From Pseudomonas sp. ATCC PTA-122608 (GTDB lineage Bacteria > Pseudomonadota > Gammaproteobacteria > Pseudomonadales > Pseudomonadaceae): a DNA stretch of 64,000 nucleotides. The notes under the pieces are model-generated. The model made no database searches and was not told the DNA's origin. It saw only the letters and a program-made list of their open reading frames with translations. The stretch's first letter is position 1. Every line of letters starts with the position of its first letter. Location of the stretch: contig NZ_LPNO01000007.1 in the NCBI RefSeq assembly GCF_001952855.1, positions 62,001-126,000 of the forward strand, read 5' to 3'. Below are positions 1 through 64,000 of this stretch, one piece after another. The position numbers and the translations under genes were made by a program.

Positions 1-516
1 CAGCGGGATGCTGGCGTCCTTGAGCATCGGGATGATCAGGGTGGTCTCGACCGCGCTTGGCGCAGTCGTATAGAGGAAGATTGCCGCCGCCAGGCCGAAC
101 ACCGACTGCCAGAAATACTTCCAGCGGCTTGGCAGCCCCTTGGAGTTCTTCTCGATCACCTTGCGGTAGTCATCCACCCAGCCGATGGCGCCGAACAGCA
201 AGGTCACCAGCAGCACGGTCCAGACGTAGCGGTTATGCAGGTCAGCCCACAGCAGCGTACTGATGCCGATGGACGACAGGATCAACGCGCCGCCCATGGT
301 CGGGGTGCCGGACTTGGACAGGTGCGACTGCGGGCCGTCGTTGCGCACGGACTGGCCAATCTGCAGGTTTTGCAGGGTACGGATCATCCATGGCCCGAGG
401 AACAGCGACAACGACAGCGCGGTCAGCACACCCAGAATCCCGCGCAGGGTCAGGTACTGAAAGACCGCGAAGCCTTTGTGGAACTGTTGCAGATACTCAG
501 CCAGCAGCAGCAGCAT
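1..516 (-). CDS. mraY: MraY, phospho-N-acetylmuramoyl-pentapeptide transferase (partial, N-terminal part)
   Basis: MraY transfers phospho-MurNAc-pentapeptide from UDP to undecaprenyl phosphate on the inner face of the cytoplasmic membrane, making lipid I. The 172 codons present begin with a leucine-rich membrane segment and contain the family stretches [10 protein letters not shown] and GWVDDYRK, the latter carrying the conserved aspartate pair that binds Mg and substrate. The gene runs off the left edge of the window, so about half of the usual 360 residues is visible. Its ATG shares one base with the murF stop (TAATG), which implies translational coupling. It is the last visible gene of the mraZ-to-mraY operon. 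The identification is secure. Confidence 0.96.
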
Positions 517-1886
517 TAATGTTTCTCCGTACTTGAGGCACACAAGGCCGCGACGACGTTTTCCATCACCGCGCTGCGCGATCCCTTGATCAAAATAGTG
601 GTGTGTTTGTCTTGTTCAGCCGCACTCAGTGCCTGGATCAGTTCGGCCTGGCTGGCGAAATGCCTGGCGCCCGGCCCGAAGGTGTCCACGGCGTGAAGCA
701 TGTTCGGTCCAACGGCGTACAAGGCGTCGACCTTGCCGGCGGCATAGGCGCCGACTTCACGGTGAGACTGTTCGGCCCACTCGCCCAGTTCGGCGATGTC
801 CCCCAGTACCAGCACCTTGCGACCGTCGAAGCTGGTCAGCAGATCGATGGCGGCACAGATCGAAGACTGGTTGGCGTTGTAGGTGTCATCAATCACGCGC
901 ATGCCGTTGCTGGCCAGTTGCGCGACGGTGCGACCCTTGACCGGTTGCACTGCGCCAAGGCCGGTGGCGATGCCAAACAACGACACGCCCAGCACATGGG
1001 CAGCAGCAGCGGCGGCCAGGGCGTTCGCGACGTTATGGTTGCCCAGCAGGTTCAGTTGTACGTGCTCGTCACCTTGCGGGGTATGCAGAGTGAAAGACGG
1101 GCAGCCACGAGCGTCGGCTTTGATATTCGAGGCATGGAAATCGGCAGCGGCGTTGTGCACCGCAAAGCTCAAGACCTTGCGACCGGCGGCACGTACACGC
1201 CAGGTTTCGAAGGCTTTGTCGTCGAGGTTCAGCACGGCGGTGCCGGACGCGTCGAGGCCTTCGATGATTTCGCCCTTGGCTTCAACGATCTTTTCAGGGC
1301 CGCCAAACTCGCCGACGTGGGCGGTGCCGGCGTTGCTGATCACCGCGACGTGAGGCTTGGTCATGGCCACGGTGTAGGCGATTTCGCCGACGCGCGAAGC
1401 ACCCAGTTCGATCACTGCCGCCGTGTGTTCCGGGGCCAGTTCGAGCAGGGTCAGCGGAGCGCCGAAATCATTGTTCAGGTTACCGCGAGTCGCCAGGACC
1501 GGCCCGCGCGTGCGCAGGATCCCGGCCAGCAATTCCTTGACCGTGGTTTTGCCGCTGGAGCCGGTGATTGCCGCGACAGGATTGGTGAAAGCGGCACGGT
1601 TCAGCGCACCCAGTTGGCCGAGGGCCAGGCGGGTGTCGGCTACCAGCAATTGCGGCAGTGTCGAGCCAGCAACTTCGCGCTGCACCAGAGCGCCGACAGC
1701 GCCTTTGGCAGCGACGTCATTCAGGTAGTCGTGGCCATCAAAACTTGGGCCGGCCAAGGCGACAAACAGTTGCCCGGGCTTGATCGTCCGGCTGTCGATG
1801 CTGACGCCATCAAAGCGGCAATCAGCCGACAGCACGCGGGCCGACAAGGCCTGGGTCAGTTCGCTGAACTTGAGCGCCTTAAGCAT
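516..1886 (-). CDS. murF: MurF, UDP-MurNAc-tripeptide:D-Ala-D-Ala ligase
   Basis: This cytoplasmic ATP-dependent ligase adds D-Ala-D-Ala to UDP-MurNAc-tripeptide, the last soluble step of the peptidoglycan precursor. The 456-residue protein has the Mur ligase layout: an N-terminal substrate domain, a central ATPase domain with the P-loop [12 protein letters not shown] near residues 107-118, and a C-terminal domain with [10 protein letters not shown], a MurF hallmark. Length is normal for the family. Its start lies 8 nt inside the end of murE and its stop overlaps the mraY start, so it sits in a tightly coupled operon. Nothing is truncated or odd. Confidence 0.97.
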
Positions 1887-3341
1887 GAGCCACCTCCCAT
1901 GCGGTCAAGGCGTGATCGGCCTCGACCAGATCAGAGAAAGCGTGACGTTCGCCGTTGATTTCCTGGTAGTCCTCGTGGCCTTTACCGGCCAGCACCACCA
2001 CGTCGTCAGCACTCGCGCTGGCGATCAGTTGGGCGATGGCTGCACCGCGACCGGCAACAAATGTGGCCTTGGACGCATTTTTAAAGCCGACACGAATGTC
2101 ATCAAAAATCTGGCTTGGGTCTTCACTGCGCGGGTTGTCGTCCGTAACCAGAACACCATCAGCCAGGCGCTCGACGATTTCAGCCATCAGCGGGCGCTTG
2201 CCGCGATCGCGGTCACCGCCACAGCCGAACAGGCACAGCAACTTGCCCTTGGCGTGAGGACGCAGGGCTTGCAGGATTTTTTCCAGGGCGTCCGGGGTGT
2301 GGGCGTAATCGACCACTACCAGCGGCTGTGTGCCTCCGCCAAGACGCTGCATGCGACCGGCCGGGCCTTCCAGCTTCGGCAACACTCGCAGGATTTCGTC
2401 GAGGGCGTAATCCAGGCCGAGCAAGGCGCCGACGGCGGCCAATACGTTGCTCAGGTTGAAACGCCCGAGCAAGGTGCTGCGCAAATGGTGCTCGCCCTGC
2501 GGCGTCACCAGGGTGGCGCGCACGCCTTCGTCATCAAAGGTGGCTTCACGGCAATACAGGTAGGCGCTGGAATCTTCCAGGCTGTAGCTGATCAAGCGAC
2601 CGTCACCTTTGGCGGCGGCCAACTGGCGACCGAATTCGTCGTCCAGGTTGACCACTCGACACTTCAGGTCATTCCAGGCAAACAGACGGGCCTTGGTGGC
2701 GGCGTATGCCTCCATGGTGCCGTGATAATCCAGGTGATCGCGGGACAGGTTGGTCATCACCGCCACGTCGAACGCCAGAGCGGTTACGCGGCCCTGGTCC
2801 AGACCGTGGGACGAGACTTCCATGGCAACCGCCTTGGCACCGGCCTTTTTCAGGTCGGCCAGGGTCGCCTGTACGGCAATCGGGTTAGGCGTGGTGTGCA
2901 GGCCGCTTTGCAGCGCGCCGTAGAAACCAGTGCCCAGGGTGCCGACGATGCCACAATGCTGGCCCAGCAGGTCAAGCGCCTGGGCAACCAATTGGGTCAC
3001 GCTGGTCTTGCCGTTGGTGCCGGTCACGCCCACCAGGTTCAGGGTGCGGCTCGGGTCACCATAAAAGCGCCCGGCGATGTCCGACAGCTGCGCCGCCAGG
3101 CCCTTGACCGGAATCAATGGCACGTCGGTGATCGGCAGCACAGTGGCGCCTTCCACTTCATAGGCTACTGCCGCCGCACCGCGTTTCAGCGCGTCGGCAA
3201 TATGGTCACGGCCATCGAACTTGCCACCCGGTACAGCCAGGAACAGGTCACCGGCACGCACGTTACGGCTGTCCAGCGTCAACTCGCGAATCAGCAGATC
3301 GCGGCCAGCGTGGGCAAAAATCTTGTTCAGGCTAAGAGACA

Positions 3342-3342
<1 letters not shown>
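1879..3342 (-). CDS. murE: MurE, UDP-MurNAc-L-Ala-D-Glu:meso-diaminopimelate ligase
   Basis: MurE adds the third amino acid of the stem peptide. The 487-residue protein carries the ATP-binding loop GVTGTNGKTS near residues 105-114 and the C-terminal motif DNPR (in VTDDNPRSEDP). DNPR is the known signature for meso-diaminopimelate rather than lysine, as expected for a Gram-negative cell. A YHGTM segment in the central domain fits the carbamylated-lysine and metal region. It starts on the last base of the ftsI stop codon and overlaps murF by 8 nt, so the three genes are probably translated as a coupled unit. Confidence 0.97.
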
Positions 3343-5373
<2,031 letters not shown>

Positions 5374-5377
<4 letters not shown>

Positions 5378-6321
5378 CGCAACTTCTCCGCAACGCGCAT
5401 GACAGCGCTACGGGCACGTGGGTTGGCCTTGAGTTCGGCTTCGGAAGCGAACTGCGCTTTGCCATGGATTTTGATTTTCGGCACAAAGGCTTCGTAACGT
5501 ACCGGCAGGTTGCGCGGCAGGTTGTCGGATTCGCCCTTGACCAGACGACGCATGAACAATTTGACGATGCGGTCTTCCAGGGAGTGGAAGCTGATCACCA
5601 CCAGGCGACCGCCCACTTCCAGCGCTTCCAGAGCGGCTTCAAGGCCGGCTTCCAGATCGCCCAATTCGTTGTTTACGTGAATGCGCAGGCCCTGGAACGC
5701 ACGGGTTGCCGGGTTCTTGCCCTTTTCCCATGCAGGGTTGGCGACTTTCAGCACTTCAGCCAGGTCAGCGGTGCGCTCGAACGGCTGGATTTCCCGGCGC
5801 TCGACCACGGCACGCGCCATGCGGCCAGCGAAGCGCTCTTCGCCGTATTCCTTGAATACACGGGTGATTTCTTCGTGGGGTGCGGTGGCGATGAACTGCG
5901 CGGCGCTGACGCCACGGCTTGGGTCCATGCGCATGTCCAGCGGGCCGTCGTTCATGAAACTGAAGCCCCGCTCAGGGTCGTCCAGCTGTGGCGAAGACAC
6001 GCCCAGGTCCAGCAGAACCCCGGCCACCTTGCCCGCCATGCCACGCTTGGCCACTTCTGCGCCGAGCTCGGCAAAGCTGCGCTGCACAACGACAAAGCGG
6101 CCGTCTTCGGCCGCTAGCGCTTGCCCGGTGGCAATCGCTTGAGGGTCTTTGTCGAACCCGAGGAGCTTACCGTCCGGACCCAACTGGCTGAGAATCAGCC
6201 GACTGTGCCCGCCCCTGCCGAAGGTGCCATCCAAATAGCAGCCATCCGCGCGTACGGCGAGAGCCTCAACGGCTTCGTCAAGCAGTACGGTGATGTGGTT
6301 AAAGCCGCTATCAATAGTCAC
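5374..6321 (-). CDS. rsmH: RsmH (MraW), 16S rRNA m4C1402 N4-methyltransferase
   Basis: RsmH uses S-adenosylmethionine to methylate N4 of C1402 in the 16S rRNA decoding site. The 315-residue protein has the family start [13 protein letters not shown], the SAM-binding stretch [12 protein letters not shown] near residues 29-40, [15 protein letters not shown], and the C-terminal [13 protein letters not shown] block. It overlaps mraZ and ftsL by 4 nt each. The partner enzyme RsmI, which methylates the ribose of the same nucleotide, is encoded about 1.3 kb upstream beyond rnpB. Confidence 0.97.
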
Positions 6322-6773
6322 AGGATCAAATCACGCAGTTCATCAGGCATAGCGCCCGGTTGTTGAATAGCAGCCAGGTCAGCTGCAGAAACAGCATCCC
6401 AGGCATCTTCGTCCCACAACTGGAACTTGTTCAGTTGGCCTACCAGCATCGCGCGCTTGTCCAACTTGGCGTATTCGCGCAGACGCGGTGGAACCAGGAA
6501 ACGACCACTGCCATCGAGTTCGAGGTCGACGGCATTACCAATCAGCAAACGTTGCAGGCGGCGGTTCTCTTCACGCAGTGAAGGCAGCGCACGCAACTTG
6601 GTTTCAATCAGCTCCCACTCATCGAGCGGGTAAACACATAAACAAGGGTCAACGGCATCGATGGTGATGATTAACTGTCCGGAACTTCGCGAAATGAGCT
6701 CGTCACGATACCGGCTCGGCATGGCGAGACGGCCTTTTGCATCGAGACTGATAGCGTTAGCTCCGCGAAACAC
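6318..6773 (-). CDS. mraZ: MraZ, transcriptional regulator of the division and cell wall cluster
   Basis: MraZ is an AbrB-fold, ring-forming DNA-binding protein that represses its own operon in E. coli. The 151-residue protein has two copies of the SpoVT/AbrB-like half: [24 protein letters not shown] at the N-terminus and a second one near residues 77-100 with the DxxGR-like core [15 protein letters not shown]. It is the first gene of the operon. A sigma-70 promoter and three 10-bp-spaced GTGG repeats lie just upstream, the expected autoregulatory layout. Length and start are standard. Confidence 0.97.
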
Positions 6774-6814
6774 AGATGCGTTTCTCCAAATTTTAGCGTT
6801 TTACGTTCAAAAAA

Positions 6815-6841
6815 CCCACTTTGTGCCACTTTCCGCCACTT
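6815..6841 (-). promoter_or_regulatory. MraZ-type operator: three GTGG direct repeats
   Basis: Read on the minus strand, AAGTGG occurs three times at an exact 10-bp period (plus-strand CCACTT at 6816, 6826 and 6836). MraZ of E. coli is known to bind TGGG-type direct repeats separated by 5-nt spacers, which gives the same period. The repeats lie between the promoter and the mraZ start, so bound MraZ would sit on the early transcribed region. Confidence 0.8.
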
Positions 6842-6847
6842 GCGCAC

Positions 6848-6877
6848 ACTATAGGAATGCGCCCACCACACCGTCAA
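6848..6877 (-). promoter_or_regulatory. Sigma-70 promoter of the mraZ operon
   Basis: On the minus strand a -35 hexamer TTGACG (6872-6877) is followed after 18 bp by a -10 hexamer TATAGT (6848-6853). Both are close to consensus. The predicted start is near 6841, at the edge of the MraZ repeats. The transcript would have a leader of about 68 nt before the mraZ ATG. Confidence 0.75.
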
Positions 6878-6880
6878 GGC

Positions 6881-7132
6881 GCGGATTCAAGGAAAAGCCT
6901 TACAGAACGGAGATTTAGGAAGGTAAAAGGAGGAGAAACGAGAGTTTGACGGCAATTTTGACTCAACAACGCCAAATAGCTCAAAGAGCTAGGGCTTAAA
7001 GTTAAAGTAATTTATTAAGAGTAAGATTTTTTCGGTATTACGAAGACGCATCTGCTGATGATTCAGCAGGGAGGGATTCTCGCGTTACTACCAGGTTCCT
7101 GCCCGAGATTCGGACAGAAGGGAAAAAGGTGG
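6881..7132. other. Intergenic region between the mraZ promoter and rnpB; no gene
   Basis: No convincing ORF is present. Two perfect small palindromes occur: a 6-bp stem at 6977-6991 (TAGCTC/GAGCTA, 3-nt loop) and a 7-bp stem at 7052-7069 (CTGCTGA/TCAGCAG, 4-nt loop). Neither is followed by a clear T-run in the direction of rnpB transcription. One may help end or process the RNase P RNA precursor, but that is a guess. The stretch is AT-richer than its surroundings. Confidence 0.5.
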
Positions 7133-7482
7133 AGAGTCGATCTATAAGCCGGGTTCTGTCTTGAACAGTCATTCGTCTACGATGGCCATCACTGGACATC
7201 TTTAGCAACCTACCCGGTCCCAGCGCGGGCCACGCCTTGGGACCCTATTTGGTCTTGCTCCAAGTGGGGTTTACCTAGCCACGAACTGTTGCCAGTCGTG
7301 CGGTGCGCTCTTACCGCACCTTTTCACCCTTACCGGTACCGAAGTACTTAGGCGGTTATTTTCTGTGGCACTTTCCGTAGGCTCACGCCTCCCAGGCATT
7401 ACCTGGCACTTCGCCCTATGGAGCCCGGACTTTCCTCCCCCCTCTAATTTTCATAGAAGGCAGCGACTGTCCAATCGACTCT
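7133..7482 (-). ncRNA. rnpB: RNase P RNA (M1 RNA)
   Basis: This is the catalytic RNA of ribonuclease P, which trims tRNA 5' leaders. On the minus strand it starts with AGAGTCGATTGG and ends with ATCGACTCT, so the two ends pair to form helix P1. Inside are the conserved bacterial type A blocks GGAAAGTCCGGGCTCC near the 5' end, the middle GGTAAACCCC region, and ACAGAACCCGGCTTAT near the 3' end. The length of about 350 nt fits gammaproteobacteria. The exact mature ends are inferred from the P1 pairing. Confidence 0.96.
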
Positions 7483-7491
7483 CCGCCGCGC

Positions 7492-7520
7492 AGGTTAACG
7501 GCACGGCGGCGTTAGAACAA
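7492..7520 (-). promoter_or_regulatory. Candidate promoter of rnpB
   Basis: On the minus strand TTGTTC (7515-7520) and TAACCT (7492-7497) are spaced by 17 bp, placing the start close to the 5' end of RNase P RNA. The stretch between the -10 and the RNA is very GC-rich, like the discriminator of growth-rate-controlled stable RNA promoters. The hexamers are imperfect, so this is a reasonable but unproven call. Confidence 0.5.
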
Positions 7521-7577
7521 GTATTAAAAGACACTAATGCCATCATGTTCAGACGGAGTGCAGGCTGGAACCCGGAA

Positions 7578-8450
7578 CTATTCGCCCTTTTGTTTATCAA
7601 GCGCGGCTTGATACAACACGTTCTTGCGCACACCGGTAATTTCCGCAGCCAGGGCCGCCGCGCGCTTCAATGGCATCTCCTTGAGCAGCAGATCCAGAAT
7701 GCGCATTGCCTCGCTGCCGACCGCGTCTTCACTTTCCGGCGCCGACCAGCCCGCTACCAATACCACGCATTCCCCGCGCTGCTGATTGCTGTCGCCTTCA
7801 ACGAACGCCCGCAGCTCTTCCAGCGGCAGCCCCTTGAGGGTTTCGAAGGTTTTGGTGATTTCCCGCGCCAGCAAGGCCAGGCGATCGCCGCCGAATACCA
7901 GCTCCATGTCCTGCAGGCATTCAAGGATGCGGTGCGGGGCTTCGTAGAAGATCAGCGTGCGCGGTTCTTCTTTCACCAGTTCCAGGCGCGCCCGACGACC
8001 AACAGCCTTGGCCGGCAGGAAGCCTTCAAAGATAAATCGGTCCGACGGCAGGCCGGCTGCAGACAATGCAGCAATCAGCGCGCACGCTCCCGGAACAGGC
8101 ACTACATTGATACCAGCGGCCCGCGCCTGGCGAACCAGGTGGTAGCCAGGGTCGGAAATCAGCGGCGTCCCCGCATCGGAGATCAATGCCACATCATCGC
8201 CCGCCAACAAACGGGTGATAAAACGACTGCCTTCTTCACGCTCGTTATGTTCATGGCACGCGGCCAAGGGTGTTGGAATGCCAAAATGCTGCATCAACCG
8301 CTGGGAGTGCCGAGTGTCTTCGGCGGCGATCAGCTTAACGTCACGCAGTACTTTCAATGCGCGCGCACTGATGTCGTCCAGGTTGCCAATGGGCGTCGCC
8401 ACGACAAAAAGCGAGCCAGCAGTGGAATTCAAAGGACCTGGAGCAGTCAA
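7578..8450 (-). CDS. rsmI: RsmI, 16S rRNA C1402 2'-O-methyltransferase
   Basis: RsmI methylates the ribose of C1402 in 16S rRNA, complementing RsmH, which acts on the base of the same residue. It has the tetrapyrrole (corrin) methylase fold: FVVATPIGNLDDIS at the N-terminus, AAEDTRHS, SDAGTPLISDPGYHLV and PVPGACALIAALSAAGL. I place the start at a TTG codon (8450) that follows AGAGGTG by a few bases, giving 290 residues. An ATG 33 nt upstream (8483) would add 11 residues that precede the family's usual N-terminus. It is divergent from lpoA, as in other Pseudomonas. Confidence 0.94.
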   Translation of the reverse strand: MTAPGPLNSTAGSLFVVATPIGNLDDISARALKVLRDVKLIAAEDTRHSQRLMQHFGIPTPLAACHEHNEREEGSRFITRLLAGDDVALISDAGTPLISDPGYHLVRQARAAGINVVPVPGACALIAALSAAGLPSDRFIFEGFLPAKAVGRRARLELVKEEPRTLIFYEAPHRILECLQDMELVFGGDRLALLAREITKTFETLKGLPLEELRAFVEGDSNQQRGECVVLVAGWSAPESEDAVGSEAMRILDLLLKEMPLKRAAALAAEITGVRKNVLYQAALDKQKGE

Positions 8451-8659
8451 AGCGCACACCTCTATGATTGGCAAAAGCCACATTGTAGCGCGTAGACGCC
8501 TTGAATATATGCCCTCGGGGCAAGCTCCATTTCAGCCAACTGTAGGCTCTTGCAACATTTACACGACCTAAATAGACGGTTTCACGCCAGTAACATCGCG
8601 CCCCGGCCAGTGCTTGGGTACAATTCCACGCTAATTTGATCGGTATCAGGAACACTTAC

Positions 8660-10470
8660 ATGATCGCTTGCCTGCGGCTGTTCTCTGCCCTCTGCCTCGC
8701 TGCCCTGTTGGCGGCTTGCGCCAGCTCGCCCTCGTCCAGCCTTGGCGACCTCCCCCGGACCCCGGATGCCAGCATCGAGCAACTGCTCGAACAGGCGACT
8801 TCGGCCAAGACTCCGGAAAAAGCCGCGCTGTTGCGCTTGAGTGCGGCTGACCTGGCGTTCCACCAAAACAACCCGGGACGCTCGGCGCAGATTCTTGCCC
8901 AAGTGCCACTGGACGCCCTGAAACCGGCGGCGCAGGTATTTGCCAGCACCCTGTCGGCTGAACTGGCGATGGCCCGCAACCAGCCCAAGGCCGCGTTGAC
9001 GGCGTTGAACCACCCAAGCCTGCAAAACCTGAAGGAGCTGCCGCCTGAACAGCAGATCCGTACCGGTACCGTGCATGCTCGTGCTTATGAAGCCGACGGC
9101 CAGACCCTGGCCGCCGCTCGCGAGCGTGTCGCCATGGCTCCGCTGCTGACGGGCGACGCCTACAACAGCAACCACGAAGCCATCTGGGCATTGATTGCAG
9201 CCTTGCCTGCCGATCAGCTGCAAGCCAGCGGCAACCCGACGCTGGACGGCTGGATCAGCCTGGCCCAGGCGGTCAAGAGCGCCGGCACCCTGGAACAACA
9301 GCAAGCGGCCATCGACACCTGGCGCGCCCAGAACCCGGGCCACCCGGCGGCCTCGCAATTGCCGCAGCCGCTGACCAAGCTCAAGGAACTGGCCAGCCAG
9401 CCGTTGAACAAGATCGCCCTGTTGCTGCCACAGGAAGGCCCGCTGGCCGGCGTCGCGAAGGCGCTGCGCGAAGGCTTCATGGCCGCGCACTACCAGGCTG
9501 AACAAGCCGGGCAGAAGCCGCCGGTGATCGAGTTCTACGACAGCTCCCGCCTGACCTCCATCGATGACTTCTACGCCAAGGCACAAGCTGCCGGCGTGCA
9601 ACTGGTGGTCGGCCCCCTGGAGAAACCGCTGGTCAAGCAACTCAGCGCTCGCCCGCAATTGCCAATCACCACCCTCGCCCTGAACTACAGCGAAGCCGAC
9701 CAGAACCCGGCGCAACTGTTCCAGTTCGGCCTGGCCGCTGAAGACGAAGCCCGTGAAGTGTCCCGTCGCGCCCGTGCCGATGGCCTGCACCGCGCCGCCG
9801 CCATGGTGCCGAGAGGCGAATGGGGCGAGCGCGTCTACAAAGCCTTCCGTCAGGATTGGGAAGCCAATGGCGGCACCGTGGTAGGCGTCGAGTACGTTGA
9901 CCAGCCGGTAGCCCTGGCCCAGCAGATCGCCGACCTGTTCCAGTTGCGCAAAAGTGAAGGCCGCGCCAAGAGCCTGCAAAGCACTGTAGGTTCGGATGTA
10001 TCCGCCCAGCCGTCGCGCCGCCAGGACATCGAGTTCATCTTCCTGGCCGTCACGCCGCAACTGGCCCAGCAGATCAAGCCGACCCTGAACTTCCAATACG
10101 CTGGCGACGTGCCGGTGTATGCGACGTCCCACGTGTTCAGCGCCAGTGGCGACAAAAACCAGTACCTGGACATGACCAACGTGATGTTCTGCGAGACGCC
10201 TTGGCTCCTGAACACCACCGACCCGCTGCGCAACCAGGTCGCCGCCCAATGGCCACAAGCCAACGGCAGCCTCGGCCGTCTGTACGCGATGGGTGTGGAT
10301 GCATACCGCCTGGCGCCGCGCCTGGGGCAACTCAAGGCACTGCCGGACACTCGCGTTGACGGCCTGTCGGGCAACCTGGGCGTCAGCGCCAACCAGCGCG
10401 TCGACCGCCAGATGCCATGGGCCAAGTTCGTCGGTGGCGAGATCCAGCGCCTGCCTGATACCCCGCGCTG

Positions 10471-10471
<1 letters not shown>
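8660..10471 (+). CDS. lpoA: LpoA, outer-membrane lipoprotein activator of PBP1a
   Basis: LpoA reaches from the outer membrane through the peptidoglycan to stimulate penicillin-binding protein 1a. The start chosen (MIACLRLF) has AGGAA upstream and gives a lipoprotein signal with lipobox LLAAC, cleaved before the Cys near residue 19. The N-terminal half (about residues 30-240) is TPR-like. The C-terminal half begins around NKIALLLPQEGPLAG and has the periplasmic-binding-protein type 1 fold of LpoA. The length of 603 residues is typical. It is followed by yraN with a TGATG stop/start overlap. An upstream in-frame ATG-type start at 8636 would spoil the signal peptide. Confidence 0.95.
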
Positions 10472-12106
<1,635 letters not shown>

Positions 12107-12128
12107 TGTCATCAACGACCACAAAAAA

Positions 12129-12162
12129 GGGCGCCGTGCATTGATTGCACGGCGCCCTTTTT
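12129..12162. terminator. Intrinsic terminator after dolP (bidirectional)
   Basis: A perfect 12-bp GC-rich stem (12129-12140 with 12146-12157, 5-nt loop) is followed by T5 on the plus strand and preceded by A6, so it works in both directions. It separates convergent dolP and the OmpA-family gene. Confidence 0.93.
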
Positions 12163-12174
12163 ATTGGCTGGCGG

Positions 12175-12951
12175 TTACTGGTACTGCTGGTACGGGTTGC
12201 CTTGGAACTGGTTGTTCTGTTGCGGCGCCTGTTGCTGCTGGGCGCCCGGCTGACCGTATTGCTGGCCAGGAATCGGACCCAGGTTAACCTCTACGCGACG
12301 GTTCTGGGCACGGCCATTGACGTCGGCGTTGCTGGCAATCGGGTTATCCGGGCCGGCCCCGCGGGCACTCAGGTTGGTCGGGCTGACACCTTGGGACGTC
12401 AGGTAATTAGCCACGCTCTGCGCACGACGCTGGGACAGGTCCATGTTGAGCTGGCGGCTGCCGGTGCTGTCGGTGTAGCCAACGATCTGGATGGTGTTCT
12501 GGTTGAACTGCTTGAGGGAGTTCGCCAGGTTGTTCAGCGGCGTGTAGAAGCTGCTGGAGATCGCGTCCGAGTTGGTGGCGAAGGTGATGTTACCCGGCAT
12601 GATCAGCTTGATCTGATCGCCCTGGCGCTGCACTTCAACCCCGGTATTGGCCATGCTTTCGCGCAGTTTCTTTTCCTGCTGGTCCGCGTAGTAGCCATAG
12701 CCGGCAGCGCCGAGGCCGGCGATAGCGCCACCGATCAGCGCGCCCTTGCCGCGGTTGTTGTGGTCAATGGCGGCACCTGCCAGCGCACCGGCCAGGGCCC
12801 CCAGGCCACCGTATTTGGCGGTTTTGCTGATGCCGCCCTCTGAACCATTATTCGCCTGTCCCTGGCTGCCGTCATAAGGATTAGGTGAAGCGCAGCCGGA
12901 CAACAAGGCTACGGCGGTAGCGACAACAAGCAGACGACGAGAAGTGAACAT
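12175..12951 (-). CDS. OmpA-family lipoprotein with glycine zipper (YiaD-like)
   Basis: The predicted outer-membrane lipoprotein has 258 residues. It has a signal peptide with lipobox LLSGC (Cys about residue 20), a glycine zipper at about residues 50-95 (GLGALAGALAGAAID, then GALIGGAIAGLGAAGYG), and a C-terminal OmpA-like peptidoglycan-binding domain with the NxxLSxxRAxxV-type segment LNMDLSQRRAQSVANYL and GRAQNRRVEV. A Q/N/P-rich tail ends the protein. I chose the ATG at 12951, preceded by GGAG, because the longer reading to 13071 buries the signal peptide. It probably tethers the outer membrane to the wall; its exact role is unknown. Confidence 0.9.
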   Translation of the reverse strand: MFTSRRLLVVATAVALLSGCASPNPYDGSQGQANNGSEGGISKTAKYGGLGALAGALAGAAIDHNNRGKGALIGGAIAGLGAAGYGYYADQQEKKLRESMANTGVEVQRQGDQIKLIMPGNITFATNSDAISSSFYTPLNNLANSLKQFNQNTIQIVGYTDSTGSRQLNMDLSQRRAQSVANYLTSQGVSPTNLSARGAGPDNPIASNADVNGRAQNRRVEVNLGPIPGQQYGQPGAQQQQAPQQNNQFQGNPYQQYQ

Positions 12952-13169
12952 GAAGGAAGCTCCTACTTTTGCATTCTGTGATGCAGAGGACATTGGCAAT
13001 GGACCTGTGCCGAGCTTGGAACACGACAAACGGCAAAAATTCCATGTCCGGTCACCGGTGTGCACAGTCAAACCCTAGCAGAGACTTGCTGAACGGTAAT
13101 TGTCATTTTTTCTATAAGTTTCGTCCGATAGTCGCCATTTGGTATCCGAAAAACTACCCCGGTTTCCCT

Positions 13170-13814
13170 TCACGCCCGCACGAACGGATTCTCACGCATT
13201 TCATCTCCCAGGCGCGTGTCCGGACCATGCCCCGCCACCACAACCGCCGTCTCATCCAGGGTGTAGAGCCGTTGCTTGATCGAACGCACAATGGTCGCCT
13301 GGTCTCCGCCCCACAAATCCGTACGCCCGACGCCACGCCGAAACAGGGTGTCGCCGGCAATCAGCAACTTCGCATCGGCGAACCAGAAACTCATTGAGCC
13401 CGGTGTGTGTCCAGGTGTGTGCAAGGCGACCCCACAACCGCAGGCCAGCTCCTCTTCATCCTCCAGCCAGCGATCCGGCGGCGGCACGGGTGTGTACGGC
13501 ACGCGGAACATCTGGCACTGCATTTCCAGGTTGTCCCACAGAAACTGGTCCTCCTTGTGCAGGTGCAACGTGGCGCCGGTCTTTTCCTTCAACTGCCCGG
13601 AAGCCAGGAAGTGATCCAGATGGGCGTGGGTGTGAATAATGCTGACGACCTTCAGGCCCAGCGCATCGAGGCGCGCCAGGATCAACTCGTGATTGCCGCC
13701 CGGATCGACCACGATGGCTTTCTTGGTGACGGGGTCGCCGATAATTGTGCAGTTGCACTGCAACGGGCCAACCGGGAAGGTTTCGCGGATCAGCGCGGGG
13801 GACTGAATATTCAT
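13170..13814 (-). CDS. Metallo-beta-lactamase-fold hydrolase (glyoxalase II-like)
   Basis: This is a 214-residue cytoplasmic MBL-fold enzyme with the zinc motif HTHAHLDH (residues 61-68), the later ligands in HTPGHTPGS and a third region around IAGDTLFRRGVGRTDL. The closest recognised group is the short glyoxalase II-like (YcbL-type) hydrolases that lack the C-terminal substrate domain of true GloB. The substrate cannot be told from sequence. The ATG at 13814 has AGGA upstream; the longer reading adds residues outside the fold. It is divergent from the pqi operon. Confidence 0.88.
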   Translation of the reverse strand: MNIQSPALIRETFPVGPLQCNCTIIGDPVTKKAIVVDPGGNHELILARLDALGLKVVSIIHTHAHLDHFLASGQLKEKTGATLHLHKEDQFLWDNLEMQCQMFRVPYTPVPPPDRWLEDEEELACGCGVALHTPGHTPGSMSFWFADAKLLIAGDTLFRRGVGRTDLWGGDQATIVRSIKQRLYTLDETAVVVAGHGPDTRLGDEMRENPFVRA

Positions 13815-13978
13815 GGCTATTCCTGCAAATTCGAAGACACACTCTTGGGCACAGTATGTTCGACGAGACGCCCGATCCGAAAGCACCCGCAAGTGCACGG
13901 GTATCAAACCAGCCAACTGCTAAGCTACTCTGGCGCCAGACGTACAACGCGCAACCTATAGCGCTTGGAGTGGGACTC

Positions 13979-14575
13979 GTGGCGACCCTCAGCCCATTGA
14001 TCATCTGTGAACACTGCGATTGCGTGTACGAAAAAGTCACGCTCGGCAAACATCAGAAAACCCTCTGCACCCGATGTGCAGGCGTGCTCCAGCGCTATAA
14101 CGGGCTGTCGGTGGAGCAACGCATGGCGCTGACCCTGACTGCCGCCATGCTGTGGGTTTTCGCCAACTTCTACCCGGTAATGAGCATCAGCCTGCAAGGC
14201 CTGAAAAGCAGCGCCACCTTATGGGACTCCGTGGTTGCGCTGGCCCAGGGCCCGATTACCTTTATCGCGCTGGTGGCGGCGATCTCCATCATCATCGCGC
14301 CAGTCTTCCAGTTGCTGCTGCTGATGTGGGTGCTGGGCTTTGCGATGAAGGGCAGGCGCTCACCGGCGTTCAAAGTCTGCATGCGCTGGCTCGAAGCCCT
14401 CCGGCCCTGGAGCATGCTGGAAGTTTGCCTGCTGGGCGCGATGGTGGCGGTGTTCAAGCTCGCCGGGATGCTGGATGTATTGCCCGGCACCGGCCTGTTT
14501 GCCCTGGCGGCGCTCAGCCTGTTGCTGATCCGCATTGCCGGGCGCGATATTCGCGACTTGTGGGATACCTTATGA
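13979..14575 (+). CDS. pqiA: Paraquat-inducible protein A, first unit
   Basis: This inner-membrane protein of about 198 residues is the first half-type PqiA unit. It has a zinc-ribbon-like start (CEHCDCVY then LCTRC, two Cys pairs) and about four hydrophobic segments, including the ANFYPVMSISLQG stretch typical of PqiA. E. coli PqiA is one protein with two such units; here they are two genes. I placed the start at GTG 13979 because GGAG lies 8 nt upstream and homologues begin just before the CEHC motif. An ATG at 13856 would add a tail with no ribosome site. The start is the uncertain part. Confidence 0.85.
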   Translation: MATLSPLIICEHCDCVYEKVTLGKHQKTLCTRCAGVLQRYNGLSVEQRMALTLTAAMLWVFANFYPVMSISLQGLKSSATLWDSVVALAQGPITFIALVAAISIIIAPVFQLLLLMWVLGFAMKGRRSPAFKVCMRWLEALRPWSMLEVCLLGAMVAVFKLAGMLDVLPGTGLFALAALSLLLIRIAGRDIRDLWDTL

Positions 14576-15216
14576 GCCGGCCACCGACCGCCAGCGAGCT
14601 GAACCTGTGCCTGTGCCACAGCTGCGGCCAGGCCTGTGACACCCGCGCCAACCCCGATGCGTGCGAACGCTGTGATGCGCCCTTGCACCGGCGCAAGGTC
14701 CACTCATTGACCCGCACCTGGGCCTACATGCTGACGGCACTGGCGTTTTACGTGCCCGCCAACCTGCTGCCGGTGATGAACACCTCGATGCTCGGCTCCG
14801 GCGCCGACAGCACCATCATGAGTGGCGTGCTGGAGTTCTGGCAGCACGGCGCCTGGGACATTGCCCTGATCATTTTCATCGCCAGCATCGCGGTGCCGGG
14901 TATCAAGTTCGTTGCGCTGACCCTGCTGCTGGTCACCGTGCAACGCAATAACCAGTGGGCACGCAAGCAGCGCTCGAAGCTGTTTCGCTTCGTCGAGGTG
15001 ATTGGCTACTGGTCGATGCTGGATGTCATCGTAGTGGCGCTGGTGGCGGCCCTGGTGCGGTTCCAGGCCCTGGGTACCATCGAGCCACGTTTGGGTATTC
15101 TGTTCTTTGGCCTGGTGGTGGTGTTCACCATGCTCTCGGCAATGAGTTTCGACCCCCGCCTGATCTGGGAAAACCCCCACAACGAGGAGATGCCGGATGG
15201 CGTCGCAAACCACTGA
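14572..15216 (+). CDS. pqiA: Paraquat-inducible protein A, second unit
   Basis: The second PqiA unit (214 residues) has its own cysteine pairs (LCHSCGQ and ACERC) and four predicted membrane helices, with PANLLPVMNTSMLG in the family position. Its ATG overlaps the stop of the first unit (ATGA), so the two halves are probably made in equal amounts and act together as the inner-membrane part of the PqiABC lipid-transfer system. Its end overlaps pqiB by 20 nt. Confidence 0.87.
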   Translation: MSRPPTASELNLCLCHSCGQACDTRANPDACERCDAPLHRRKVHSLTRTWAYMLTALAFYVPANLLPVMNTSMLGSGADSTIMSGVLEFWQHGAWDIALIIFIASIAVPGIKFVALTLLLVTVQRNNQWARKQRSKLFRFVEVIGYWSMLDVIVVALVAALVRFQALGTIEPRLGILFFGLVVVFTMLSAMSFDPRLIWENPHNEEMPDGVANH

Positions 15217-16852
15217 CAAACCGCTGCCCCCCGGCCAACCCGCGATCAAGACAGGGCGCTTCAGCGTTTCGCTGGTGTGGATAGTGCCGATTGTCGCGGT
15301 GCTGGTGGGCATTTCGCTGGTGGTGCACAGCATCCTTCAGCAAGGGCCGAGCATCACCATTACCTTCAAGACCGGCAGCGGCCTGACCGCCAACAAGACC
15401 GACGTCAAATACCGCAATGTGGTGATCGGCCAGGTGACTGACGTGGAGTTGAGCGATGACCAGAAAAGCGTCAACGCCACGATCAAACTGTCCAAGCAGG
15501 CTGAAAGCTTCACCCGGGAAGACTCGCAATTCTGGGTGGTGCGCCCGCGTATTGGCGCGGGCGGCGTTTCCGGCATCGACACGCTGCTCTCCGGGGATTA
15601 CATCGGCGCCGACATCGGCCAGTCCGATACCCGCGCCAACCGCTTCACAGGCCTGGAAAACCCGCCGCCCATCACCTATGGCGAGCCTGGCAAGCGCTTC
15701 ACCTTGCACACCCAGGATTTGGGCTCGCTGGACATCGGCTCCCCGGTCTATTACCGCAAAATCCCCGTCGGCCAGGTGGTGGCCTATGCCTTGGACACCG
15801 ACGGCAAAGGCGTGAACATCGATGTGTTCGTGCATGCGCCGAATGACGCCTACGTCACCGAGAACACCCGGTTCTGGAACGCCAGCGGGATTGACGTGAG
15901 TGTTGGCGCCAATGGGTTTGCGCTGAAAACCGAATCCTTGTCCTCGATGCTGGTGGGCGGCATCGCTTTCCTGGCCCCGCCGTACAGCCCCAACGACAAA
16001 CCGGCAGGTGAGGAGCACTCCTATGAACTGTTCGCCGACCAGCAATCCGCGCTGGCCCCGCCCAATGGCAAGGGGCAATACCTGAACCTGCGTTTCGATC
16101 AAGCCTTGCGCGGGCTCACCGTCGGTGCGCCGGTGGAGTTCCTGGGCATCGAGTTTGGCAAAGTGGTGTCGATCAACCTGGATTTCGACGAGAAAAAACG
16201 TAGCTTCCCGGTGAACGTCGGCATCGTGATTTACCCGCAACGCCTCGGCGAAGCCAACACCAAAATGCTCACAGTCCTGAAGCATGACCCTAACGATGAG
16301 GCCGGCGGCGTGCGCCTGATGGGCAACTTCATTGAACACGGCCTGCGGGCCCAGGCTCGCAGCGGCAACCTGCTCACCGGCCAGTTGTACATCGCCCTGG
16401 ACTTCTTCCCCAAGGCCGAAAAAGTCGTGTTTGACCCAAACCAGCGCCCCGTCAATATTCCAACCATCCCCGGCAACCTGGAACAACTGCAGGAAAAACT
16501 CGAAGGCATCGTCAACAAGATCAACCAACTGCCGATCGAGCGGATTGCCGGCAACCTCGACGGGAGCCTGGTCGAATTGCGCAAAAGCCTCGGTCAGGTC
16601 AACGCCAAGACACTCCCGCGCGTGCAGAACACTCTGGCCGACGTGAGTAAAACCTTGCAGTCAGCCAGTTCGACCCTGGCCGAGGATTCGCCGCAACGGG
16701 AGCAGTTGACCCAGACGCTGGATGAACTGAGCCGCATGTCGCGCTCCCTGCGAGAGCTTTCGGATTACCTGGCACGCCATCCCGAATCCCTGATTCGTGG
16801 TCGCCCCGACAACGCTGCGCCATCGGACCTGCAAGGGCCACCGCGCAAATGA
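15197..16852 (+). CDS. pqiB: PqiB, MCE-domain intermembrane lipid transport protein
   Basis: PqiB forms the periplasmic tube of the Pqi system that bridges inner and outer membrane. The 551 residues show an N-terminal membrane anchor (about 24-46) and three MCE repeats: one begins near residue 52 (ITITFKTGSGLTANKTDVKY), a second near 165 (RFTLHTQDLGSLDIGSPVYY) and a third near 295 (NLRFDQALRGLTVGAPVEF). A helical C-terminus (about 425-535) is rich in leucine heptads and should form the coiled-coil needle known for PqiB. GAGGAG lies 7 nt before the ATG. Confidence 0.94.
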   Translation: MASQTTDKPLPPGQPAIKTGRFSVSLVWIVPIVAVLVGISLVVHSILQQGPSITITFKTGSGLTANKTDVKYRNVVIGQVTDVELSDDQKSVNATIKLSKQAESFTREDSQFWVVRPRIGAGGVSGIDTLLSGDYIGADIGQSDTRANRFTGLENPPPITYGEPGKRFTLHTQDLGSLDIGSPVYYRKIPVGQVVAYALDTDGKGVNIDVFVHAPNDAYVTENTRFWNASGIDVSVGANGFALKTESLSSMLVGGIAFLAPPYSPNDKPAGEEHSYELFADQQSALAPPNGKGQYLNLRFDQALRGLTVGAPVEFLGIEFGKVVSINLDFDEKKRSFPVNVGIVIYPQRLGEANTKMLTVLKHDPNDEAGGVRLMGNFIEHGLRAQARSGNLLTGQLYIALDFFPKAEKVVFDPNQRPVNIPTIPGNLEQLQEKLEGIVNKINQLPIERIAGNLDGSLVELRKSLGQVNAKTLPRVQNTLADVSKTLQSASSTLAEDSPQREQLTQTLDELSRMSRSLRELSDYLARHPESLIRGRPDNAAPSDLQGPPRK

Positions 16853-16869
16853 CCACAGGAGCAACCACC

Positions 16870-17424
16870 ATGGCCTTCCCGCTGAAGATCACGCTGCTCG
16901 CCGGGTTGCTGCTGCTTGCGGCGTGCCGCAGCGAGCCGATTCAATTTCACACCCTGACGCCGGTGCATCGCAGCAATGCGTCCCTGACCGCGGGGGGTGA
17001 AATCCGCATTGAAAGCATTACGGTGCCGCCGCAGGTCGACCGGCCGCAGATTGTCATCCGCCAGGGCGACAGCGGCGTGGCGATTCTTGAGACGCAATGG
17101 TGGGCCGCCAGCCTGGTGGATGAGCTGCGCAGCGCGCTGGTGGACCAACTCGCCAGCAACCGGAAAAACCTGGCGGTGCGTATTGAAGTACAGCGCTTTG
17201 ACTCGATCCCCGGGCAGTACGCCCTGCTCGACGTCAAATGGCGACTGCGCCAGACGGGCACAGACGAACGCACGCCGCTGACGTGTCGCACGGTGGTGCA
17301 GTCGCCATCCGGCCCAACCATTGATGACCTGGTGATCGCTCAGCAAAACAACGTCAAACGGTTTGCCGCACTGCTCAGCCAGGCCGCCGACAAGTTACCG
17401 AGTGAATGCCCTGCCGCGCAGTAA
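16870..17424 (+). CDS. pqiC: PqiC family outer-membrane lipoprotein
   Basis: PqiC is a lipoprotein on the inner face of the outer membrane that docks the PqiB tube. The protein (184 residues from the chosen ATG) has a signal with lipobox LLAAC and the PqiC/YmbA (ABC-type auxiliary, DUF330) signature: FHTLTPV near the start, IESITVPPQVDRPQIVIR, and WWAASLVDELRSAL. AGGAG precedes 16870, which I prefer to the ATG at 16849 that overlaps the pqiB stop. It closes the pqiA-pqiA-pqiB-pqiC set. Confidence 0.9.
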   Translation: MAFPLKITLLAGLLLLAACRSEPIQFHTLTPVHRSNASLTAGGEIRIESITVPPQVDRPQIVIRQGDSGVAILETQWWAASLVDELRSALVDQLASNRKNLAVRIEVQRFDSIPGQYALLDVKWRLRQTGTDERTPLTCRTVVQSPSGPTIDDLVIAQQNNVKRFAALLSQAADKLPSECPAAQ

Positions 17425-17446
17425 ACATCGAGCCAAGGATTGAGCC

Positions 17447-17791
17447 ATGCGCACATTCTGGAAATGGTATTTGCAACTGCTGGAAAATGATTTCAGCACT
17501 CAGGTCTTCGACAATGTGAAGAACCTGCTGGTGTGTGCGCTGCTGTTTGCCGCGGGTACCAACGCGCTGTCCGGGAAGCATGAGCTGTTCCTCGGCGTCC
17601 TGGCGTCAAGCGTGGCCGGTTGGGGCTTGATCGTGGTTTCCACCTTGCTGATGGTGCTGAATGTCAGCGACGGAATCCGCAGGCTGGCCAAGCTTCGTTA
17701 TCACTTGGTGCTTCAGCTGCTGCTGATCCTGGTTTATGTGCTGGTAGCAGAGCGCGTGGTGGAAATCGTTTGGGGCTTCCGGTCCCATTGA
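17447..17791 (+). CDS. Small inner-membrane protein of unknown function, last gene of the pqi cluster
   Basis: This 114-residue protein follows pqiC by 22 nt with a good ribosome site (AAGGA). It has about three hydrophobic segments (near residues 26-44, 46-68 and 84-106) and no motif I recognise. Distance and direction suggest cotranscription with pqiABC, but no such gene belongs to the E. coli pqi operon, so a link to lipid transfer is only inferred. It ends 9 nt before the convergent LuxR-family gene. Confidence 0.75.
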   Translation: MRTFWKWYLQLLENDFSTQVFDNVKNLLVCALLFAAGTNALSGKHELFLGVLASSVAGWGLIVVSTLLMVLNVSDGIRRLAKLRYHLVLQLLLILVYVLVAERVVEIVWGFRSH

Positions 17792-17800
17792 TCGAGGTGC

Positions 17801-20530
17801 CTACCCCAACAACCCCATCTCCTGCGCCCGCGCTACCGCCTGCGTGCGCCGCTCCACTCCGAGCTTGCTGTTGATATGACTGGCGTGGGTTTTCACGGTG
17901 TGCAGGGAGATAAACAGCTGATTGCTGATCTCCTGGTTCGAACAACCCTGGGCGATCAGGTGCAGCACCGCCAGTTCGCGGGAGCTTAGGGTTTCAAGGG
18001 TGTGTGGGGTTTCAACCACCGCAACATCCGGCAAGCGTGCCAGCAGGCTCTGGTTCATCTGACCATAGGGATCCCGCAAAAGCTGCTCCCGCGTCCAGTC
18101 GGGATAGCGCTCCAGCAAGCGCTGAAAGGGTTGCATCGCGCCACCGGCAGCCGCTGCAAGCGCGCGGGCAAACACGGGGCGGGCCAGCGCTTCCTGACCA
18201 CCGTCCAACAGCAACTGCGCCTGCTGGGTCAGCGCCATCAGGCTGATCATCTGCCGGCCGCTGTTATGGGCCTGGTGCGCCAGTTCGTCGAGCCGTTGCA
18301 GTGAGGCCGCCGGCTGATGCCGGATGGCGTCGAGCGCTGCCTGTTGCAGCTCGATATGTTGCGGAAGGTGCGGGTGAAACTCCGGCGCGGCCGCGGCCTG
18401 TTCACCGTTGTACGTTTGCCCCAGCCGTGTCAGCCAGGCGTCGGCCAGGTCGGTGCGACCCTGGGCCAGCCAGAGTTCGCATTTGACCAGGGTGATCATC
18501 GCCAGGTAGAAAATCGGCGGCACGTCCCAGATGTGCATCAAGCGCTCGGCCTCGGCCAGTTCGGCAAAGGCCATGGGAAAGTCGCCACGGCGACCTTCGA
18601 AGCTGGCGATCACGCAATGACCGATCAGCACGCTGATATCCCGGCAGGCCCGCGCCTCAGCCAGACCGGCACGCAGGCGAGCCAGCCCGGCTTCAGGCTG
18701 GCAACGCACCAGCAGCAGATAACCTTCGTACAGCGCCAAGCGGGCACGCACCGCATACAGGCGTTGCGGCGCGAGGCCCTGCAAGCGTTGCAGGCCCTGA
18801 CGCACTTCATCCAGAGAGCGCAGGATCTCGCCACGGGCTTGTAGCACCCGCGCCCGGTCGTAATGGGCCAATGCCTCGAACAACGGATTGCCGACGCGCT
18901 GCGCCAGCTCCAGGGACTCTCGGTTCAAGCCACGGGCGCGCCACAGGTCAGCATCGACGATGGCCAGGTTGGACAGGGTCGACAGGCACATCAACCGCTG
19001 GCCATAGCGTTTGTGCGGCAGGCTTTCCAGGGCCTCGCTGCAGTACAACTGGGTCAACTCGCGGTCGCCACGCCCCCGGGCAATGATCCCGCTGAGGGCC
19101 AGCCATTGGGCCAACATCGACTTTTGCGCGGTGGCTGACGGCGCCGGCAGAAAGCGGCTGAGATGGCTGGCCAACTCTTGCGCCGCGTCCAGTTGGCAGG
19201 CCAACCCCAACGCCCAGCTGTAGAGCACGATCAGACGGGGCGTGCTCATCAACAGACTGTCGGGCAAGTCCATTTTCCAGCGCAGCAACATGCCGACGTT
19301 TTGCTCCGCCAGCAGTTGCTCTTCGGAGAGGTTCTGCACCAGGTTTGCCGCCACATCCAGGTGACCGGCCCGCAACGCCTGCTCCACCGCCTCATCGATC
19401 AAGCCCTGGGTATTGAACCAGCGACAGGCCCGCAGGTGCAGGCTGGCAGCCGGCAACACGGCATTACTCGCGCGCCGAGTGCGCAGCAGGTCGGAAAACA
19501 GATGGTGATAACGGTACCAGTGGCCCTGTTCGTCCAGCGGGACCAGGAATACCTGGTGGGCCTGCAGGTAGCGCAGGATTTCGGTGCTGTCGTGGGCTTC
19601 GCGCACGGCGTCGCACAGTTCGCTGCAAAAGCGCTCCTGGGACGCGGTGTCGTAGAGAAACGCCTGGACTTCCGCTGGCAGGCAGTCAATGACTTCCTCG
19701 AGCAGGTAATCGCGGATCAGCCCTTCCCCGCCGTGCAGGCCTTGGGGCAAGGCGCCTTCGCTGCCGGCTTCGGAGGCCGCCAGCAGCCAGAAACGCAGGC
19801 CGGCGACCCAGCCTTCACTGCGTCGGATCAAGTTATCCAGGGCTTCGCCGCGCAATGAACTGCTGTGGCGATCCAGCAGGGCCAGAGATTCGGCGTGAGT
19901 CAGGCGCAGGTCCTGCTCGTTCAGCTCCAGCAAATGCCGGGACAGGCGCAAGCGCGCCAGGTGCCAGTCGGGGCGCTGACGGCTGGTGACCAGCACCAAC
20001 AGGCCGTCGGGCAGATGGTTGAGGAAAAATTGCAGGCAGCGGTCGAGTACCGGACCCTGGGCCAAATGGTAGTCATCCAGCACCAGCAACAGCGGCGTCT
20101 GGGTCGACAGGTGCACCGTCAGTTCATCCAGCAGGCCGTCGAGCCACTCTTCAAACGCAAAGGGTTGATGGCGCTGGCGCATTTTCAGCAAGCCCAGGGA
20201 CTGGGCTCCCAACTGCGGAAAGTATTGCTGCAGGCCGTCGAGCAGGCGTTCAAGGAAACGTCCCGGGTCGTTATCTCGGGGGCTGAGCCCCAACCACAGG
20301 CTTTGCCAGTGGGCCGGCAGGCTTTGGCAGAACTCCACCGCCAGCGAACTCTTGCCGAAGCCGGCCGGAGCACTGACCAGCAACAGACGCCCGGCCAAAC
20401 CTTCACTCAGCCGTTCGCACAGGCGCGGTCGCAACACGTAGCCGTCAGGCAGTGGGGGTCGATAGAAGCGCCCTTCCAGGGTCGGAATGACCGCGCTGGC
20501 AGGCCCTTGAATTCGGGACAGATCAGTCAT
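17801..20530 (-). CDS. MalT-like LuxR-family transcriptional regulator (LAL type)
   Basis: This large ATP-binding LuxR regulator of the MalT family has 909 residues. An N-terminal STAND-type NTPase has Walker A SAPAGFGKSS near residues 53-62 and Walker B LLLVLDDYH near 140. A long helical TPR-like region detects the inducer, and the C-terminal LuxR helix-turn-helix (TLSSRELAVLHLIAQG to NSKLGVERRTQAV) binds DNA. I chose the start MTDLSRIQG; an ATG 33 nt upstream is possible. It lies just after the DUF1329 gene in the same direction, separated by a terminator and a REPIN, and most likely controls the acyl-CoA ligase/DUF1302/DUF1329 group. Confidence 0.9.
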   Translation of the reverse strand: MTDLSRIQGPASAVIPTLEGRFYRPPLPDGYVLRPRLCERLSEGLAGRLLLVSAPAGFGKSSLAVEFCQSLPAHWQSLWLGLSPRDNDPGRFLERLLDGLQQYFPQLGAQSLGLLKMRQRHQPFAFEEWLDGLLDELTVHLSTQTPLLLVLDDYHLAQGPVLDRCLQFFLNHLPDGLLVLVTSRQRPDWHLARLRLSRHLLELNEQDLRLTHAESLALLDRHSSSLRGEALDNLIRRSEGWVAGLRFWLLAASEAGSEGALPQGLHGGEGLIRDYLLEEVIDCLPAEVQAFLYDTASQERFCSELCDAVREAHDSTEILRYLQAHQVFLVPLDEQGHWYRYHHLFSDLLRTRRASNAVLPAASLHLRACRWFNTQGLIDEAVEQALRAGHLDVAANLVQNLSEEQLLAEQNVGMLLRWKMDLPDSLLMSTPRLIVLYSWALGLACQLDAAQELASHLSRFLPAPSATAQKSMLAQWLALSGIIARGRGDRELTQLYCSEALESLPHKRYGQRLMCLSTLSNLAIVDADLWRARGLNRESLELAQRVGNPLFEALAHYDRARVLQARGEILRSLDEVRQGLQRLQGLAPQRLYAVRARLALYEGYLLLVRCQPEAGLARLRAGLAEARACRDISVLIGHCVIASFEGRRGDFPMAFAELAEAERLMHIWDVPPIFYLAMITLVKCELWLAQGRTDLADAWLTRLGQTYNGEQAAAAPEFHPHLPQHIELQQAALDAIRHQPAASLQRLDELAHQAHNSGRQMISLMALTQQAQLLLDGGQEALARPVFARALAAAAGGAMQPFQRLLERYPDWTREQLLRDPYGQMNQSLLARLPDVAVVETPHTLETLSSRELAVLHLIAQGCSNQEISNQLFISLHTVKTHASHINSKLGVERRTQAVARAQEMGLLG

Positions 20531-20678
20531 CGCCGGGCTCTTGTAGAAGGCTGTTGTCGGCATTGCAGATGTCCGCAGACTAGCGGTAAAAGCGGCAGCT
20601 TTGTAGATCTTTGCAACAATTGTCTGAAAAAGACTACAACAAAAAATATCCGGACTTCTTCTGGAACGACCGACACTC

Positions 20679-20770
20679 TGTGGCGAGGGAGCTTGCTCCC
20701 GCTGGAGTGCGCAGCGCTCCCGTTTTTGGGGCTGCTACGCAGCCCAGCGGGAGCAAGCTCCCTCGCCACA
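20679..20770. repeat. REPIN A (GAGGGAGC type)
   Basis: Two inverted copies of a REP-like sequence, TGTGGCGAGGGAGC... and its complement, each with an inner GGGAGCnnGCTCCC palindrome, flank a spacer of about 40 nt. This is the REPIN layout of P. fluorescens-group genomes. The same family recurs at 44989-45092. Confidence 0.85.
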
Positions 20771-20780
20771 GTGGTCCCGC

Positions 20781-20812
20781 AAAAAAAAGCCCCGAACCAG
20801 TCGGGGCTTCTT
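20781..20812 (-). terminator. Intrinsic terminator of the DUF1329 gene
   Basis: A 9-bp stem (20787-20795 with 20801-20809, 5-nt loop) is followed on the minus strand by a run of T8 (A8 at 20781-20788 on the plus strand). It ends the acyl-CoA ligase/DUF1302/DUF1329 transcript about 30 nt after the last stop codon. Confidence 0.9.
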
Positions 20813-20840
20813 TCGAGGATGCGGCCTCTGTTACAGCAGG

Positions 20841-22205
20841 TTAGCGAACACCATCCTGGCGCAGGGCCGCCGGGGTGAAGTCGCTGGTGGTGGCGGTGAA
20901 ACCGAAGTCATAGGCCTGCTTCTCTTCGTTCTTCATGCCCAGTGCCAGGTAGCGGCCGGACTGCAGGTCGTAGAGGGTTTCGAGGGCGTACCACGGCACT
21001 TGCTTGTCGTAGTAGTTCTCGGCATGGGCTTCAGCCACGCGCCACAGTTGGCCACGACCGTCGTAGTGGTCGATCACCGCAGCTTGCCAGGTGTCTTCGT
21101 CGATGAAGAAGTCACGCTTGGCGTAGATGTGGCGCTGGCCTTCCTTCAGGGTTGCAACCACATGCCACACACGACGCAGCTCGTAGCGCGCCAGGTCCTG
21201 GTTGATGTGGCCGGCCTTGATGATGTCGACATACTTGAGCTTCGGATCGTCGAGTTTGTAGCTGTTTTCGGCGATGTAGAGCTCTTTCTTGCCTTCCAGT
21301 TTCCAGTCGTAGCGGTCTGGCGCACCGTTGAACATGTCGAGGTTGTCGGAAGTACGCAGGCCGTCGGCGGCGGTACCCGGACCGTCATACGACACTTGCG
21401 GTGCCCGGCGCACACGGCGCTGGCCGGCGTTGTAGACCCACGCCGAACGCGGTTCCTTCACCTGGTCGAGGGTTTCGTGCACCAGCAGCACACCACCGGC
21501 CAGACGTGCCGGCGCGGTCACTTGCTGCTTGAAGTAGAACAGGATGTTGCCCGGGTTTTTCGGGTCGTAGTCCTTCATCTTGTCGCGGAACACGAACTGG
21601 TCGCGGAAGTACACCAGGCTGAACGAGCCGTTGGTTTGCGGCGTAGCCTGGGTCACCAGGCGGGTCACGCTGCCACCACGATAGCGGGTGATGTGGTTCC
21701 AGATGACTTCCACGCCGCTTTTCGGAATCGGGAACGGTACGGCGGTTTCGAAGTTTTCCAGGCCGTTGCCGCCAGACACCAGGTTGGTGCTGGTGGCGTT
21801 TTTCTTGATGGCGGCGAACACATCAGCCGGCACCGTGGCGCCGCGATGGGTCGGGTAGACCGGCATCTTGAAGGTGTCCGGGTAGCGCTTGAACATCGCG
21901 TACTGCCCCGGCGCCAGCTTGTCCTTGTACTGCTCGACGTTCTGCGCGGTGATGGTGAATTGCGGTTGTTCGCTGGCGTACGGGTTGGCCAGGAAGCCAC
22001 GGGCATCCACGGCGCCGGCATTGGTTGGCAGTGGCGACCATTTAGGGATGGTGCCGGCCGCGTTGCCGGCCATTTCAGCGCCCATCGGGGTCAGGGTCGT
22101 GCCGAGCTTGGCGGCTTCATCGGCCGAGACAGCGGCCATGACGCTACCCGCCATGATCGACAGCCCCAGCACACCCACCTGCAACAGATTTTTAGTTATT
22201 TTCAT
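20841..22205 (-). CDS. DUF1329 family exported protein
   Basis: The 454 residues carry a clear signal peptide (MKITKNLLQVGVLGLSIMAGSVMA, cleaved after about residue 24). The mature part has the DUF1329 pattern, with NPYASEQPQFTI, YPTHRGA and the C-terminal YDLQSGRYLALG. DUF1329 proteins are periplasmic with a LolA/LolB-like fold, and their genes nearly always sit next to a DUF1302 gene. In P. putida such pairs have been tied, as I recall, to use of fatty acids or fatty esters. It follows the DUF1302 gene by 43 nt. The biochemical function is unknown. Confidence 0.88.
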   Translation of the reverse strand: MKITKNLLQVGVLGLSIMAGSVMAAVSADEAAKLGTTLTPMGAEMAGNAAGTIPKWSPLPTNAGAVDARGFLANPYASEQPQFTITAQNVEQYKDKLAPGQYAMFKRYPDTFKMPVYPTHRGATVPADVFAAIKKNATSTNLVSGGNGLENFETAVPFPIPKSGVEVIWNHITRYRGGSVTRLVTQATPQTNGSFSLVYFRDQFVFRDKMKDYDPKNPGNILFYFKQQVTAPARLAGGVLLVHETLDQVKEPRSAWVYNAGQRRVRRAPQVSYDGPGTAADGLRTSDNLDMFNGAPDRYDWKLEGKKELYIAENSYKLDDPKLKYVDIIKAGHINQDLARYELRRVWHVVATLKEGQRHIYAKRDFFIDEDTWQAAVIDHYDGRGQLWRVAEAHAENYYDKQVPWYALETLYDLQSGRYLALGMKNEEKQAYDFGFTATTSDFTPAALRQDGVR

Positions 22206-22248
22206 GTTCTGGTTCTTCCTGAAAACATACTGCTTAAAGAGAGTGTGC

Positions 22249-24108
22249 TTAGAAGTTCACGCCAGCGCTCAAGGCGATGAAGTCACGGTCATCCACCGTG
22301 GTGAATTTGCCGCCAAAGAAGTTGGTGTAGTTGAGGCTGACGGTGTAGGTGTTCTGGTACTCGGCATCGACACCCAGGCTGACGGCCTTGCGACCCTCTT
22401 CGAAGTTGCCGCCAGGACCTGGCGAGTAGCCTTTGACGTCATGGGACCACGCCACGTTGGGCTTGAGGTTTACACCGGCGAAGACATCCGGGTATTCCCA
22501 GATGGCACGAGCGCGATAGCCCCAGGAGGTGGCCGTGGTGTAGCCATCGTTGTTGCAGTTGGTGTTCAGGCCAGCGGCATTCGGCAGACCGGCGCCGTTG
22601 GCCGTCGAGTTGTTAAGGGCGTTACAGAACCCGCCTGGCAGCGTGCCAGGACCGAAGACCGGATCACGGCCATAACGCGCCTCGGATTTGCTTTCCAGGC
22701 CACCGACGTGGGTCACGCCAATTTCACCGACCGTGGTCAAACGGCTGGCGCCCATGACCTGATCAAAGAAGTGCGTAAAGGTGGTCTGGAACTGCGTAAC
22801 TTCCTTGCGGTTATAGCCATGCAAGTCCTGGCCGGGGCTGCCCTTGAGCACCGAGGCATTCCCGAAGCCCGGGATCGGCGTAACACCCGCATAGAGAATG
22901 TCGGTGGTGCTGAGCTGGACTGGCGCGTTTGGCCGATAGCTCAACTCACCGCTCCAGGCGGTACCGGTAGGCAGCGTGGTGGAGAAGCTCAAGCCGTACA
23001 GGCGGATGTCTTCAGGGTACTCAATGAAGTAGTTGGAACTGCCCGCAACAATCAGCGGCCGCAGCGCACCCAGCGGCCCAAGAGGCCGGGTATAGGCCGA
23101 TGCTGGCGCACCTTGGGCGCTGAAGATCGGCGCACGGCTGTGGTAGTTCATGAAGTAGGCGCCGAACTCGGTATCCAGCGGCTCGAAGTTGTAGTGCATC
23201 GCCACGCCGAACTGGCCGCTGTCGCGGGCGTCACGGTCCGGCCCACGGCGCACCAGCACACCTTCGTTGTTCACATCCACGCCCAGGGCGTTGAGGGTAG
23301 GCAGTGCCGCGCCTGGAATGGTCGAGCGCTTGTTCAGCACCCGCAGGTTGTTGCTGCAACCGTCGGAAACCACGTCCGGCTGCGAGAAGAACGTGCCGCA
23401 GTTGTCGGTTACCGTCTGGTCCCATTCCAACTGGTAGAACGCTTCTGCCGACAAGTTATCGGTCAGCGTCTGCGACACATAGAACATGTTGACCGGGATC
23501 AGGCCTTCCTTGATCTCGGCCCCGGGACGACGGAATGCGGACACGTCGATCGGGTTGATGGAGTTGATCCCCCCACCGATGAACGTACTCTCACCCCAGC
23601 TCACCACCTGCTTGCCGAACCGCACGTTACCGGGCTGATCGGCAATGGTGTAGTTGTGATAGATGAACGCATCGAGAATCTGCCCGCCAGAGGACTTGGC
23701 GCCCTCTTTGCGGTTGTTGTTGCTGACATTCTTGAAGTCCAGGTCTTCGTTTTGCAGCGCGAAGTCATACCAGTACTTGCCCCGGACAAACACGCCGGTG
23801 TCGCCGTATTTCAACTCAAGGTCATGGATACCCTTGAAGATCTTCGAGAAGGAATCACCTTTGTCGAAGTTCAGGTGACCGTCATCAGAGGTTTGCGACA
23901 ACCCCCTGCCGCCGTTGTTGGCACCGATCAGGTCTTTGTTGCGACCCGCCGTCGACCAACTGGCCCCGACCGACAGGGACGAATCAAAGCTGCCTTCGAT
24001 TTCACCGATGTTGAAACTGACGCCGAATGCAGGCCCGGCGAGCGTAGAGGCGAGGCTGACGGCCAAAGGCAGTTTTGCCCGGCGCCAGAACTGGTTTGCT
24101 GAGATCAT
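22249..24108 (-). CDS. DUF1302 family outer-membrane protein
   Basis: The 619 residues start with a signal peptide ending at GPAFG. The mature protein alternates polar and aromatic residues in beta-strand fashion and ends in ALSAGVNF with a C-terminal Phe, the usual outer-membrane barrel signal. DUF1302 proteins are thought to be FadL-like pores for hydrophobic compounds. I chose the ATG at 24108 (GGAG upstream) because the longer reading from 24222 has no ribosome site and masks the signal. It lies between an acyl-CoA ligase gene and the DUF1329 gene, which fits uptake of a fatty or aromatic substrate. Confidence 0.88.
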   Translation of the reverse strand: MISANQFWRRAKLPLAVSLASTLAGPAFGVSFNIGEIEGSFDSSLSVGASWSTAGRNKDLIGANNGGRGLSQTSDDGHLNFDKGDSFSKIFKGIHDLELKYGDTGVFVRGKYWYDFALQNEDLDFKNVSNNNRKEGAKSSGGQILDAFIYHNYTIADQPGNVRFGKQVVSWGESTFIGGGINSINPIDVSAFRRPGAEIKEGLIPVNMFYVSQTLTDNLSAEAFYQLEWDQTVTDNCGTFFSQPDVVSDGCSNNLRVLNKRSTIPGAALPTLNALGVDVNNEGVLVRRGPDRDARDSGQFGVAMHYNFEPLDTEFGAYFMNYHSRAPIFSAQGAPASAYTRPLGPLGALRPLIVAGSSNYFIEYPEDIRLYGLSFSTTLPTGTAWSGELSYRPNAPVQLSTTDILYAGVTPIPGFGNASVLKGSPGQDLHGYNRKEVTQFQTTFTHFFDQVMGASRLTTVGEIGVTHVGGLESKSEARYGRDPVFGPGTLPGGFCNALNNSTANGAGLPNAAGLNTNCNNDGYTTATSWGYRARAIWEYPDVFAGVNLKPNVAWSHDVKGYSPGPGGNFEEGRKAVSLGVDAEYQNTYTVSLNYTNFFGGKFTTVDDRDFIALSAGVNF

Positions 24109-24439
24109 CGACGCTACTCCATGTGCATTATTGTTATGGCAGTGAGTCGTTTCCAAGAGCTTGTAACGGCCGGAATACAACGATTCCAATGCCGGGCGAA
24201 CACATGAACCCGCCGGGTTCACAGCACCGCACCTTGAAAAACTCTGGGATGAACTATAGCCAGCAGGGGGTACCGCTTGATCCCTCTAAAGTGTGATTTG
24301 CATCACCAACCCGTCTGCCACAGTCCTTTTCGCCATGCTGACGAAGGTCAGCGACGGAAGGATGGCTGAAAATTGGCAAATCACAAGTGAAGGCTCGGAA
24401 TAGAGCGCCGCCGTGCCCGCGAGGGCACGGCAAGCAGTG
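24109..24439 (-). other. Intergenic region between the acyl-CoA ligase and DUF1302 genes
   Basis: This 331-base gap holds no gene. A perfect 9-bp GC-rich hairpin lies at 24410-24431, just after the ligase stop, without a T-run; it may slow or partly end transcription. A TATAGT hexamer read on the minus strand occurs near 24254-24259, a possible -10 for a separate DUF1302/DUF1329 promoter, but no good -35 goes with it. A LuxR/MalT-type binding site is expected here or upstream of the ligase; I could not identify one. Confidence 0.45.
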
Positions 24440-26122
24440 TCAGAGGGTAGAGAGGAAGGTGCTGTTGTTCGCTTGCCATTCGATGATGTCGATACGGATA
24501 CGTTTTTTGTCGAGCTTGCCGACGCTGGTCTTGGGAATTTCCGTAACAACGGCGATCTGGCTTGGAATCGCCCACTTGCTCAAGTGGCCCAATTCCACAA
24601 ATGGCTTGAGATGTTCCTTGAGCTCCTTGGCCCCTATCACATGGCCATCACGCACCACCAGCAACGCAAACGGGCGCTCGCCCCACTGCGGGTCGGCAAT
24701 CCCCACCACCGCTACTTCGCGTACCGCCGGGTGACGGCTGACCAGGTCTTCCAACGCCAGGGACGAGATCCACTCGCCGCCAGTCTTGATCACATCCTTG
24801 ATGCGGTCGCGAATATCGATCACGCCAAACGCGTCGAGGGTGGCCACATCACCTGTGTGCATCCAGCCGCCGGCCCAGAGCTCCGCGCCCTTTTCCGGCT
24901 CGTTGAAGTAGCCTTCGCTGAGCCACGGTGCGCGCAGTACCAATTCGCCTTGGGATTCACCGTCGGCGGGCAGGAAGTTGCCGTCGCCATCGATGATCGC
25001 CGCTTCCACCAAAGGCCCGGGCACGCCGGCCTTGATGCGATAGGTGGTGCGTTCGTCTTCGGTACCGGCCATCAATTCTTCATTGAGGTGTGCGCAGGAC
25101 ACCAGCGGCCCGGTCTCGGACATGCCGTACGCTGCCGTCAGTTGAATCCCACGGGCCTTGGATGCTTCATACAGCGAACGATTGAGCGCGCTGCCGCCGA
25201 TGACGATTTTCCAGCCGCTGAAATCCACGCCCTGGCCAGCCTTGGCGTTGAGCACCATTTGCAGGATGGTCGGCACGCAATGGGAGAACGTGACCTTCTC
25301 TTTGCGCCACAGCTCCACCAGGTATTCGGGGTCGTAGCGGCCAGGATAAACCTGCTTCAGGCCGAGCATGGTCGCCACATAGGGCAAGCCCCAGGCGTGC
25401 ACATGGAACATCGGGGTGATCGGCATGTAGACGTCGTTGGTGCCCAGCAGGCGCACGCTGTCGACGCTGCCCATGATGGTCGCCACGCCCATGGTGTGCA
25501 GCACCAGTTGGCGATGAGTGAAATACACGCCTTTGGGATTGCCGGTGGTGCCGGTGGTGTAGAAGGTGGTGGCGACGGAGTTTTCGTCGAAATCCTGGAA
25601 GTCGTACCGCGGGCTTGCTGCTGCCAATGACGTTTCGTACTCACCCACGAGGTTGGGCAGCTCGGCGGTTTTGTCCGCGCCGTCGGTGAGCAACAGCGTT
25701 TTGTCGACGGTGGTGAGGTGGCCGGCGATGGCCTGGTAGAGCCCCACAAACTCGCTGTTGACCAGCACAAAGCGGTCCTCGGCGTGGTTCATGGTGTACA
25801 GAATCTGTTCCGGCGAGAGGCGCACGTTGATGGTGTGGATGACTGCGCCAATCATCGGGATGGCAAACATGCATTCCAGGTAGCGGTGGCTGTCCCAGTC
25901 CATCACGGCCACGGTGTCACCGGCCTTGACCCCAGCCTCGGTCAGCACATTGGCCAGGCGGGCGACGCGCTCGATCAGAGTCGGATAGGTATAACGCAAC
26001 TGGTCGCGGTAGACGATTTCCCGGGTTTTTTCGTAGCGTGTCCCGGACATCAACAGGCGTTTGATCAACAGCGGGTATTGGTAGGCGCCTTCGGCGGGCG
26101 GGATAACACGAGTCTGCAACAT
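24440..26122 (-). CDS. Fatty acid-CoA ligase (AMP-forming, AlkK/FadD-like)
   Basis: This enzyme activates carboxylic acids, probably medium-chain or related fatty acids, to their CoA thioesters via an acyl-adenylate. The 560 residues show the AMP-binding motif FYTTGTTGNPKGVYFTHRQ (about 188-206), the second motif TAAYGMSETGP, WMHTGDVATLD with the ribose-binding Asp, and the C-terminal IKTGGEWISS with the hinge and the PKTSVGKLDKK lysine. It resembles AlkK/long-chain ligases and the P. putida gene that accompanies a DUF1302/DUF1329 pair. The substrate range is not predictable here. Confidence 0.91.
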   Translation of the reverse strand: MLQTRVIPPAEGAYQYPLLIKRLLMSGTRYEKTREIVYRDQLRYTYPTLIERVARLANVLTEAGVKAGDTVAVMDWDSHRYLECMFAIPMIGAVIHTINVRLSPEQILYTMNHAEDRFVLVNSEFVGLYQAIAGHLTTVDKTLLLTDGADKTAELPNLVGEYETSLAAASPRYDFQDFDENSVATTFYTTGTTGNPKGVYFTHRQLVLHTMGVATIMGSVDSVRLLGTNDVYMPITPMFHVHAWGLPYVATMLGLKQVYPGRYDPEYLVELWRKEKVTFSHCVPTILQMVLNAKAGQGVDFSGWKIVIGGSALNRSLYEASKARGIQLTAAYGMSETGPLVSCAHLNEELMAGTEDERTTYRIKAGVPGPLVEAAIIDGDGNFLPADGESQGELVLRAPWLSEGYFNEPEKGAELWAGGWMHTGDVATLDAFGVIDIRDRIKDVIKTGGEWISSLALEDLVSRHPAVREVAVVGIADPQWGERPFALLVVRDGHVIGAKELKEHLKPFVELGHLSKWAIPSQIAVVTEIPKTSVGKLDKKRIRIDIIEWQANNSTFLSTL

Positions 26123-26253
26123 ACGAATCCCTTATCTGACTGCACGGTCTTGGCTGAAACATCTGCACTGTAGAGCGCTTATGTTTCAGCCAAATCAGCC
26201 AAAGGAATGATTTGCAGAACCCAATGAATGCTAGCTTTGCGCCAGCATCCGGC

Positions 26254-26886
26254 TTATTTCATGCTGGTAAACGCCAGCTTCACACCGATGGCAATCAGCA
26301 CCGCGCCCATCGTCCGATCAAACCAATGCCCCATGCGTGCAAAGCCGGCACGCACACGCTGCTGGCTGAACAGCATGGCCACCAGGCAAAACCAGATCGC
26401 GGTGGCCACAGCCAGGTAAACCCCGTAACCGGCCTGGACCGCCAGCGGTGTGTGGGGATTGATCACCACGGTGAACAGCGACAGGAAGAACAGCGTGGCC
26501 TTGGGGTTCAAGCCATTGGTGACGAAACCCGAGGTGAACGCGCCACGGGCGGTGCGCTCGCCGACTTCCAGGTGCAGGTCTTCTTCACTGGCAGGCTTGG
26601 CCGGCTGGGCGCGCAGGGCCTTGAAGCCGATGTACAGCAGGTAGGCCGCCGCCGCCCATTTCAATGCGTTGAACAGCACAATGGACTGGGACACGATCAA
26701 GCCGATGCCCAGCAGCGAATACCCCACGTGCAGGAAAATCGCCGACCCGACGCCCAACGCCGTCCAGGTGCCGGCGCGCCGGCCATGGGTCACGCTTTCA
26801 CGTACCACCACGGCGAAGTCCGGGCCAGGGCTGGCCACCGCCAACAGGTGAATCAGTGCCACGGTCAAGAACTCGGTGAGGTACAT
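26254..26886 (-). CDS. LysE/RhtB family amino acid exporter
   Basis: This is an inner-membrane exporter of the LysE superfamily (210 residues, about six hydrophobic segments). The family signature near the N-terminus is clear: HLLAVASPGPDFAVVVRESVTHGRRAG, with GLNPKATLFFLSLF around residue 125. Members export amino acids such as threonine or homoserine, so the substrate is unspecified. The ATG at 26886 follows GGAG by 5 nt; an in-frame GTG two codons upstream is less likely. It stands alone. Confidence 0.9.
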   Translation of the reverse strand: MYLTEFLTVALIHLLAVASPGPDFAVVVRESVTHGRRAGTWTALGVGSAIFLHVGYSLLGIGLIVSQSIVLFNALKWAAAAYLLYIGFKALRAQPAKPASEEDLHLEVGERTARGAFTSGFVTNGLNPKATLFFLSLFTVVINPHTPLAVQAGYGVYLAVATAIWFCLVAMLFSQQRVRAGFARMGHWFDRTMGAVLIAIGVKLAFTSMK

Positions 26887-26973
26887 GCACACTCCAGGAA
26901 GTAACTGATTATTTCATCTGATAGGCTCGGCAGATTACGCCTTCGAACCTCGCCGCAAAAGGTACAGTTGATA

Positions 26974-27936
26974 ATGAACAATCGCCGCGCCGTCTTCCTT
27001 GATCACCCTTCCCTGGACCTCGGGGACCTGGACCTCAGCGGGTTGCGGGCACTCTTCAGCGAACTGAGCCTGCACCAGCAGACCACACCCGAAAACATTA
27101 TCGAACGCCTGCAAGGCGCGCAGGTGGCCATCAGCAACAAGATCGCGCTGAATGCCGAGACCCTGGCGGCCTGCCCCGAGCTGAAGCTGATCCTGGTCAC
27201 CGCCACCGGCACCAACAACGTCGACCTCGCCGCCGCCCGCGCCCACGGCGTTACCGTGAGCAATTGCCAGGGTTACGGCACGCCGTCGGTGGCGCAGCAT
27301 ACGATCATGCTGTTGCTCAATCTGGCGACGCGCTTGAACGACTATCAGCGGGATGTGCAAGCGGGGCTCTGGCAGAAAGCCAAGCAGTTCTGCCTGCTGG
27401 ACCATCCGATCGTCGAGCTGGAAGGCAAAACCCTCGGCCTGCTGGGCCATGGTGAGTTGGGCGGCGCCGTTGCGCGCCTGGCTGAAGCCTTCGGTATGCG
27501 CGTGATCCTGGGTGCGATTCCAGGCCGCCCGGCCCGCGCCGATCGCGTGCCGCTGGACGAACTGCTGGCGCAGGTCGACGCGCTGACCCTGCACTGCCCG
27601 CTCAACGAGCACACCCGTGACTTTATCGGTGCCCGCGAACTCGCCTTGCTCAAGCCCGGCGCCTTCATCGTCAACACGGCCCGCGGTGGTCTGATCAATG
27701 AACAAGCCTTGGCCGATGCCCTGCGCAGCGGTCATCTGGGCGGCGCGGCGACCGATGTGTTGAGCGTGGAACCCCCGGTCAACGGCAACCCGTTGCTGGC
27801 CGGCGACATCCCGCGCTTGATCGTCACGCCCCACAACGCCTGGGGCAGCCGCGAAGCCCGGCAGCGGATCGTCGGCCAATTGATCGAAAACGCTCAGGGC
27901 TTTTTCAGCGGCGCCCCGCTGCGCGTCGTCAGTTGA
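26974..27936 (+). CDS. D-2-hydroxyacid dehydrogenase (glycerate/hydroxypyruvate reductase-like)
   Basis: This is an NAD(P)-dependent 2-hydroxyacid dehydrogenase of about 320 residues. It shows the dinucleotide-binding GLLGHGELGGAVARLA near residues 150-165, the catalytic Arg in NTARGGLIN, the Glu in LSVEPPVNGNPLL, and the His in IVTPHNAWGS. It most resembles glycerate dehydrogenase/hydroxypyruvate reductase (HprA-like). TTG at 26968 is an alternative start with better spacing to AAAGG, but it adds only two residues. It is followed after 30 nt by rsmC and is probably cotranscribed. Confidence 0.88.
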   Translation: MNNRRAVFLDHPSLDLGDLDLSGLRALFSELSLHQQTTPENIIERLQGAQVAISNKIALNAETLAACPELKLILVTATGTNNVDLAAARAHGVTVSNCQGYGTPSVAQHTIMLLLNLATRLNDYQRDVQAGLWQKAKQFCLLDHPIVELEGKTLGLLGHGELGGAVARLAEAFGMRVILGAIPGRPARADRVPLDELLAQVDALTLHCPLNEHTRDFIGARELALLKPGAFIVNTARGGLINEQALADALRSGHLGGAATDVLSVEPPVNGNPLLAGDIPRLIVTPHNAWGSREARQRIVGQLIENAQGFFSGAPLRVVS

Positions 27937-27966
27937 TAAACTGCGCCCCTTTTCAAGGAGCAGACC

Positions 27967-28965
27967 ATGGATCCGCGCAGTGAAGTACTGCTTCGCCAGG
28001 CCGAACTTTTTCAAGGCGACGTGCTGCTGGTGGGCTTGCCCGCCGACGACCTGCTGGGCCGCCTGCCCAACGCCCATGGCTGGAGCTGGCACGCCGGCGA
28101 CCAGGCCGCGCTGGACGCGCGTTTTGCCGAGCGCAGCCAGTTCGGCGTGAACGTGCCCGAGCGCTCGTTCGACACGGCGGTGGTGTTCCTGCCCAAATCC
28201 AAGGACCTCACCGACTACCTGCTCAATGCCGTGGCGGCGCGTTTGCCCGGCAAAGAGTTGTACCTGGTCGGGGAAAAGAAAGGCGGTATCGAAAGTGCGG
28301 CCAAGCAACTGAACCCGTTCGGCAAACCGCGCAAGCTCGACAATGCGCGGCACTGCCAGTTGTGGCTGGTCACGGTGGCCAACGCCCCCGAACCGGTTGA
28401 GCTGGAAAGCCTGGCGCAGGTGTTCGAAGTGCCGCTGGCTGAAGGGCCGCTCAAGGTGGTGAGCCTGCCGGGCGTATTCAGTCACGGTCGCCTGGACCGC
28501 GGCACTGCGCTGCTGCTGGAACATCTGGACAAGTTGCCAAGCGGTCACTTGCTGGATTTCGGTTGTGGGGCTGGCGTGCTTGGGGCTGCAGTCAAACGTC
28601 GCTATCCGCATAACACGGTGACGATGCTCGACGTGGATGCCTTTGCTGCCGCCAGCAGTCGCCTCACCTTGGCGGCCAACGGCCTGGAAGCCGAGGTGTT
28701 GACCGGTGATGGCATCGACGCAGCACCGATGAATCTGAACACGATTTTGAGCAACCCGCCGTTCCATGTCGGGGTGCACACCGATTATTTCGCCACCGAG
28801 AACTTGCTGCGAAAAGCGGCCAAACATCTGGCAAAAGGCGGCGAACTGCGACTGGTAGCGAATAGCTTCCTGAAGTATCAGCCGCTGATCGAAGAGCATC
28901 TTGGGGTGTGCGCAATCAAGGCAGAAGGCCAGGGTTTTCGCATTTACCGTGCCAAGCGCGGCTGA
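27967..28965 (+). CDS. rsmC: RsmC, 16S rRNA m2G1207 methyltransferase
   Basis: RsmC methylates N2 of G1207 in 16S rRNA of the small subunit. The 332 residues form the known tandem: a degenerate N-terminal methyltransferase-like domain (1-170) and a catalytic C-terminal domain with the SAM loop [15 protein letters not shown] near residue 197 and the target motif SNPPFHVG near 260. AAGGAG precedes the ATG. The next feature downstream is the Mn riboswitch of the exporter gene. Confidence 0.93.
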
Positions 28966-29022
28966 AATCTTTTTCCAAAAGAAGGCTTGCCGAATGGATT
29001 TTGCCTAGGCAGAATCCGCTCC

Positions 29023-29214
29023 GTCCTAGGGGAGTAGTCTCCCACGAGCGCCACGCTCGTCCGGCATACGTCAACATACTTGGTCAACAGGCCATGGCGT
29101 ATGCGACCCAGGAGTCCGCACAGACGGACCGGGGTTTGACAAGACCTATGACACGAACACCTTACCCGGGGCGGGAAGGCTGTACGTGTCATAGCCGTGT
29201 CGACCCGCCCCTGG
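29023..29214 (+). promoter_or_regulatory. Manganese riboswitch (yybP-ykoY class) with expression platform
   Basis: The leader has the conserved core of the Mn-sensing yybP-ykoY class: GGGGAGTAG (29029-29037) and TCAACATACTTGG closer to the middle. The closing helix P1 pairs 29023-29030 with 29145-29152 (one mismatch). The 3' arm of P1 can instead pair perfectly with 29185-29194 (10 bp). A further strong hairpin (29166-29175 with 29204-29214) would cover the ribosome-binding GG of the next gene. The gene controlled is a GDT1-type Mn exporter, as in other members of this class. Confidence 0.88.
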
Positions 29215-29224
29215 AACTTACCTG

Positions 29225-29809
29225 ATGCTGGATTCCCTGCTTGTCCCTACCGCAATCGTTGCCTTGGCCGAAATTGGCGACAAGACGCAACTGCTCGCGC
29301 TCATTCTCGCTGCACGCTTTCGCAAACCCTGGCCGATCATCGCCGGCATCGTCGCCGCGACCCTGGCCAACCATGCGGCCGCCGGTGCCGTGGGGGCCTG
29401 GTTCGGGAGTTTCTTCTCGGATGCGGTGTTGCACTGGATCCTCGCGGCGAGCTTCTGTGCCACCGCGCTCTGGACCCTGGTGCCCGACAAGCTCGACGAT
29501 GACGAAGCCAGTACTTCCCGCAAGTTCGGGCCATTCCTGACCACGCTGATCGCGTTCTTCCTCGCGGAAATCGGCGACAAGACCCAGATCGCTACCGTGA
29601 TGCTCGCGGCGCAATACCCGGAACTGTGGCTGGTGATTATCGGCACGACCCTGGGCATGTTGATTGCCAACGTACCGGTGGTGCTGGCGGGGAATTTCGC
29701 GGCGGACAAATTGCCGCTGACGCTGATTCGTCGACTGGCGGCTACGGCGTTTTTCATCCTGGCCATTGTCGCGGTGTACAAGGCCATGCAGAGCAGTGGC
29801 TGGATCTAG
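29225..29809 (+). CDS. TMEM165/GDT1 family manganese exporter (MneA-like)
   Basis: The inner-membrane protein of 194 residues has six predicted helices and two copies of the family motif ExGDKTQ: ALAEIGDKTQLLAL (about 14-27) and FLAEIGDKTQIATV (about 112-125). Members export Mn2+ (MneA of Vibrio) or exchange Ca2+/Mn2+ (yeast Gdt1). The Mn riboswitch directly upstream supports a role in relief from excess manganese. The annotation UPF0016 is the older name. Convergent with the M48 protease gene. Confidence 0.93.
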   Translation: MLDSLLVPTAIVALAEIGDKTQLLALILAARFRKPWPIIAGIVAATLANHAAAGAVGAWFGSFFSDAVLHWILAASFCATALWTLVPDKLDDDEASTSRKFGPFLTTLIAFFLAEIGDKTQIATVMLAAQYPELWLVIIGTTLGMLIANVPVVLAGNFAADKLPLTLIRRLAATAFFILAIVAVYKAMQSSGWI

Positions 29810-29819
29810 GTAAGCCAGG

Positions 29820-29846
29820 TCATTCCCACACACGGTGTGGGAATGA
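29820..29846. terminator. Hairpin between the convergent Mn exporter and M48 protease genes
   Basis: A perfect 12-bp stem (29820-29831 with 29835-29846) with a 3-nt loop fills the gap between two convergent stop codons. There is no T-run on either side, so it is terminator-like by position but may act instead in mRNA end protection. Confidence 0.5.
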
Positions 29847-29852
29847 TCATTC

Positions 29853-30671
29853 TCAGGATTTTTTGGCCTGCTGATACAACGGCATCACCTTCGGAATCGC
29901 CGCCTGCAACGAGGCGATCCGGCTGTCGGAGGCCGGGTGAGTGCTCATGAACTCAGGTGGCGAGCCTTCCGAGGCCTTGGCCATTTTGTTCCACAGGGTA
30001 ATTGCCGCGTTCGGGTTGTAACCGGCACGCGCCGACAACTCCAGGCCAATCAGGTCCGCTTCGTTTTCGTTGCTGCGGCTGTTGGGCAAGGTCATGCCGT
30101 AGTTGGCCACGGTATCGGCCAGCGCCAGGCTGTCCTGACCCAGGCCGAACAAGGCACCGGCTCCCTGCTTCGCCATTTCGATACCGTAAGCCTTGGACAT
30201 GGCTTCTCGGCCGTGTTCACGCAAGGCGTGGGCAATTTCATGACCCATCACGGCGGCGAGTTCGTCGTCGGTCAGTTTGAGATTGTCGATCAACGCGCTG
30301 TAGACAAAGATCTTGCCGCCAGGCCCGCAGTTGGCGTTCATCTCGTCACTTTTGATCAGGTTCACTTCCCACTTCCACTGCGCCGCATCCGGGCGGAAGG
30401 TGGGCGCCTGGGCGATCAAGCGGTTGGCTATTGCCTGCACGCGCTTGGCGTTGGCACTGGTCTTGTCCACCAGCCCTTTGCCACTGGCTTCACCCAGGGT
30501 CTGCTGGTACGACTGCGCATACATCTGGTCGACTTCCTGGCTCGACAACATACTGAACATGTACTGCTTGCGCTCAACGCCCACGGCGCCGCCGCTGGTG
30601 GTGTTGACCGACTGACAACCCGCGAGCAATACCGCCGCGCCCAACGCACATACCGCTACCGTCTTTTTCAT
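29853..30671 (-). CDS. M48 family metalloprotease, outer-membrane lipoprotein (LoiP-like)
   Basis: This zinc protease of 272 residues acts in the periplasm. It has a lipoprotein signal with lipobox LLAGC (Cys about residue 19), the active-site motif MGHEIAHALREH near residues 138-149, and the third ligand region NENEADLIGLEL downstream. It resembles LoiP (YggG), which processes or degrades outer-membrane proteins under stress. The start at 30671 has a purine-rich site upstream; the longer reading begins 45 codons earlier outside the signal. Substrates are unknown. Confidence 0.91.
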   Translation of the reverse strand: MKKTVAVCALGAAVLLAGCQSVNTTSGGAVGVERKQYMFSMLSSQEVDQMYAQSYQQTLGEASGKGLVDKTSANAKRVQAIANRLIAQAPTFRPDAAQWKWEVNLIKSDEMNANCGPGGKIFVYSALIDNLKLTDDELAAVMGHEIAHALREHGREAMSKAYGIEMAKQGAGALFGLGQDSLALADTVANYGMTLPNSRSNENEADLIGLELSARAGYNPNAAITLWNKMAKASEGSPPEFMSTHPASDSRIASLQAAIPKVMPLYQQAKKS

Positions 30672-30787
30672 CAACCTGCTCCCTGGAAACATGGCGCGTA
30701 TCGTAGTCGGCCAATTGTATCGGCGCCAGATACAACAGACGTGTAGCGGCCAGATTTCAGACATATCCCACATTGACGTCCTCGAGG

Positions 30788-31408
30788 CTAACCCGGAGTC
30801 AGGCACTCCGGCCCATTCAGCTTCGGATCGTTGACCATATTGGCCAGCACCCGCTCGCGCAACGCAGTGGGTTCACTGGCCAACAAAGCCTGCAAGGTGT
30901 GCAACGGTGTCTCGGGGTTCAACCAGGCGGCCTGCCCCGCCGCATCCAGAATGAGCGGCCGGCGCTGACTCTGCGCAGCCTGGGTCACTACCGCCGTGCT
31001 CAGCCACACCTGCTCCTGCACCGGATACGCTTCCCAGATTGCCGCAAAAAACAGCGTGCTGCCCTCCCCCGGCGTCAGCCAGTACGGGCGCTTGCGCTGG
31101 GTGCCGCGCCATTCGTAGAAACCATTGGCCGGCAACAGGCAGCGGCGCTGGCGAAAGGCTTCGCGAAACATCGGTTGCTCTGCCAGGGTTTCCGCGCGGG
31201 CATGAGCCGGGGTGCGCGAGAGATCGGTCAGCCAGGGCGGCGTCAGGCCCCAGCGCGCCCGAGCCAGGGTGTGCTGGCCGTCGCTGAGGCGCTGGATCAG
31301 CACCGAATCATTCGGAGAAATGTTCCACTGGGCCTGCTGGTCGGCCGGAAAGCCCGGCAAGGCAGCAAACGAGGGGTTCCAGCGAAACAGGGCATAACGT
31401 CCACACAT
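30788..31408 (-). CDS. SRAP family protein (YedK/HMCES-like) with altered active site
   Basis: SRAP proteins bind abasic sites in single-stranded DNA and form a covalent link through Cys2. The 206 residues keep the exposed MCGRY start (Cys2), the WGLTPPWL block, the PANGFYEW block with Glu99, and PLIL. In E. coli YedK the other active-site residues are Asn75 (in NARVET) and His160 (in IHDRRP), as I recall. Here the matching positions are His69 (in AHARAET) and Ser147 (in QSQRRP). The protein may bind without the usual link-reversal chemistry, or act by a variant of it. Confidence 0.87.
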   Translation of the reverse strand: MCGRYALFRWNPSFAALPGFPADQQAQWNISPNDSVLIQRLSDGQHTLARARWGLTPPWLTDLSRTPAHARAETLAEQPMFREAFRQRRCLLPANGFYEWRGTQRKRPYWLTPGEGSTLFFAAIWEAYPVQEQVWLSTAVVTQAAQSQRRPLILDAAGQAAWLNPETPLHTLQALLASEPTALRERVLANMVNDPKLNGPECLTPG

Positions 31409-31444
31409 GGGGCAACACGACTCTTGGAGAAACTGGCCGACAGC

Positions 31445-31705
31445 CTAACAGACCAACACGTCGGGAAAGCTGTCGGGTTCATCGCCGGGCACCGGTTGCG
31501 CGCCGTTGTAGGCAGTGATCAGCTCACGGGCGTAGGCCGCCTGGTCATTCTCCACTGCCAGGGCCAGCAGGCCATAGATCGGTAATTCGCCGGTGCCACC
31601 GAGCAAATCGCGCCCCACCAGGTGCGCGGTGACGCCCTCGCTTTCGAGCATGCCTTGCAGCAGCTCACCTTCCATCAGGTTTTCCGGCTCGTAGATTCGC
31701 TGCAT
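31445..31705 (-). CDS. DUF2007 domain protein (putative signal-transducing protein)
   Basis: This small cytoplasmic protein of 86 residues matches DUF2007: MQRIYEPENLMEGELLQGMLESEGVTAHLVG with a ferredoxin-like pattern. The family is called putative prokaryotic signal-transducing protein; no member's function is firmly known to me. It lies 15 nt after the CPXCG-motif gene and 36 nt before the SRAP gene, all minus strand, so the three are probably one transcript. Confidence 0.82.
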   Translation of the reverse strand: MQRIYEPENLMEGELLQGMLESEGVTAHLVGRDLLGGTGELPIYGLLALAVENDQAAYARELITAYNGAQPVPGDEPDSFPDVLVC

Positions 31706-31720
31706 GGGCGTACCTTTTAT

Positions 31721-31900
31721 TTATTCGTTCTCGCTGCGTACGTTGAGCATCCATTCGCCGTCATGAACCTGCAGCTCGAAAACAATAGGCCGGCAGCACA
31801 CCGGGCAATCCTCTATATATTCCTGATCGCCCGCCGACAGGTCCAGTAGCGCGGTGACTACCTCTCCACAATAAGGACATTCGTACGACTCTTCTTCCAT
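31721..31900 (-). CDS. CPXCG-motif cysteine-rich protein
   Basis: This 59-residue acidic protein has two zinc-knuckle-like pairs, CPYCG near the start and CPVCC in the middle, which should bind one zinc ion. It belongs to a small conserved Pseudomonas/proteobacterial family without known function. I chose ATG 31900 because GGAG lies 6 nt upstream; an in-frame TTG four codons earlier overlaps that site. It precedes the DUF2007 gene. Confidence 0.82.
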   Translation of the reverse strand: MEEESYECPYCGEVVTALLDLSAGDQEYIEDCPVCCRPIVFELQVHDGEWMLNVRSENE

Positions 31901-32041
31901 CGCGGTCTCCAAGGTGACTTGTGCGTATAATCGCCGGTCTATTTACAGGGCTATTTTTCGTCCCGGCCAATTGCCCGGACCACGCCCTGATATTTATTGT
32001 TCCAAACCTTTACTTACCCTAGCCGTTTCTAACAAGAGAGC

Positions 32042-33208
32042 ATGATGGGCGAATTCGATACCATCCGACCTTACAACGACAGCGAAGTCCCGGCAGTGCT
32101 GGCCCGACTGTTCAGTGACAAGGCCTTTCTGGACATCCTGACCCACTTTCGCTTCCCGCGCTTTGCCGGCGCCTTCGGCTGGCTGCTCAAGCCGATGATC
32201 GCCCATAAACTGCGCCGTGAGTTTGCCGGCGTCACCACCGTGGCCACGCTACAGGACAAAGTCGAGTTTTACGTCGACCACACCATCGAGCGGGCGACCG
32301 ACGGGGTGACCTACACCGGCGTCGAGCAGTTCAAGTCCGGCAGCGCCTACCTGTTCCTGGCCAACCACCGCGACATCGTGATGGACCCGGCCTTCGTCAA
32401 CTACGCCGTGTACCACGCCGGCCTGCCCACGCCACGGATCGCCATCGGTGACAACCTGCTGCAAAAGCCGTTTGTCAGCGACTTGATGCGCCTGAACAAG
32501 AGTTTCATCGTGCACCGCTCGATCACCGGGCGCAAAGAGAAGATGGCGGCTTATCAGTTGCTGTCGGCGTACATCAACCATTCGATTCGCAATGACTGCC
32601 AGTCGATCTGGATCGCCCAGGCCGAAGGCCGCGCCAAGGATGGGGATGATCGCACCGAATCGGCGATCCTCAAGATGTTCCACATGAGCCGCAAGGACGA
32701 GCCGTTCGCCGAAGTCATCCAGTCACTGAACCTGACGCCGGTGTCCATCAGCTACGAATACGACCCGTGCGACGCAGCCAAGGCCCGCGAGCTGTACATC
32801 CGCGCCACCACCGGCACCTACAGCAAGGCGCCGGGGGAAGATGACGTGAGCATTGCGCTGGGCATCACCGGTTACAAGGGCCGGGTGCACGTCAACTTCG
32901 CGCCGCCGTTCACCGAGGCGTTCGAAGACACCAAACTGCTGGCGATCGAGATGGACCGGCAGATTCTGGGCGGTTATCGGTTGTTCCCGGTGCACTACCT
33001 GGCGTACGCCCAATGGAGCGATGCCGACCCCCAATTGCAGGTGCCGACCGCAGCCGAGGTGTTCCCTGCGGATGAGTTGGCCAAGGCGAAAGCCGAGTGG
33101 GAACGGCGCTTGAATGCATGCCCGGTAGAGCATCGGCCGTATCTGGTGCTGCAATACGCGACGCCGGTGAGGAATCAATACCGGGTCAAGGCCGGGATTG
33201 CCCTGTAA
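32042..33208 (+). CDS. Acyltransferase (1-acylglycerol-3-phosphate acyltransferase family)
   Basis: This 388-residue protein belongs to the PlsC/PlsB-like acyltransferase group. The expected first motif is present as LANHRDIVMDP (His109 to Asp115); the third block, WIAQAEGRAKDG, resembles the conserved (F/W)xEGxR-type motif. The His-Asp spacing is five residues rather than the usual four. It lacks a clear N-terminal membrane helix, unlike classical PlsC. The role is probably phospholipid or lipid-A-type acyl transfer, but the acceptor is unknown. Start: two Met codons follow AAGAGAG; the second is equally possible. Confidence 0.82.
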   Translation: MMGEFDTIRPYNDSEVPAVLARLFSDKAFLDILTHFRFPRFAGAFGWLLKPMIAHKLRREFAGVTTVATLQDKVEFYVDHTIERATDGVTYTGVEQFKSGSAYLFLANHRDIVMDPAFVNYAVYHAGLPTPRIAIGDNLLQKPFVSDLMRLNKSFIVHRSITGRKEKMAAYQLLSAYINHSIRNDCQSIWIAQAEGRAKDGDDRTESAILKMFHMSRKDEPFAEVIQSLNLTPVSISYEYDPCDAAKARELYIRATTGTYSKAPGEDDVSIALGITGYKGRVHVNFAPPFTEAFEDTKLLAIEMDRQILGGYRLFPVHYLAYAQWSDADPQLQVPTAAEVFPADELAKAKAEWERRLNACPVEHRPYLVLQYATPVRNQYRVKAGIAL

Positions 33209-33236
33209 CCCGGTACCAGCAACAGCGCAAACCTAA

Positions 33237-33326
33237 TGTGGGAGCGGGCTTGCTCGCGAATGCAGAGTGTCAGTCAATACATCTGGTGACTGATACACCG
33301 CATTCGCGAGCAAGCCCGCTCCCACA
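33237..33326. repeat. REPIN B (TGGGAGCGGGC type)
   Basis: Inverted copies of TGTGGGAGCGGGCTTGCTCG, each 24 bp or longer, flank a spacer of about 40 nt. It lies between the acyltransferase gene and a convergent small membrane protein gene. The same family occurs at 37306-37400 and 41609-41709. Confidence 0.85.
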
Positions 33327-33344
33327 TTTGTTTTCAGGGTGTTC

Positions 33345-33602
33345 TTACAATCGGGTACTGAGCAAGGAAACCAGCAACGCCAGCCCCAGACAGACAAAAC
33401 CCAGCCGGTAGAACAGGCGATGGGTACGTTGCGTCAGCACATCAAGAAACAACATCGGTTGATCAATGGCCCGCAGTTCGCTTTGTGCGGCAAGCCTGGC
33501 CATCGCGCGCTGTTCGCGCAGGCGTGTGACAAACAACAACCAAGCCGCCGGGCAGGCGAGCAACAGGGCAAGGGAATTGAGCAGTAGTGCGGTCAGCGAC
33601 AT
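33345..33602 (-). CDS. Small membrane protein of unknown function
   Basis: The 85 residues have two hydrophobic segments, at about residues 3-24 and 66-83, with a charged middle. GAGG precedes the ATG by about 6 nt, which supports real translation. I recognise no family. It is convergent with the acyltransferase gene across REPIN B. Confidence 0.65.
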   Translation of the reverse strand: MSLTALLLNSLALLLACPAAWLLFVTRLREQRAMARLAAQSELRAIDQPMLFLDVLTQRTHRLFYRLGFVCLGLALLVSLLSTRL

Positions 33603-33783
33603 CGCAAACCTCGATGTATCAGTGTCCAGGTATCAATCCAGATACAAACCTGAATGATATGCGCCGCCTGCGCGTCATTACTCCTTCCCCATTGACGGCT
33701 AATGTATCCAGTAATTTACAGCGTCACCTGAACGTCACCTTAACAAGCCACTCTGTTGCCCTTCGAAAGCCCGGGAGCTTGTC

Positions 33784-33993
33784 ATGTTGCACGCGCAGAA
33801 TCAGGATCGGCTGTATCTGATTTCCCCAAGTGATGAGCAAGAGGCGCTGGTGGGCGGCCTCGCGTTCAATGTGCAGGACCGCCACTGGCTGGTGTACTGC
33901 GCCCTCGGCGGGCATCAGCATGCCGACCTGCCGGAGCTGGATTTGCTGACGGGAGTGAGTGTGCTGGACTTTTATGTCGAAACGGCTGCATGA
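33784..33993 (+). CDS. Conserved small hypothetical protein
   Basis: This 69-residue soluble protein contains WLVYCALGGHQHADLPEL. A strong ribosome site (GGGAG) precedes the ATG. I recall similar short proteins in Pseudomonas but no function. It is followed by a terminator-like hairpin that belongs to the convergent YajG-family gene. Confidence 0.6.
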   Translation: MLHAQNQDRLYLISPSDEQEALVGGLAFNVQDRHWLVYCALGGHQHADLPELDLLTGVSVLDFYVETAA

Positions 33994-34005
33994 AAACTGC
34001 AGGCG

Positions 34006-34035
34006 AAAAAAAACCGGGCTCATCGCTGAGCCCGG
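34006..34035 (-). terminator. Intrinsic terminator of the YajG-family gene
   Basis: A 9-bp stem (34014-34022 with 34027-34035, 4-nt loop) is followed on the minus strand by T8. It ends the YajG-family transcript about 60 nt after its stop codon. On the plus strand there is no T-run. Confidence 0.85.
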
Positions 34036-34095
34036 TGATCGTTCCCACGCGCCGCAAAGGAATGCCGACTGGGGCGCTCCGCGCCCGCCTGACAG

Positions 34096-34680
34096 TTATT
34101 GCGAGCTAAGCAGCGAACCGATGCTCGGATCCTTGAACAGACGCGTCAGGGCATCGCTCAACACATCGCTGACCAGCTTGGTGTTGGTCTCCTGGTTCGG
34201 CGCCATGCCGAAGCGCTGGTCCAGGGATGCGCCGTAACGGCCGCTGTAGCGACGGGTGCCGGCGGTCACGTCGGACTTGAAGGTCGCGCCGATGGTGGCT
34301 TCAGTCACGTACAGGCCTTCCTTGGGCGACTGATACTTCAGCTCGGCCAGGGTGATGGTCAGTTGCGGAGCACCGGGCGAGTTGGACGGGGTGAAGCCCA
34401 GCAGGCGCACAGCCGCTTCGGCCTGGGCTTGCAACTTGGGCAGCACGTCGGCACCGGTCACCGTGATGGCGCTGGTTTCCGGGTACAGGCCGCCACGGGT
34501 GCCGAGGGTCGGCGACGGACGCCCATCAACCACACGCACCGACACCGGCTGGCCATGGCCCACAGGCGCCAGTTGGGTGGTGATTTTCGGTTGCGGGCTG
34601 AGTTGTTGCGGGCTGTGGGCGCAGCCAACCAGGGTCAAACTGGTCACAGTGATCAAACCGAACAACAGGCGTTGCAACAT
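34096..34680 (-). CDS. YajG family lipoprotein
   Basis: The 194-residue protein has a lipoprotein signal with lipobox LVGC (Cys about residue 18) and the YajG-family core: VSVRVVDGRPSPTLGTRGG and the C-terminal LSDALTRLFKDPSI. Function is unknown; family members are outer-membrane lipoproteins. I chose ATG 34680, eight bases after GGAG; an ATG two codons upstream is too close to that site, and the longer reading from 34740 masks the signal. Confidence 0.85.
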   Translation of the reverse strand: MLQRLLFGLITVTSLTLVGCAHSPQQLSPQPKITTQLAPVGHGQPVSVRVVDGRPSPTLGTRGGLYPETSAITVTGADVLPKLQAQAEAAVRLLGFTPSNSPGAPQLTITLAELKYQSPKEGLYVTEATIGATFKSDVTAGTRRYSGRYGASLDQRFGMAPNQETNTKLVSDVLSDALTRLFKDPSIGSLLSSQ

Positions 34681-34863
34681 ACTCATTTCTCCAGGACTAG
34701 ATGCAAACAGGGCGCCAGTATAACGGTGAGCGCTCGCCACTCACCACAAATCCTGAACGGCGCCTGAACTGTCGGCGAAATTACAATTTTCACACAGAAC
34801 CGTCACCACGTTGTCATGCCAGACTGCCAACCTTCGCAGCATGTAACGAACCGGGTACACACC

Positions 34864-35097
34864 ATGCGCCTTCTCAAATCATTGTTCTTTTCCCACACCA
34901 GCCATCGTCACTTTGCCCTGCTCGATGCCCAGGGCTGCTGCCAGGCCTTCAAGCAATGCAGCCTGCCGCCCGTCGGTGACGGCTGGGTCGAAGTCGAAGA
35001 GACTCGCCTGAGCTGGATGCACCGCCCGCTGCCGGCCAGCGCCCGGATCAACCCACGGGTTTCGCAGCCACAGCAACGGCATGTGTTGGCCTCCTGA
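34864..35097 (+). CDS. Small hypothetical protein
   Basis: The 77 residues start MRLLKSLFFSHTSHRHFALLD and contain two adjacent Cys and a basic, Pro/Gln-rich end. I have the impression of similar Pseudomonas proteins, but the ribosome site is weak and I cannot name a family. Coding is plausible, not certain. Confidence 0.5.
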   Translation: MRLLKSLFFSHTSHRHFALLDAQGCCQAFKQCSLPPVGDGWVEVEETRLSWMHRPLPASARINPRVSQPQQRHVLAS

Positions 35098-35823
35098 CCA
35101 GACTGCTAATAAAAGTCATTAAACACGCCCATTTGCGCGCATTTCTTCGCTACAATCTCCCCCCGATTATAAGGACGTCTCCTGATCGGGCCTCGCAGCA
35201 TCGCTAATGCTCCTGTATTAGCTCCCCGCACCGCCCACAGAGAGCCGCCCACACAGATCGAGTGAAGCTGGCGAGCTTGCTGTTTTCTCTGCAAACCATC
35301 GTCTTTACCCGAATCTGCCAGAGCTGCCATGCGCTCGGCCACTTGAGTTGTTTGCCCGTTTTGCCGCTTGCCGGCAGTGATTTCGGGCCAGGTGCCAGGC
35401 TGGGGCAGCCCTTTTTTGAGGTTCACGTCTTCAAAAGAGCGTGAAAAAAACGGGTTTTCACAACTTCACAAGAGTGTGGCGAGCAAATGAATAGTTTTGC
35501 GTTTGTACAAGCACCATCAGCGTCTGGAACAGCCCCACCACACAGGACCGAGTACTCCTCAAGAACCGGAGCTTGAAGCCTGTCCGCTACGGATTTGGTT
35601 GCACGATCGGACGAGCTTGACCATAAGTCGAATTGCCACAGGCGCCCTTAAATGCGTTCATACGCAGATCAGGCCCGGTCGGCAGCGTCCGCTTGCGATA
35701 AATTGCGAAGAATCGGACATGGCGATCCTGGCCATGGGTAACCTGGGGCATCACGTGAACCGCCCCGTCACTCCTGGCAGCCATGCCGTCAATTTGGTGC
35801 TGCAGATTTTGGAGACGCGTTAA
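35098..35823 (+). other. Long region upstream of mqo without a recognised gene
   Basis: About 726 bases carry no gene I recognise. Seen in it: an imperfect hairpin near 35420-35450 (TTCACG/CGTGAA outer arms, flanked by T6 and A7) overlapping a second 7-bp hairpin at 35441-35461 (GTGAAAA/TTTTCAC); and an open frame from 35497 whose stop codon ends on the base before the mqo ATG. That frame (108 codons) could be a leader ORF or chance. A long regulated 5' UTR or a small RNA is possible. Confidence 0.4.
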
Positions 35824-37359
35824 ATGGCGCATAACGAAGCAGTCGACGTAGTACTGGTAGGTGCGGGCATCATGAGTGCCACCCTCGCCGTACTGCTCAA
35901 AGAGCTCGACCCCGGCCTCAAGCTGGAAGTCGTTGAGCTGATGGATTCGGGTGCCGCGGAAAGTTCCAACCCGTGGAACAACGCCGGTACCGGCCACGCC
36001 GGGCTGTGTGAGCTGAACTACACACCGCAGGCAGCTGACGGCTCCATCGACATCAAGAAAGCCGTGCACATCAACACCCAATTCGAGGTGTCGAAGCAGT
36101 TCTGGGCCTACTTGACCAAGAAAGGCACCTTCGGCTCGTCCAAGTCCTTTATCAGCCCCGTGCCGCACCTGAGCTTCGTGCAGGGCGAGAAAGGCGTGTC
36201 GTTCCTCAAGAAGCGCTTTGAAACCCTCAGCCAGCACCACGCGTTCTCGGACATGCATTACACCGAAGATCGCAGCGAGATGGCCGAGTGGATGCCGCTG
36301 ATGATGCCCGGTCGCCCGCTGGACGAAAAAATCGCTGCCACCCGCGTGATGAACGGCACCGACGTCAACTTCGGCGCCCTGACCAACCAGTTGCTCTCGC
36401 ACCTGACCAGCGCACCGGATGCCCAGGTCAAGTACAGCAAGCGCGTCACCGGCCTCAAGCGCAACGGCGCCGGCTGGACCGTGAGCATCAAGGACGTCAA
36501 CAGCGGCAACTCCCGTGATGTCGACGCCAAGTTCGTGTTCCTTGGCGCCGGTGGCGCGGCCCTGCCGCTGCTGCAGGCTTCGGGTATCGAAGAAAGCAAA
36601 GGTTTCGGCGGCTTCCCGGTCAGCGGCCAGTGGCTGCGTTGCGACAACCCGGAAGTGGTCAAGCACCACCAGGCCAAGGTCTACAGCCAGGCGGCCGTGG
36701 GTTCGCCACCGATGTCGGTGCCGCACCTCGACACCCGCGTGGTGGATGGCAAGAAGTCCCTGCTGTTCGGGCCATACGCCGGCTTCACCACCAAGTTCCT
36801 CAAACACGGTTCGTTCCTTGATCTGCCGATGTCGATTCGTGCCGGCAACATCGGCCCGATGCTGGCCGTGGCCCGGGACAACATGGACCTGACCAAGTAC
36901 CTGGTCAGCGAAGTGCGCCAATCCATGGAGCAGCGCCTGGAATCCCTGCGCCGCTTCTATCCTGAAGCGAAAGCCGAAGACTGGCGCCTGGAAGTGGCCG
37001 GCCAACGGGTGCAGATCATCAAGAAAGACCCGAAGAAAGGCGGCGTGCTGCAATTCGGTACCGAACTGGTTGCGGCCAAGGACGGTTCGTTGGCGGCTCT
37101 GTTGGGTGCTTCTCCGGGTGCGTCTGTGACGGTGTCGATCATGCTGGAACTGATCGAACGCTGCTTCCCGGAAAAAACCGCCGGTGAGTGGGCGACCAAG
37201 CTGCACGAGATCTTCCCGGCTCGGGAAACGGTCCTGGAGACCGATGCCGAGCTGTATCGCAAGATCAACACGCAGAACAACATCAGCCTGGAACTGGTTG
37301 ACGCAGGAGCGAGCTTGCTCGCGAAAAACGTTAACGATGACGCAGCGCGCCTGGTTTAA
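35824..37359 (+). CDS. mqo: Mqo, malate:quinone oxidoreductase
   Basis: Mqo is a peripheral membrane flavoenzyme that oxidises malate to oxaloacetate and reduces quinone in the TCA cycle. The 511 residues begin with the FAD-binding [19 protein letters not shown] and show the Mqo blocks [22 protein letters not shown]-type (about 58-79) and the C-terminal [20 protein letters not shown] precedes the ATG by 9 nt. The last 17 residues (495-511, [17 protein letters not shown]) are encoded by a REPIN (37306-37400), so the native C-terminus has been replaced or extended. Confidence 0.95.
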
Positions 37360-37400
37360 CGCGGCGTTCTCAGGTTCTTCGCGAGCAAGCTCGCTCCTAC
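37306..37400. repeat. REPIN C, overlapping the end of mqo
   Basis: GGAGCGAGCTTGCTCGCGAA at 37306 is matched by its complement ending near 37397. The element starts inside the mqo reading frame, and the mqo stop codon (37357-37359) lies in its spacer. Its spacer is clearly related to that of the element at 41609-41709 in reverse orientation. Confidence 0.88.
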
Positions 37401-37410
37401 AGTAATAAGC

Positions 37411-37452
37411 AAAAACGCCCCGATCTCACGATGAGACCGGGGCGTTTTTTTT
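37411..37452. terminator. Bidirectional terminator between mqo and the PA4642-family gene
   Basis: A long stem (AACGCCCCG and TCTCA on one side, matching TGAGA and CGGGGCGTT on the other, with a one-base mismatch and a 3-nt loop) has T8 after it on the plus strand and A5 before it. It separates two convergent genes. Confidence 0.92.
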
Positions 37453-37464
37453 CGTCCGCAACAA

Positions 37465-37752
37465 TCAGCCGCGGGCTTGTTCGATCAGCTCGATGTACTC
37501 GGCGGCGTTGCGCTGGTCCTTGATCACTTCAACGAAGGTCTGGCCGTGCTCGTCCTTGCCGTCGAGGTCCAGGCCGGCTTCCTTGAAAAAGCCCAGGAAG
37601 CGCTCGAAGTCGTCGATACGCAGGCCACGGTAGGCCTTGATCAGTTTGTGCAGGGACGGCGAAGTGGCGTCTACCGGCTCGAAATCCAGGAACAGCTTGA
37701 TTTGCTCGTCGCCGATTTCATCACCAATCAGCTGTTTCTTATCTTTACGCAT
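37465..37752 (-). CDS. PA4642-family conserved protein
   Basis: This 95-residue acidic, helical protein (MRKDKKQLIGDEIGDEQIKLFL start) matches in size and position the P. aeruginosa gene PA4642 between mqoB and hpt. It contains paired charged segments and a DDFERFLGFFKEAGLD stretch, and no catalytic motif. GGAG lies before the ATG at 37752; the longer reading is not supported. Function unknown. Confidence 0.82.
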   Translation of the reverse strand: MRKDKKQLIGDEIGDEQIKLFLDFEPVDATSPSLHKLIKAYRGLRIDDFERFLGFFKEAGLDLDGKDEHGQTFVEVIKDQRNAAEYIELIEQARG

Positions 37753-37833
37753 TACCGACTCCAGCCTGCAGACATTTACACGGGAAAAGCAGTTTACCTG
37801 CGGCACAGCGGCTTCGAAAGCTACACGGACCAA

Positions 37834-37922
37834 TGTGGGAGCTGGCTTGCCTGCGATAGCGGTAGGTCAGTTGACCCCTTTATCACTGACACATAGCTAT
37901 CGCAGGCAAGCCAGCTCCCACA
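37834..37922. repeat. REPIN D (TGGGAGCTGGC type)
   Basis: Inverted copies of TGTGGGAGCTGGCTTGCCTG flank a spacer of about 40 nt. This is a different REP family from the other elements here (GCTGGC/GCCTGCGATAGC core). It lies between two minus-strand small genes. Confidence 0.85.
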
Positions 37923-37960
37923 TTGAGTGTATTTACACGGCCGAATCCGCGTCGGCTTGA

Positions 37961-38446
37961 TTATTTGGCGCGCACGGCGCCGGTGTGCAAATCAGCCCAG
38001 ATATGGCCGTTGGCGTAACTGAGGAACTGCACATACACCGTGTCGTTGCGCAACAAATCGACGATGACCCGATACTGGGTCATCGGGTACGACAAGGTCA
38101 GGGTTTTGCTTTTATCGTCGAACACCGGTTTTTTCAGGCTTTTGCTTTCAGCATCGAAATTGAGGATCACCTGGGCGATGGTCGCGCCCTTGTTCAGGGA
38201 CTTGCCCTTGAGGCGGATCATCAACGGCGAGGTCACCGGGATCGGCTGCTGGGTGGATTGGCGCTGATTACCCACCACCACCGAATACTCGGTGACTTGC
38301 AGCAATTGCTGCTGATCCGGGGTTTCGGCGCGCAGGGTCAGGTCGTCAGGCGGCAGGAACTGGCTGTGCAACGGCGCCGGTGCGGCCGCCAGGGGCAAAC
38401 TGAGGGTCAGCGCCAGGGCGGCGCAACTGCGGATCAAAAAGCGCAT
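37961..38446 (-). CDS. Exported protein of unknown function (DUF2057-like)
   Basis: The 161-residue protein has a clear signal peptide (MRFLIRSCAALALTLSLPLAAA) and a beta-rich mature part with LRAETPDQQQLLQVTEY and LSYPMTQYRVIVDLLRNDTVYVQFL. It might belong to the DUF2057/YccT group; I am not sure. GGAGC precedes the ATG. It follows the cupin gene on the same strand by 35 nt. Confidence 0.78.
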   Translation of the reverse strand: MRFLIRSCAALALTLSLPLAAAPAPLHSQFLPPDDLTLRAETPDQQQLLQVTEYSVVVGNQRQSTQQPIPVTSPLMIRLKGKSLNKGATIAQVILNFDAESKSLKKPVFDDKSKTLTLSYPMTQYRVIVDLLRNDTVYVQFLSYANGHIWADLHTGAVRAK

Positions 38447-38481
38447 GGGCCGCTCCGTGGAAGATGGCCCAGCACTTTAGC

Positions 38482-38949
38482 TCAATCGAACTGGGCAAGC
38501 ATCCAGCGCTGATACTCAGCCACTTCAGCATCGCCTTCACGGGGAGCCCAACTCGCCAGCTCACCCTCGCCCACCGGTCGATACGGTCCGGCTTTGCACT
38601 CGAACATCAAGGTATCGGGCTCCAACACCACCAGTCCGTGAAACACACCGGGTGGCAAATCGACGCCTTGGCACTCACCGCCCGCCTGCATCACGCGTTT
38701 GGTCAACACCTCGCCGGTCTCGCTGAAAATCAACAGGCCCAGGCGGCCCTTCAGCACCAGTAAGGTTTCTGCCTTATCGGCACTCAAATGACGATGAGGC
38801 GGCACATAGGTGTTGGGCTGCATCCCGACGGCCATGCGATGGCACGGCTCTTCCATCTGATGAAAGTTGTGGTGATGCCGGCCACGAGGGCTGTCAGCCG
38901 CTTTCTCGGCCAACTCCGCAAACAGCGTTTGATCAAGAAAGCTGGCCAT
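38482..38949 (-). CDS. WbuC family cupin metalloprotein
   Basis: This single-domain cupin of 155 residues matches WbuC: PRGRHHHNFHQMEEPCHRM (about 21-39) and the first cupin motif PPHRHLSADKAETLLVLKG. His residues in these blocks should bind one metal. WbuC genes are best known from O-antigen clusters, but the function is undefined. Here the gene starts 3 nt after the hpt stop and is surely cotranscribed with hpt, far from any O-antigen genes. Confidence 0.85.
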   Translation of the reverse strand: MASFLDQTLFAELAEKAADSPRGRHHHNFHQMEEPCHRMAVGMQPNTYVPPHRHLSADKAETLLVLKGRLGLLIFSETGEVLTKRVMQAGGECQGVDLPPGVFHGLVVLEPDTLMFECKAGPYRPVGEGELASWAPREGDAEVAEYQRWMLAQFD

Positions 38950-38952
38950 TGA

Positions 38953-39510
38953 TTACATCCCCTTAACGGCGTAGATCCCGTTGGCATTACGCCAGTAGCC
39001 TTTGTAGTCCATGCCGTAACCGAAAATGTAGCGGTCGATGCACGGCAGGCCCACATAATCGGCCTTGAGGTCCGGACGGGCCTTGCGGTCGTGGTTCTTG
39101 TCGATCAGCACAGCGGTGTGCACTTTGCGCGCGCCGGCGTGTTTGCAGAAGTCGATGATCGCGCCCAGGGTGTGCCCTTCGTCGAGGATGTCGTCGATGA
39201 TCAACACATCGCGGTCGATGAACGAGACTTCCGGCTTGGCTTTCCAGAACAGGTCGCCGCCGCTGGTTTCATTGCGATAGCGGGTGGCGTGCAGGTAGGA
39301 CGCTTCCAGCGGGAATTGCAGGTGAGTGAGCAATTTACCGGCGAAAATCAGGCCACCGTTCATCACGCAAAAGACCACCGGGTTAGTGTCGGCCATTTCG
39401 CGGGAGATGTGCGCGCCGACCTTGGCGATGGCCTCTTCGACTTGCGCTTCGGTGTACAGGCAGTCAGCCTCGCGCATGATTTGACGGATATGCTCGAGAT
39501 CAGCGGACAT
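38953..39510 (-). CDS. hpt: Hypoxanthine-guanine phosphoribosyltransferase
   Basis: Hpt salvages hypoxanthine and guanine by transferring phosphoribose from PRPP. The 185 residues have the type I PRTase PRPP loop VLIIDDILDEGHTLGA (about 94-109), the flexible-loop region ATRYRNETSGGD, and the C-terminal GYGMDYKGYWRN. The start at 39510 follows GGAG. It is divergent from upp, so purine and pyrimidine salvage share this intergenic region. Confidence 0.94.
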   Translation of the reverse strand: MSADLEHIRQIMREADCLYTEAQVEEAIAKVGAHISREMADTNPVVFCVMNGGLIFAGKLLTHLQFPLEASYLHATRYRNETSGGDLFWKAKPEVSFIDRDVLIIDDILDEGHTLGAIIDFCKHAGARKVHTAVLIDKNHDRKARPDLKADYVGLPCIDRYIFGYGMDYKGYWRNANGIYAVKGM

Positions 39511-39674
39511 GGCGCTCTCCAAGGGGTGCTGTGGCAAGAAAAGCGGGCAAAGGTACGCATGTGAGGCGCAACGTTCAAGCCTTAATGGACTAACGTACTA
39601 GATGTCTATAGGACAACACCCTCGGATAGATTAATCTAGGCCGGTTTTTTTGCCCGCCGCCGGAGCCTTTCCCC

Positions 39675-40313
39675 ATGCCCATCCGTGAGATCCGCCACCC
39701 GCTGATCCGACATAAACTCGGCCTTATGCGCCGCGCCGACATTAGCACGAAGAACTTCCGTGAGCTTGCTCAGGAAGTCGGAGCGCTGCTCACCTACGAG
39801 GCGACCAAAGATCTGCCCCTGGAAAACTACTTGATCGACGGTTGGTGCGGTCCCGTCCAGGTCGAGAAAATCGCCGGCAAGAAGATTACCGTGGTGCCGA
39901 TCCTGCGCGCCGGTATCGGCATGCTTGAAGGCGTGCTCAGCCTGATCCCGGGCGCCAAGGTCAGCGCCGTGGGCGTGGCCCGCAATGAAGAAACACTGCA
40001 GGCCCACACTTATCTGGAAAAACTGGTACCGGAAATCGACGAGCGCCTGGCGATGATCATCGACCCGATGCTCGCCACCGGCAGCTCCATGGTTGCCACC
40101 ATCGACCTGCTGAAAAAAGCCGGCTGCAAGGACATCCGCGCCATGGTGCTGGTAGCCGCTCCCGAAGGCATCGCCGCCGTCGAGAAAGCCCACCCGGACG
40201 TGTTGATCTACACCGCGTCCATCGATGAACGCCTGAACGAACACGGCTACATCATCCCGGGCCTGGGCGATGCCGGCGACAAGATCTTCGGTACCAAGCA
40301 GAAGGACGCGTGA
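39675..40313 (+). CDS. upp: Upp, uracil phosphoribosyltransferase
   Basis: Upp converts uracil and PRPP to UMP. The 212 residues match the family closely: [19 protein letters not shown] at the N-terminus, the [13 protein letters not shown] block, the PRPP loop [16 protein letters not shown] (about 124-139), and [12 protein letters not shown] at the end. The downstream uraA follows at once, so uptake and salvage of uracil are one operon. Confidence 0.97.
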
Positions 40314-40315
40314 CC

Positions 40316-41590
40316 ATGCAGGATGAATTCAACGACCCGCTTTGGCGCCAGATTCTGTCTGGCGCACAGATGCTCTTCGTAGCATTTGGTGCGCTGGTGT
40401 TGATGCCGCTGATCACCGGTCTCGATCCAAACGTCGCCCTGTTTACCGCAGGCTTGGGCACCTTGTTGTTCCAAGTGGTCACCGGGCGCCAAGTCCCGGT
40501 GTTCCTGGCGTCGAGCTTTGCCTTTATCACCCCGATCATCCTCGCCAAGCAGCAGTTCGGCCTGGCGGCGACCATGGGTGGGGTGATGGCGGCCGGTTTC
40601 GTTTATACCTTCCTCGGCGCTGCGGTGAAGATCAAAGGCACTGGTTTCATCGACCGGCTGCTGCCGCCAGTGGTGATCGGCCCGGTGATTATCTCCATCG
40701 GCCTGGCCATGGCGCCGATTGCCGCCAACATGGCAATGGGTAAAGGTGGCGACGGTGCCGAGCTGATCCCTTACAAAACGGCCATGCTGATCTCGATGCC
40801 GGCGCTGCTGACGACGTTGATCGTGGCGGTATTCGGCAAAGGCATTTTCCGCCTGGTGCCGATCATCTCCGGCGTGTTGGTGGGTTTCGCCATGGCGTTC
40901 TACTTCGGCGTGGTGGATACCGCGAAGATCGCCGCTGCACCGTGGTTCGCCCTGCCCCACTTCACTGCACCAGAGTTCAACTGGCAGGCGATCCTGTTTA
41001 TCGTCCCGGTGGCCCTGGCCCCGGCGATCGAACACATCGGCGGTGTGATTGCCGTGGGCAGCGTGACCGGTCGCGACTACCTGAAGAAGCCTGGCCTGCA
41101 CCGCACGCTACTGGGTGACGGCATCGCCACCACCGCTGCCGGCCTGTTCGGCGGCCCGCCCAACACGACCTACGCGGAAGTGACGGGCGCCGTGATGCTG
41201 ACCAAGAACTACAACCCGAAAATCATGACCTGGGCGGCGGTGTTTGCCATCAGCCTGGCGTTTATCGGCAAGTTCGGCGCGCTGCTGCAGAGCATTCCAA
41301 TCCCGGTGATGGGCGGCATTCTGTGCCTGCTGTTCGGCTCGATTGCCGCGGTGGGGATGAACACGCTGATCCGCCACAAGATCGACCTTGGCGAAGCGCG
41401 CAATCTGGTGATTGTGTCGGTAACCCTGGTGTTCGGGATTGGCGGTGTGCTGGTAGGTACCGGCACTGGCCCGAATGACTTTGGCCTGAAGGGCATCGCC
41501 CTGTGTGCGGTGGTAGCGATTGCCTTGAATCTGCTGCTGCCGGGCAATGATGGCTGGAAGAACAAGAAGCCGGATGAGCCGCTGATCTAA
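40316..41590 (+). CDS. uraA: UraA, uracil permease (NCS2 family)
   Basis: UraA is a proton-coupled uracil importer of the inner membrane. The 424 residues contain about 14 hydrophobic segments and the NCS2 signature region with the pore acidic residue in ALAPAIEHIGGVIAVG, followed by GLFGGPPNTTYAEVTGAVMLTKNYNP. The ATG at 40316 is within two codons of the upp stop; a GTG at 40310 is an alternative start. The substrate is inferred from homology and its place after upp. Confidence 0.94.
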   Translation: MQDEFNDPLWRQILSGAQMLFVAFGALVLMPLITGLDPNVALFTAGLGTLLFQVVTGRQVPVFLASSFAFITPIILAKQQFGLAATMGGVMAAGFVYTFLGAAVKIKGTGFIDRLLPPVVIGPVIISIGLAMAPIAANMAMGKGGDGAELIPYKTAMLISMPALLTTLIVAVFGKGIFRLVPIISGVLVGFAMAFYFGVVDTAKIAAAPWFALPHFTAPEFNWQAILFIVPVALAPAIEHIGGVIAVGSVTGRDYLKKPGLHRTLLGDGIATTAAGLFGGPPNTTYAEVTGAVMLTKNYNPKIMTWAAVFAISLAFIGKFGALLQSIPIPVMGGILCLLFGSIAAVGMNTLIRHKIDLGEARNLVIVSVTLVFGIGGVLVGTGTGPNDFGLKGIALCAVVAIALNLLLPGNDGWKNKKPDEPLI

Positions 41591-41608
41591 CTGCCAACGC
41601 AAAACCAA

Positions 41609-41709
41609 TGTGGGAGCGGGCTTGCTCGCGAAAAACCTGAGGGCGCCGCGTTTATTCTGAATAAACGCGTCATCGTTAACGTTCTTCGCGAGCAAGCTCG
41701 CTCCTACAG
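41609..41709. repeat. REPIN E (TGGGAGCGGGC / GGAGCGAGC type)
   Basis: One arm is TGTGGGAGCGGGCTTGCTCG and the other, inverted, reads CTGTAGGAGCGAGC, so the arms come from the two variants of one REP family. It lies between convergent uraA and hisC. The spacer, read in reverse, is closely similar to that of the mqo-overlapping element. Confidence 0.87.
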
Positions 41710-41727
41710 TGGAGCCTTACGGCCCCG

Positions 41728-42780
41728 TTAGAGCTCGCCCAACGCATCAATCAGCGCCTGGTTCTGCTCCGGCGTGCCGATGCTGATCCGCAGGAACTGG
41801 GCAATCCGCTCCTGCTTGAAGTGCCGCACAATCACCCCTTGCTCCCGCACTTTGGCTGCCAGTCCGGCGGCGTCATGCCGTGGGTGACGGGCAAAGATGA
41901 AGTTGGCCGCCGACGGCAACACTTCAAACCCTTTGGCCTGCAACTGCCCCACCAGCTTTTCACGGCTGTCGATCACCAGTTGGCAGGTGTTCTGGAAGTG
42001 TTCACGGTCTTCAAACGCAGCCGCCGCACCGACAATCGCCAGACGGTCCAGCGGGTAGGAGTTGAAGCTGTTCTTGACCCGCTCCAGCGCCTCGATCAGG
42101 TCCGGATGGCCCACGGCCAGGCCTACCCGCAAACCGGCCAGTGAGCGCGATTTAGAAAGGGTTTGGGTCACCAGCAGGTTCGGGTAACGGTCCACCAGGC
42201 TGATGGCGGTTTCGCCGCCGAAGTCGATATAGGCTTCATCGACCACCACCACCGAGTCCGGGCTGGCCTTGAGGATTTGCTCCACGGCATCCAGCGCCAT
42301 CACGCAGCCGGTCGGCGCGTTCGGGTTCGGGAAGATGATCCCGCCGTTGGGCCTGGCGTAGTCCGACACGCGGATCTGGAACTGTTCATCCAGCGGCACT
42401 GCATCGAACGCAATGCGGTAAAGGCCGCAGTACACCGGGTAGAAGCTGTAGCTGATGTCCGGGAACAACAGCGGCAAGTCGTGCTGGAACAAACCGTGGA
42501 AGATGTGCGCCAGGACTTCATCGGAACCGTTGCCGAGGAACACCTTGCCCGCGTCGATCCCGTAATACTTCGCCACCGCCTGCTTGAGCAGGTCGCTGTT
42601 GGGGTCCGGGTACAAACGCAGGTTGTCGTTCAGCTCGGCCTGCATGGCAGCCAGCGCCTTGGGCGATGGACCGTAGGGGTTCTCATTGGTGTTGAGTTTC
42701 ACCAGCTTAGTCAGCTTCGGTTGCTCACCGGGCACGTAAGGCACGAGATCCTTGACGAGCGGGCTCCAGAATTTGCTCAT
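41728..42780 (-). CDS. hisC: HisC, histidinol-phosphate aminotransferase
   Basis: HisC uses PLP to transaminate imidazole-acetol phosphate in histidine synthesis. The 350-residue protein has the class I/II aminotransferase layout: NENPYGPSP near residue 32, [29 protein letters not shown], and the PLP lysine in [14 protein letters not shown] (about residue 208). It begins 3 nt after hisD ends. Length is normal. Confidence 0.95.
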
Positions 42781-42783
42781 GTT

Positions 42784-44109
42784 TCAGTTCCCCTGCTTAT
42801 CGTCAACGATGCGGTATTCGGCGCTGCGGGCGTGGGCAGTCAGCGACTCGCCACGGGCCAGCACGGAAGCGGTCTTGCCCAGCTCCGACGCGCCCTGTGG
42901 CGAACAGAAGATGATCGACGAGCGCTTCTGGAAGTCATACACACCCAATGGCGAGGAGAACCGCGCGGTGCCTGAGGTCGGCAGCACGTGGTTGGGGCCG
43001 GCGCAGTAGTCACCCAAGGCTTCGCTGGTGTGGCGGCCCATAAAGATCGCACCGGCGTGACGAATCAGCGGCAGCCAGGCTTGTGGGTCGGCGACGGACA
43101 ACTCCAGGTGCTCCGGTGCGATGCGGTTGGCCACTTCGATGGCTTGGTCCATGTCGCGCACCTGGATCAGGGCGCCACGGCCATTGATCGACTTCTCGAT
43201 GATCTCGGCGCGCTCCATGGTCGGCAGCAGTTTGGCGATGCTGGCGGCGACCTTGTCCAGGAATTCGGCGTCCGGGCTGACCAGGATCGCCTGGGCGTCT
43301 TCGTCGTGCTCGGCCTGGGAGAACAGGTCCATGGCGATCCAGTCCGGGTCGGTCTGGCCGTCACACACCACGAGGATTTCCGAAGGACCGGCGATCATGT
43401 CGATGCCGACCTGGCCAAACACATGGCGCTTGGCAGTGGCCACGTAGATGTTGCCCGGGCCAACCACCTTGTCGACCTTCGGCACGCTTTCGGTGCCATA
43501 GGCCAGCGCCGCCACCGCTTGGGCACCGCCGATGGTGAAGACACGATCAACGCCCGCGATGCAGGCCGCTGCCAGCACCAGTTCGTTAATTTCGCCGCGC
43601 GGCGTAGGCACGACCATGACCACTTCGGTCACGCCGGCCACCTTGGCCGGAATCGCGTTCATCAGGACAGAGGACGGGTACGACGCTTTACCGCCCGGCA
43701 CGTACAGGCCGGCGCGATCCAGCGGCGTGACCTTCTGGCCCAGCACGGTGCCATCGGCCTCGGTGTAGCTCCAGGAGTCCTGCTTCTGTTTCTCGTGGTA
43801 GCTGCGCACCCGCGCGGCCGCCACTTCCAGGGCTTCGCGCTGGGGCGCGGTGATGCGGGTCAGGGCCAGTTCCAGGCGTTCGCGGGGCAGGATCAGGTCG
43901 GCCATGGAGGCAACGTCCAGGCCATCGAACTGCCGGGTGAAATCCACCAACGCCGCATCACCGCGCTCGCGCACGGCCTTGATGATGTCGAGCACCCGCT
44001 GGTTGACCGAATCGTCGGACACGCTTTCCCAGCTCAGCAGATGATCCAGATGATGGGCAAAATCCGGGTCGGCAGCGTTGAGTCGGGCAATTGCAGTGGA
44101 CGTGGTCAT
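42784..44109 (-). CDS. hisD: HisD, histidinol dehydrogenase
   Basis: HisD oxidises histidinol to histidine in two NAD-dependent steps and needs zinc. The 441 residues show [19 protein letters not shown] (about 135-153), the signature [13 protein letters not shown], and [19 protein letters not shown]. It is followed by hisC with a 3-nt gap and preceded by hisG with a 127-nt gap that may hold its own promoter. Confidence 0.96.
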
Positions 44110-44236
44110 AGCGAGGGCCTCAATAGAATTGGCAAAAACTCAGGCGCCCTAAACTAGCAGTCGTTTCCGCTTGGGCACCTGAGAATTCTGGCTATGAGGC
44201 GGATAGACGGGCGCGGCTTAGGGCCGCGCGGGTGAG

Positions 44237-44872
44237 TCAACCGCGGTGTCGAGACTCCACTGCCTTGCGCAGGGTGTCGATCAACGCCTGGATACGGGCG
44301 TGCTGCATTTTCATCGAAGCTTTGTTGACGATCAGCCGGGAGCTGATGTCGGCGATAAAGTCCTGGGGTTCCAGGCCGTTGGCGCGCAGGGTGTTGCCGG
44401 TGTCGACCACGTCGATGATCTTGTCGGCCAGGCCGATCAGCGGTGCCAGCTCCATCGAGCCGTAAAGCTTGATGATGTCGACCTGGCGGCCTTGCTCGGC
44501 GTAGTAACGCTTGGCAACGTTGACGAACTTGGTCGCCACCCGCAGGCGGCCCTTAGGCTCGACATCACCAACACGGCCGGCGGTCATCAGCTTGCACAGG
44601 GCAATACGCAGGTCCAGCGGCTCGTACAGGCCCTGACCGCCGTATTCCATCAACACGTCTTTACCCGCGACGCCGAGGTCGGCCGCGCCATGCTCAACGT
44701 AGGTTGGCACGTCGGTGGCACGCACGATCAGCAGGCGAACGTCGTCCTGGGTCGTGGGGATGATCAGCTTGCGGCTCTTGTCCGGATTCTCGGTCGGCAC
44801 GATGCCCGCTTCAGCCAGAAGCGGCAAAGTGTCGTCAAGGATGCGGCCCTTGGACAGTGCGATGGTCAACAT
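44237..44872 (-). CDS. hisG: HisG, ATP phosphoribosyltransferase (short form)
   Basis: HisG starts histidine synthesis by joining ATP and PRPP. At 211 residues it is the short form that lacks the regulatory ACT-like domain and needs the HisZ subunit, which is encoded elsewhere in Pseudomonas. Motifs seen: [18 protein letters not shown] at the N-terminus and the PRPP-binding [20 protein letters not shown] (about 150-169). GAAA-type upstream bases give no strong ribosome site. Confidence 0.95.
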
Positions 44873-44988
44873 GGGAAACGTCAGTCCTTCATCAGGCTAT
44901 TGCTGTCCGGTCGCAATCGGCGCCAGACACAGATCGAGGCCATTACAGCCTCGATTTGAAACAAATCAGTTAACAGCATACATCGTCC

Positions 44989-45092
44989 TGTGGCGAGGGA
45001 GCTTGCTCCCGCTGGGGCGCGAAGCGGCCCTGATCTTTGTTTAAAAAGACTGGGACTGCTGCGCAGTCCAGCGGGTGCAAGCTCCCTCGCCA
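44989..45092. repeat. REPIN F (GAGGGAGC type)
   Basis: TGTGGCGAGGGAGCTTGCTC at 44989 is matched by its complement at the right end, with a spacer of about 55 nt. It is the second copy of the family at 20679-20770. It lies between hisG and murA, both on the minus strand. Confidence 0.85.
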
Positions 45093-45119
45093 CGATGACC
45101 GTGTTTGCAGTTCCTGGAA

Positions 45120-46648
<1,529 letters not shown>

Positions 46649-46694
46649 GATCAACCTCTATGGGCGCCCAGTGCGCGCGGGTCGCACATCATAC

Positions 46695-46752
46695 AAAAAA
46701 GCCCCGCGCCTGCGAACCCCGCATAGCAGGACTCTGACGGGGGGCTTCTTTA
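46695..46752 (-). terminator. Terminator after mlaB
   Basis: On the minus strand AAGCCCC (46741-46747) and GGGGCTT (46699-46705) pair around an inner 5-bp hairpin, followed by T6. It ends the mlaFEDCB transcript about 10 nt after the mlaB stop and separates it from ibaG. Confidence 0.8.
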
Positions 46753-46762
46753 ATAATGTGTA

Positions 46763-47068
46763 TTAAGGATGCGCCAACAGCTCGGTCAGACCGGAAACCT
46801 CAGCGATTTCACGCATGTCTTCGGGCAATGCACGGATGCTCACCGGCTTTTTGACGGCCTGTGCATCACGCATGAAACACAGCAGCAACGACAAGCCGAC
46901 GCTGCTGGACTTGACCACCGCCGAGCAATCCAGCACCAGCGCGGAGGCAGTGCTGGCATTGATCAGCGCCTGGCCCTGCTTGCGCAGGGCTGGCCCGGTG
47001 CTGTAATCCAGCACGCCGCTGAGCAGCAGCTCACCGGACTCGCCAAGGCGAATGGCCGACTCGGTCAT
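46763..47068 (-). CDS. mlaB: MlaB, STAS-domain subunit of the Mla lipid transporter
   Basis: MlaB is a cytoplasmic subunit that binds and activates the ATPase MlaF. The 101 residues form one STAS domain, with ALVLDCSAVVKSSSVGLSLLLCF in the place of the conserved DxSxxxxxDSxG phosphorylation-type loop (the Thr/Ser site is SSSVG). It is the last gene of the mla operon and overlaps mlaC by 4 nt. Confidence 0.92.
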   Translation of the reverse strand: MTESAIRLGESGELLLSGVLDYSTGPALRKQGQALINASTASALVLDCSAVVKSSSVGLSLLLCFMRDAQAVKKPVSIRALPEDMREIAEVSGLTELLAHP

Positions 47069-47718
47069 TGGGCAGGTTTCCCGGCAGCTTTGTCGGTTTC
47101 TTCCTTGGCCTTGGCCACTTCACCGGCCCAACCGTTGATGGTTTTGTCCAGGTCGTTGCCATTGCGCTGCATGGCGTCCGCGAACTGGTCACGGAACAGC
47201 TTGCCAATGTTGATACCGTTGATGACGACGTTACGCAGTTTCCACTCGCCATTGATCTTCGTCAGGGTGTAGGACACCGGATACACCGCGCCATTGCTGC
47301 CCTTCACGGTCATGCCGACTTCTGCACGGTCACCCGTTTCGGACTTCGGCGCATCAACCGTAATGCCCTGGTTGTTGTACTCGAGCAATGCGTTGCCATA
47401 AAACTGGAACAGGCCGCGCTTGAAGTTTTCCTGGAAGCGGGTCATCTGCTCAGGCGTCGCCTTGCGCGAGTACTTGACGGTCATGATGCTTTTGGAAATG
47501 CCTTCAGCATCCACCACTGGGCCAACAATCGTATTCAGCGCGTTATAAAACTGACTCGGGTCTTGCTTGTACTTTTCCTTGTTGGCACTCAGGTCGGCCA
47601 ACATCTTGGTGGTCGTATCCTGCACCAGGTCATGCGCAGAACCGCCGGCAGCGGCGTTAGCCATCAACGGCAGTGCCGCGAGCAGTACCAACAGGCCACG
47701 TCGCAAAGTAGAGATCAT
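47065..47718 (-). CDS. mlaC: MlaC, periplasmic phospholipid carrier
   Basis: MlaC ferries phospholipids across the periplasm between the MlaA complex and MlaFEDB. The 217 residues have a signal peptide (MISTLRRGLLVLLAALPLMANA) and the MlaC/Ttg2D core: KYSRKATPEQMTRFQENFKRGLFQFYGNAL and WKLRNVVINGINIGKLFRDQF. I chose ATG 47718, eight bases after AGGA; the ATG 15 nt upstream overlaps the mlaD end. Confidence 0.93.
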   Translation of the reverse strand: MISTLRRGLLVLLAALPLMANAAAGGSAHDLVQDTTTKMLADLSANKEKYKQDPSQFYNALNTIVGPVVDAEGISKSIMTVKYSRKATPEQMTRFQENFKRGLFQFYGNALLEYNNQGITVDAPKSETGDRAEVGMTVKGSNGAVYPVSYTLTKINGEWKLRNVVINGINIGKLFRDQFADAMQRNGNDLDKTINGWAGEVAKAKEETDKAAGKPAQ

Positions 47719-47729
47719 GAACACATTCC

Positions 47730-48197
47730 TCATTTGGCGTCTTTATTGACGGTATTGAGCAGGAATTTACCGATCAAGTCCTCCAGCACCAACGACGACT
47801 GTGTGTCATGAATGGTCGAACCATCCTTGAGCAGAGCTGTTTCCCCGCCCACGCTGATGCCGATGTACTTCTCGCCCAGCAAACCAGCGGTGAGGATAGA
47901 CGCGGTGGAGTCAGTCGGCAGGTTATCCACCTTCTTGTCCACTTGCATCGTCACTCGGCCGGTGAAGCTGTCGCGGTCCAGATCGATCGCCGTGACCTTG
48001 CCGATGGTTACACCCGCCATGGTCACTTTAGCTCTGACAGTCAAACCGGCGATATTGTCGAAGTAGGCGTAAAGTTTATAAGTATCGGCGGTGGGGCTGG
48101 CCGATAGGCCGCTGACTCGCAGGGCGAGCAACAGTAAAGCCAGGATGCCAGCCAGCAAGAAAAGGCCGACACCGATTTCCACAGTGCGGTTTTGCAT
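47730..48197 (-). CDS. mlaD: MlaD, MCE-domain subunit of the Mla transporter
   Basis: MlaD forms a hexameric ring on the periplasmic side of the inner membrane. The 155 residues show an N-terminal anchor (VEIGVGLFLLAGILALLLLALRVSGL, split here by length) and one MCE domain: LYAYFDNIAGLTVRAKVTMAGV to GEKYIGISVGGE. It touches mlaE by one base. It is the second MCE protein in the window, besides PqiB. Confidence 0.94.
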   Translation of the reverse strand: MQNRTVEIGVGLFLLAGILALLLLALRVSGLSASPTADTYKLYAYFDNIAGLTVRAKVTMAGVTIGKVTAIDLDRDSFTGRVTMQVDKKVDNLPTDSTASILTAGLLGEKYIGISVGGETALLKDGSTIHDTQSSLVLEDLIGKFLLNTVNKDAK

Positions 48198-48994
48198 CAG
48201 AAATCTCCAAACATCAAGGCGGTCAAAATGAAGTCAAGGCCCAGTACCGCCAGCGAGGCGTACACAACGGTCTTGGTGGTGGCGCGACTGATCCCTTCTG
48301 AGGTGGGCTCACAGTCATAGCCTTGGAATACGGCAATCCAGGTCACTACAAAGGCGAAAACGATGCTTTTAATGATGCCGTTTAGCACGTCGCCGCTGAA
48401 GGTCACGCTGTTTTGCATGTTGCCCCAGTAGGAACCGTCGTAGACGCCCAACCAGTCAACCGCCACCCATGAACCGCCCCAGATCCCGACCACGCTGAAT
48501 ACCATCGCCAGCAGTGGCAGGGAGATGAAGCCGGCCCACAGGCGCGGGGCAACAATGTACTTGAGTGGATCGACGCCGATCATTTCCAAGCTGGACAGCT
48601 GCTCGGTAGCCTTCATGTTGCCGATTTCGGCCGTCAGCGCAGAACCTGCGCGCCCGGCAAACAGCAGCGCGGTCACCACCGGGCCCAACTCACGTAACAG
48701 CGTCAGCGCAACCATCTGCCCTACCGCCTGCTCGGAACCGTAGCTGGAAAGGATATTGAAGCCTTGCAGCGCCAGCACCATGCCGATGAATACCCCGGAG
48801 ACCACAATGATCACCAGGGACATCACACCCACGGAGTGCAGTTGCTTGATCAGCAAGCCAAAACCGCCGCCAATACCGCCGCGGCCGAGCAACGCATGAA
48901 ACAGGAAAATCGTCGAACGGCCCAGCACACCGATGATATCGATGCCGGAGCGTCCGAAAAGGCGAACCTTTTCGAGTAAAGATGTCTTGCGCAT
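48197..48994 (-). CDS. mlaE: MlaE, permease of the Mla lipid transporter
   Basis: MlaE is the integral membrane permease of the MlaFEDB ABC complex. The 265 residues contain about six hydrophobic stretches and the MlaE/Ttg2B family blocks [39 protein letters not shown] (about 127-153; the coupling region) and [17 protein letters not shown]. It shares single-base junctions with mlaF and mlaD. Confidence 0.95.
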
Positions 48995-49803
48995 CAGCGC
49001 TTCCCCAGAAGATCTGAGCGGTAGTCCGCTGCCGGAAAGTGAAAAGGCACCGGGCCATCGGGATCGCCGGTCATGAATTGGCGAATGCGCGGGTTATCAG
49101 CGTTCATCAGCTCTTCAGGCGTGCCCTGCCCCAACACCTGGCCATCGCCTACTACATAAAGGTAGTCGGCAATGCTCGCGGTCTCGGCCAGGTCGTGGGA
49201 GACCACGATACTGGTGATACCCAACGCATCGTTGAGCAGGCGGATCAGGCGCACCAGGACGCCCATGGCAATCGGGTCCTGGCCAACGAAAGGTTCGTCG
49301 TACATGAGAATTTGCGGGTCGAGGGCGATGGCACGCGCCAGGGCGACACGGCGCTTCATGCCACCAGACAATTCGTCGGGCATCAAATCGATGGCGCCGC
49401 GCAGCCCAACGGCCTGCAATTTCAGCAACACGATGTCACGAATCATTTCATCGGACAGCTGTGTATGCACCCGCAGCGGGAACGCTACGTTTTCGAAAAC
49501 GTCGAGGTCGGTAAACAACGCACCACTCTGGAACAACACGCCCATGTGCTTGCGCGCATCGAACAGGTCGCTGCGCGAGAGCGTTGGCAGATTCTGGCCA
49601 TTGACCCAGACTTCACCGGCAGACGGGCGCAATTGCATGCCCATCAGGCGCAGCAGCGTGGTCTTGCCACAGCCGGACGGCCCCATGATGCCCGTGACTT
49701 TGCCGCGGGGAATGCGAATATCCACATTATTGAAGATGCTGCGCGTACCGCGCTTGAAGGAAAGACCCTTCAGCTCGACCGCGTAGGCGTTATCGGCACT
49801 CAT
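48994..49803 (-). CDS. mlaF: MlaF, ATPase of the Mla lipid transporter
   Basis: MlaF is the ABC ATPase that powers lipid movement by MlaFEDB. The 269 residues have Walker [16 protein letters not shown] (about 42-56), the signature [16 protein letters not shown], Walker [14 protein letters not shown], and the switch His in [15 protein letters not shown] precedes the ATG. It is the first gene of the operon mlaF-E-D-C-B. In P. putida the same genes (ttg2) were linked to toluene tolerance. Confidence 0.95.
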
Positions 49804-49903
49804 CTAAACTCCTTGGGATGCAGCCTTTCACTCAGACACCTTGTTTTCGACAAATGCTTGCGCCGAATAGACAAAAAAGCTGCGCGGACCGAACTGGCGG
49901 CGA

Positions 49904-49933
49904 ACTATATCACTGCTGGTACAGCGCCCCCAA
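49904..49933 (-). promoter_or_regulatory. Candidate promoter of the mla operon
   Basis: On the minus strand TTGGGG (49928-49933) and TATAGT (49904-49909) are spaced by 18 bp, about 100 nt before the mlaF ATG. The -10 is good and the -35 moderate. Confidence 0.5.
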
Positions 49934-50017
49934 GGCCGGAACAGAGCTTGTTCAGAAACAGGACAGCTAAAAAAACCTTGCTGAGGTTCAATCTCAACCA
50001 CGGGTGTAATGAATAAA

Positions 50018-50080
50018 GCCTGACGAACTTGCGTGAGGGAATTGATCATTACCGCTATAATCGCCGACTTTTCGTCAGGC
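50018..50080 (+). promoter_or_regulatory. kdsD promoter region flanked by a perfect inverted repeat
   Basis: A consensus -10 hexamer TATAAT (50056-50061) lies between the two arms of a perfect 10-bp inverted repeat, GCCTGACGAA at 50018-50027 and TTCGTCAGGC at 50071-50080. No strong -35 is seen at 17 bp. With a start near 50068, one arm is upstream of the -35 position and the other just downstream of the start. A regulator may bind here. Confidence 0.55.
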
Positions 50081-50095
50081 TATACGATTTCAGAC

Positions 50096-51070
50096 ATGAG
50101 CCAATCCAGCGACCTTATCCAATCCGCACAACGCACCATCCGCCTCGAGCTCGAAGCCGTAGAAGGCTTGCTGGCCCATATCGACGCGGATTTCGTACGC
50201 GCATGCGAGATGATTCTGGCCAGCAAAGGCCGCGTTGTCGTGGTCGGCATGGGCAAATCCGGGCATGTTGGCAACAAGATCGCCGCCACCCTGGCGAGCA
50301 CCGGGACTACCGCTTTTTTCGTACACCCCGCCGAAGCCAGCCATGGCGACATGGGCATGATCACCCGGGACGACATCATCCTGGCACTGTCCAACTCCGG
50401 TACCACCAACGAAATCGTGACCCTGCTGCCGCTGATCAAGCGCCTGGGCATCCAGCTGATCAGCGTGACCGGCAACCCGGACTCGACGCTGGCAAAAGCC
50501 GCCGAAGTGAATTTGAACGTGCACGTTGCCCACGAGGCCTGCCCACTGAACCTGGCACCGACCTCCTCCACCACCGCTGCCCTGGTGATGGGCGACGCGC
50601 TGGCCGTGGCCTTGCTGGAAGCCCGCGGGTTTACCGCTGAAGACTTCGCATTTTCCCATCCAGGTGGCGCCCTGGGCCGTCGACTGCTGCTGAAAGTGGA
50701 AAACGTGATGCACGCCGGCGACGAGCTGCCACAAGTCGCGCGCGGCACCCTGCTTAAAGATGCCTTGATGGAAATGACCCTCAAGCGCCTGGGCATGACC
50801 GTGATTCTGGAGTCCGACGGGCGCCTGGCCGGGGTTTTCACCGACGGTGACCTGCGCCGCACCCTGGACCGCAACCTCGACATCCAGACAGCAACCATCG
50901 ACGAAGTCATGACGCCCCACGGCAAGACCGCACGCCCTGACATGCTCGCGGCCGAAGCGCTGAAGATCATGGAAGACCATAAAATTCTGGCGCTGGTGGT
51001 GGTCGATAGCGACGACCGCCCGGTAGGCGCCCTGAACATGCACGATTTGCTGCGTGCAGGAGTGATGTAA
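50096..51070 (+). CDS. kdsD: KdsD, D-arabinose 5-phosphate isomerase
   Basis: KdsD makes arabinose 5-phosphate from ribulose 5-phosphate, the first step of Kdo synthesis for LPS. The 324 residues start with a SIS domain (VVVVGMGKSGHVGNKIAATLASTG about 44-67, and ALSNSGTTNEI) and end with two CBS domains (about 205-320). I chose MSQSSDL at 50096; the longer reading from 50033 includes the promoter. It begins the kdsD-kdsC-lptC-lptA-lptB operon. Confidence 0.95.
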   Translation: MSQSSDLIQSAQRTIRLELEAVEGLLAHIDADFVRACEMILASKGRVVVVGMGKSGHVGNKIAATLASTGTTAFFVHPAEASHGDMGMITRDDIILALSNSGTTNEIVTLLPLIKRLGIQLISVTGNPDSTLAKAAEVNLNVHVAHEACPLNLAPTSSTTAALVMGDALAVALLEARGFTAEDFAFSHPGGALGRRLLLKVENVMHAGDELPQVARGTLLKDALMEMTLKRLGMTVILESDGRLAGVFTDGDLRRTLDRNLDIQTATIDEVMTPHGKTARPDMLAAEALKIMEDHKILALVVVDSDDRPVGALNMHDLLRAGVM

Positions 51071-51595
51071 ATGACCACCGACCTGTTGCAACGGGGCAAG
51101 CACATCAAGCTGGCGATTTTCGACGTCGACGGTGTGCTGACAGATGGCCGCCTGTACTTCCTGGAAGACGGCAGCGAATTCAAGACGTTCAACACCCTCG
51201 ACGGCCAGGGCATCAAGATGCTGATGGCGGCGGGCGTGCAAACCGGCATCATCAGCGGTCGCAAGACGCCAGTTGTGGAACGCCGCGCACAAAACCTGGG
51301 GATTCCTCACCTGTATCAGGGCCGCGAGGATAAACTGGTGGCTCTGGACGAGCTTCTTGGCCAACTCAACCTAAGCTATGAGCAGGTTGCCTACCTTGGT
51401 GACGACTTACCCGACCTGCCGGTGATTCGCCGGGTCGGCCTGGGCATGGCTGTGGCCAACGCGGCGGCGTTCGTTCGCGAGCATGCCCATGGTGTGACGA
51501 CAGCCCGCGGCGGCGAAGGCGCCGCCCGCGAGTTCTGCGAACTGATTCTGCGCGCCCAAGGCAGCCTCGAAGCGGCCCATGCCGCCTACCTATAG
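51071..51595 (+). CDS. kdsC: KdsC, Kdo-8-phosphate phosphatase
   Basis: KdsC is a HAD-type phosphatase that releases Kdo from Kdo-8-phosphate. The 174 residues carry the DxD motif in IFDVDGVLTDGRLYF (about 18-32), GIISGRKTPVVERRA, and the metal-site YLGDDLPDLPVI near residue 112. It begins on the base after the kdsD stop. It lacks a cap domain, as expected for the tetrameric family. Confidence 0.95.
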   Translation: MTTDLLQRGKHIKLAIFDVDGVLTDGRLYFLEDGSEFKTFNTLDGQGIKMLMAAGVQTGIISGRKTPVVERRAQNLGIPHLYQGREDKLVALDELLGQLNLSYEQVAYLGDDLPDLPVIRRVGLGMAVANAAAFVREHAHGVTTARGGEGAAREFCELILRAQGSLEAAHAAYL

Positions 51596-51603
51596 AGCGT
51601 TTT

Positions 51604-52176
51604 ATGCTGAGTAAAAAGATTCGCAATTTTCTGATATTTGCCATCATCGCCGCCGTATTTCTCGCGGTCGGTTACTGGAATATCAGCCCGGAGCGCTTCC
51701 TCGACAAGCCGGTTGCACAGGTTGACGAGAGCGCTATCGACTATTACGCCATCAACGCCCACAGCATTCAGTACCTGCCGGATGGCAAGGTTCAGTATGA
51801 AATGACCTCCGACAAGGTCGAACACTTGAAGGCATCCGAGGTCACCTTATTGACCAAGCCGGACATGAACCTGTATCGCGGTGCCGAATTTCCGTGGCAC
51901 GTCACCAGCGAACGTGGCGAAGTCAACCCGGACGGCACCCAAGTGGAATTGATTGACTCGGTTCGCGTAGCCCGTACCGACGCCAAGGATCGCGCCACCA
52001 TTATTACCAGCAGTCGCATGACCGTATTCCCACAGAAGCAATATGCGCAGACCGAGCAAGACGTTAGAATTGACGGCGCTGGCGGTGTATCGACTGGCAA
52101 GGGAATGAAAGCGTATTTGAAAGAAAGCAGGATACACCTGCTATCGAACGTAAGAGGACAGTATGAGGCTCGTTAA
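51604..52176 (+). CDS. lptC: LptC, inner-membrane component of LPS transport
   Basis: LptC receives LPS from LptBFG and passes it to LptA. The 190-residue protein has a single N-terminal anchor (IRNFLIFAIIAAVFLAVGYW, about 5-24) and a periplasmic beta-jellyroll with the LptC pattern YYAINAHSIQYLPDGKVQYEM. It overlaps lptA by 14 nt, so the two are probably coupled. Confidence 0.93.
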   Translation: MLSKKIRNFLIFAIIAAVFLAVGYWNISPERFLDKPVAQVDESAIDYYAINAHSIQYLPDGKVQYEMTSDKVEHLKASEVTLLTKPDMNLYRGAEFPWHVTSERGEVNPDGTQVELIDSVRVARTDAKDRATIITSSRMTVFPQKQYAQTEQDVRIDGAGGVSTGKGMKAYLKESRIHLLSNVRGQYEAR

Positions 52177-52735
52177 AACCCTCCCTATTTTGCTCGGCCT
52201 GGGCGCAGCACTGGGAAGCGTGAGCGCCTGGGCTCTGCCGAACGATAGCCAGCAACCGATCCACATTCAGGCTGACGATGCGCAGCTGGATGACAAGCAA
52301 GGTATCGCGACCTACACCGGCAGCGTGATCATCACCCAAGGCTCGATGAAAGTGACGGGTAATACCGTGACACTGACTCGCACCCCGGCAGGCGATATCG
52401 ACGTGGTCACTTCGGTCGGCAACCTGGCGTACTTCGAACAACTGCAGAAAGTCGGCGACCCTACTCCGGTCAAAGGCTACGGCAAGACGATCCAGTACCA
52501 CGCCCAGCAAAACCGTATCGTGCTGATCGACCAGGCCCGCGTCATCAATGACGGCAACACCACCGACGGCGAAAAAATCGTCTACGACACGGTGAAGCAG
52601 ATTGCCCAGGCCGGTCGTGCCACCGGTTCGAAAATCAGCACGCCGAAGCCGCGTATCGACATGGTTATCCAGCCGAAGCAGAAACCGGGCGCAGCCCAGC
52701 CGGCGCCGAAACCTGACGCGAAGAAGGCGAATTAA
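52163..52735 (+). CDS. lptA: LptA, periplasmic LPS-transport bridge protein
   Basis: LptA forms the periplasmic beta-jellyroll bridge for LPS. The 190 residues have a signal peptide ending near WALPN and the OstA-like core: [22 protein letters not shown] and [18 protein letters not shown] Pro/Ala/Lys-rich tail ([17 protein letters not shown]) is typical of Pseudomonas. Its stop TAA overlaps the lptB ATG. Confidence 0.95.
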
Positions 52736-53460
52736 TGGCAACCCTGAAAGCCCAGCATCTGGCCAAGGCCTATAAAAGCCGTCAGGTCGTGCGCGATGTC
52801 AGCCTGTCGATCGACAGCGGGCAGATCGTCGGCTTGCTCGGCCCCAACGGTGCCGGCAAGACCACCTGCTTCTACATGATCGTCGGCCTGGTACAGGCCG
52901 ATCAAGGCCGCGTCCTGATCGACGACCTGGACGTAAGCCACCAGCCTATGCACGGTCGTGCACAGGCGGGTATCGGCTATCTTCCCCAGGAAGCATCGAT
53001 CTTCCGCAAGCTGTCGGTTTCCGACAACATCATGGCCATCCTCGAGACCCGCAAGGAACTCGACCGCGCCGGGCGCAAGAAAGAGCTGGAAAGCCTGCTG
53101 CAGGAATTCCACATCAACCACATTCGCGACAACCTCGGCATGAGCCTTTCCGGCGGCGAGCGTCGTCGTGTGGAAATCGCCCGCGCCCTGGCCACTGCGC
53201 CGAAGTTCATCCTGCTGGACGAACCTTTCGCCGGTGTCGACCCGATCTCGGTCGGTGACATCAAGCAGATCATCCATCACCTCAAGGCCAAGGGCATCGG
53301 TGTATTGATCACCGACCACAACGTCCGCGAGACCCTCGATATCTGCGAAACCGCGTATATCGTGAACGATGGACAGCTGATTGCCGAAGGTGACTCCGCC
53401 ACTATCCTGGCCAACGAACTGGTCAAGGAAGTGTATCTGGGTCACGAGTTCCGCCTGTAA
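52735..53460 (+). CDS. lptB: LptB, ATPase of the LPS transporter
   Basis: LptB is the ABC ATPase that extracts LPS with LptFG. The 241 residues show Walker [20 protein letters not shown] (about 34-52), the signature [17 protein letters not shown], Walker [16 protein letters not shown] and the switch His in ITDHNVRET. The protein ends VYLGHEFRL. After it the mRNA meets a long hairpin upstream of rpoN. Confidence 0.96.
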
Positions 53461-53492
53461 ACACGGTGGTATCAGGCCATTCGCCATGGAGT

Positions 53493-53533
53493 GCGGTAGT
53501 CAATAAAAACCTCATTATTTTTATTGTTACCGC
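53493..53533 (+). promoter_or_regulatory. Long interrupted hairpin between lptB and rpoN
   Basis: GCGGTA (53493-53498) pairs with TACCGC (53528-53533), and CAATAAAAA (53501-53509) pairs with TTTTTATTG (53518-53526), leaving an 8-nt loop and a 2:1 internal bulge. There is no T-run after the stem. It may be a partial terminator, an operator or an mRNA structure. Confidence 0.5.
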
Positions 53534-53562
53534 GCTCTAGGCAAAGCCCCCGATATCAGGCA

Positions 53563-53568
53563 TATAAT
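53563..53568 (+). promoter_or_regulatory. Candidate -10 element upstream of rpoN
   Basis: The perfect hexamer TATAAT lies 77 nt before the rpoN ATG. No convincing -35 is found 16-18 bp upstream, so this is a weak call for a separate rpoN promoter. Confidence 0.35.
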
Positions 53569-53644
53569 TTGCTTATGTTTGGCGCTCACGCGCCCTGTCG
53601 TGGATGGCGCATTGCGCCGGCGAATAAGGTGTTAAGCCCCTGCC

Positions 53645-55138
53645 ATGAAACCATCGCTAGTCCTGAGAATGGGCCAGCAGCTGACGATGACACCTCAGCT
53701 GCAACAGGCCATCCGCCTGCTCCAATTGTCGACCCTGGACCTGCAACAGGAAATCCAGGAGGCCCTGGAGTCCAATCCGATGCTCGAACGCCAGGAAGAA
53801 GGCGACGACTTCGATAATGCAGACCCGCTGGCCGACAACATCGAGCAAAAACCCAATCCCGACGTACAGGAACCCTCCTACCAGGAAACCGCCCCCACGG
53901 TGGATAACCTTGAGGAAGGCGAATGGAACGAACGCATTCCCAACGAGCTTCCCGTGGACACCGCCTGGGAAGACGTCTACCAGACCAGCGCCAGCAGCCT
54001 GCCGAGCAACGATGATGACGAGTGGGATTTCACCACCCGCACGTCCGCCGGCGAGAGCCTGCAGAGCCATTTGCTCTGGCAACTGAACCTGGCCCCGATG
54101 TCCGACACCGATCGCCTGATCGCCGTGACCCTGATCGATTGCATCAACAATCAGGGCTACCTGGACGAGACCCTTGAGGAGATCCTCGAGGCCTTCGACC
54201 CGGAACTGGACATCGAACTGGACGAAATCGAAGCCGTCCTGCACCGCATCCAGCAATTCGAGCCAGCCGGCATCGGCGCACGCACCCTCAGCGAGTGCCT
54301 GTTGCTGCAACTGCGCCAATTGCCGGCCAAGACCCCTTGGCTCGCCGAAGCGCAGCGCCTGGTTACCGACTACATCGACCTGCTGGGCAGCCGCGACTAT
54401 AGCCAGCTGATGCGCCGTATGAAGCTCAAGGAAGATGACCTGCGCCAGATCATCGAGCTGGTGCAGAGCCTCAATCCGCGCCCGGGCTCGCAGATCGAGT
54501 CCAGCGAAGCCGAATACGTCGTGCCCGACGTCATCGTGCGCAAGGACAACGAACGCTGGTTGGTGGAGCTGAACCAGGAATCGGTGCCGCGCCTGCGGGT
54601 CAACCCGCAATACGCAGGTTTTGTACGCCGCGCCGACACCAGCGCCGACAACACCTTCATGCGCAACCAATTGCAGGAAGCCCGCTGGTTCATCAAGAGC
54701 CTGCAAAGCCGCAACGAAACCCTGATGAAAGTCGCCACCCAGATCGTCGAGCACCAGCGCGGCTTCCTGGAATACGGCGATGAGGCGATGAAGCCGCTGG
54801 TACTGCACGACATCGCCGAGGCGGTGGGCATGCACGAATCAACGATTTCCCGGGTGACCACGCAAAAATTCATGCATACCCCACGGGGTATTTATGAACT
54901 GAAATACTTTTTCTCCAGCCACGTCAGCACCTCCGAAGGCGGCGAATGCTCGTCCACGGCGATCCGCGCGATCATCAAAAAACTGGTTGCCGCGGAAAAT
55001 CAGAAAAAGCCGTTGAGTGACAGCAAGATCGCTGGTTTACTGGAGGCACAAGGCATTCAGGTCGCCCGTCGAACCGTCGCCAAGTACCGCGAGTCCCTTG
55101 GGATCGCGCCTTCCAGCGAGCGTAAACGTTTGATGTGA
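53645..55138 (+). CDS. rpoN: RpoN, RNA polymerase sigma-54 factor
   Basis: Sigma-54 directs RNA polymerase to -24/-12 promoters that need enhancer-binding activators, controlling nitrogen use, motility and more. The 497 residues show the Gln/Leu-rich region I ([23 protein letters not shown]), an acidic region II (about 55-115), the core-binding region, the HTH near 390-410 and the RpoN box ARRTVAKYR near residue 474-482. Length is normal. It heads the group hpf-ptsN-rapZ-ptsO, conserved in proteobacteria. Confidence 0.97.
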
Positions 55139-55213
55139 CGGGCGGGCCATAGCGTTCCAGTGGCGGGTATTCCTACCCGTCGCTTTATGCACTGGCAACG
55201 AAGGAGAAGCTGT

Positions 55214-55519
55214 ATGCAAGTCAACATCAGTGGACACCATGTAGAAGTCACCCCTCCATTGCGCGAATACGTCGAGCTGAAGCTGAGGAAGCTTGAGGGC
55301 CATTTCGACAAGATCACCAACGTGCAGGTCATCATGAAGGTCGACAAGCTTCAGCAGAAAATCGAAGCGACACTTCAGATACCTGGTGGCGAAGTGGTCG
55401 CCAATGCCGAACATGAAGACATGTATGCATCAATCGACTTGCTCACAGACAAGCTTGACCGCCAACTTAAAAAGCATAAGGAAAAGCAGCAGAGCCTTCT
55501 TCAAGGCACTGGCCGCTAA
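55214..55519 (+). CDS. hpf: Hpf, ribosome hibernation promoting factor (short form)
   Basis: Hpf binds the 30S subunit and promotes 100S dimers in resting cells. The 101 residues match the short HPF/YhbH type: VNISGHHVEVTPPLREYVELKLRKLE and the basic C-terminus DRQLKKHKEKQQS. AAGGAG precedes the ATG. A small hairpin (CGGGTA 55164-55169 with TACCCG 55174-55179) lies between rpoN and hpf and may reduce read-through. Confidence 0.93.
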   Translation: MQVNISGHHVEVTPPLREYVELKLRKLEGHFDKITNVQVIMKVDKLQQKIEATLQIPGGEVVANAEHEDMYASIDLLTDKLDRQLKKHKEKQQSLLQGTGR

Positions 55520-55531
55520 CACTCCCCACCC

Positions 55532-55996
55532 ATGATCCGACTTGAAACCATCCTGACCCCCGGCCGTTCCCTCGTGAACGTGCCGGGCGGCAGTAAAAAG
55601 CGCGCCCTCGAACAAATTGCCAACCTGATCGGCCGCGAAGTGCCCGAAATGGATACGCAAGCTGTGTACGAGGCCCTGATTGCCCGTGAAAAGCTCGGCT
55701 CGACCGGCTTTGGCAACGGCATCGCCATTCCTCACTGCCGCCTGCAAGGCTGTGAGTCTCCAGTCAGCGCCCTGCTGCACCTGGACGCCCCTATCGATTT
55801 CGACGCCATCGACGGCGCCCCGGTTGACCTGCTGTTTGTACTGCTGGTCCCGCAAGCCGCCACCGATGCGCACCTGGAACTGCTTCGGCAGATCGCCAGC
55901 ATGCTCGACCGCAAAGAAGTACGCGACAAACTGCGCAGTGCCCCCAGCAATGAGGCGCTCTATCAGGTTGTCCTGGATGAACAAAACGGGCAGTAA
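55532..55996 (+). CDS. ptsN: PtsN (EIIA-Ntr), nitrogen phosphotransferase system protein
   Basis: PtsN is the terminal phospho-acceptor of the nitrogen PTS (PtsP-PtsO-PtsN), a regulatory chain affecting potassium and carbon/nitrogen balance. The 154 residues form one EIIA type 2 domain with the phosphorylated His68 in [11 protein letters not shown]. It follows hpf by 12 nt and precedes rapZ by 2 nt. Confidence 0.95.
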
Positions 55997-55998
55997 TC

Positions 55999-56856
55999 AT
56001 GCGTTTGATCATCGTCAGCGGCCGTTCCGGCTCAGGTAAAAGCACGGCTCTCAATGTCCTTGAGGACAACGGCTTCTATTGCATCGACAACCTGCCCGCT
56101 GGCCTGCTGCCGGAACTGGCGGAACGCGCACTGATTCACACTGAGCTGGCGCAACCGCTGGTCGCCGTATCGATCGACGCCCGCAACCTGCCCAGCCACC
56201 TCACCCGCTTCCCGGAGCTGCTCGAAGAAGTGCGGGCCAAGCACATTCATTGTGATGTGCTGTACCTGGACGCCGATGAAGAGACGCTGCTCAAGCGCTT
56301 CTCCGAAACCCGTCGACGCCACCCGCTGAGCAGCCCGCATCGTTCGCTGGCCGAAGCCATTGAGGACGAGACCAAGCTGCTGGGGCCGATCATTGACCTG
56401 GCCGACCTCAAGATCAACACCACCAGCCTGAACCTGTATCAACTGCGGGATGCGATCAAGCTGCGCCTGCTGAATCAGCCGGAGCCGGGCACCGCTTTCC
56501 TGGTGGAGTCGTTTGGCTTCAAGCGCGGCATGCCGGTGGATGCCGACCTGGTGTTTGATGTGCGCTGCCTGCCCAACCCGTACTGGAAGCCGGAACTGCG
56601 CGATCAGTCCGGGCTGGACCAACCGGTGGCCGATTACCTGGCGGCGCAACCGGATGTGGAGGAAATGTTCCAGGACATCTCCAGCTACCTGCTCAAGTGG
56701 CTGCCGCGTTTTGCGGCGAGCAATCGGGCTTATGTCACCATCGCCATTGGCTGCACCGGCGGCCACCACCGTTCCGTCTACCTGACCGAACGCCTGGGCC
56801 AGGTGCTGCAACAAACCCTCAAGAACGTCCAGGTTCGCCACCGCGACCTCAGCTGA
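55999..56856 (+). CDS. rapZ: RapZ, RNase adapter and nucleotide-binding protein
   Basis: RapZ in E. coli binds the sRNA GlmZ and guides RNase E to it, tuning amino sugar synthesis. The 285-residue protein has the P-loop GRSGSGKS (residues 8-15), a Walker B-like [15 protein letters not shown], and a C-terminal domain with [19 protein letters not shown]. Whether the GlmZ role holds in Pseudomonas is not shown by sequence. Confidence 0.94.
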
Positions 56857-56872
56857 AAGGAACACCTCCGCG

Positions 56873-57145
56873 ATGCCCGCTCTGGAAATTGAAATCATCA
56901 ACAAGCTGGGCCTGCACGCCCGGGCCTCGGCCAAGTTCGTCGGCGTCGCCGGGCAATTCCCTTGCCAGATTCGCGCGGGACGCACCCCCGAATCCATGGT
57001 CGACGGCAAAAGCATCATGGCCATGATGATGCTGGCTGCGGGCAAGGGCACGAAGATTCATCTGAAGACCGAAGGCGAGCAAGAGCAGGAAGCGATGGAT
57101 GCGCTGGTGAAGTTGATCAATAACTACTTCGATGAAGGCGAGTAA
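56873..57145 (+). CDS. ptsO: PtsO (NPr), HPr-like nitrogen PTS carrier
   Basis: NPr carries phosphate from PtsP to PtsN. The 90 residues have the HPr fold with His15 in KLGLHARASAKFV and the regulatory serine region MVDGKSIMAMM (Ser47). AAAGGA lies before the ATG. It is the last gene of the rpoN group, convergent with the ZIP transporter gene. Confidence 0.94.
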   Translation: MPALEIEIINKLGLHARASAKFVGVAGQFPCQIRAGRTPESMVDGKSIMAMMMLAAGKGTKIHLKTEGEQEQEAMDALVKLINNYFDEGE

Positions 57146-57183
57146 ACCCGCCTTCATGTGACCGAGTGAAGCCGGATGCGGCT

Positions 57184-58077
57184 TCACCCCAATGCTGTAT
57201 CCATCACCATCATCAAGCAGAACCCGATACACAGCCCCAAGCTGGCGAGTTTGTCATGGCCATTGCGCCGCGACTCGGGAATGACTTCGTGAGTCACCAC
57301 CAGCAGCATCGCCCCCGCCGCCAGTGCCAGCCCCAACGGCAACAGCACCTCCGCCAGGCTTACCAGCCAGGCACACAGCACCGCAAACACCGGCTCTACC
57401 AAGCCTGACGCCGCGCCGATCAGGAACGCCTTGACCCGCGACATCCCTGCCCCAGCCAACACCAACGCAATCACCAGACCTTCCGGCACATCCTGCAAGG
57501 CAATGCCCATGGCCAAGCTGTCAGCGTCAGGCATACCACCGCCCGCCGAGACCCCCACCGCCATGCCTTCGGGAATGTTGTGGGCAATGATGGCGAACAC
57601 AAAGAGCCAGATGCGCGGTGGTATCACCGGATGCTCCGGACTGCCCACCAGCATTTCCGGGCTGGCGCCAGAGACCTTGCGATCCACCAGATACAACCCG
57701 AATGCGCCCAGCATGATGCCGAAACTGATCAAGCCGCTGGCGGCCCAAGGCGTCAGGCCGAGGCTTTCTGCCGCCGCGATACCCGGTACGATCAGCGAAA
57801 ACGCGGTCGCCGCCAGCATCACCCCGGCACCGAAACCGAGCAGCGTGTCATTCACCGCCAATGGCATCCGGCGAATCACCAGTACCGGCACGGCGCCCAA
57901 GGCGGTGCCAAGCGCGCAAATCGCACCACCTTGCAAGGCCCGCAGGATGCGGGGTTCCAGGTCCAGCCAGGCCAGCCCTTGGGCCACCAGCAATGCAGTT
58001 CCTGCCAATAGCAGCAGCGAGCCAAACGCATAGCGAAACATTCGCACGCTGCTGATCGCCAGTGTTTCAGTGCCCAT
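57184..58077 (-). CDS. ZIP family metal transporter
   Basis: This is an inner-membrane transporter of 297 residues with about eight helices and the ZIP family metal-site helices: AIIAHNIPEGMAVGVSAG (helix 4) and ALQDVPEGLVIALVLAG (helix 5), plus VTHEVIPES near the C-terminus. ZIP proteins import Zn, Mn or Fe. It begins 31 nt after sodA ends and is probably the last gene of the Fur-regulated operon, which makes Mn or Fe uptake more likely than Zn; this is inference. Confidence 0.89.
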   Translation of the reverse strand: MGTETLAISSVRMFRYAFGSLLLLAGTALLVAQGLAWLDLEPRILRALQGGAICALGTALGAVPVLVIRRMPLAVNDTLLGFGAGVMLAATAFSLIVPGIAAAESLGLTPWAASGLISFGIMLGAFGLYLVDRKVSGASPEMLVGSPEHPVIPPRIWLFVFAIIAHNIPEGMAVGVSAGGGMPDADSLAMGIALQDVPEGLVIALVLAGAGMSRVKAFLIGAASGLVEPVFAVLCAWLVSLAEVLLPLGLALAAGAMLLVVTHEVIPESRRNGHDKLASLGLCIGFCLMMVMDTALG

Positions 58078-58108
58078 AGTCGGCCTTAGATCTTGTTATA
58101 GAGGAGTT

Positions 58109-58720
58109 TCAGCCCAGCGCAGCCTGGTAGCGTCCGGCAACTTCCGGCCAGTTGATGACGCTGTAGAACGCGTTGATGTATTCCGGACGACGGTTCTGGT
58201 ACAGCAGGTAATAAGCGTGCTCCCAAACATCCAGGCCGAGGATCGGCGTATTGCCGTTCATCAGCGGGCTGTCCTGGTTGCCGCTGCTTTCCACCACCAG
58301 GGTCTTTTGCGGGGTAACGCTCAACCACGCCCAGCCACTGCCGAAACGGGTCAAGGCGGCTTTGGTGAACGCCTCTTTGAAGGCGTCGAAACCACCCAAC
58401 TGCTCGTCGATGGCTTTGCCCAGCGCACCGTCCGGTTTGCCGCCGCCCTTGGGCGACATAACGGCCCAGAACAACGAATGGTTGGCGTGACCGCCACCCT
58501 GGTTGATCACCGCCGCCCGGAGTTTTTCCGGCAATTGCTGCACACTGGACACCAGTTTCTCTACAGGCCAACCGGCAAACTCGGTGCCTTCGACAGCCGC
58601 GTTGAGGTTGTTGATGTAGGTCTGGTGGTGCTTGGTGTAGTGAATCTCCATGGTTTGCGCGTCGATATGCGGTTCAAGGGCATCGTAGGCGTAAGGCAGG
58701 GCCGGCAAGGTGTAGGACAT
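58109..58720 (-). CDS. sodA: SodA, manganese superoxide dismutase
   Basis: SodA dismutates superoxide in the cytoplasm. The 203 residues have the metal ligands His27 (in [12 protein letters not shown]), the His in [11 protein letters not shown], and Asp/His in [16 protein letters not shown], with Gln at the place typical of Mn enzymes, points to manganese rather than iron. The ATG at 58720 is chosen as family proteins begin MSYTLP. It lies in the fagA-fumC-orfX-sodA operon, expressed when iron is low and FeSOD cannot be filled. Confidence 0.95.
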
Positions 58721-58721
58721 A

Positions 58722-59165
58722 TCAATGAGCTCCATAAAAAGGGCTGTTGCGGGTCGACGCATCCGATGGCGCCACGTTGCTGCCCAGCAGGCGGTGGGTA
58801 CGTGGGTACTCACCGTGATCGCTGATGAAATTCAGCAGTTCGACGTAGGTCTTGCTGCTCTGGCGCAATGCCGCTTCCCGCAATAGCGGGTTCAGGCGGG
58901 TGTCCTGCATGGTCTGCAACAGGCGCTGGTGAATGGCGCAGAGGTATTCCGCGCTTTCTTCCGGCTGGTTCAGGCGCAGGTGCAGGTCGGCCAGGTTGTG
59001 ATGGGAAATGACGCAAGCCGCCACCGCTTCGTCGGCGTCCGCCCAGCGCTCAAACAACACTTGAGCCAGGGCCAGGGCTTGCAGATAGGCCTCGCGGGCA
59101 TCTACCAGCTCACCCGCCATAAAGCAGCGATTGGCCCGTTCGATCGTGCGTTTCCAGTGCTCCAT
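58722..59165 (-). CDS. OrfX, conserved protein of the fumC-sodA operon
   Basis: This 147-residue helical protein ([31 protein letters not shown] start) matches the gene between fumC1 and sodM in P. aeruginosa (PA4469). The first 70 residues look like TPR-type helices; no enzyme motif is seen. It ends next to the sodA start. Function unknown, possibly a helper of iron-starvation physiology. Confidence 0.82.
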
Positions 59166-59192
59166 GGTGAGCCTCCAAAGCAGGGTCGGTGA

Positions 59193-60561
<1,369 letters not shown>

Positions 60562-60569
<8 letters not shown>

Positions 60570-60957
60570 CGGAAGATCCTTGCACCAGGTCAGAAACAGA
60601 AATGGACGGCAGCAATTCGCAGGTCGCCAATTGCCAGGCAAAGGTCTGCCAGCGCTTGAGGCGGCAGGCACAGTGGGACAGTTTTTCCAGGTCACGCAAC
60701 GGGCGCCAGGCCTGGTCCAGGCACATGGACCGCCAGTGCCAGGGCAAGGCGATGTCGGAGGCGGTGTCGAGCAGCAAGCGGAATGAGGTTTCGCCGATAG
60801 TCCACGGGTGGGTCGCGGTGCAACAGGCGAGGTACCGGCCTTCGGCCAGGTAATGTTCGATCAGGCGGGGCTCGTCGGGATCAAGGCCGCAGCGAATCTG
60901 ACGACTCATCCAACGCCAGCTTTCCAGGTAGGGATCCTCATGCAGGACGGAACTCAT
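60562..60957 (-). CDS. fagA: FagA, Fur-associated protein
   Basis: FagA is the first gene of the iron-regulated fagA-fumC-orfX-sodA operon known from P. aeruginosa. The 131 residues are rich in Trp, Cys and Arg (CCTATHPW, SHCACRLKRW) with no signal peptide and no known domain. I chose ATG 60957; an ATG three codons upstream is possible. Role unknown; its position and Fur box imply a role in iron limitation. Confidence 0.85.
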
Positions 60958-60972
60958 GATCCACACTCACTC

Positions 60973-60991
60973 GGTAATGATATTTATTATT
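60973..60991 (-). promoter_or_regulatory. Fur box of the fagA operon
   Basis: The 19-bp site beginning GGTAATGATATTTATTA agrees at 15 of 19 positions with the Fur consensus (GATAATGATAATCATTATC). A weaker overlapping match continues to about 61008. It lies 16 nt before the fagA start, so Fur-Fe(II) should block transcription when iron is sufficient. Confidence 0.85.
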
Positions 60992-61050
60992 AAATGATAT
61001 TGAGAATCAAAACAAGAGCCTGAGCAAATCCCTCGGAATTCCAGGCACAA

Positions 61051-61088
61051 AAAAAGGCGCGCCATCCAATGGATGGCGCGCCTTTTTT
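61051..61088. terminator. Terminator after pmbA (bidirectional)
   Basis: A perfect 12-bp stem (61056-61067 with 61071-61082, 3-nt loop AAT) is followed by T6 on the plus strand and preceded by A7, giving T7 on the minus strand after pmbA. Confidence 0.93.
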
Positions 61089-61106
61089 ACAGCGTCTTTC
61101 GGCGGG

Positions 61107-62453
61107 TTAGCTGCCGGCGACGGTCATCTTCTCGATCAACACCGAGCCGGTGCGGATGTTGCTACGCAGTTCCAGGTCATTACCCACTGCGACAATCTGC
61201 TTGAACATGTCGCGCATATTGCCGGCGATGGTCACTTCCTGCACGGCGAACTGAATCTCGCCGTTTTCTACCCAGAAACCCGCCGCGCCACGAGAGTAGT
61301 CGCCCGTAACCATGTTCAAGCCATGGCCCATCAACTCGGTGACCAGCAAGCCACGCCCCATGCGCCGCAGCAGCGCCGCCTGGTCTTCATCGCCATGGGT
61401 GATGAACAGGTTGTGCACGCCGCCGGAGTTGGCGGTGCTTGGCAGGCCGAGCTTGCGACCGGCGTAAGTACCCAGCACGTAGGACACCAACTCACCGTTC
61501 TCGACGAACGGCTTGGCATAGGTCGCCAGGCCATCACCGTCAAACGACGAGCTGCCCATGGCGCGCATCAGGTGCGGGCGCTCATCGATGGTCAGCCATT
61601 CCGGGAACAGCTTCTGGCCAATCGCACCCTCGAGGAACGACGACTTGCGGTACAGGTTGCCGCCGGAAATCGCCCCCAGGAAACTGCCGAACAAACCGCC
61701 GGCCAGTTCCGCCGAGAACAACACCGGCACTTCACAGGTCGGTACCGGGCGTGCGCCGAGGCGGCTGGCAGCACGTTGCGCGGCACGCTGGCCGATACTC
61801 ACCGGGTCCGCCAGCAAATCGCCCTGGCGGTTCACGTCGTACCAGTAATCACGCTGCATCTGGCCATTGGCTTCGGCAATCATCACGCAGCTCAGGCTGT
61901 GACGCGTCGAGGCATAACCGCCGATGAAGCCGTGGCTGTTGCCATACACGCGGCAACCCTGATGGGTGCTCAAGGTGGTGCCATCGGCATTTTTGATCCG
62001 GCTGTCGGCATCAAATGCCGCCGCTTCACAGGTCAGTGCCTGCTCAATCGCCTGCTCCGGGGTGATGTCCCAGGCATGAAACAGGTCAAAATCCTTCAAG
62101 TCCCGAGCCATCAGCGCTGCATCTGCCAGGCCCGAGCTTTCATCTTCAGACGTGTGCTTGGCAATCGCCAGTGCTGCAGCGACGGTTTCGCGAATCGCTT
62201 CCGGGCCACTGGCGGAGGTGCTGGCCGAGCCTTTGCGCTGGCCCACGTACAAGGTGATGCCAAACCCCTGGTCGCGGTTGAACTCAACAGTTTCCACTTC
62301 CCGCTGGCGTACCGATGTCGACAACCCCTGCTCCAGGGACACCGCCACTTCACAGGCACTGGCCCCCTGGCGCTTGGCCTCGGCAATGATCTGCTCGACT
62401 TGTTCCTGCAGTGCCGGTAACGCTTGCGGACCGACGCTTTGGGTTGCACTCAT
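61107..62453 (-). CDS. pmbA: PmbA (TldE), metalloprotease subunit
   Basis: PmbA/TldE pairs with TldD to form a heterodimeric protease that trims peptides such as microcin B17 precursor and degrades CcdA. The 448 residues fit the family: VSLEQGLSTSVRQREVETVEF near residue 45 and the C-terminal GHGLNMVTGDYSRGAAGFWVENG. TldE lacks the zinc motif, which is in TldD, encoded about 650 bp away on the same strand beyond divergent darP. GGAG precedes ATG 62453. Confidence 0.95.
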   Translation of the reverse strand: MSATQSVGPQALPALQEQVEQIIAEAKRQGASACEVAVSLEQGLSTSVRQREVETVEFNRDQGFGITLYVGQRKGSASTSASGPEAIRETVAAALAIAKHTSEDESSGLADAALMARDLKDFDLFHAWDITPEQAIEQALTCEAAAFDADSRIKNADGTTLSTHQGCRVYGNSHGFIGGYASTRHSLSCVMIAEANGQMQRDYWYDVNRQGDLLADPVSIGQRAAQRAASRLGARPVPTCEVPVLFSAELAGGLFGSFLGAISGGNLYRKSSFLEGAIGQKLFPEWLTIDERPHLMRAMGSSSFDGDGLATYAKPFVENGELVSYVLGTYAGRKLGLPSTANSGGVHNLFITHGDEDQAALLRRMGRGLLVTELMGHGLNMVTGDYSRGAAGFWVENGEIQFAVQEVTIAGNMRDMFKQIVAVGNDLELRSNIRTGSVLIEKMTVAGS

Positions 62454-62561
62454 GGTTTTCTCCACTCAAATTCTGCTTTCGGTTAAGGCCTTCTAGCGAC
62501 CGGGCCGGACAAGCGGCCCCCGACTGGTTATCATGGCGGCGTTTCTTTGCGGACTGCCACC

Positions 62562-63083
62562 ATGGTTGATTCTTACGACGACTCCCTCGATGGGGAGAAA
62601 AGCAAATCTCAGGTCAAACGCGAGCTGCATGCTCTGGTTGACCTTGGCGAGCGCCTTACAACACTCAAGCCTGACTTGTGTGCAAAACTGCCATTGACCG
62701 ACGCCCTGCGCCGGGCTCTGAACGATGCGCCCAAGCACACCGCGAATATCGCGCGTAAACGGCACCTCATGTTTATCGGCAAACTGATGCGCGACCAGGA
62801 CACTGACGCCATTCTGACTTTGCTCGATCAACTCGATGCCTCCACTCGCCAGTACAACGAGCGTTTCCATAACCTGGAACGCTGGCGTGATCGCTTAATC
62901 GCCGGCGATGACGCGGTACTGGAGAAGTTCGTCATCGAGTACCCGGATGCCGATCGCCAACAATTGCGCTCCCTGATCCGTCAGGCCCAGCACGAACTGG
63001 CGCAAAGCAAGCCACCGGCCTCCAGCCGAAAAATCTTCAAATACATCCGTGAGCTGGACGATAGTCAACGCGGCCTGCGCTGA
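62562..63083 (+). CDS. darP: DarP (YjgA), ribosome biogenesis factor
   Basis: DarP is a helical protein that binds late 50S assembly intermediates in E. coli. The 173 residues match UPF0307/Yjg[20 protein letters not shown] (about 15-33), [14 protein letters not shown], and [12 protein letters not shown] at the end. I chose ATG 62562 (MVDSYDD); a start 15 nt upstream is possible. It lies between pmbA and tldD on the other strand, as in other Pseudomonas. Confidence 0.92.
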
Positions 63084-63128
63084 CCCTCTTCCCCGGGTGG
63101 CGACCTTCGCCACCCGAAGCTCCCGTTC

Positions 63129-64000
63129 TTACGACCCCGTGCCACCCACGGTGATCGCATCAATTTTCAAGGTTGGCTGGCCGACACCCACCGGCACCGA
63201 CTGGCCATCTTTCCCGCACGTCCCCACACCGCTGTCCAGCGACAGGTCGTTACCGACCATCGACACCTTGCTCATGGCTTCAGGGCCGTTGCCAATCAAC
63301 GTTGCCCCTTTGACCGGCGCAGTAATCTTGCCGTCTTCGATCAAGTACGCCTCGCTGGTGGAAAACACGAACTTGCCGCTGGTGATGTCCACCTGCCCAC
63401 CACCGAGGTTGGCGCAGTAGATACCGCGTTTCACCGAGGCGATGATTTCGGCCGGGTCGCTTTCGCCACCGAGCATGTACGTATTGGTCATGCGCGGCAT
63501 CGGCAAGTGCGCGTAGGACTCGCGACGACCGTTACCGGTGCGGGCCACGCCCATCAGGCGGGCGTTGAGCTTGTCTTGCATGTAGCCCTTGAGCACACCG
63601 TTTTCGATCAGTGTGGTGCACTCGGTCGGGGTGCCTTCGTCATCGACGCTCAGCGAACCACGACGCCCGGCCAGGGTGCCGTCATCGACGATGGTGCAGA
63701 GCTTGGACGCAACCATCTCGCCCATGCGCCCGCTGTAGGCGGAACTGCCCTTGCGGTTGAAGTCACCTTCCAGGCCGTGGCCCACGGCTTCATGCAGCAG
63801 CACGCCGGACCAGCCGGACCCCAGCACCACCGGCAACGTACCGGCCGGCGCGGGGATCGCTTCCAGGTTAACCAGCGCCTGGCGCAGCGCTTCACGGGCA
63901 TAACCTATGGCGCGGTCTTCGGTGAGGAAATAACGGTAGTCGGTACGCCCGCCGCCGCCATGGCCACCGCGCTCGCGGCGGCCGTTCTGTTCAACGATCA
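63129..64000 (-). CDS. tldD: TldD, zinc metalloprotease subunit (partial, C-terminal part)
   Basis: TldD is the catalytic zinc-binding partner of PmbA/TldE. The visible 290 codons remain open to the right edge of the window and contain the zinc motif [11 protein letters not shown] and the later [29 protein letters not shown] block with the conserved C-terminal region. The frame continues upstream of the first Met seen (through [14 protein letters not shown]), so the gene starts beyond base 64000. A full gene would have about 480 residues. Confidence 0.95.

What the first reader, a model, noticed from the sequence alone, without database searches (positions are those of the whole stretch)
30788..31408. 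SRAP protein with two of four expected active-site residues changed
Cys2 and Glu99 of the abasic-site crosslinking site are present, but the positions of YedK Asn75 and His160 hold His69 and Ser147. The sequence is otherwise intact and in a normal context with CPXCG and DUF2007 genes, so this looks like a distinct SRAP subgroup rather than a decayed gene. It might bind abasic DNA without reversal, or have another role.
Basis: partly seen in the sequence, partly recalled or inferred. Interest (0 to 1): 0.55.

Follow-up and report, generated by a model that had tools for sequence, protein, structure and literature searches.

The report
Pseudomonas core SRAP without catalytic histidine
Every Pseudomonas genome examined carries a DNA-damage-type protein of the YedK/HMCES family whose crosslinking centre is partly dismantled while much of the rest is kept, so it probably handles damaged DNA in a different, weaker or non-covalent way.

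Summary
The SRAP gene (window 30788-31408, minus) is real and intact; Cys2 and Glu99 are present, His69 stands at YedK Asn75. Correction: Ser147 is not a substitution of His160. The segment bearing His160 is six residues long instead of twelve in 131 of 131 Pseudomonadaceae sequences: the His loop is deleted. An ortholog was found in 79 of 79 genomes of the genus, broken in one; in 22 of 79 it is the only SRAP found. The window's genome has three further, canonical SRAPs, two at LexA-type boxes and UmuD/UmuC-type genes, one near LigD. Syntenic relatives in family f7 keep loop length but have Thr/Ala/Gly for His and Asp/Gln for Glu; family f33 has lost all four residues. Of 20 other columns conserved in canonical SRAPs, 15 are unchanged in all 41 His-less rows examined. 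Residue 2 switched between Cys and Ser/Thr at least four times, in genes mostly under purifying selection. The model is a full SRAP fold. Best reading: an SRAP subfamily relieved of covalent chemistry, probably a non-covalent or weakly covalent DNA/abasic-site binder outside SOS. Biochemistry untested. New variant of a known kind.

The parts
30788..31408 (-). SRAP-family protein, 206 aa, lacking the His160 loop; Cys2, His69 (YedK Asn75), Glu99 (YedK Glu105), Arg71 (YedK Arg77), Arg149 (YedK Arg162)
   Evidence: ORF and Pfam, alignments, AlphaFold2 model pLDDT 96.3, PDB fold matches
30965..30982 (-). codons of residues 143-148, the six-residue segment that stands where canonical SRAPs have twelve residues with His160; in the model the tight turn between strands 133-145 and 148-151
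   Evidence: segment length; secondary structure of the model; coordinates worked out by hand from the sequence
31445..31705 (-). DUF2007 gene (PF09413), directly upstream, gap 36 bases
   Evidence: Pfam; gap; detected in 184 of 185 Pseudomonadaceae loci, the one miss begins at a contig end
31721..31912 (-). CPXCG cysteine-rich small protein gene (PF14255), gap 15 bases to DUF2007
   Evidence: Pfam; gap; detected in 181 of 185 loci; two misses are contig ends, two are one genome (G096) with enough flank; not detected in the f7 loci
32042..33208 (+). divergent acyltransferase gene, conserved landmark of the locus
   Evidence: Pfam PF01553; detected in 182 of 185 loci and in the 9 f7 genomes
29853..30671 (-). 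downstream M48 peptidase with a lipoprotein-like start; not shown to be a constant neighbour
   Evidence: Pfam PF01435; start and 116-base gap; detected in 114 of 185 loci, many with only 1.5-2 kb of flank

Best explanation
The gene belongs to a vertically inherited SRAP subfamily of Pseudomonadaceae, with relatives in other families of the order, whose covalent centre has been taken apart while 15 of 20 other conserved SRAP columns, the conserved arginines among them, are unchanged (shown on 41 representative rows). It most likely still binds single-stranded DNA, junctions or abasic sites in the SRAP cleft, mainly non-covalently, as a sensor or shield outside the SOS regulon (inferred). In members with Cys2 and Glu99, such as the window's, a slow covalent trap of already open abasic aldehydes may remain; in Ser2/Thr2 members only a reversible Schiff base of the N-terminal amine is expected (both inferred from YedK mutants).
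For: Ortholog in 79 of 79 genomes of the genus, sole SRAP found in 22 of 79. His160 absent in 131 of 131 Pseudomonadaceae, 9 of 9 f7 and 16 of 16 f33 sequences, against intact C/N/E/H in 79 of 82 other rows, YedK among them. Of 24 columns conserved in at least 88% of 51 canonical rows, 20 are non-catalytic; 15 of them (YedK M1, R4, P40, W61, P65, W67, A76, R77, E79, R95, W106, R162, P164, W175 and the Leu at 176) do not change in 41 His-less rows. Residue 2 is Ser/Thr in 12 of 160 unique Pseudomonadaceae sequences, at least four changes by parsimony on 19 rows, with dN/dS 0.03-0.15 inside three close Ser2/Thr2 groups. Full SRAP fold: pLDDT 96.3, Z 24.9 and 23.8 to HMCES 6oov and YedK 6nua. No LexA-type box with one mismatch or fewer between 26484 and 39098, whereas two canonical paralogs have exact boxes between them and a divergent Peptidase_S24 plus impB/mucB/samB pair, and the third lies near a LigD gene.
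Against: No biochemistry: DNA binding is inferred from kept residues and fold. Glu99 is invariant in all 159 covered Pseudomonadaceae sequences and Cys2 is kept in 148 of 160, which suggests that some N-terminal chemistry still matters there. Five of the 20 columns (G3, N37, P115, A129, A152) vary in part of the set. Ser2 sequence L241 against its four nearest Ser2 relatives gives dN/dS 0.28-0.37 and far Ser2 pairs 0.24-0.62, so looser constraint in some lineages is not excluded. A single origin of the His loss is weakly supported: two changes needed in the careful tree, one clade in 18% of its bootstraps, which had not settled; AU test p 0.247 does not reject one clade; the wider quick tree has one clade with support 30. 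Partners are unknown.
Confidence: 0.5

Rival explanations
1. Still a covalent abasic-site trap: Cys2 and Glu99 form the thiazolidine, only more slowly, and without His the crosslink is hardly reversed, giving long-lived protection.
For: Cys2 in 148 of 160 and Glu99 in 159 of 159 covered unique Pseudomonadaceae sequences. In YedK H160A is at least 10-fold slower but active, N75A only modestly slower on an internal site, and H160Q reversal is severely slowed (PMC9436759, passages).
Against: Residue 2 is not constant in the same orthologs (four or more changes), and Ser2/Thr2 genes look constrained; in three genomes (G013, G028, G054) the Ser2 form is the only SRAP found; f7 members have Asp/Gln for Glu. 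YedK N75A did not fully crosslink a 3' unsaturated aldehyde in 20 min (paper, passage).
Confidence: 0.27
2. An abasic-site lyase or reversible Schiff-base former: the free N-terminal amine after Met removal, helped by Glu99, attacks the aldehyde; the thiol is dispensable.
For: Glu99 invariant while residue 2 varies among Cys, Ser, Thr, all compatible with Met removal (recalled rule). YedK C2A and C2S gave borohydride-trapped Schiff base, C2A is a Glu-dependent lyase, and C2A H160Q forms the Schiff base as fast as C2A (PMC9436759, passages).
Against: f7 has Asp/Gln and f33 Val/Ile/Leu at the Glu, so it cannot hold for the whole set. C2A H160Q lyase is 2.5-fold slower than C2A.
Confidence: 0.12
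3. The fold has been taken over for another job, such as binding a protein partner (DUF2007, CPXCG) or a small ligand, with no role at abasic DNA.
For: Pairing with DUF2007 in 184 of 185 Pseudomonadaceae loci and in 8 of 9 f7 genomes; no SOS context.
Against: The divergent acyltransferase is about as constant (182 of 185; 9 of 9 f7 genomes), so the pairing may be plain synteny. Conserved arginines and tryptophans of SRAPs are kept.
Confidence: 0.1
4. A decaying gene.
For: Loss of catalytic residues; a broken copy in G034; higher dN/dS among some Ser2 lineages.
Against: Found in 79 of 79 genomes; median dN/dS 0.097 over 8380 pairs; in G034 PF02586 matches fall into nine pieces, which fits assembly indels (inference).
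Confidence: 0.01

Closest known systems
E. coli YedK
   Same: Whole SRAP fold (6nua Z 23.8, rmsd 2.6 over 199 residues); Cys2, Glu, Arg77, Arg162, Trp106 equivalents
   Different: His160 loop deleted, Asn75 replaced by His, 24-27% identity in the structure alignments
Human HMCES SRAP domain
   Same: Fold (6oov Z 24.9, rmsd 2.0 over 204 residues)
   Different: HMCES is described as a cross-linking SRAP (PMC9436759, passages); about 26% identity
The three canonical SRAPs of the same genome (L001, L002, L003)
   Same: PF02586
   Different: C/N/E/H intact; two beside Peptidase_S24 plus impB/mucB/samB genes with exact LexA-type boxes, one near a LigD gene; 21-24% identity to the window protein
f33 group of the same order (16 loci) and L067 of f34
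   Same: Lack His160; join the Pseudomonadaceae clade (97/80, support 44)
   Different: All four catalytic residues gone in f33 (Ala/Thr2, Cys75, Val/Ile/Leu105, Thr/Ser/Gly160); His loop length kept; an M16-type peptidase gene directly follows

Membership tests
SRAP domain superfamily (PF02586) | Profile match over the curated cut-off | tested here: met
   148.9 bits against 27.1
SRAP domain superfamily (PF02586) | SRAP fold | tested here: met
   Model pLDDT 96.3; the 15 entries listed by VIA-align, Z 19.3-25.2, are YedK, HMCES, or entries that PMC3765255 counts as SRAP
YedK/HMCES-type cross-linking SRAP | Cys at residue 2 | tested here: met
   Cys2 in the window protein; 148 of 160 unique Pseudomonadaceae sequences, the rest Ser or Thr
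YedK/HMCES-type cross-linking SRAP | Active-site Glu (YedK Glu105) | tested here: met
   Glu99; 159 of 159 covered
YedK/HMCES-type cross-linking SRAP | Active-site His (YedK His160) | tested here: not met
   Segment of 6 instead of 12 residues, 131 of 131; no invariant His elsewhere
YedK/HMCES-type cross-linking SRAP | Asn75 | tested here: not met
   His69; His 148, Gln 12 of 160
YedK/HMCES-type cross-linking SRAP | Thiazolidine crosslink to abasic ssDNA | not testable with these tools
   Needs the purified protein
SOS-associated SRAP (contexts of PMC3765255) | Neighbouring translesion polymerase, Ku/ligase or LexA box | tested here: not met
   No CTGT-N8-ACAG box (recalled motif) with one mismatch or fewer between 26484 and 39098; neighbours are CPXCG, DUF2007, M48, acyltransferase, GDT1 and a methyltransferase

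The most novel reading that the evidence does not exclude
A pseudo-SRAP lineage: an abasic-site crosslinker turned, by loss of the catalytic His and then in different branches of Glu, Asn or Cys2, into a non-covalent DNA-damage sensor that Pseudomonas keeps outside the SOS response, perhaps signalling through the co-encoded DUF2007 protein.
Probability: 0.35. Interest if true: 0.68.

Novelty: new variant of a known kind. Interest (0 to 1): 0.52.

Why it matters
The 2013 paper that named SRAP calls its Cys, Glu and His absolutely conserved (PMC3765255, section 6 read). Here a gene found in all 79 sampled genomes of the genus, and the only SRAP found in 22 of them, breaks that rule, and nature has supplied a graded series of losses (His; His and Glu; His and Cys; all four). 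If the reading holds, that series lets one ask which SRAP functions need the crosslink and which need only DNA binding. It also warns against reading 'SOS response-associated peptidase' annotations in Pseudomonas as YedK equivalents.

Tried and rejected
Rejected: plain His-to-Ser substitution; decay; another invariant His.

Led nowhere: first AlphaFold2 job with 24 close orthologs, pLDDT 38.7. No coordinates of the second model could be read, so active-site distances were not measured. NCBIfam gives only matches under its cut-off, to NF007413. Two plasmid searches, with an f33 protein and with the window protein, had all 1637 and 1653 record matches under 60% identity. Paper searches listed no paper on a His-less SRAP by title or start of abstract; two of them listed only 30 of 194 and 15 of 298 papers, and the library lacks many papers, for example doi 10.1093/nar/gkz744. 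A search for HMCES mutant names in PMC10250235 found none. A sigma-70-type promoter scan of the operon found nothing and terminator-like sites were at chance. The test of Pseudomonadaceae plus f7 as one clade did not finish. The exact LexA-type boxes at the paralogs were found without a chance estimate.

Rows dropped: 12 ORFs without a clear start or with short coverage before the count (L122, L202, L093, L204, L074, L054 twice, L094, L206, L208, L207, L210). The 239 aligned rows were thinned by identity to 106 for the tree; 13 long or divergent rows (two of them, L205 and L213, not C/N/E/H) were left out, and L219 too. Of 15 new phylum-level rows 13 read C/N/E/H and entered the tree; L328 (reads SSEH, start uncertain) and L331 (an f33 duplicate) did not. 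Alignment A4 took 90 of the 93 rows (without YedK, L065, L198). 'CAN' was defined by C/N/E/H, so 100% at those four columns is by construction; the unbiased figure is 79 of 82. Genomes matched in the order and phylum searches were read only in part, so absence of the trait elsewhere is not shown.

Full report
Observation. The ORF at 30788-31408 on the minus strand encodes 206 residues, matches PF02586 with 148.9 bits, and begins Met-Cys-Gly-Arg. Against YedK (sequence verified) it has Cys2, Glu99 for Glu105 and His69 for Asn75. The fourth position needs correcting. Between the conserved Thr (YedK T149) and Arg (R162), which frame the His160 loop, 76 of 79 canonical sequences have 12 residues, as do 9 of 9 from family f7 and 16 of 16 from family f33; 131 of 131 Pseudomonadaceae sequences have six. 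The His-bearing loop is therefore shortened, and Ser147 lies in a tight turn between strands 133-145 and 148-151 of the model. That column takes Ser, Asn, Thr, Gly, Ala, Tyr, Pro, Glu or Asp, never His, in 159 covered sequences, and its entropy is at the 94th percentile of the protein.

Distribution. An ortholog was found in 79 of 79 genomes of the window's genus; the genus is Pseudomonas, judging by the named loci of up to 99% identity. I read 78 of the 79 (50 by handle, and loci L280-L307 for 28 more; G038 is split over two contigs and read in part); the 79th, G034, is broken into pieces. Residue 2 is Cys in 73 of 78 and Ser in 5 of 78 (counts added up); Glu99 is present in every copy that covers it. 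A PF02586 search counts one SRAP only in 22 of these 79 genomes, so there the variant stands alone; three of the 22 (G013, G028, G054) carry the Ser2 form. The window's genome has four SRAPs; the other three read C/N/E/H.

Context. CPXCG, DUF2007 and SRAP follow one another with gaps of 15 and 36 bases. In 185 Pseudomonadaceae loci (several loci of one genome among them) DUF2007 is detected in 184, the divergent acyltransferase in 182, CPXCG in 181, M48 in 114. In family f7 the acyltransferase and SRAP stand together in 9 of 9 genomes and DUF2007 in 8 of 9, CPXCG in none, so this is the same locus. As the acyltransferase is about as constant as DUF2007, adjacency alone does not prove a functional pair. 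No LexA-type box (CTGT-N8-ACAG, a motif recalled, one mismatch allowed) lies between 26484 and 39098 of the window, which has six such sites in all against 21 expected by chance. Two canonical paralogs of the genome have exact boxes between the SRAP gene and a divergent pair of genes matching Peptidase_S24 and the impB/mucB/samB family; the third has no exact box and lies near a LigD gene. Such contexts are among those listed for SRAP in 2013 (PMC3765255, section 6).

Relatives and tree. Among 239 aligned rows the signature at YedK 2/75/105/160 is C/N/E/H in 79 of the 82 rows outside the His-less groups. Inside them: Pseudomonadaceae C, S or T / H or Q / E / gap (131), f7 C / N / D or Q / T, A or G (9), f33 A or T / C / V, I or L / T, S or G (16), and L067 A/T/D/S. 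With the four columns and the loop left out, a careful tree of 93 rows joins 34 His-less rows with 97/80 (by number, and by the tree, Pseudomonadaceae, f33 and L067) and 42 rows with 98/90, namely all 41 His-less rows and one canonical row (L218 in the tree). One clade for all His-less rows appears in 18% of bootstraps, which had not fully settled, is not rejected (AU p 0.247), and is the best tree of a wider sample with support 30. So one loss of His, with the loop deletion later in Pseudomonadaceae, is the simplest account but is not proven.

What is kept. In 51 canonical rows 24 columns are at least 88% conserved. Four are the catalytic ones. Of the other 20, fifteen (YedK M1, R4, P40, W61, P65, W67, A76, R77, E79, R95, W106, R162, P164, W175, and Leu at 176) are unchanged in the 19 Pseudomonadaceae, 7 f7 and 14 f33 rows and in L067; five (G3, N37, P115, A129, A152) vary in part of the set, N37 in 9 of the 26 Pseudomonadaceae and f7 rows. 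The 2013 paper predicted DNA contact for two arginines of 1zn6, R86 and R180, which I equate with YedK R77 and R162 by motif (inference). Thus the fold and the likely DNA pocket are kept, and the chemistry is what has changed.

Selection. dN/dS has a median of 0.097 (5-95%: 0.04-0.40) over 8380 pairs with dS 0.2-1.0. Among four closely related Ser2 sequences it is 0.03-0.15, between L243 and L244 0.11, among three Thr2 sequences 0.11-0.15. Against that, L241 compared with those four gives 0.28-0.37, and pairs between far Ser2 lineages 0.24-0.62; saturation of dS may inflate these (inference), and looser constraint in some lineages is not excluded. Residue 2 changes at least four times by parsimony on the 19 Pseudomonadaceae rows; the direction is not shown by that count, and Cys as the older state is my inference from the canonical and f7 sequences. 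So Cys-less forms, at least in three groups, are maintained.

Fold. With 90 diverse SRAPs as alignment the model has pLDDT 96.3 and pTM 0.92. Foldseek's 21 matches at E up to 0.001 are YedK, HMCES and the structural-genomics entries that PMC3765255 counts as SRAP; VIA-align gives Z 24.9 to HMCES 6oov, 23.8 to YedK 6nua, 23.9 to the C2A Schiff-base complex 8d2m.

Mechanism. From YedK mutants (PMC9436759, passages seen): Glu105 is the most important residue besides Cys2, in ring opening and Schiff-base formation; His160 acts in ring opening, H160A slows crosslinking at least 10-fold and H160Q severely slows reversal; N75A has a modest effect on an internal site; C2A and C2S gave a trapped Schiff base, and C2A cleaves the strand. 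Applied to the window protein (inference): slow, hardly reversible crosslinking is possible; in Ser2 and Thr2 orthologs only a Schiff base; in f33 none of this. No catalytic residue is common to the whole set, so what selection keeps across it is more likely binding than crosslinking. I put 0.5 on a mainly non-covalent DNA or abasic-site binder, 0.27 on a slow covalent trap, 0.12 on a lyase, 0.1 on another role.

Novelty. In what I could see (listings; passages of PMC9436759, PMC3765255, PMC7789669 and PMC11078745; section 6 of PMC3765255) no His-less SRAP clade is described; subscription papers are largely missing from the library. It is a new variant of a known family.

Noticed in passing
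L059, L060, L062-L064, L255-L265; L067: His-less SRAPs of family f33 (16 of 16 loci) and of L067 are directly followed on the same strand by a gene of one homology group, identified as M16 (insulinase-like) peptidase in the two that were scanned (L060, L067); a gene with a TetR C-terminal match (two scanned) lies divergently in f33 loci.
   Followed up: partly
L054 (G034:C1:5875264-5879879): The ortholog is split over at least three pieces; PF02586 matches in that genome number nine, which suggests assembly indels rather than a real pseudogene.
   Followed up: partly
L080 (same genus, G027) and L213 (G260): SRAPs outside the clade with Asn75 alone replaced (Val, Ser) and Cys, Glu, His kept.
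   Followed up: no
L205-L208, L210 (G311, G366, G230): Very divergent SRAP-like ORFs, up to three matches in one genome; L205 reads Ser/Asn/Glu/Gly at the four positions, alignment uncertain.
   Followed up: no
L277 and L279 (window's genome, contigs C8 and C4): Two canonical SRAPs with exact LexA-type boxes opposite Peptidase_S24 plus impB/mucB/samB gene pairs; two such modules in one genome.
   Followed up: partly
f7 loci L068, L072, L250, L251, L252: These f7 SRAPs are 201 aa long against 221 aa in the other four f7 sequences; in L246, L249 and L250 the profile match runs on past a stop codon.
   Followed up: no
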